Virus record (IMG/VR): IMGVR_UViG_3300036787_000036
Span: 1-20,475 of that record
DNA length: 20,475 nt
Source of the DNA: a virus
Direction: 5' to 3' (one strand)
Both the position numbers and the translations under genes were made by a program. The notes beneath the pieces are model-generated. The model had not been told where the DNA came from and made no database searches. It saw nothing but the letters and a program-made list of their open reading frames with translations. Shown in pieces: positions 1 to 20,475 of this stretch. The first letter of the stretch is position 1. The number at the start of each line of letters is the position of its first letter.

Positions 1-106
1 TGAACTGCGACTAGACTATAGTTAAGTCATGGAAGGAAACAAGAGACACTTCTAAAGGCCCAGGCCACTGTACCATTAGGCTATACTTTGACAACTGAAA
101 GGCAAA

Positions 107-170
107 GCACCGTTGCAGTGAATACGTGTAACGCGTATGAGTGGTAACACTCGACTTGCAGAGACGGTGC
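107..170 (+). other. Compact three-way-junction inverted repeat
   Basis: Seen directly: GCACCGT (107-113) pairs with ACGGTGC (164-170), extended by TGCA (114-117) with TGCA (157-160). Inside are two adjacent perfect hairpins, ATACG/CGTAT (122-126/134-138, 7-nt loop) and GAGTG/CACTC (139-143/148-152, loop GTAA). In RNA this would be a compact three-way junction of 64 nt. It overlaps the promoter-like sequence at 113-141, so it could equally act as a DNA dyad. Function is unknown. Confidence 0.45.
113..141 (+). promoter_or_regulatory. Possible sigma70-type promoter
   Basis: TTGCAG (113-118), a 17-bp spacer and TATGAG (136-141). The -35 is a weak match. The 17-bp spacing and the GCG directly before the -10 match the three better promoters at 1351, 4327 and 9779. 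Transcription from about 148 would include the structured leader at 180-278 and the gene at 296. Confidence 0.4.
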
Positions 171-179
171 TCACAGTGT

Positions 180-278
180 AGTATGCTGTGATAGTCCCAT
201 TAGTTCCACGTGGAACTGTAAGAAGATAAGACAGTATGTATCAATCTTCATGGGACTATCACAGCGTATTGACGCTGT
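180..278 (+). promoter_or_regulatory. Structured 5' leader of the 296 gene (leader B)
   Basis: A perfect 16-bp inverted repeat, 185-200 with 250-265, extends outward to about 180/270 using G-U pairs. Its loop contains a perfect 16-bp palindrome, 202-217, centred on CCACGTGG. A second hairpin, ACAGCG/CGCTGT (261-266/273-278, loop TATTGA), shares ACAGC with the 3' arm of the long helix, so the two cannot form fully together. It sits directly before the SD in ATAAGGAG. This is the first of five leaders with this plan; the others begin near 2186, 3445, 3961 and 4882. Confidence 0.6.
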
Positions 279-295
279 ATAAGGAGAAAACAAAC

Positions 296-808
296 ATGGG
301 TCAAGAAACGAATGTATCTGAATTGAAGTCAGTAAAAGTGACTGACTCCAGCGTGACACTGCCGACGGAATTCAATCCGCTGATAGTGTTGAATGAACGT
401 CAGCGCATTGCGCTTGCTGCTAAATGGGGCGCATTGAAACAGGCCGAACGTGACGCATATGTAGAGTTTAGCTCTACAGGCGTTACAGATAGCGCTACAC
501 TCTATGTTATCGCTTCAATCCTCACTGAAGCGAACAACAAGATTTTCAGTGACAGCCGCGGCGAGTATCTAGGTATCATGCAACAGTGGTATCAGGCACT
601 CACTAGCTCAGAATCCTCGATTAAGAAGTATGGCGAAGAGGAACTGAGCAAGCTGTCCGATAAAACTACTGGCGCACAGCAACTTACACTGTTGAGTGCT
701 CTTAAGGCCAAGTTGCTTGCTAACCGTACATTTCTACCAGAGCCGGTGGAGAAGAGTTTCCGCGCACTGTGTAGGTTCTACGGCTTTGACCTCAACATGG
801 TCAAGTAA
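296..808 (+). CDS. Hypothetical phage protein, 170 aa
   Basis: No family is recognised. The protein is soluble, mixed charge and probably mostly helical, with no membrane segment, signal peptide or cysteine-based metal site beyond a single Cys near the C-terminus. ATG 296 is chosen because AAGGAG lies 8-9 nt upstream. The in-frame ATG at 236 lies inside the structured leader and has no SD. The gene follows leader B and is followed by a long GNRA-capped hairpin at 831-886, so it may form its own transcription unit. Coding status is supported by the SD, the length and ordinary codon use; function is open. Confidence 0.8.
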   Translation: MGQETNVSELKSVKVTDSSVTLPTEFNPLIVLNERQRIALAAKWGALKQAERDAYVEFSSTGVTDSATLYVIASILTEANNKIFSDSRGEYLGIMQQWYQALTSSESSIKKYGEEELSKLSDKTTGAQQLTLLSALKAKLLANRTFLPEPVEKSFRALCRFYGFDLNMVK

Positions 809-830
809 CACAATGCCGGCGGCCACGACA

Positions 831-886
831 GCATGTGCAGAATAGGAGTGCAGGGAGCAATCCCTGTGTTCCTATTCTGCGTGTGC
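831..886 (+). terminator. Long GNRA-capped hairpin after the 296 gene
   Basis: GCAGAATAGGA (837-847) pairs perfectly with 870-880. After a 3x3 internal loop, CAGGGA pairs with TCCCTG (851-856/861-866), closed by the tetraloop GCAA, a GNRA loop. The outer part, 831-836 with 881-886, adds pairs including G-U. There is no U-run after the stem, so it may be a 3'-end stabiliser or RNase processing site rather than a classical intrinsic terminator. Confidence 0.5.
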
Positions 887-948
887 AGCGTGGGTATATG
901 TACTCTCTCTCTGCACACTCTGTTCTCTCTCTCGTACTACAATGTATG

Positions 949-968
949 GGGGGTATTCCGGTACCCCC
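949..968. repeat. GC-rich hairpin
   Basis: GGGGGTA (949-955) and TACCCCC (962-968) form a perfect 7-bp stem around TTCCGG. Similar G-run/C-run hairpins lie at 1277-1295 (GGGGT/ACCCC) and 1313-1337 (GAGGGGG/CCCCCTC). The three bracket the poly-A and inverted-repeat region. Role unknown. Confidence 0.5.
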
Positions 969-1013
969 TGTAAAACAATGATTCGATTGACTTTAACCTC
1001 TTACCCTATGGAT

Positions 1014-1269
<256 letters not shown>

Positions 1270-1350
1270 ATGTATAGGGGTGGAGGTTAAACCCCATCGA
1301 ATGAGCGACATAGAGGGGGTAGTCGATAACCCCCCTCCCATCTTAATGCC

Positions 1351-1379
1351 TTGACAACATACTCTCTAAGGCGTATGAT
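1351..1379 (+). promoter_or_regulatory. Strong sigma70-type promoter
   Basis: TTGACA (1351-1356), exactly 17 bp, then TATGAT (1374-1379). The spacer ends AAGGCG, as in the promoter at 4327. The predicted start near 1386 gives a leader of about 22 nt to ATG 1408, containing GGGAAGGGG. Likely an early promoter read by host RNA polymerase. Confidence 0.85.
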
Positions 1380-1407
1380 AAAGAGAGTTGGGAAGGGGTA
1401 AGTTTAG

Positions 1408-1956
1408 ATGGTAGACAGAACACAGTTTCCAGAATTCCAGGAGTATGTACAAGCATTGCTATTATATAAGCAAATCAAGAGTGCGTATCCGAAGTTTTTA
1501 GAGCGTTTTGGACACTGGCGAACGTCTAAAAATCCTCTTGAGCGTGCTAAGTTTTATGATGAAAAAGCAAAGAATTCGCAAGTGTGTAAGGATTTCTATG
1601 CTATGAAAAAGCGTTACAAGGAAACTATCGCGCGTGCTGAACTTGAAGCGAGGGGTTATAATCTCTCTGCTACGGCTCTTGCTGAGATTGCTGCTATTGA
1701 GATACCTGTGTCAATGCAGGATATTATCAATAGCGATAAGATTGTAGCAAGGGAAGCTACGCATCTGCTTAATCCTGATGTTAGGAGAACTCTCAGAGAG
1801 ATTGCTATTCGTGATGGTTTAGAGATTAAGCCTGAATGGATGGAGACTCCAGAAGAACTCGCGCAAGCATCAGAGAACGAGTTTAGTTTTAATCCTGATG
1901 TATCTTCAGGTATTGAAGCTGAGTCTGAGTTTGACAACGGATTTGATAAGCTGTAG
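1408..1956 (+). CDS. Hypothetical phage protein, 182 aa
   Basis: No family is recognised. The N-terminal half is basic and aromatic (many Lys, Arg, Tyr, Phe; roughly residues 1-90) and probably helical. The C-terminal 40 residues are acidic and likely disordered. There is one Cys and no membrane segment. It is the first gene after the strong promoter at 1351-1379, with a purine-rich SD-like stretch GGGAAGGGG about 10 nt before ATG 1408. A 13-nt gap separates it from the membrane protein gene at 1970, suggesting one operon. Position behind a host-type promoter fits an early phage protein, but that is inference. Confidence 0.8.
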   Translation: MVDRTQFPEFQEYVQALLLYKQIKSAYPKFLERFGHWRTSKNPLERAKFYDEKAKNSQVCKDFYAMKKRYKETIARAELEARGYNLSATALAEIAAIEIPVSMQDIINSDKIVAREATHLLNPDVRRTLREIAIRDGLEIKPEWMETPEELAQASENEFSFNPDVSSGIEAESEFDNGFDKL

Positions 1957-1969
1957 AAAGGAGAAACCA

Positions 1970-2170
1970 ATGTACACGATTATGAGTTTAGTTCTGTCAG
2001 GATTAGGTATTACCGCACTAATCTTTGGATTGCTCGTATGGAATTATGAGCGAAAGCGGAAAAAGGCAGCGCAAGAACGTGCTGAGAATCGTGAGGCTGC
2101 TAGACGGATTGAAGCTGGCAGAAAACTTAACGAGGAATCTCACGGCGACGGATTTGAGTACAGAGATTAA
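1970..2170 (+). CDS. Small single-pass membrane protein, 66 aa
   Basis: Residues about 4-24 form one hydrophobic segment (SLVLSGLGITALIFGLLVW), followed by a strongly basic then mixed-charge helical tail with many Arg, Lys, Glu and Ala. This predicts a bitopic inner-membrane protein with a cytoplasmic tail. ATG 1970 is chosen because AAAGGAG lies just upstream; the longer in-frame start at 1898 would overlap the preceding gene and lacks an SD. It could be a spanin-, holin- or superinfection-type protein, but no family motif is visible and no lysis cassette surrounds it. Confidence 0.75.
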   Translation: MYTIMSLVLSGLGITALIFGLLVWNYERKRKKAAQERAENREAARRIEAGRKLNEESHGDGFEYRD

Positions 2171-2185
2171 CAACCCGGCAGACTT

Positions 2186-2302
2186 GCTCTGCCATAGCCG
2201 CTGCGTCGGATGATATGCAATACGCTGTGCTGACAGAATTCAGCCATCCTCAACACGAGCATATACCTAGTCTCCAGCGGCTATGGGAGCGCAAGATGCT
2301 CT
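2186..2302 (+). promoter_or_regulatory. Structured 5' leader of the 2320 gene (leader C)
   Basis: GCTC plus 2192-2203 pairs with 2275-2290 (CAGCGGCTATGG then GAGC), 16 bp with a 2-nt bulge. Inside are ATATGC/GCATAT (2213-2218/2259-2264) and GCTGA/TCAGC (2229-2233/2240-2244, 6-nt loop). A short hairpin GAGC/GCTC (2287-2290/2298-2301) reuses the 3' end of the long helix and is followed directly by the SD in CTAAAAAGGAGAA. Same plan as leaders B, D, F and G. Confidence 0.6.
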
Positions 2303-2319
2303 AAAAAGGAGAAAACACC

Positions 2320-2943
2320 GTGGCAAAGTTTTTGTACAAACTTACCGATGAGTTTGGTAGCACCAAAAACAATACTCACTGGAGCGAAGGAATTAAGCAT
2401 GAGATTGCAAAAGAGCTAAGAGATAGTACTAAACCTCTATGTTCAAAGCATTACCTTCATGCTTACGAAAATCCACTTGTAGCTGTGTTTATGAATAACC
2501 GCCACGCAAAATTTTCTAAGCCTCGTCTATGGTTAGCTACAGGATGGGTAAGCAAAAGAGACGGTCAACTAAAGTGTGGCTGTTTCTCTCTCAAGATAAT
2601 CAAAGAAATCCAACTTCCAAAACTTACAGTAGCTCAGAGAGTGAGAACAGCTATTTACTGCGCTCTTTCTCACCCAGTCTCGAACAATTTTCATACTTGG
2701 GCAGTTGATTGGCTAAGTGGGAAAGATCGAACAAGAGCTGCTGCTGCTTATGCTGCTGCTTATGATGCTGCTGCTGCTTATGCTGCTGCTGCTGCTGATG
2801 CTGCTGCTTATGCTGCTGCTGATGCTGCTGCTTATGCTACTGCTTCTGCTGCTTCTGCTGCTTATGCTGCTTATGCTGCTTATGCTCCTATTAACCTTAT
2901 CGAAATTATCAAACGCTCTATCAAAGAAGAGGTGGCTTTATGA
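2320..2943 (+). CDS. Protein with Ala/Tyr/Asp low-complexity tail, 207 aa
   Basis: The start is GTG 2320, about 9 nt after AAAAAGGAG; no ATG start with an SD is available. Residues 1-137 form an unrecognised folded-looking domain with several Trp and Cys residues. Residues about 138-190 consist almost only of Ala with Tyr or Asp every three to six residues, encoded by near-perfect GCT runs interrupted by TAT and GAT. A short non-repetitive helix ends the protein. Such Ala-Tyr-Asp repeats suggest an extended helix or coiled assembly segment. The stop overlaps the next start as ATGA, implying translational coupling with the 31-aa membrane peptide. Confidence 0.8.
   Translation: MAKFLYKLTDEFGSTKNNTHWSEGIKHEIAKELRDSTKPLCSKHYLHAYENPLVAVFMNNRHAKFSKPRLWLATGWVSKRDGQLKCGCFSLKIIKEIQLPKLTVAQRVRTAIYCALSHPVSNNFHTWAVDWLSGKDRTRAAAAYAAAYDAAAAYAAAAADAAAYAAADAAAYATASAASAAYAAYAAYAPINLIEIIKRSIKEEVAL
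2738..2890 (+). repeat. GCT-codon microsatellite inside the 2320 gene
   Basis: Runs of GCT trinucleotides are punctuated by TAT, GAT, ACT and TCT codons. All units are multiples of three, so length changes by slippage would keep the reading frame. Other frames of the same DNA give long Leu/Met-rich shadow reading frames. Confidence 0.9.
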
Positions 2944-3035
2944 AAGACGAATGGTATCTCAAGCATGAAAGATTCATCTATCGTGCAGGCTTCACAGTTA
3001 TGATTATAGCTGTGTTTATGCTTGTAGCGTGGTAA
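2940..3035 (+). CDS. Small membrane peptide, 31 aa
   Basis: ATG 2940 overlaps the stop of the 2320 gene as ATGA. The peptide has a charged N-terminal half (MKDEWYLKHERFIYRAG) and a hydrophobic C-terminal segment (FTVMIIAVFMLVAW), a tail-anchor-like layout. Coding status is inferred from the coupling and the clean hydrophobic pattern. A second, similar-sized membrane peptide follows at 3077. Function unknown. Confidence 0.55.
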   Translation: MKDEWYLKHERFIYRAGFTVMIIAVFMLVAW

Positions 3036-3076
3036 CATTCTCACCGGCGACCTTGTCGCCACGGGAGGTAAAACAA

Positions 3077-3160
3077 ATGAGATTCAACGATACATGGTCT
3101 TGGTTGATTGCTATAGGCTTAGCTGTAGTGGGATTCACTATCGGCTATGTCTTTGGATAG
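3077..3160 (+). CDS. Small membrane peptide, 27 aa
   Basis: GGGAGGT lies 6-7 nt before ATG 3077. The peptide is a short polar N-terminus followed by one hydrophobic segment (WLIAIGLAVVGFTIGYVFG) running to the end. A small hairpin, GGCGAC/GTCGCC (3044-3058 region), precedes the SD. Small and unconserved by eye, but the SD and membrane-helix composition support translation. Confidence 0.5.
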   Translation: MRFNDTWSWLIAIGLAVVGFTIGYVFG

Positions 3161-3203
3161 TTTAACGTAGCATAACTCACAGATGTTGTCGGAGGTAAAA
3201 CAC

Positions 3204-3425
3204 ATGCAAGCAATTGATGATATATCCACAATCACAGAAGAAAACGAATCTTCTGCTGGACTCTTCTCTCCTACAGGTAAAGCTGCACATACAGCATATG
3301 TAACCTGTGCGAGCCGACGCCGACCAATGGATACGTCTGAGTATGCTCAAGCACACGGCACACTCCATCGTCTCGGTTCAAAAACCTCAAAGCGTGCGCG
3401 CAAGCAAGCAGCGCAAGCAGCATAG
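3204..3425 (+). CDS. Small basic-tailed protein, 73 aa
   Basis: ATG 3204 follows GGAGGTAAAACAC; the in-frame ATG at 3183 lies before this SD. The N-terminus is acidic (residues 1-20) and the C-terminus strongly basic (RLGSKTSKRARKQ), suggesting nucleic-acid contact or interaction with an acidic partner. No known domain is recognised. The gene is followed at once by a UUCG-capped hairpin (3432-3447) and leader D. Confidence 0.65.
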   Translation: MQAIDDISTITEENESSAGLFSPTGKAAHTAYVTCASRRRPMDTSEYAQAHGTLHRLGSKTSKRARKQAAQAA

Positions 3426-3431
3426 TAATAA

Positions 3432-3447
3432 GAGAACTTCGGTTCTC
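3432..3447 (+). terminator. UUCG-tetraloop hairpin
   Basis: GAGAAC/GTTCTC with loop TTCG, closed by C-G: the classic hyperstable cUUCGg RNA cap. It lies 6 nt after the stop of the 3204 gene and its 3' strand shares CTC (3445-3447) with the first arm of leader D. No U-run follows, so it is more likely an mRNA end-stabiliser or fold nucleator than an intrinsic terminator. Confidence 0.5.
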
Positions 3448-3549
3448 CAGAGCACATCTAGCCTGTTATAACAAGTGGTAATAAGTCTCTTCTTCGCGAG
3501 CTGTTATAACGACATCCACGTAGATGTGCTCTGGAGAGCTAAAGGCTCT
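3445..3549 (+). promoter_or_regulatory. Structured 5' leader of the 3565 gene (leader D)
   Basis: A perfect 16-bp inverted repeat, 3445-3460 with 3521-3536. The enclosed 60 nt holds two copies of CTGTTATAAC (3463 and 3501 regions), whose GTTATAAC cores are self-complementary and can also pair with each other. TGTTATAAC resembles an extended -10 element, so a promoter role is an alternative. A short hairpin AGAGC/GCTCT (3535-3539/3545-3549) overlaps the 3' arm and is followed by AAAAGGAGAAT and ATG 3565. Confidence 0.6.
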
Positions 3550-3564
3550 AAAAGGAGAATCACA

Positions 3565-3882
3565 ATGTATGTAATCACAGAAGAAGGAAGAATTTACGAA
3601 GGTCTAGCTCTCACTCCTGAGGAAGCTAAAATTTTCGAGGAGTTAGGAGAGAGTGGAGAATTCAGCGCTCATACTAGCGGCTATATCTCTCAGAGTGATA
3701 GTCGTAAACTAGCCGCTTACCTATGCTCAAACTTCATTCTTGTGCGTAGAAAAACGCTTGTACAAGAACCTGAGATGGACTCAATAGAGCCTGATTTTAT
3801 ACCTGAGTCTTACTCTTACGATGAGCTAACTGCCAAAGACTCTACAATCGCTGAAAACTTCCCCGGCATTGCCGGTGCCTGA
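3565..3882 (+). CDS. Hypothetical acidic protein, 105 aa
   Basis: ATG 3565 lies 8 nt after AAAAGGAG in leader D. The longer in-frame ORF from 3475 starts inside the structured leader and has no SD. The N-terminus reads like a beta-hairpin (MYVITEEGRIYEGLALTPEE), then mixed helix, then an acidic, Pro/Ser/Tyr-containing tail. No family is recognised. It is separated from the next gene by a long hairpin (3885-3953) and leader F, so it may be a single-gene unit. Confidence 0.75.
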   Translation: MYVITEEGRIYEGLALTPEEAKIFEELGESGEFSAHTSGYISQSDSRKLAAYLCSNFILVRRKTLVQEPEMDSIEPDFIPESYSYDELTAKDSTIAENFPGIAGA

Positions 3883-3884
3883 GT

Positions 3885-3953
3885 TTCATAGAAGCGTAGC
3901 AGAGGCATTATAAGAAATAACTTCTTACTCTCCTCTGCTACGCTATACATGAA
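3885..3953 (+). terminator. Long hairpin after the 3565 gene
   Basis: AGCGTAGCAGAGG (3893-3905) pairs perfectly with 3932-3944. An outer TTCAT/ATGAA (3885-3889/3949-3953) and an inner TAAGAA/TTCTTA (3911-3916/3922-3927, 5-nt loop) continue the same rod. No strong U-run follows (CCTTATTTCT). It looks like a 3' end structure or RNase III-type site. Confidence 0.5.
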
Positions 3954-3960
3954 CCTTATT

Positions 3961-4089
3961 TCTGTAGGGTGCAGTGGCGTACAAGCTCTATAACTCTTCT
4001 ACCAGTTATAGTTATAGAGTTTGCTGAGCAGCATAGCAAACTAACCTTCTTTGCTATAATGCTCCTGCACCCTACAGAGCTAAGGCTCT
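3961..4089 (+). promoter_or_regulatory. Structured 5' leader of the 4106 gene (leader F)
   Basis: CTGTAGGGTGCAG (3962-3974) pairs perfectly with 4065-4077, plus T3961-A4078. Inside are CTCTATAACT/AGTTATAGAG (3986-3995/4010-4019) and TAGCAAA/TTTGCTA (4034-4040/4050-4056), the latter extended by AGCA/TGCT after a bulge. An alternative hairpin, GTTTGCT/AGCAAAC (4019-4025/4035-4041), uses the same strand, so the fold can switch. Hairpin AGAGC/GCTCT (4076-4080/4085-4089) overlaps the closing helix and precedes AAAAGGAGAAT. TGCTATAAT (4052-4060) also matches an extended -10 promoter. Confidence 0.6.
4052..4060 (+). promoter_or_regulatory. Possible extended -10 promoter element
   Basis: TGCTATAAT fits the extended -10 consensus TGnTATAAT. 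No good -35 is seen at 17 bp. Transcription would begin near 4067 within the 3' arm of leader F, removing the long helix but keeping the hairpin before the SD. Weak evidence. Confidence 0.3.
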
Positions 4090-4105
4090 AAAAGGAGAAT
4101 GTGAC

Positions 4106-4288
4106 ATGAGAAAATTGAAAGCAAGAGAAAAACTGCCGCTAAGTGTGATTCCAGACGAGTTGCAGAGCAGACTTGTTCTTGATCTTGTCTATGCAAATGA
4201 CAACGCTTTTGGAGATTCTGAGATCATCGAAATTGTGGATGATTTTATTGATAAAGTTCGCAAAATTGTGCGATTGCGAAAGTGCTGA
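4106..4288 (+). CDS. Hypothetical small protein, 60 aa
   Basis: ATG 4106 follows AAAAGGAGAATGTGAC. The protein has a basic N-terminus (MRKLKAREK), an acidic middle and a basic C-terminal helix ending in Cys (KVRKIVRLRKC). No domain is recognised. The next promoter (4327-4355) lies just after the stop, so this gene seems to be served by the structured leader rather than by that promoter. Confidence 0.65.
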   Translation: MRKLKAREKLPLSVIPDELQSRLVLDLVYANDNAFGDSEIIEIVDDFIDKVRKIVRLRKC

Positions 4289-4326
4289 AAACGCGCTAAA
4301 TAGCTTGAAAATCAGCTCTTTAGCCC

Positions 4327-4355
4327 TTGACAACCGACGCCGAAAGGCGTATCAT
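4327..4355 (+). promoter_or_regulatory. Sigma70-type promoter
   Basis: TTGACA (4327-4332), 17-bp spacer ending AAAGGCG, TATCAT (4350-4355). The predicted start near 4362 leaves a very short leader of about 15 nt that still contains AGGAG (4364-4368) before ATG 4377. The shared AAGGCGTAT with the 1351 promoter suggests one promoter family. Confidence 0.75.
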
Positions 4356-4376
4356 TTGAGAATAGGAGAGCATAAC

Positions 4377-4649
4377 ATGGCAGATGTAGTAGTTAAATCG
4401 CTACCAGTAAAAACGAATTCAGAGCCTACGTTTCCTCAGCAAATTGAGGTCACATTCACACTCAAGCTCACCGTAAACGATCAAAAAGAGCGTGACTCCT
4501 GGCTTGTGCCAGGAACAACCAGTGCAGCTCTGGACGCTATTGCTGATGTTATGGACATTTTTTGCTGCAACACAGAATTTCTTATTGAATATGTGAACAA
4601 TCTCACTTATGCACAGATTCAGAAAGCTCTGTCAGATCGCGAAGTCTAA
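4377..4649 (+). CDS. Hypothetical protein, 90 aa
   Basis: ATG 4377 is chosen from the SD AGGAG at 4364-4368 and the promoter immediately upstream. The ORF extends in frame to 4173, but that part overlaps the 4106 gene and the promoter. Residues 20-35 look like a beta strand (IEVTFTLKLTV), followed by helices, with two adjacent Cys near residue 63. No family is recognised. A 63-nt gap leads to the 45-aa gene at 4713. Confidence 0.75.
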   Translation: MADVVVKSLPVKTNSEPTFPQQIEVTFTLKLTVNDQKERDSWLVPGTTSAALDAIADVMDIFCCNTEFLIEYVNNLTYAQIQKALSDREV

Positions 4650-4712
4650 CGTAATAAGTGGGATGCGCATACTTTACCACGCATACAATCTCATACGAAA
4701 GGAGAAACTCTA

Positions 4713-4850
4713 ATGTACGAACTCAAAGAGGAAGACAAAGCTAAAGATGAGAGTCTTCGTGTTAAGTATAACGAAGCTCACGAAAACAAAGACAAAAAAC
4801 TAGCCGAAGCTCTGCTTCGTGAAAGACTCAAGCTAATTGGTTTAGCTTGA
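4713..4850 (+). CDS. Small highly charged helical protein, 45 aa
   Basis: AAAGGAG lies about 9 nt before ATG 4713. The sequence is dominated by Lys, Glu, Asp, Arg and Ala, with Leu spaced as in an amphipathic helix (KLAEALLRERLKLIGLA). Probably a single helix or short coiled coil that binds a partner. Composition and SD support coding. No function is recognisable. Confidence 0.6.
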   Translation: MYELKEEDKAKDESLRVKYNEAHENKDKKLAEALLRERLKLIGLA

Positions 4851-4881
4851 GTCTAAATCTCACACACTATAGATGTGAGGT

Positions 4882-5049
4882 GTATTCTTTAGGACAGAGT
4901 CTGGAAAGAGACTCTTGGTCCCCATGAACACGACAGGCAGCGAAGAAATGTGATAGAACCTCTTTCTTCTCGGACATCCTGCTCCTCTGAGTCATGTGGT
5001 CATTCTCCTCTCTTCCACTCTGTCCTAAAGAGTACATGAGCCAAGGCTC
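4882..5049 (+). promoter_or_regulatory. Structured 5' leader of the 5102 gene (leader G)
   Basis: A 19-bp helix, 4882-4900 with 5017-5035, contains one G-U pair. Inside, GAAGAAA/TTTCTTC (4942-4948/4963-4969) and CAGG/CCTG (4934-4937/4978-4981) stack. A local hairpin AGAGTCT/AGACTCT (4896-4902/4909-4915) competes with the inner end of the long helix, a switch-like choice. GAGC/GCTC (5038-5041/5046-5049, loop CAAG) follows, then TCTCC/GGAGA around TTTAAT. The true SD, AAAGGAG at 5087-5093, is outside these stems. Confidence 0.6.
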
Positions 5050-5101
5050 TACTCTAACTCTCCTTTAATGGAGAATATGTCTTACCAAAGGAGTACTACA
5101 A

Positions 5102-5701
5102 ATGACAGATGTAAACGTAACGGAGCAGGCGGGTGCGCTGACTCAGGAAAAGCTCACCTATCGCAAGTTTGTCAAGCTCGGAACCGATGCCGACGGCAAG
5201 ACTACCATCGAGAAGAAGGCTGTAAAATCTGAGTCCGACAAAAAGGAGTCTGATAAACTGGACGATGGCACGCCTAATCCTCACGCTGGCGTTGCAGTGT
5301 CATGGACTGGGCCTGCTAAGGAAGGTCTTACGCTCTTCAACGAGAATGAGTTTATCCGCTATCAGGTCAAGTCTTGGGCTGGCGCGGAAACGCTGATTCC
5401 CGATGAAGCACAACGTGTCTACATCTTCCAGTATGGTCTCAATGCAATCCAAACTGCCCGCGCTATCGGTTTTATGGATGAGGTCAAGGAAGAAGCCGGT
5501 GAGCCGACTCCTGTACATGACGGCGAGACTATTGATCTCGCTGCTGCCATCAATGAGCCTCCCACTCGGAAGTCTACCTCTGACATTGACAAGCTCATCA
5601 AGCAGCTCAATGCTATGGGTGTTCCGGCGGATAAGCAGGCGGATTTCTTGGCGCTGTTGCTGGCTACGCAGACCGAAGCTCCGGCTGAAGCTGCGGAGTA
5701 A
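5102..5701 (+). CDS. Hypothetical acidic phage protein, 199 aa
   Basis: ATG 5102 follows AAAGGAG by 8 nt. Residues 1-65 are polar with many Lys, Asp, Glu and Ser and are probably flexible. Residues 66-125 look folded, with Trp, Tyr and Phe. Residues 150-199 hold an amphipathic helix and an Ala/Glu-rich tail. No cysteine and no membrane segment. The long leader, strong SD and clean terminator at 5733-5778 mark it as an independent, probably well-expressed unit. Such features fit an abundant nucleic-acid-associated or virion accessory protein, but nothing in the sequence identifies it. Confidence 0.85.
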   Translation: MTDVNVTEQAGALTQEKLTYRKFVKLGTDADGKTTIEKKAVKSESDKKESDKLDDGTPNPHAGVAVSWTGPAKEGLTLFNENEFIRYQVKSWAGAETLIPDEAQRVYIFQYGLNAIQTARAIGFMDEVKEEAGEPTPVHDGETIDLAAAINEPPTRKSTSDIDKLIKQLNAMGVPADKQADFLALLLATQTEAPAEAAE

Positions 5702-5732
5702 GAATAGGATTGTAGCACTTTGCTGAAATACA

Positions 5733-5778
5733 GCATACGGAGTAATGTTTACAACGGGGCATTACTCCGTAGCTTTTT
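5733..5778 (+). terminator. Rho-independent terminator
   Basis: TACGGAGTAATG (5736-5747) pairs perfectly with 5760-5771, extended by GC/GC across a one-base bulge, and is followed by CTTTTTA. A small hairpin GCTG/CAGC (5722-5734) precedes it. It ends the 5102 transcription unit and insulates the structured RNA region downstream. Confidence 0.85.
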
Positions 5779-5781
5779 ATA

Positions 5782-5902
5782 AGAGTAGCAGTATGAGCAT
5801 CCTGTGAACCGCGCGGTAAGCAGGTGGACATACGTTTAGATAGCTTCTGGTTTAGCGGCCAGATGGTCTAAAAGATTGTTGGTTCGACTCCAACCTACTC
5901 TT
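5782..5902 (+). ncRNA. tRNA-like cloverleaf RNA with oversized D and anticodon arms
   Basis: Seen: a perfect 7-bp acceptor-like helix, AGAGTAG (5782-5788) with CTACTCT (5895-5901). The T-arm is GTTGG/CCAAC (5878-5882/5890-5894) with 7-nt loop TTCGACT, matching the canonical TTCRANY pattern. A 2-nt linker, a 1-nt linker (G5834) and a 5-nt variable loop (AGATT, 5873-5877) fit normal tRNA geometry. The D position holds a 43-nt arm (GTATG/CATAC, CCTG/CAGG, ACCG/CGGT) and the anticodon position a 38-nt arm (TTTAGA/TCTAAA, TCTGG/CCAGA with 8-nt loop). No normal anticodon loop or encoded CCA is visible, so it is probably not an ordinary tRNA. Confidence 0.5.
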
Positions 5903-5903
5903 A

Positions 5904-5980
5904 CTATGGTCCCATAGACAAGCCTTCTCGTGGCGGGACTGAGCTTATACTAATTGTCTACTTGGTCATTACTATGACCA
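5904..5980 (+). other. Structured spacer with two hairpins
   Basis: TAGACAA/TTGTCTA (5915-5921/5954-5960) encloses 32 nt. TGGTCAT/ATGACCA (5963-5969/5974-5980) is a perfect 7-bp hairpin with loop TACT. CTATGG-TC-CCATAG (5904-5917) is a near palindrome that competes with the first helix. No open reading frame with an SD is present here. Confidence 0.4.
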
Positions 5981-5984
5981 CAAC

Positions 5985-6048
5985 AGAGCGAGTATCTACA
6001 GGGTGAAGCCTGGATGCAGATTGAGAAGCTCAGTTCTCAGCTCGCTCT
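5985..6048 (+). ncRNA. Compact three-way-junction RNA-like element
   Basis: P1 AGAGCGAG/CTCGCTCT (5985-5992/6041-6048). P2 is ATCT/AGAT (5994-5997/6018-6021) continued by CAGG/CCTG (5999-6002/6009-6012). P3 is TGAGAA/TTCTCA (6022-6027/6034-6039, 6-nt loop). Almost every base near the junction is paired. The 64-nt length equals that of the element at 107-170. No hammerhead core motif is present. Another weak stem, TAACCT/AGGTTA (6050-6055/6093-6098), lies between it and the J-domain gene. Confidence 0.45.
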
Positions 6049-6110
6049 ATAACCTAACCACCACTCACATTCTTAGCAGCGTCGCTGCGGGAAGGTTACA
6101 GGGTACGTGT

Positions 6111-6674
6111 ATGTATGTGTACTACGAACACCACAAAGACGCCTCTGGCAAAATTGTGCTCACAGAGCTAGTTCTCTCTTCTTGGAAAGACGGAAGACTT
6201 GGGATTAACTTTGGTAGCAAGATAGAGAGTATGATCTTTGAGATTTGTAAACTCGCTCTCAAGTACGCTCCAGTGGCACAGAGAAGCTATGAGCCAGCTA
6301 CAAATGTTTGGAGCTACTTTGACGAGTGGGGTCAATTCACTCTCATGCGTTTAGTTTCTGTCACGGATTCCATTGCACAAAAAGTCACACTCATTGAGGT
6401 TCAAGATTTAGCAGCACAGGCTGTGAATAAGCGAATTGATCTCTCTGGTAAGCGTGTGCGACCGGAAGATTTCTTCTATAACTACGGCAAACCCGTAGCA
6501 CAAGCTGTGATGACAAAAGAGACTCTGGAGCAAAAGCTGAAGCAGCTTCTAGGTGATACGATTGACAAATCCGCCTATCGCCGTGCTGCGTTGAAGTATC
6601 ATCCTGATCGTAATAACGGCGATGGCTCTAAAATGGCTGAGTTAAACTCACTCTGGAGTGTGTATAATGCCTGA
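6111..6674 (+). CDS. Phage J-domain (DnaJ-like) protein, 187 aa
   Basis: The C-terminus (about residues 135-187) carries a J-domain signature: a basic helix YRRAALKYHPDRN with HPD at 164-166, then a helix ending in NSLWSVYNA. In DnaJ family proteins HPD stimulates the ATPase of Hsp70 (DnaK). Here the J domain is C-terminal and shortened, with no G/F linker or zinc domain, so substrate choice would come from the unrecognised 130-residue N-terminal part. ATG 6111 is preferred, though its SD is weak. The in-frame GTG at 6003 lies inside the structured element. The stop overlaps the next ATG (6667). Likely recruits host DnaK to a phage process. Confidence 0.8.
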   Translation: MYVYYEHHKDASGKIVLTELVLSSWKDGRLGINFGSKIESMIFEICKLALKYAPVAQRSYEPATNVWSYFDEWGQFTLMRLVSVTDSIAQKVTLIEVQDLAAQAVNKRIDLSGKRVRPEDFFYNYGKPVAQAVMTKETLEQKLKQLLGDTIDKSAYRRAALKYHPDRNNGDGSKMAELNSLWSVYNA

Positions 6675-6888
6675 ACTTGAAGATGGATTCTATGAACCAA
6701 CTCCAAGAAATAGAATGGTAATAGTGCCGATAGCTTTAAGCAACGCGATATATAAAGCTATCGACGAACAATTGGCTATTTACCCAGAAGCGATGGCAGA
6801 TAGAGAAGTGTTTTATGACAATCTGCTTTGCTTCTATGATGATAATGGTTATGTACCAGAGTTTGTTCTAGCAAGGAAAGATGGTTAA
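6667..6888 (+). CDS. Hypothetical acidic protein, 73 aa
   Basis: ATG 6667 overlaps the end of the J-domain gene by 8 nt, indicating translational coupling; an in-frame ATG at 6658 is an alternative. The protein is acidic with many Asp, Glu, Tyr and Phe and no membrane segment or metal motif. No family is recognised. It lies between the J-domain and von Willebrand A genes and ends 11 nt before the latter, so it probably belongs to the same operon. Confidence 0.7.
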   Translation: MPELEDGFYEPTPRNRMVIVPIALSNAIYKAIDEQLAIYPEAMADREVFYDNLLCFYDDNGYVPEFVLARKDG

Positions 6889-6899
6889 GGAGAATAACA

Positions 6900-7673
6900 A
6901 TGGGCTTTCAAATTCAGAATCCTAAAAACGCCGTAGACGCCAAGCGAGCAGCTATCGAAGCTCGTAAGGCATCCACGGCTCCAGCAGGGACGAATCCTAG
7001 TGCAATCGTGCGCTATATTCCACCCGGCGAGTGTCCAGATCGGAATCGTATTGTGTTTGATGATTCCGGTTCTATGGGCGGGCATATTGAGGATGCGAAA
7101 CGTGGGATGATCGAATACCTGCGGAATTGTATTCTCAATCAAACCTCTGTAGCGATTCATTTTATGAACTCTACAGCGTGTGATACACAGCTTGAGAGTA
7201 ATCTCTTGAAGCTCGCTGCGGATATTCGTGAGATGAATCTACGGAGTGGTGGAACACCATTCTTTAACACTCTCAAGAAAGCTCTTGAAGCTACGCCCAC
7301 GCTGACTCGGCTGATCGCTTTTACTGATGGCTCGCCGACGGATATGCTGAGCGCGGAAGAATCTACTGAAATGTCCTTTAGCTGGGACACAAGTTCTGCT
7401 TGGACCTCCAGCGCCGATGTTATTATTAAGATTGCTTCATCCACTGGCGTTGGTATTCCAATTGACACTGTATATTTTGGCGAAGGCAACGAAGACAGAC
7501 GAGAGATTGTGCTTCTAAAGTACCTCTCCTCCAAAACAGGCGGCTACTTTCTGCACTTCGATCCTGCTAAGGTAAACTTCGCGCAAGCGTTCAAGTATCT
7601 TGCGCCGGTCAATCGCTTGATGCTTGCATCTGCTAGTTTCAGAGCACAAGTAGAAAGCGGAGCACAGAAATGA
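6900..7673 (+). CDS. Von Willebrand factor A (vWA) domain protein, 257 aa
   Basis: The MIDAS metal-binding motif DxSxS is present as DDSGS at residues 54-58. The expected Thr lies in SGGTPFF (Thr119) and the Asp in FTDGSPTD (Asp143). These three sites coordinate Mg in vWA domains and mediate divalent-dependent protein binding. The N-terminal 45 residues are basic and Ala-rich; the rest spans one vWA domain of usual size. TAAGGAG lies just before ATG 6900. The stop overlaps the FtsK-like gene start (ATGA), suggesting a linked function. Bacterial vWA proteins often partner with AAA ATPases, so the adjacent translocase is a natural candidate partner, by inference. Confidence 0.88.
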   Translation: MGFQIQNPKNAVDAKRAAIEARKASTAPAGTNPSAIVRYIPPGECPDRNRIVFDDSGSMGGHIEDAKRGMIEYLRNCILNQTSVAIHFMNSTACDTQLESNLLKLAADIREMNLRSGGTPFFNTLKKALEATPTLTRLIAFTDGSPTDMLSAEESTEMSFSWDTSSAWTSSADVIIKIASSTGVGIPIDTVYFGEGNEDRREIVLLKYLSSKTGGYFLHFDPAKVNFAQAFKYLAPVNRLMLASASFRAQVESGAQK

Positions 7674-8893
7674 TGCTTCCCTCAGAAGCAGCACAAAAAC
7701 AATCCGAACTCCTAGCACAATACAGCCCACTCATTCAGCATCAGGTCACGACGCTGACGAGAAAGCTCTTTGTCCTAGGTTTCGGCGCACTCTTCTCCCG
7801 TATGGTAGAAGGTCCAGTAGTACGAATCTTCTACTTTAAACCTCTAGGAGAACCTAAGTTCTCCAGCATCCTCAACAAAGAAGAAGAATTTGCCGGCTCT
7901 CTCGCTGTAGAATCTGTTCGTGTAGAACGCGCTCTCGGCGAAGTTGCTATCTCTGTTCCGCGTGCAGACCGTCAAACCATACAGTTTGATGCTTGTCTGC
8001 ATAAAATGATGACCTCGGAGCTTACTCGTGGAATGGCGCTGCCTCTGTTGCTAGGCCAGTCCACCATAGGAGAACATCTCTATGCTGATCTTGCTCAACA
8101 GCCGCATTTACTGGTTGCGGGAGCTACTAACTCAGGGAAAAGCGTATTCACCGCGCAGCTTATTTGCTCGCTTTCTCTGTTTCGCGCTCCAGAAGAGCTT
8201 GAGTTTATCCTTGTGGATACTAAGAATCTTGATCTCGTATTGTTCAAGGGACTTGAGCACGTTAAATATGTACTCAACAACATTTCTGACCTCAGAGCCG
8301 CACTTACGGTTCTGCTTGAGGATGTTAGACTACGAAACGCTCAAATGAGTGGGTTGGCGAGGAATATTGGAGAGTGGAATCAGCTTTATAAAGATTGTGG
8401 TTATCTGGAGGAGACATCTCCTGAGAAACTACGCTCTGTTCAGATGATGAAGTACAAAATCCTCATCATCGACGAGCTTGCGGATGTGCTAGATCAGGAT
8501 AACGCTTTTCTAGCAATGATCGAGCGTAAGATGCGTCCACCGTCAATACACTCACTCTTGAAAACAATCGCACAAATCTCCAGGGCCGCTGGAGTACATT
8601 TGATTCTTGCTACTCAACGGCCTTCAGTCAAAGTAATCTCCGGGGATATTAAAGCAAACTTTCCTGCTAGAGTATCCTTCAAACTCCCCTCAAGTATGGA
8701 TTCTCGTGTCATACTTGATGAAACCGGTGCTGAGAATCTACTTGGCATGGGCGATTACCTGTACAAAATAGCAGGTTCCGACACCGTTAAGCGAGCGCAC
8801 AGCGCGTTCGTTTCGATCAACGATATTGCTAACATTCTCGCACAGAACGAGAACATAAGGAGACAGTATGCAAACGCCAGTAGTGAAATGTAA
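7670..8893 (+). CDS. FtsK/SpoIIIE-like DNA translocase, 407 aa
   Basis: Walker A GATNSGKS at 151-158, Walker B KILIIDELADVL near 263-274, and the FtsK-typical ILATQRPSVKVISGDIKANF segment (about 312-331) followed by RVSFKL, the Asp-Ser-Arg segment and the DETGAENLLGMGDYL block. The N-terminal 110 residues resemble the alpha/beta domain that precedes the motor. No membrane helices and no C-terminal winged-helix gamma domain are present, so this is a soluble, shortened motor without KOPS-type reading. It would pump double-stranded DNA by ATP hydrolysis. In a phage it might act in genome segregation, packaging or host DNA handling. Coupled to the vWA gene at the start and overlapping the zinc protein gene by 26 nt. 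Confidence 0.93.
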   Translation: MMLPSEAAQKQSELLAQYSPLIQHQVTTLTRKLFVLGFGALFSRMVEGPVVRIFYFKPLGEPKFSSILNKEEEFAGSLAVESVRVERALGEVAISVPRADRQTIQFDACLHKMMTSELTRGMALPLLLGQSTIGEHLYADLAQQPHLLVAGATNSGKSVFTAQLICSLSLFRAPEELEFILVDTKNLDLVLFKGLEHVKYVLNNISDLRAALTVLLEDVRLRNAQMSGLARNIGEWNQLYKDCGYLEETSPEKLRSVQMMKYKILIIDELADVLDQDNAFLAMIERKMRPPSIHSLLKTIAQISRAAGVHLILATQRPSVKVISGDIKANFPARVSFKLPSSMDSRVILDETGAENLLGMGDYLYKIAGSDTVKRAHSAFVSINDIANILAQNENIRRQYANASSEM

Positions 8894-9077
8894 ACACTGC
8901 AACAGACCGATAACACGTAATGTGCTTGATACTGGTGAATGGATTCACAAAAAGACCAGGAGTGTGCCAGCGATGTATTACTCCTGTTCTATGTACTCCA
9001 GAATAAAGTCAGAACGTAAAACAGGTTCACCACACGCAGAACCAAAGGAGCTGACCGATGACACAATTCAGAGCTGA
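8868..9077 (+). CDS. Small zinc-ribbon-like protein, 69 aa
   Basis: ATG 8868 lies 6 nt after AAGGAG within the end of the translocase gene. CKHC (residues 8-11), then GEWIHKK and a later YSC give a half-zinc-site pattern (C-x2-C ... H ... C) seen in many small phage proteins. The C-terminal third is basic then acidic. It overlaps the next gene by 20 nt. Probably a small zinc-stabilised accessory protein; target unknown. Confidence 0.75.
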   Translation: MQTPVVKCKHCNRPITRNVLDTGEWIHKKTRSVPAMYYSCSMYSRIKSERKTGSPHAEPKELTDDTIQS

Positions 9078-9246
9078 AGCAGACCGTCTAATGGAACAGC
9101 AGCACGGCTTCAACACGTCACAAGGTAACTTTCACGAAGATGTCGAGGACGACGAAGAATTTCTCGAAGATTGTCCTATCTGCGATACAGAAGAATCAAT
9201 CAACGGAAGTGGTCGCTGTTCATATTGCGGCTATAGGAGGTACTGA
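9058..9246 (+). CDS. Small zinc-ribbon protein, 62 aa
   Basis: AAAGGAG precedes ATG 9058. The middle is strongly acidic (EDVEDDEEFLED). CPIC and CSYC pairs near residues 40-58 (C-x2-C, 13-residue spacing, C-x2-C) form a classic zinc ribbon ending in CGYRRY. The stop is directly followed by the ATG of the cell-wall gene at 9247. Likely a protein-binding zinc knuckle; function unknown. Confidence 0.75.
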   Translation: MTQFRAEADRLMEQQHGFNTSQGNFHEDVEDDEEFLEDCPICDTEESINGSGRCSYCGYRRY

Positions 9247-9660
9247 ATGAAATACTACTACGACGGCTACTGGGGCGCTTTCTTCAAACGCTCCGTTGAG
9301 GCAGGCACCGGACCTGCTACGCTCGACAACTCAGTAAAACCTGCGGACCTAGAGCTTATCGGCTTTGGCTACAGTGGCCATCCCTCTATCCTCAACGACA
9401 TTCACTCACGCAACCTTGTAGACCAAGGTCCAATTCCAGCAGGAACGTACACATTCTCAGGTCCATTTACTGACCCTAAACGCGGTCCACAGTGTTGGCG
9501 GCTCGAACCTGCGCCCACGAATCGTATGTTTGGTCGGTGCGCGTTTATGAATCACGGCGACACAGCAGCAATGTCTCACAGTGCCTCAGACGGTTGTATC
9601 ATCAGCCCACACTGGGTAAGAAACTTGTGGACTGACGGTGATACGTTGGAGGTGCTGTAA
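9247..9660 (+). CDS. Tlde1/DUF2778-like L,D-transpeptidase-fold protein, 137 aa
   Basis: The order of motifs matches the DUF2778/Tlde1 family: GPIPAGTYTF (residues 61-70), FMNHGD with His103, and SASDGCIISP with Cys117. In L,D-transpeptidase folds the His and Cys are catalytic; Tlde1 proteins cut or exchange peptidoglycan peptide stems and some are type VI effectors. There is no signal peptide, so a phage copy would need a holin, virion delivery or host export to reach the wall. RBS AGGAGG overlaps the preceding stop (GGCTATAGGAGG). It is the last gene of the operon, before the terminator at 9686. Lysis or entry function is plausible but unproven. Confidence 0.78.
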   Translation: MKYYYDGYWGAFFKRSVEAGTGPATLDNSVKPADLELIGFGYSGHPSILNDIHSRNLVDQGPIPAGTYTFSGPFTDPKRGPQCWRLEPAPTNRMFGRCAFMNHGDTAAMSHSASDGCIISPHWVRNLWTDGDTLEVL

Positions 9661-9685
9661 GTACACTCACACTAGCTCACTCGGT

Positions 9686-9720
9686 AGGCGGCTCCCGATT
9701 CTTGGAGGCCGCCTTCCATT
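9686..9720 (+). terminator. Probable rho-independent terminator
   Basis: AGGCGGC (9686-9692) pairs with GCCGCCT (9708-9714), with partial continuation TCC/GGA, followed by TCCATTTTC. A second, weaker AAAGG/CCTTT stem with a T7 run lies at about 9752-9773. Together they separate the upstream operon from the promoter at 9779. Confidence 0.65.
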
Positions 9721-9778
9721 TTCGGGATTCGGGGCTAAGTCGTTGAAAATAAAGGTGCATACGGCCTTTTTTTGCCTC

Positions 9779-9807
9779 TTGACTGCGTGTTTACAGGCGC
9801 GTATGAT
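9779..9807 (+). promoter_or_regulatory. Strong promoter, predicted leaderless start
   Basis: TTGACT (9779-9784), exactly 17 bp ending GCGCG, TATGAT (9802-9807). Counting seven bases from the -10 places transcription start at about 9814, next to ATG 9815. No SD precedes that ATG. It therefore probably makes a leaderless or near-leaderless mRNA driving the replication module. Confidence 0.8.
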
Positions 9808-9814
9808 GAAAGAC

Positions 9815-10051
9815 ATGGCAACCCGAACCGAACCGACCGTAGCGATGACCGCTCGCATATTCGTAGCACAAAACAATGCGCTTAAAGTAGATTACCCGCA
9901 ACTTAGCAAGAGCGCCTTAATGCGTGTTCTGTTGCACTTATTCTTATCTAAACAACTACCTACAAATGTCTACCCTCTAGCTCTGGAGGAAATGGCTAGG
10001 GCCGAGCAGGCTCTAAAGAGCAATAAGACCAAACAAGTTTCTGTAGCATAA
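9815..10051 (+). CDS. Small putative regulator, 78 aa
   Basis: ATG 9815 is chosen because the promoter at 9779-9807 would start transcription at about 9814. In-frame ATGs at 9803 and 9806 overlap the -10 box, and the longer ORF from 9638 crosses the terminator. The protein has a short beta-like N-terminus (TVAMTARIFV) followed by a helix pair (SKSALMRVLLHLFLSK), which is reminiscent of ribbon-helix-helix repressors, but the match is by shape only. It is the first gene of the module that leads to replication genes, a usual place for a regulator. Function uncertain. Confidence 0.65.
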   Translation: MATRTEPTVAMTARIFVAQNNALKVDYPQLSKSALMRVLLHLFLSKQLPTNVYPLALEEMARAEQALKSNKTKQVSVA

Positions 10052-10068
10052 GCACACAAGGAGAAACC

Positions 10069-10809
10069 ATGTCACCAGACGATCCAGTTTTTGATGAATT
10101 GGACGAACTCGCAGTAGAGTCTCCGGCGGAAGAAATCTATGTGCCGACGGATGAGCCGGAAGAGATCACAGCAGAAGAGGCTTTACACACGGATATTCCA
10201 GCGGAGCCAATAGAGATTGAGGAATCCCATCTAACAGTAACCGTATGTGATTGCTGTCTTGAGTTAAATCTCACACATCCAACGTCAGTAATAAGATGTG
10301 CTCGATGTGGCCAAGCGTTTTGTTTTCACTTTGCTTCTACGATTGATGCGCAGTATTGTGTGAACTGTCTAAGTGACATTGCGGTGGCTAAGAGCGTTAT
10401 CACTAAGACATACGAACACAAAAATGCTGAAGGACAGACGGTATTCTACAGACGCAGGGCCAGGGAGATACAGATTAGCGGTCTGGATTGGCTCTTTGCG
10501 CAGCGTAAAATTGTAGAATTATCCGATCTTGAGCTTGATCTTAGTATTGAGTATCATCGAAACATTCTGTCGCTGATGTGCACTGAGCAAGAGCAACGTC
10601 GTACAGCTAAAATGCACAGGTATGCTGGTATGAAGATTCATCTAACACCTTCAACAACAGATGTGAACCATACTACTACGACAACGGTGAAGAAAACTCG
10701 TACAGTGTCAAAGACCAAAGCGCAAGAACAACTAGCGGCGCTGCTCAAGAACATGGCCGCTAAAGGAATGACGATGGATAAGATAGCTGCGATGCTTAAG
10801 AAAGCGTAG
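10069..10809 (+). CDS. Zinc-finger protein with acidic N-terminus, 246 aa
   Basis: AAGGAG precedes ATG 10069. Residues 1-55 are very acidic and likely disordered. Residues 60-100 carry a cysteine cluster: CDCC, CARCGQAFCFH and CVNC, a RING/FYVE- or treble-clef-like two-zinc pattern (C60, C62/63, C77, C80, C85, H87, C97, C100). A helical middle follows. A Thr-rich stretch near 205-220 is followed by a C-terminal basic helical tail with KNMAAKGMTMDKIAAMLKKA. No exact family is recognised. Placed just before DUF3310 and nuclease genes, it may be a protein- or DNA-binding adaptor in replication. Confidence 0.78.
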   Translation: MSPDDPVFDELDELAVESPAEEIYVPTDEPEEITAEEALHTDIPAEPIEIEESHLTVTVCDCCLELNLTHPTSVIRCARCGQAFCFHFASTIDAQYCVNCLSDIAVAKSVITKTYEHKNAEGQTVFYRRRAREIQISGLDWLFAQRKIVELSDLELDLSIEYHRNILSLMCTEQEQRRTAKMHRYAGMKIHLTPSTTDVNHTTTTTVKKTRTVSKTKAQEQLAALLKNMAAKGMTMDKIAAMLKKA

Positions 10810-10817
10810 GAGACACA

Positions 10818-11099
10818 GTGAAAGAATCACCAGGTGTGAACGTAACTGATGCTGAATTGAAAAAGAACGCAGAGGAATCTCTCAAACTTCTCGGCGACGA
10901 TCCTGTAAACCACCCCTCACACTATACCTTTGGACGTTTTGAGGTTATAGATGTGCTACAGGATTGGTTTCCAGCAAGTCCACTGCTTTGGCAGGTTGTG
11001 AAGTATGTCGCTAGAGCACAACACAAGAGTTGCACACTGCAAGATCTAAAGAAGGCTCAGTTCTATCTCAACAAGCAAATTGCAGAATTGGAGAAGTAA
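10818..11099 (+). CDS. DUF3310 family protein, 93 aa
   Basis: The family signature is clear: NHPSHYTFGRFEVIDVLQDW (about residues 32-51), WQVVKYVARAQHK, and DLKKAQFYLNKQI near the C-terminus. DUF3310 proteins are common in tailed phages and often labelled nucleotide-kinase-like; the reaction is not established. The start is GTG 10818, preceded by AGGAGA. The stop abuts the ATG of the nuclease gene at 11100, so the two are translationally linked. Confidence 0.9.
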   Translation: MKESPGVNVTDAELKKNAEESLKLLGDDPVNHPSHYTFGRFEVIDVLQDWFPASPLLWQVVKYVARAQHKSCTLQDLKKAQFYLNKQIAELEK

Positions 11100-12158
11100 A
11101 TGAAACCCTCCGGTCAGTTGATTGAGTTTCTCAATCGTACACCACTTCCGTGGGTGCGGTATGATGAGTCGCAACAGAAGTTGATCGTTGTGATAGATAA
11201 TCATATGCTCAGCACATACCGTAACTGTCCTCAACATTTCTTTTATTCCAACGTACAAGGCTATCAAAAGAAGTCCGGCGTTAAAGAAGGAGAAAAAGAA
11301 CGTGCGTGGTATTTGGACTTTGGCGTTCTGCTTCACAAAATGCTGGAGATTTACTATCAGGAGTTTAAGAATCCTGACTTTGATGTTACTAAGTGGGCTT
11401 CTGTCCGTGCTATGGCCGAATGGCAGGAAATGAACATGGATGTTCACTCGGAGCATAAAGAGTTCAAAGTTATCGGCGGCGCGTTTGGTTTCGCTGGCTT
11501 GTTAATGCAGTATGCCTCTGTAATGTCGCCGCTAAACGAGAAGATCAGAGTGCTAGGAACTGAGGTCTCATTCGGTAGAAACGGCGAAGTTCCTCTGTAT
11601 ATTGACGAGGATATTGAAATCTATCTCGCCGGTCGCATGGACCTGATCGTAGACGATGGATATTTCATCTGTCCTATGGACCACAAGACAATGGGCGCTT
11701 TTCGCGGCGATCCTGGGATGCAGTTTGAGACAGAGGAAGGTCCGACAGGGTACATTTATGCACTCTCGAAGATTCTTCCGCAGTTTGTACCAGAGGACCA
11801 GCTCTTGAAGCGTGATTGCTCGAAGATTCTGATGAACTTAATTCAGAAGAAGCCAGCTTCCACGCCGCAAGAACGGTTCAAGCGTGTGCCGATTAGGAAG
11901 ACGTCAGAGCAGCTCGAAGCCTATCGTTATAGGATGCTTGCAACTGTACAGCATCTAATTCTCGATACAGAGAGTTTTGCAGCTAGTTTTCCTCTTTGGC
12001 GCAACACAACAGCTTGCACGAACTGGCACATGACAACGTGTGCGTTCAGGGATGTGTGCAGACAGAGTTCCAGAGAAGCGGAACAAGCTACTCTCAGCAA
12101 TGGTTTCCTTAAGTTACCGATATGGGATACCGAGTCTGTTCAACCTACAACATTTTAA
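11100..12158 (+). CDS. Cas4/RecB-type PD-(D/E)XK nuclease with Fe-S cysteines, 352 aa
   Basis: Motifs in order: STYRNCPQHFFY with Cys43; LHK with His79; GRMDLIV with catalytic Asp181; CPMDHKT with Asp194-x-Lys196; then a Q-rich/Tyr motif (GMQFETEEGPTGYIYAL). The C-terminus has Cys306, Cys314 and Cys320. One N-terminal and three C-terminal cysteines match the 4Fe-4S arrangement of Cas4, AddB and related exonucleases. Expected activity: metal-dependent single-strand DNA exonuclease or end resection. The neighbouring Sak4-like ATPase and ssDNA-binding candidate suggest a recombination module. Start ATG 11100 abuts the DUF3310 stop. Confidence 0.9.
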   Translation: MKPSGQLIEFLNRTPLPWVRYDESQQKLIVVIDNHMLSTYRNCPQHFFYSNVQGYQKKSGVKEGEKERAWYLDFGVLLHKMLEIYYQEFKNPDFDVTKWASVRAMAEWQEMNMDVHSEHKEFKVIGGAFGFAGLLMQYASVMSPLNEKIRVLGTEVSFGRNGEVPLYIDEDIEIYLAGRMDLIVDDGYFICPMDHKTMGAFRGDPGMQFETEEGPTGYIYALSKILPQFVPEDQLLKRDCSKILMNLIQKKPASTPQERFKRVPIRKTSEQLEAYRYRMLATVQHLILDTESFAASFPLWRNTTACTNWHMTTCAFRDVCRQSSREAEQATLSNGFLKLPIWDTESVQPTTF

Positions 12159-12180
12159 CAAGCAGGAGAAGGAGTAGCAC

Positions 12181-12498
12181 ATGGCAACAACGAAAACATA
12201 CGAACCTGTAACAAGTCTGCCGAATTTGCAGATTACCAAGTGTCAGCAGATGCTTGCAAATCATATGCAATGCTGGCGAGCAGGAGATTATCTTGTCACA
12301 ATTACTACTGACACGCCGACAGACGAGAATCCAAAGGCACAGACTGTGGAAACTTATCAGAAGTGTCGCGCTCATGCGTCCAGTGAAATGACACAAGATG
12401 CACAAACAACTGCGGATGAAGCGGCTCTGGCGGCAGCGCAAGCTGTTGTAGTGGCAGATACCGCACCCGTAGCAAACGCAGCAATCGTAAAGAAGTAA
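12181..12498 (+). CDS. Hypothetical protein, 105 aa
   Basis: AGGAGAAGGAG precedes ATG 12181. Residues 1-70 look folded, with three Cys (C21, C31, C62 by count). The C-terminal 35 residues are Ala/Val/Asp-rich and probably disordered. No family is recognised. It lies 22 nt after the nuclease gene and 21 nt before the Sak4-like gene, so it is likely co-expressed in the recombination module. Confidence 0.75.
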   Translation: MATTKTYEPVTSLPNLQITKCQQMLANHMQCWRAGDYLVTITTDTPTDENPKAQTVETYQKCRAHASSEMTQDAQTTADEAALAAAQAVVVADTAPVANAAIVKK

Positions 12499-12519
12499 CT
12501 CCAAAGGAGCAGGAATCCA

Positions 12520-13314
12520 ATGGCAACAACACCAAATCCCTTCGTTAACATGGCCGGAGTACGCTCTGAGGATATACACGCCGCAGAGCGCCTCAAAATT
12601 GCGATCATGGGAGTGCCGAAGAGTGGAAAAAGTTGGCTTGCTGCTACAGCACCGGGACCGATCAGATACTATGACTTTGACGATCGTGCTGAGTCGCTGG
12701 AGGGTAAGTCGGGATTGTTTATCAGCAGTCCTCCGAAATTAACCATGCTAACGATAGAATCTGATCTGTCAGTAATGAAAGCGAATAAGGCTAACGGCTT
12801 GGCGCTTCCAACAACTATAGTCTTTGATTCCATCACTTACATGGTCAGAGCTATGGAAGAAGAGATTCGCCGACAAGCTAAAACACTCTTCAAGGAAATT
12901 AAGGTTGGAAACTCTACCTCAGTCTATAAAGGTAAAGACTGGGATGTTGTAGTGGGAATCCAGAGATACATTGAGTATCTGGTAGCAGAACTTACTACAC
13001 TTGGAGTCAATTTTATCTTCGTCTTCCATGAAAGAGATGAAAAAGACAATGCTGAGTCTACAAAAGAAGAAACTAAGTACACTGGCAAAGTGATTGTCAG
13101 TCCTCAATATCTTCAGAACAGTCTCAGTCTTTTTAACGAGGTTTATCGTATTGTGGTTACAGGTAAGCAAGAGTATAAAGTCACCTGCAAACCAACGTAT
13201 GATGTGACAGCTTCAACTACGATGCTCCTCGATGCTGAAGAGAAACCGAACATCATGGACATGATTGTGAAGCACAAAAAGAAAAGAGAGGAATTGAACA
13301 ATGGCAAAAAGTAG
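12520..13314 (+). CDS. Sak4-like (AAA_24) RecA-fold ATPase, 264 aa
   Basis: Walker A GVPKSGKS at residues 31-38, a YDFDDR segment after the following strand (51-56), Walker B TIVFDSIT at 99-106 and a third strand NFIFVFHERDE near 164-174. This is the AAA_24 pattern of phage RecA-like proteins including Sak4, which promotes single-strand annealing, usually together with an SSB. AAAGGAG precedes ATG 12520. Downstream are a 40-aa peptide gene overlapping by 14 nt and a DUF669-like candidate ssDNA-binding protein, the pairing expected for this family. Confidence 0.88.
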   Translation: MATTPNPFVNMAGVRSEDIHAAERLKIAIMGVPKSGKSWLAATAPGPIRYYDFDDRAESLEGKSGLFISSPPKLTMLTIESDLSVMKANKANGLALPTTIVFDSITYMVRAMEEEIRRQAKTLFKEIKVGNSTSVYKGKDWDVVVGIQRYIEYLVAELTTLGVNFIFVFHERDEKDNAESTKEETKYTGKVIVSPQYLQNSLSLFNEVYRIVVTGKQEYKVTCKPTYDVTASTTMLLDAEEKPNIMDMIVKHKKKREELNNGKK

Positions 13315-13423
13315 GTTGTACACGTATACTATGCACTATCCGAAAAGGCGTGGTATGTACGACATGGACTGGTCTTCACTTCCACCAGACTTCAAATACC
13401 AGCCACCAGATTTCAAATACTAA
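13301..13423 (+). CDS. Small peptide with a PPDFKY repeat, 40 aa
   Basis: ATG 13301 overlaps the end of the ATPase gene by 14 nt, with GAGAGG upstream. The peptide is basic and Tyr-rich at the N-terminus and ends with two copies of PPDFKY separated by Gln. Repeated C-terminal hexapeptides look like a docking motif, perhaps for SSB or polymerase, but this is speculation. Coding status rests on coupling and the motif repeat. Confidence 0.5.
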   Translation: MAKSRLYTYTMHYPKRRGMYDMDWSSLPPDFKYQPPDFKY

Positions 13424-13450
13424 GCAGAAAAGAAAAAGGAGCAGCACACA

Positions 13451-13951
13451 ATGGCATTTCAAATGTCTTATCAGAAAGAAGAACTCTCTGGAGCATTGCC
13501 CGTACCAGCAGGATGGTACACACTACAGATCAAGAATTTCCGTCCGAAGGCATCAAAGGATGGAGAGTCGGTGTCACTGAACGCTGAGCTTGCTATCATC
13601 AACAACTCAGAGTACGACGGCCGCAGGATTTTCGCTGGTCTTAATTCTAAGGCCGGCTTTATTATCCTTGACTTCGTTCATGCTACTGGCTTGCCGATGG
13701 AAGAAGTGCAGGATGAGTTTGCTGGAACCGAGAAGGCTCACCTGACATTGCCGGGATTCTTTGAAGGTTCTGACACACATCCTGATGATCCCTCACAGTG
13801 GAAGTATCAAGGGCCGCTGCTCAACAAAACAATGGAAGTTGAGCTTGCGGAGACGGAGTATCAGGGCAAGAAGCGCAACGAAGTGCGGCAGTACAAATGC
13901 TCCGTGCCGGGTTGTACGGATAAGCATAGCACGAATCTGATCAAGAACTAA
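13451..13951 (+). CDS. Putative ssDNA-binding protein, DUF669-like, 166 aa
   Basis: AAAGGAG precedes ATG 13451. The first 60 residues follow the DUF669 pattern: a small aromatic start, LPVPAGWYTLQIKNFRPKAS, then SVSLNAELAIINNSEYDGRRIF, consistent with an OB-like beta barrel. The C-terminal part has a beta-rich YQGKKRNEV segment and CSVPGCTDKH, a possible half zinc site. DUF669 genes typically lie beside Sak4/AAA_24 genes and are thought to act as SSBs. A terminator follows directly (13960-13991). Confidence 0.7.
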   Translation: MAFQMSYQKEELSGALPVPAGWYTLQIKNFRPKASKDGESVSLNAELAIINNSEYDGRRIFAGLNSKAGFIILDFVHATGLPMEEVQDEFAGTEKAHLTLPGFFEGSDTHPDDPSQWKYQGPLLNKTMEVELAETEYQGKKRNEVRQYKCSVPGCTDKHSTNLIKN

Positions 13952-13959
13952 CACAGAAA

Positions 13960-13991
13960 GAGCGCGACTTCTACGGAGGTCGCCTCTTTTT
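13960..13991 (+). terminator. Rho-independent terminator
   Basis: GAG plus GCGAC (13960-13968, one bulged C) pairs with GTCGC plus CTC (13979-13986), followed by TTTTT. It lies 9 nt after the stop of the DUF669-like gene and ends the recombination operon or attenuates read-through to replication genes. Confidence 0.75.
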
Positions 13992-14018
13992 CTCTAGGCT
14001 CTTGAGGGAGCTTAGAGA
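13991..14018 (+). promoter_or_regulatory. Hairpin directly before the SD of the 14033 gene
   Basis: TCTCTAGGCT (13991-14000) pairs with AGCTTAGAGA (14009-14018) with one G-U pair, plus C14001-G14008. It is followed directly by AAAAGGAGAAT, the same SD context as leaders D and F. A simple version of the leader hairpin seen in the first 5 kb, without the long closing helix. Confidence 0.55.
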
Positions 14019-14032
14019 AAAGGAGAATAAGA

Positions 14033-14095
14033 ATGAAAGTATTTTTTGTAGAGTACAACCATTGGCTTCGTGACATAAAGGATCGTGTGCTATAA
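14033..14095 (+). CDS. Possible 20-aa leader peptide
   Basis: AAAAGGAGAATAAGA precedes ATG 14033. The short frame encodes MKVFFVEYNHWLRDIKDRVL and stops as TAATG, overlapping the ATG of the UDG-exonuclease gene, which has no SD of its own. This arrangement predicts obligatory translational coupling: ribosomes load on the peptide and reinitiate. The peptide itself may have no function. Confidence 0.6.
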   Translation: MKVFFVEYNHWLRDIKDRVL

Positions 14096-15183
14096 TGCCC
14101 TACATTGGTCCACGTGGTACACCTACATCCCGCATTTGGGTTATCCTAGCTAGACCCTTTGGCTCTGACAAAGGCACACTCTTCTCAGGAGGTATGGGTC
14201 ATGTCTTCTTTAAGATGCTTCAAGAAGCTGGCATCAATCAATCAGATTGTTACTACACTTCCCGTGCGCCTAATACTGACGATGCTCATGCTTATGTTAA
14301 TCTTGATGCTGAGTTAGTACATCATACTCCTCCAATCATTCTTGTTCTAGGAGACGCGGCGGGTTGGTTTTTGCCGGAGTTAAGAGAGCCTAAACTAATG
14401 ACTACGAGTGCAGGGCAGTTGCAGAAGTACGCTGGCTCTCTGTTGTCAGCGCCGTCACTCTCGTATCCACATTACATGATTCCAATCTACGGTCCTGAAC
14501 GCTGTGTTGCGGATTGGACAGAACGGAACATTACTACCTACGTGGATTTGCAGAAAGTGCGAGATGAGTTTAAGTATTGGCAGAAGAATGGTACGCTTCA
14601 GGCTCTTCCAGAACGTGTAATGAAGTATCACGACATGGATATGGATGAATTGATTGGGTATCTTGAGCGTTTTCGTAGTGCAAAGATTTTGTCTGACGAT
14701 ATCGAGAATCCTACGTACAGAAGTCAAAAGTATTCTCCACATCCAGGGTATCCACTGTTGATGGGTCTTGCTGATTCGGCCACGTTTGGAATCAGTTTCA
14801 AACTCTTTCGTGATAAACCAAGTGAAAATCGAGAGCTTTGGAGGCGCTTGGATGATCTCTATTACAATGTTCCGATTCTCTTGGGTCAGAACTTCTTTAA
14901 CTATGATGCATTGTTTCATAATATGCTGGGCTTTAGGATACGATTTGAGAGAGTCCAAGATACTTTGTTGCGCCATCATATCTTGTGGCCTGAACTGAGT
15001 CATAAGTTACAGTTTATGACCAGACAATATACTCGTGAGCCATACTACAAGGATGAAGGACACGGATGGACGTTGAAGCGTATGAACAAGTACAGGCGTT
15101 ACAACTGCTTGGATGCGTGTGTTACCAGAGAAATTTATGACGCGCAAGAAGAAGAGTTCCAACAAAGACCGCAACTGAGGTAA
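14095..15183 (+). CDS. UDG-like domain fused to DnaQ-type 3'-5' exonuclease, 362 aa
   Basis: Residues 1-150 resemble family 4-like uracil-DNA glycosylases (RIWVILARPFGSDKGTLFSG, then DCYYTS and IILVLGDAAGWF). Residues 195-350 carry the DEDDy exonuclease motifs: Exo I DDIE (Asp202, Glu204), Exo II GQNFFNYD (Asn266, Asp271) and Exo III YNCLD (Tyr336, Asp340). No polymerase palm follows; it is encoded separately at 16526. The pair looks like a family A replicase split between exonuclease and polymerase. Related UDG-exo-pol layouts are known in some phage polymerases such as that of SPO1. Whether the UDG fold is catalytic or only scans uracil cannot be decided here. Confidence 0.85.
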   Translation: MPYIGPRGTPTSRIWVILARPFGSDKGTLFSGGMGHVFFKMLQEAGINQSDCYYTSRAPNTDDAHAYVNLDAELVHHTPPIILVLGDAAGWFLPELREPKLMTTSAGQLQKYAGSLLSAPSLSYPHYMIPIYGPERCVADWTERNITTYVDLQKVRDEFKYWQKNGTLQALPERVMKYHDMDMDELIGYLERFRSAKILSDDIENPTYRSQKYSPHPGYPLLMGLADSATFGISFKLFRDKPSENRELWRRLDDLYYNVPILLGQNFFNYDALFHNMLGFRIRFERVQDTLLRHHILWPELSHKLQFMTRQYTREPYYKDEGHGWTLKRMNKYRRYNCLDACVTREIYDAQEEEFQQRPQLR

Positions 15184-15194
15184 GGAGGCACCAC

Positions 15195-15374
15195 ATGACA
15201 ACTGAGCAGCACGCTAATGGGACGCTGAGCGCGGAAGAGCGCGTTAAAGATGTGCTTATAAAGCATGTCTATATCAGCGGGAGCAAGCTACAACCCAGCG
15301 ATGAACTTGTGAGTGAATTATTGCTCGCCGCGCGCAAGGAGACTCACAATGGCAGAGTTGACAGAGACGGTTGA
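15195..15374 (+). CDS. Hypothetical small protein, 59 aa
   Basis: AAGGAGG precedes ATG 15195. The protein is polar and helical, with the segment ERVKDVLIKHVYISGSKLQPSD followed by a Leu/Ala helix. It vaguely recalls the first helix and loop of acyl carrier proteins, but the DSL attachment motif is absent, so no assignment is made. It overlaps the next gene by 26 nt in another frame. First of five small genes between the split polymerase genes. Confidence 0.6.
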   Translation: MTTEQHANGTLSAEERVKDVLIKHVYISGSKLQPSDELVSELLLAARKETHNGRVDRDG

Positions 15375-15888
15375 TGAACTTGTTGGATGGTGCAGTAGTT
15401 GTGACAAACTCTGCTATCAATCGGAATATCCTATCGTTGGTTTTGACGATGAGTACGCCACTTGCTCCTCGTGTGGAGATACGCAAATCGTGAAAGCTGA
15501 CGAGTATCACGGAAAACTAATCGAGCACATCGCCCGCGCAGAGGCCGAGAGCCAAAAACTAGCAGATGAACTTCTTGACGCAAACATGGCGTGGGCCAGC
15601 AAGTGTGAAGAAGTCGCCGCGCTCAAGGCTGAGGTCGAGCGGCGGTCAGCGCCGGTGAGTTCAGAAGAGAAAGAGAAATACTTCAAAATCTGTGGGGAGT
15701 ATCAAGTGAATTTAATGCTTGCCGAACGTGCATCAGCGCCCGCAACCGGAAAATGGGAAGATCCGAACGCGCTACAACTGGCGTATGAGAATTTTGAAGT
15801 GAACTCATGCAATAGTTGGCGCGTTGATACCGAAGGCGAGTGTCCGATATGTGCGAAGGAACCCACCGTGCGGAAGGAGCAAGCATGA
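15349..15888 (+). CDS. Zinc-ribbon and coiled-coil protein, 179 aa
   Basis: AAGGAG precedes ATG 15349; an earlier in-frame ATG at 15313 lacks an SD. CSSCDKLC near residues 15-22 and CSSC near 39-42 form a zinc ribbon. Residues about 55-100 are Ala/Glu/Lys-rich and probably coiled coil. A CPIC pair lies near residue 170. The stop overlaps the next start as ATGA. Base composition is richer in G and C than the flanking polymerase genes, suggesting a different origin. Similar composite small zinc proteins are common phage accessory genes; function unknown. Confidence 0.75.
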   Translation: MAELTETVDELVGWCSSCDKLCYQSEYPIVGFDDEYATCSSCGDTQIVKADEYHGKLIEHIARAEAESQKLADELLDANMAWASKCEEVAALKAEVERRSAPVSSEEKEKYFKICGEYQVNLMLAERASAPATGKWEDPNALQLAYENFEVNSCNSWRVDTEGECPICAKEPTVRKEQA

Positions 15889-16229
15889 AGCGCATCTGTT
15901 TTTGGCTAGCTATGGCGTTTTTATTTGCGGGAGGGTTGCTGATCGCGGAAGGACTCTACGCACAAACGGTTAAGCCTGCACTGCCGACCATAACGGTACC
16001 TCCGGCAAGTTTGCTGCATTCTGACGACTTCTTCTTAAGTTTTTCTCCCATTACGTCGTTTGTTGTTCCGTTGTGCGGGTGGCAGGGTAGGCAGCGAGAC
16101 GATGGCCAGTGCGAGATTACGATAACTGCTCCACCTGATTACGAAAACTTCAAATGCACAGTAAATAAACATAAGCAGGGCGAACTGTACGTCATCACCT
16201 GCACATGGAAACCGAAGGAGCAGAAATGA
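15885..16229 (+). CDS. Exported protein with signal peptide, 114 aa
   Basis: ATG 15885 follows AAGGAGCAAGC. A typical signal peptide spans residues 1-26: MKRI, a hydrophobic core (CFWLAMAFLFAGGLLIA) and a small-residue end GLYA before Gln27. It lacks a clear lipobox. The mature part is about 88 residues with four Cys (PLCGW, QCEIT, KCTV, ITCTW) and beta-rich strands, suiting a disulfide-bonded periplasmic or surface protein. A secreted protein amid DNA replication genes is unusual and could serve superinfection exclusion. Coupled to both neighbours by ATGA overlaps. Confidence 0.8.
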   Translation: MKRICFWLAMAFLFAGGLLIAEGLYAQTVKPALPTITVPPASLLHSDDFFLSFSPITSFVVPLCGWQGRQRDDGQCEITITAPPDYENFKCTVNKHKQGELYVITCTWKPKEQK

Positions 16230-16378
16230 ACGCACACTTAGCAAAAATTCGTGAAATTGCTCTCATACTAAGAGAAGCTATTCCAGTCTGTTATATTCAG
16301 AGTCTTCAGCATAAGCTGGATGAGATTGTAGCAGAAGTCGATGCTATGAAAGCAATTCTGGAAAGAGAAGGTTTGTAA
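16226..16378 (+). CDS. Small helical protein, 50 aa
   Basis: ATG 16226 overlaps the upstream stop as ATGA, with AAGGAG about 8 nt before. The sequence is a continuous amphipathic helix pattern (HLAKIREIALILREAI, then LQHKLDEIVAEVDAMKAILE), likely a coiled coil. The stop overlaps the next ATG as TAATG. No family is recognised. Confidence 0.65.
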   Translation: MNAHLAKIREIALILREAIPVCYIQSLQHKLDEIVAEVDAMKAILEREGL

Positions 16379-16542
16379 TGACAAATCATCAATGGAAACT
16401 CATTCAAGACGACATTCTCGACAGGCGAGGCATAAAGTGGGAGTGGCAGCAGATTGATCCAGACGTGAAGAAAGAGATTCGCAAAGCGTGGGAAGCTATT
16501 CTTAAACCAGTAAAAAGAGGGACACGTGGATCGAGTAACTAA
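16378..16542 (+). CDS. Small basic protein, 54 aa
   Basis: TAATG coupling to the preceding gene supplies translation; a GAAAGAGAAGG stretch is nearby. The peptide is rich in Trp, Lys, Asp and Arg (RRGIKWEWQQIDPDVKKE) and ends in a basic Ser/Gly tail. It overlaps the polymerase GTG start by 17 nt. Possibly a small nucleic-acid or polymerase partner, by position only. Confidence 0.6.
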   Translation: MTNHQWKLIQDDILDRRGIKWEWQQIDPDVKKEIRKAWEAILKPVKRGTRGSSN

Positions 16543-18028
16543 CTCTTACGAGCACGCTCTTCAAGCAGCCTATTATGAAATAGGCAATCGTGGCATCTGC
16601 GTCAACACAGCACGAATCGCAGAGGCTAAAGCCATCGTCAAAGCAGAAGTCACGCGACAACTAGCTATCGCATCAAATCAGTGGGGAACAAAGGTTTTTG
16701 TCGGCGCGGCTAATGCTCCAGATGAGGTTGTCAAAGGTCTTAACGCTGGCGGCGCAATCAATATCAATGCGACACAGGGTAAGTTTGCGCTGCTTACAGG
16801 ACTCAAAACTCTTGGCTATGAAGTTGTCAAGATCACAAAGAAAAACTCAGAGGGAGATTATGAGCAAAACTACTCAACCGGAGAACTCGCCCTACAGAAG
16901 ATGCTTTCAAAAAATCAATTTGCGTATCCCGGAGGAGATCCTGCTATTAGAGCAATTCTCAAGATTAGAGAACTTGGCAAGCTCTACTCCTCTTATCTTA
17001 ACGCTAGATTGCTCAGTAGAGATTCCAACGCGTTCTTTCTTAGTAACTATAACGTCGCCGGAACGCTCACGGGACGACGTTCAAGTAGAAGACATACTTT
17101 TGGATTTGGGAACAATGCTCAGAATTTTCCGAAGCACTCAGACGTAGCATCAATGTACCGGCGCTGCCTTGTCGCACGACCCGGAAACATTTTCCTAATG
17201 GTCGATCAGATCAGTGCCGAAGATTGGCCAGTAAGTGCGTTGTCTGAGAATCATCAAGCACTCAAGGAGCTACGCGATGACACTGACGTTTACGGTCGGC
17301 ACACTCGGCTCGCCGCTATCATCTTTGGTATTCCACTCAATGCAAAGACTCCTGGTGAGTGGAAAGATTCAATGGAGCGGTATCTTGGCAAGAAAACTCG
17401 TCATGCCAGCAATTATGACATGAAAGCTGGTCGTATGAGTGATGCGCTGGCACAAGAAGGATTTAGTTTTAGCGAGAGCGATTGTAACACGCTTCTCAAG
17501 AAAGTCGCTGCTCATGATCCTTCTGTACAGAAGATTTTTCATCAATATGTCAAAGACACAGTTTCCAAAACGCACATACTAACCACGCCGTTTGGTAGAG
17601 AACGGCAGTTTTTAGGAGCGCGACCAAATGACAGTAATTCCAGTGTCTTCAAAGAGGCTTATGCTTATATCCCGCAGTCAACGGTGGGTGATAATACAGG
17701 ATTTGCTGTGCTCAAGATGGAGAGTCACTATGACCTTTCCGAACGTAGAATCGTCCAAGAAGGCCATGACTCGATTGTGCAAGATGTTAGAGATGATACC
17801 GAGGTTGTATATAAGTACCTGCTTCGCGTTGTCGATTCATTTAAACGCACAATCGTGTTCCACAACGGAATTACCGTTGAAATTCCCATAGAAGCAGAAG
17901 TTGGATATGACTTCCAGACAACAGTCAAGATTAAAGAAGTAACTCGTGCTGGAGTTGCGGCGGCGATTGAGAAGCTCAAGGACAAACTAGCGTCATTGGA
18001 ATCAAAGCAAGTTCTAATCACAGCATAA
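16526..18028 (+). CDS. Family A DNA polymerase, polymerase domain only, 500 aa
   Basis: The start is GTG 16526 after AAGAGGGA. Pol A landmarks in order: TGRRSSRR and NAQNFPK (182-203, the template-primer region), motif A MVDQISAEDW with Asp227, the finger segment DVYGRHTRLAAIIFG, motif B GKKTRHASNYDMKAG (about 288-302), and motif C QEGHDSIVQDV with Asp415. Motif C is HDS where family A polymerases usually have HDE. No exonuclease domain is present; that lies at 14095-15183. The two products probably work together as the phage replicase. The protein is about the size of a polymerase domain alone. Confidence 0.92.
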   Translation: MDRVTNSYEHALQAAYYEIGNRGICVNTARIAEAKAIVKAEVTRQLAIASNQWGTKVFVGAANAPDEVVKGLNAGGAININATQGKFALLTGLKTLGYEVVKITKKNSEGDYEQNYSTGELALQKMLSKNQFAYPGGDPAIRAILKIRELGKLYSSYLNARLLSRDSNAFFLSNYNVAGTLTGRRSSRRHTFGFGNNAQNFPKHSDVASMYRRCLVARPGNIFLMVDQISAEDWPVSALSENHQALKELRDDTDVYGRHTRLAAIIFGIPLNAKTPGEWKDSMERYLGKKTRHASNYDMKAGRMSDALAQEGFSFSESDCNTLLKKVAAHDPSVQKIFHQYVKDTVSKTHILTTPFGRERQFLGARPNDSNSSVFKEAYAYIPQSTVGDNTGFAVLKMESHYDLSERRIVQEGHDSIVQDVRDDTEVVYKYLLRVVDSFKRTIVFHNGITVEIPIEAEVGYDFQTTVKIKEVTRAGVAAAIEKLKDKLASLESKQVLITA

Positions 18029-18043
18029 GAAAGAGCTTCTCAC

Positions 18044-19270
18044 ATGAGCAGGGTTCTAAAGAAGCCGTTTCATGAAAGTTTTATCGACTGTGTTAATCCA
18101 CATACCGACATACCAGAGAATTTCATTATCTGGTCGGCACTCTCTCTTGTTGGAGCGGCGCTTAAGAACAATGTGTACTTTCAGATTGGTACATACACAC
18201 TGTATCCGAATATGTTCATAGTGCTTGTCGGACCTCCTGGCGTTGGTAAAGGAGCTTCGATGAACATTTTAGAGCAGATGATTACTGATACTAAACCAAA
18301 TCAGGTAGTCAATACGCTGTCTGATCGTATTACCGCAGAACGTATTATTGAGCGTATCTCAGATGGTTGGAGTACCGCGCCGCAGCTAAAGAATATGCAA
18401 CTTGTGCTAGGTAAGAACGATCACAACTGCTTGCTCTTTAGCTCTGAGATTCGTGTTTTACTTGGAGCATCAGATTGGATGCTTGAATTTCTTGAGGAAG
18501 CGTGGAGTAAAACGACTTATGAATATCAAACCAAGAACAAGGGTAATGTTGCGATTGACAATATGTGCTGCTCTCTCTTGGCTGCTAGTGTACCTGATTT
18601 TCTTAGAAATGTTAATAGAGAAGCGCATATGGTTATTACTGGAGGTTTCTCCTCACGCTGTCTTTTCATCTACGCAGAGAACCCATCGAAGGATTTACCA
18701 TTCCCTGAGCCGCTCAAAAAGAACTTAAAGTCCAAAGCTCTCTACGATAATCTCATCCTCGATCTTCAAGAAATAGGTACTCTTCGTGGAGAGTTTGTCA
18801 TAGACACCGGCGCACGTCTCAGATTTGAGGCTTTCCTACGTCTCAATCGTGCTGCCTCATCAAAGGATGACTCTGAAGCTGTAGCGAATTTTCGAGCTAG
18901 AATAAAAGCTCACATTCTCAAGTTAGCTATGATTTTCAGTGTCTCTCGTGATAACACTCTTCACATTTCTGATATGGATATGGTCAATGCTATAGCAGAG
19001 ATACAAAAGATTCTTGTAAGTTTGTCAAAACTTTTCCGCGGCGCCGGAGAAGGAATGGACGCCGCAGTAACAGCGCGAGTACAGGATTTTATCGAGAAGT
19101 ATGGCAGAGTTTCGAAGATAGAGATTTTCAAAGCGTTACACAGACACTTAAACTCTTCCGAAGCTCTTGATAGAATTCTCTATGTTCTTGAGGCCATAGG
19201 TTATTGTACTGTGGTAAACTCAAATAAGATGACGTTTTATCAACCTGTAGTAAAGAAAGTAGGTCCGTAG
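18044..19270 (+). CDS. DUF3987-like P-loop protein, possible helicase-primase, 408 aa
   Basis: GPPGVGKG at residues 63-70 is the Walker A motif, preceded by a PENFIIWSALSLVGAALKNNV segment and followed by the CLLFSSEIRVLL strand and the LEEAWSKTTYEYQTKN and SLLAASVPDFL blocks. These resemble DUF3987/YfjI-type ATPases found beside phage primases. The C-terminal 70 residues look like a winged helix (RVSKIEIFKALHRHLNSSEA). Walker B is less clear. Position next to the polymerase suggests the replicative helicase or its loader. The SD is weak. The stop TAG shares its last base with the next GTG start. Confidence 0.78.
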   Translation: MSRVLKKPFHESFIDCVNPHTDIPENFIIWSALSLVGAALKNNVYFQIGTYTLYPNMFIVLVGPPGVGKGASMNILEQMITDTKPNQVVNTLSDRITAERIIERISDGWSTAPQLKNMQLVLGKNDHNCLLFSSEIRVLLGASDWMLEFLEEAWSKTTYEYQTKNKGNVAIDNMCCSLLAASVPDFLRNVNREAHMVITGGFSSRCLFIYAENPSKDLPFPEPLKKNLKSKALYDNLILDLQEIGTLRGEFVIDTGARLRFEAFLRLNRAASSKDDSEAVANFRARIKAHILKLAMIFSVSRDNTLHISDMDMVNAIAEIQKILVSLSKLFRGAGEGMDAAVTARVQDFIEKYGRVSKIEIFKALHRHLNSSEALDRILYVLEAIGYCTVVNSNKMTFYQPVVKKVGP

Positions 19271-20007
19271 TGGCGATTTGGAGTATACCAGAGTCGAACA
19301 AGTCCGTGAATGTGGCGCCTCAAGAATCAGTAGCACCTGATACGCCAAATTTTCTTGAGGCTGAACGCCTGAAACTTGAAGCTGAAGACGCTGCTGATGT
19401 AGCATTAAAGTCTGCCAGCGAAATTGTACTTGATGGCTCTAACAAGGTTACTATCCCAGGATATGATTACACATTCGAGGCTCTAGGAGAGAGAATACTT
19501 GTTAGCCTAGACATTCCACTCTCAGGCTATGAGTGTAAGACTTGTCTAGGCAGAAAGCGTATTAAGTATCAGTGTGAGTGTGTGACTTGTGGTAGAGCAG
19601 GAAGTAAGTATACACTGGAACAAATAGAAGATATTCGTAAAGATCTTGGAGACTCTGTAGCAGATGCTCGCGTTTCTATTGTCTGTCCAGAGTGCGGCGG
19701 CAATCCTGACAGAGTTGCCAAAGACGAAATTTGTCCAGAGTGTAACGGTGTTGGTGGTAGAGTTTGGATTCCACGTTCAGCAAAAGAATTCCCTACCACC
19801 GGCGTCGTAGTCTCGATGGGTTCTGTAGCAAGAGAGAAAGCTGAATTTAAGATCGGTGATCGTATTCTCTTTGGTTTCCAAACAGGAACAATGATTCCAA
19901 ACAAGGCTGGGCTTCCGTTTAAGTACATGGATTACTACAACGGCGCAATTAAGATTGGAGGTGCCGAGGCTATGGCAGCTTTTGATTTTATTTTGAGCGC
20001 CAGTTAA
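19270..20007 (+). CDS. GroES-like protein with inserted DnaJ-type zinc domain, 245 aa
   Basis: Seen: a Cpn10 frame ERILVSLDIPL (74-84), then four CxxC pairs (C89/C92, C104/C107, C139/C142, C155/C158), the last a perfect CPECNGVG, and then RVWIPRSAKEFPTTGVVVSM and FKIGDRILFGFQTGT (193-207), which align with the GroES segments after the mobile loop. The zinc region replaces the stretch between GroES strands where the GroEL-binding mobile loop lies. Four CxxCxGxG-type repeats define the DnaJ zinc domain, which binds substrate. Residues 1-70 are polar. The start is GTG 19270, overlapping the previous stop. Inferred role: a phage co-chaperone for host GroEL or an unfolded capsid protein. Confidence 0.85.
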   Translation: MAIWSIPESNKSVNVAPQESVAPDTPNFLEAERLKLEAEDAADVALKSASEIVLDGSNKVTIPGYDYTFEALGERILVSLDIPLSGYECKTCLGRKRIKYQCECVTCGRAGSKYTLEQIEDIRKDLGDSVADARVSIVCPECGGNPDRVAKDEICPECNGVGGRVWIPRSAKEFPTTGVVVSMGSVAREKAEFKIGDRILFGFQTGTMIPNKAGLPFKYMDYYNGAIKIGGAEAMAAFDFILSAS

Positions 20008-20053
20008 GGAGGTGCAAAATTAACAGCGTGGATGATACTATCGCTAGAATTAT

Positions 20054-20090
20054 AAGAAGCCCCACTCAGAACATAGAGTGGGGCTTCTTT
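20054..20090. terminator. Strong bidirectional terminator
   Basis: GAAGCCCCACTC (20056-20067) pairs perfectly with 20076-20087 around an 8-nt loop, extended by AA/TT, giving about 14 bp. TTCTTT follows on the plus strand, and on the minus strand the stem is followed by TTCTTATAATT. It lies between converging transcription units and would stop both. Confidence 0.93.
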
Positions 20091-20143
20091 GTTGCGCCGC
20101 CCCGATTACTGGGTGCAGCGCGTCCGTGTTCTGATTTCATGCC

Positions 20144-20475
20144 CTAGATTCCGTCGCAGTGATAGAACAGGATGCCGGTCAGTGACGGAAAAGTGAACGT
20201 CACCGCTGTCTTGCTGATCGCCGTCACATACGGCTGTGTGGCGGTCACACTGGAATTTGCGACACAAAAGGCTGCGTTGGTCCAGCCGGAGTTGGCAAAG
20301 GTTATGGTGACACTCGTTGCCGCGCTCAGCCCGGTGATCTTGCCACCCGCATTGGTGGAGTAGGCTGCGATAGTTCCCGCTGAGGTTATGGGCGCTGTTG
20401 CTGTGATGTGCTGAGTGCCATTCAGCCATGTTCCCAGCGTTGTTGTGTTGCCCAGCGTTGTTGTGTTGCTGCCGT
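20144..20475 (-). CDS. C-terminal part of a structural/tail-fibre-like protein (partial)
   Basis: This frame is open on the minus strand from the window edge to TAG at 20144-20146, 109 codons. The translation is rich in Thr, Ser, Ala, Gly and Val in alternating beta pattern: TTLGTWLNGTQHITATAP, then ITGLSAATSVTITFANSGW, and the ending TFTFPSLTGILFYHCDGI. Such sequences end many phage tail-fibre or decoration proteins. The upstream end lies outside the window. It is on the opposite strand to all other genes and is the first sign of the late structural region. The overlapping frame starting at 20429 is a shadow. Confidence 0.75.
   Translation of the reverse strand, partial: GSNTTTLGNTTTLGTWLNGTQHITATAPITSAGTIAAYSTNAGGKITGLSAATSVTITFANSGWTNAAFCVANSSVTATQPYVTAISKTAVTFTFPSLTGILFYHCDGI
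20433..20468 (-). repeat. 18-bp tandem direct repeat in the tail-type gene
   Basis: CCCAGCGTTGTTGTGTTG occurs twice without gap (20433-20450, 20451-20468). On the minus strand it encodes two copies of the hexapeptide NTTTLG, in frame. It probably reflects repeat expansion in a fibrous beta structure. Confidence 0.85.

Follow-up and report, generated by a model that had tools for sequence, protein, structure and literature searches.

A phage family of Cpn10-like proteins carrying a putative DnaJ-type zinc domain within the mobile loop

Introduction

Co-chaperonins depend for their function above all on the mobile loop. In a gene carried by a linear IMG/VR fragment of 20,475 bases, derived from an uncultured phage (the whole fragment is here called the window), a cysteine-rich segment appears at this very position. 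What kind of protein does the gene encode, and what could such a segment do there? A reading of the sequence alone had proposed a GroES-like protein whose mobile loop is replaced by the zinc domain of DnaJ. The mobile loops of co-chaperonins usually consist of about 16–22 disordered residues (PMC6318259), and their docking segment, in which the IVL tripeptide has a role, contacts helices H and I of GroEL (PMC3514286). Here we analyze the gene, which we call Zn-Cpn10, its relatives and its surroundings.

Results

The Zn-Cpn10 gene and its relatives

The Zn-Cpn10 reading frame (Table 1) is a genuine, conserved gene, because dN is well below dS and because about 60 distinct homologues keep the frame. 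In pairwise comparisons of close relatives, dN was 0.05–0.12 versus a dS of 0.5–0.6 (dN/dS of about 0.1–0.2 overall). The Cpn10 core was nearly frozen (dN 0.006–0.03), and the zinc insert changed several-fold faster (dN 0.05–0.26) with its cysteines fixed. The GTG start shares one base with the stop codon of the upstream primase frame (TAGTG). The hairpin of the probable terminator has a minimum free energy of −26.5 kcal/mol (z −7.6).

All of the ≈ 60 distinct relatives came from uncultured IMG/VR phages. Iterated scans of viral contigs yielded 50 distinct sequences, fragments included, and a scan based on the neighboring primase added 11. Since the latter scan is free of selection for zinc motifs, it removes the concern that sampling was biased by the motif. 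Searches of INPHARED with the window protein, L058, L061, L089 and Escherichia coli GroES returned only ordinary GroES or noise; the matches examined were genes of about 83–102 amino acids and therefore too short to hold the insert. A first scan of cellular genomes gave no relative. In a second scan, DnaJ and GroES were matched separately and, among the matches listed, never both in one gene; the matches to the insert were bona fide DnaJ proteins with an HPD motif. Searches of open-licence papers gave no description of the architecture, which, as far as the searched databases and papers show, is without precedent.

Table 1. Positions in the window of the Zn-Cpn10 gene, its parts and associated features
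Feature	Position	Strand	Basis
Protein with C-terminal J-domain and HPD motif, without a zinc finger of its own	6003–6674	+	PF00226; co-occurs in lineage A
DUF3987 primase/helicase-like gene, directly upstream; lineage A synteny	18044–19270	+	Pfam/PHROG; synteny
Zn-Cpn10 gene (245 aa, GTG start)	19270–20007	+	ORF; Pfam Cpn10 above cut-off; homologues; purifying selection
N-terminal extension, residues 1–67	19270–19470	+	Variable among relatives (alignment A8); predicted helix 28–45 (model)
Cpn10 strand β1, residues 68–82 (TFEALGERILVSLDI)	19471–19515	+	Model strands 68–70 and 75–80; VIA start at 68; phage GroES alignment
Putative zinc-domain insertion, residues 85–162 (78 residues), first half of mobile loop	19522–19755	+	Alignments A3, A8, A10; model; profile
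Outer (proximal) putative zinc-ligand pair C89/C92	19534–19545	+	Invariant columns in family
Outer (proximal) putative zinc-ligand pair C155/C158, in perfect CxxCxGxG	19732–19743	+	Invariant columns in family
GroEL-docking segment, kept, residues 163–168 (GRVWIP)	19756–19773	+	Aligned with ordinary phage GroES and Cpn10 structures
Remainder of Cpn10 barrel, residues 169–230	19774–19959	+	Pfam 163–210; model and VIA to residue 230
Probable intrinsic terminator (14-bp hairpin and U-rich tail), 3′ of Zn-Cpn10 gene	20054–20089	+	

Genome context

In the window, Zn-Cpn10 is the last gene of a replication cassette encoding an exonuclease, Sak4-like and SSB-like proteins, a UDG-exonuclease, PolA and a DUF3987 primase. 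The family A DNA polymerase of this cassette appears to be split (14095–15183 and 16526–18028): a uracil-DNA glycosylase-like domain is joined to the 3′–5′ exonuclease part, and the polymerase part lies in a separate gene. In the phages that we call lineage A, all 60 informative loci had Zn-Cpn10 after the DUF3987 primase. Altogether, 79 primase loci were inspected: 60 had Zn-Cpn10 downstream, five were without it because the contig ends, and 14 formed a distant group (25–27% identity). Cpn10 was absent from the nine records of this distant group that were searched. In a second lineage (lineage B: L055, L058, L061, L081, L092, L094, L096, L098, L102 and near copies), every contig carries Zn-Cpn10 directly upstream of the terminase and portal genes. 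An ordinary phage GroES gene also adjoins the portal gene in DSL-LC05. GroEL (Cpn60) was found in none of 30 records, many of which may be incomplete.

The window also encodes a J-domain protein. Such a protein was encoded by 33 of the 35 records of lineage A, but was seen in 0 of 6 lineage B records and in 0 of 9 outgroup primase phages, counts in which incomplete records could hide members. The HPD motif was intact in all 20 relatives that were fetched. Since lineage A is one related clade, the 33 co-occurrences are not independent events.

Other genes of the window were noted in passing. A Von Willebrand A-like protein (6900–7673) carries a DDSGSMGG motif, its VWA match being slightly below the Pfam cut-off; its gene adjoins one for an FtsK/SpoIIIE-like ATPase (7670–8893). 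A protein encoded at 2320–2943 ends in a long Ala/Tyr-rich repeat and has no Pfam match. A Tlde1-domain protein (PF10908, E 4.6e-10) is encoded in the early region (9247–9660).

The flanks of the insert are predicted to form one Cpn10 barrel

The 245-residue protein matches the Pfam Cpn10 model PF00166 with 27.4 bits (E 3.4e-6; cut-off 21.1), and the PHROG GroES profile matches it as well. The PF00166 cut-off was exceeded in 24 of 30 records. In a 14-member set (A4), Cpn10 was matched in all 14 and the DnaJ CXXCXGXG model in 13, at E values up to 1.

AlphaFold on the single sequence gave a useless model (pLDDT 36), and the model used here is the one obtained from an alignment of 44 homologues. 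Its mean pLDDT is 83.4, with about 90–98 across residues 101–160. Using VIA-align, residues 68–230 of this model superimposed on GroES (8wuc) with a Z-score of 10.1 over 87 residues at 2.7 Å; human Hsp10 and T4 gp31 followed with Z-scores of 10.0 and 9.9, and the top unrelated fold reached 6.7. Foldseek was concordant with a Cpn10 fold both in the PDB and among viral models. Matches to alcohol dehydrogenase-like proteins reached Z-scores of 6.7 at most and reflect the common GroES-like fold, not functional kinship. The lists from both programs were filled by barrel matches and are thus no test of the zinc domain. In the model, then, both flanks of the insert build a single Cpn10 barrel, in agreement with the sequence-only reading.

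Alignment with ordinary phage GroES placed the insert between strand β1 and the docking segment. The cysteines are therefore at the mobile-loop position, as had been proposed; the model and the alignments gave no sign that the barrel is missing or that the cysteines belong to a zinc ribbon outside the loop. The notion that the loop is replaced has to be revised, however. Only its first half is replaced: since the docking segment GGRVWIP (residues 162–168; GGIVL in GroES) is kept immediately after the last CxxCxGxG, the loop is better described as extended. At the sequence level, GRVWIP aligns to GGILLP/GGIVL and corresponds to GIVL/GIMLP. The version in the window is unusual, and a hydrophobic docking segment was present in every relative that was read at that position. 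Invariant in the 44 sequences were D81, G86, E88, C89, C92, C155, C158, G160, P168, G178, S182, G184 and G206.

A fixed outer and a modular inner cysteine site

The window protein contains the CxxC motifs C89/C92, C104/C107, C139/C142 and C155/C158, the last being part of a perfect CxxCxGxG. The four pairs had been noted in the sequence-only reading, and the perfect last motif is borne out, but the conserved second pair is a different one. In the family alignment, the conserved pairs are C89/C92, C102/C104, C139/C142 and C155/C158; the second is thus a C-x-C, and C107 is changed to A or S in L024 and L025–L028, relatives at 60% identity.

The outer pairs C89/C92 and C155/C158 were also intact in the 11 distinct sequences that the primase-based scan had added without regard to zinc motifs. 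The number of pairs per insert is two in L048, L050, L102, L108, L110, L111, L112 and L211, four in most relatives, window included, and six in L071. In a tree built from the Cpn10 core alone, the two-pair forms require seven changes, at least five of which are forced by well-supported branches. Insert length beyond the outer cysteine pair varies freely. The outer site is thus constant across the family, and the inner one behaves as a module. Such a pattern fits motifs 1+4 and 2+3 acting as separate zinc sites, as in DnaJ, and the insert cysteines would then bind zinc.

Some members carry further elaborations. The mobile-loop insert encoded by L071 (9845–10567) has six CxxC motifs (13 cysteines) and possibly three zinc sites. 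In L096 (5049–5729), a second zinc-type insertion, with two CxxC motifs, occupies the roof loop of the barrel. Other large roof-loop insertions were seen in L082, L106, L108 and L111.

Kinship of the insert with the DnaJ zinc domain

A profile built from the 44 members matched Cpn10 chains among PDB sequences at profile positions 107–171 (best E 2e-12) and the zinc domain of E. coli DnaJ (1exk) at positions 51–106 (E 0.0013). Inserts were also scored with a profile made from 47 genuine DnaJ zinc domains and compared with 200 shuffles. The inserts of L055, L058 and L094 outscored 200 of 200 shuffles that preserved both Cys and Gly. For the window insert, 42 of 200 such shuffles scored as high, and it beat 199 of 200 shuffles that preserved Cys only. 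L055, L058 and L094 have three perfect CxxCxGxG motifs and a near-perfect fourth, making a near-textbook DnaJ zinc domain, and the window has a single perfect motif; four perfect motifs were found in none of these. The best score against PF00684 was 25.7 bits (L058), below the curated cut-off of 32.7, and the window gave no match.

The DnaJ-like character read from the sequence thus has support at the level of the family, where the least diverged members L055, L058 and L094 beat the shuffles and thereby speak for DnaJ ancestry; the window's own insert has diverged too far to reveal such ancestry on its own, and for it this origin is presumed from its relatives. Because the PF00684 cut-off was not reached and four CxxCxGxG motifs were not found, the protein is not filed as a DnaJ family member. 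It belongs with the Cpn10 co-chaperonins.

Discussion

Zn-Cpn10 shares with GroES and Hsp10 (PF00166) the barrel, the position of the docking segment and the Gly-Asp turn of the second half; it differs from them by the zinc insertion between β1 and the docking segment and by an N-terminal extension, at about 16–25% identity in aligned structures. The likeness to T4 gp31 extends to the Cpn10 fold, to being phage-encoded without a phage GroEL found, to a longer mobile loop and to a likely head-protein client. However, the gp31 loop has 22 disordered residues, whereas that of Zn-Cpn10 has about 78 residues and eight conserved cysteines; we know of no zinc domain in gp31. In the GroES of Helicobacter pylori (HspA), a Cys/His-rich segment that binds metal has likewise been added, but at the C-terminus and not in the loop. 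The paired CxxCxGxG motifs, with a likely 1+4 and 2+3 pairing, resemble the DnaJ cysteine-rich domain (PF00684, 1exk), most strongly in L055, L058 and L094. In contrast to DnaJ, the Zn-Cpn10 chain is without a J-domain or DnaJ C-terminal domains and scores below the Pfam cut-off, and in the window insert only one motif is perfect, the second pair is a C-x-C and the spacer is helical. The chloroplast chaperones BSD2 and ZnJ2 similarly have a DnaJ-type zinc domain separate from a J-domain, but as stand-alone proteins outside any GroES barrel. Such DnaJ-type domains act on their own as client-protecting chaperones (PMC5818400).

Taken together, we consider it probable that Zn-Cpn10 is a gp31-like phage co-chaperonin for host GroEL to which a DnaJ-like zinc hairpin adds contacts with the client, with GroEL or with both. 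The co-chaperonin role is likely, and the role of the hairpin is what we infer from its position and kinship. The phage lid would cap host GroEL, replacing or competing with host GroES, and fold phage proteins. A single zinc, bound by the outer CxxC pairs, would clamp the loop at its root. The docking segment follows directly, and the hairpin would be lengthened where a second or, in some cases, a third zinc site is added. Since the insert lies directly before the segment that contacts GroEL, it would be at the lid–GroEL interface, most likely at the rim of the lid or facing the client and the GroEL apical domain. If the lid is heptameric, as we would expect, the zinc domain would be present seven times per ring. 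With these added contacts, the phage protein would gain an advantage over the GroES of the host.

The clients would most likely be head proteins, after the manner of T4 gp31, which folds the capsid protein gp23 and has longer loops (PMC6318259). The proximity of the lineage B gene to terminase and portal genes, and that of ordinary GroES to the portal gene in DSL-LC05, speak for this link. In lineage A the gene ends a replication cassette and not a head module, and the client could therefore be a replication protein.

Does the hairpin touch the client at all? It may act as a clamp or spacer only, lengthening and stiffening the loop and so tuning GroEL affinity or chamber size. The only invariant part is the outer pair closing the root of the loop, with length varying beyond it, and the longer loops of gp31 accompany an 8% larger chamber (PMC6318259). 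A spacer would need neither the rapid amino acid evolution of the insert nor the DnaJ-like sequence beyond Cys and Gly seen in L055, L058 and L094, and we give this explanation a substantial, though minority, share of the probability. In DnaJ, zinc site I consists of motifs 1 and 4, and we take the invariant outer motifs of Zn-Cpn10 to be this site. According to the account of Linke 2003 in PMC6584821, disruption of site I, but not of site II, ends the protection of clients from aggregation. Together with the assignment of the outer motifs to site I, this favours client contact, to which a structural clamp alone is nevertheless a serious rival. A related doubt is whether the insert derives from DnaJ in the first place, or whether a zinc ribbon of other origin arose within the loop and acquired CxxCxGxG by convergence. 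The window insert scores no better than Cys/Gly-preserving shuffles, and for the one-zinc forms, matches to FmdB and other ribbons are about as good; convergence is nonetheless rather unlikely, given the three inserts that beat every such shuffle, the match of the family profile to 1exk, and genome matches to the insert that are bona fide DnaJ proteins.

Two further explanations assign the protein to other partners, and both appear improbable to us. The phage J protein and the lid could be a split DnaJ, the former recruiting DnaK and the zinc domain taking the client for handover from DnaK to GroEL. The distribution of the J protein over lineage A, lineage B and the outgroup and its intact HPD motif are in line with this idea, but co-occurrence in a single clade may merely reflect shared ancestry. 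Moreover, the zinc domains closest to that of DnaJ occur in lineage B, yet no J protein was detected in its six records, and J protein and zinc domain are therefore not obligate partners. The inner motifs of the DnaJ zinc domain are the DnaK-related ones, and it is these that are dispensable here. We hold it to be a similarly long shot that the lid binds unfolded clients by seven DnaJ-type zinc hairpins, with the separate phage J-domain protein in lineage A, such that viral proteins join the Hsp70 and chaperonin systems. The other explanation has the Cpn10 fold recruited for a job independent of GroEL, in which the zinc domain would bind nucleic acid or else a protein of the replication machinery. 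The position of the lineage A gene directly after the primase, in a cassette of polymerase, primase and recombinase genes, would suit such a job, but the hydrophobic docking segment of all relatives read there and the place of the lineage B gene beside terminase and portal argue against it.

As a co-chaperonin, Zn-Cpn10 would represent a whole phage clade with a zinc domain in the mobile loop, which grows or shrinks by one zinc site while its root stays fixed. The members with two, four or six cysteine pairs on one scaffold form a natural series for loop length, rigidity and client contact in the GroEL cycle. The family suggests that phages fuse Hsp40 and Hsp10 functions and may thereby capture the folding capacity of their hosts.
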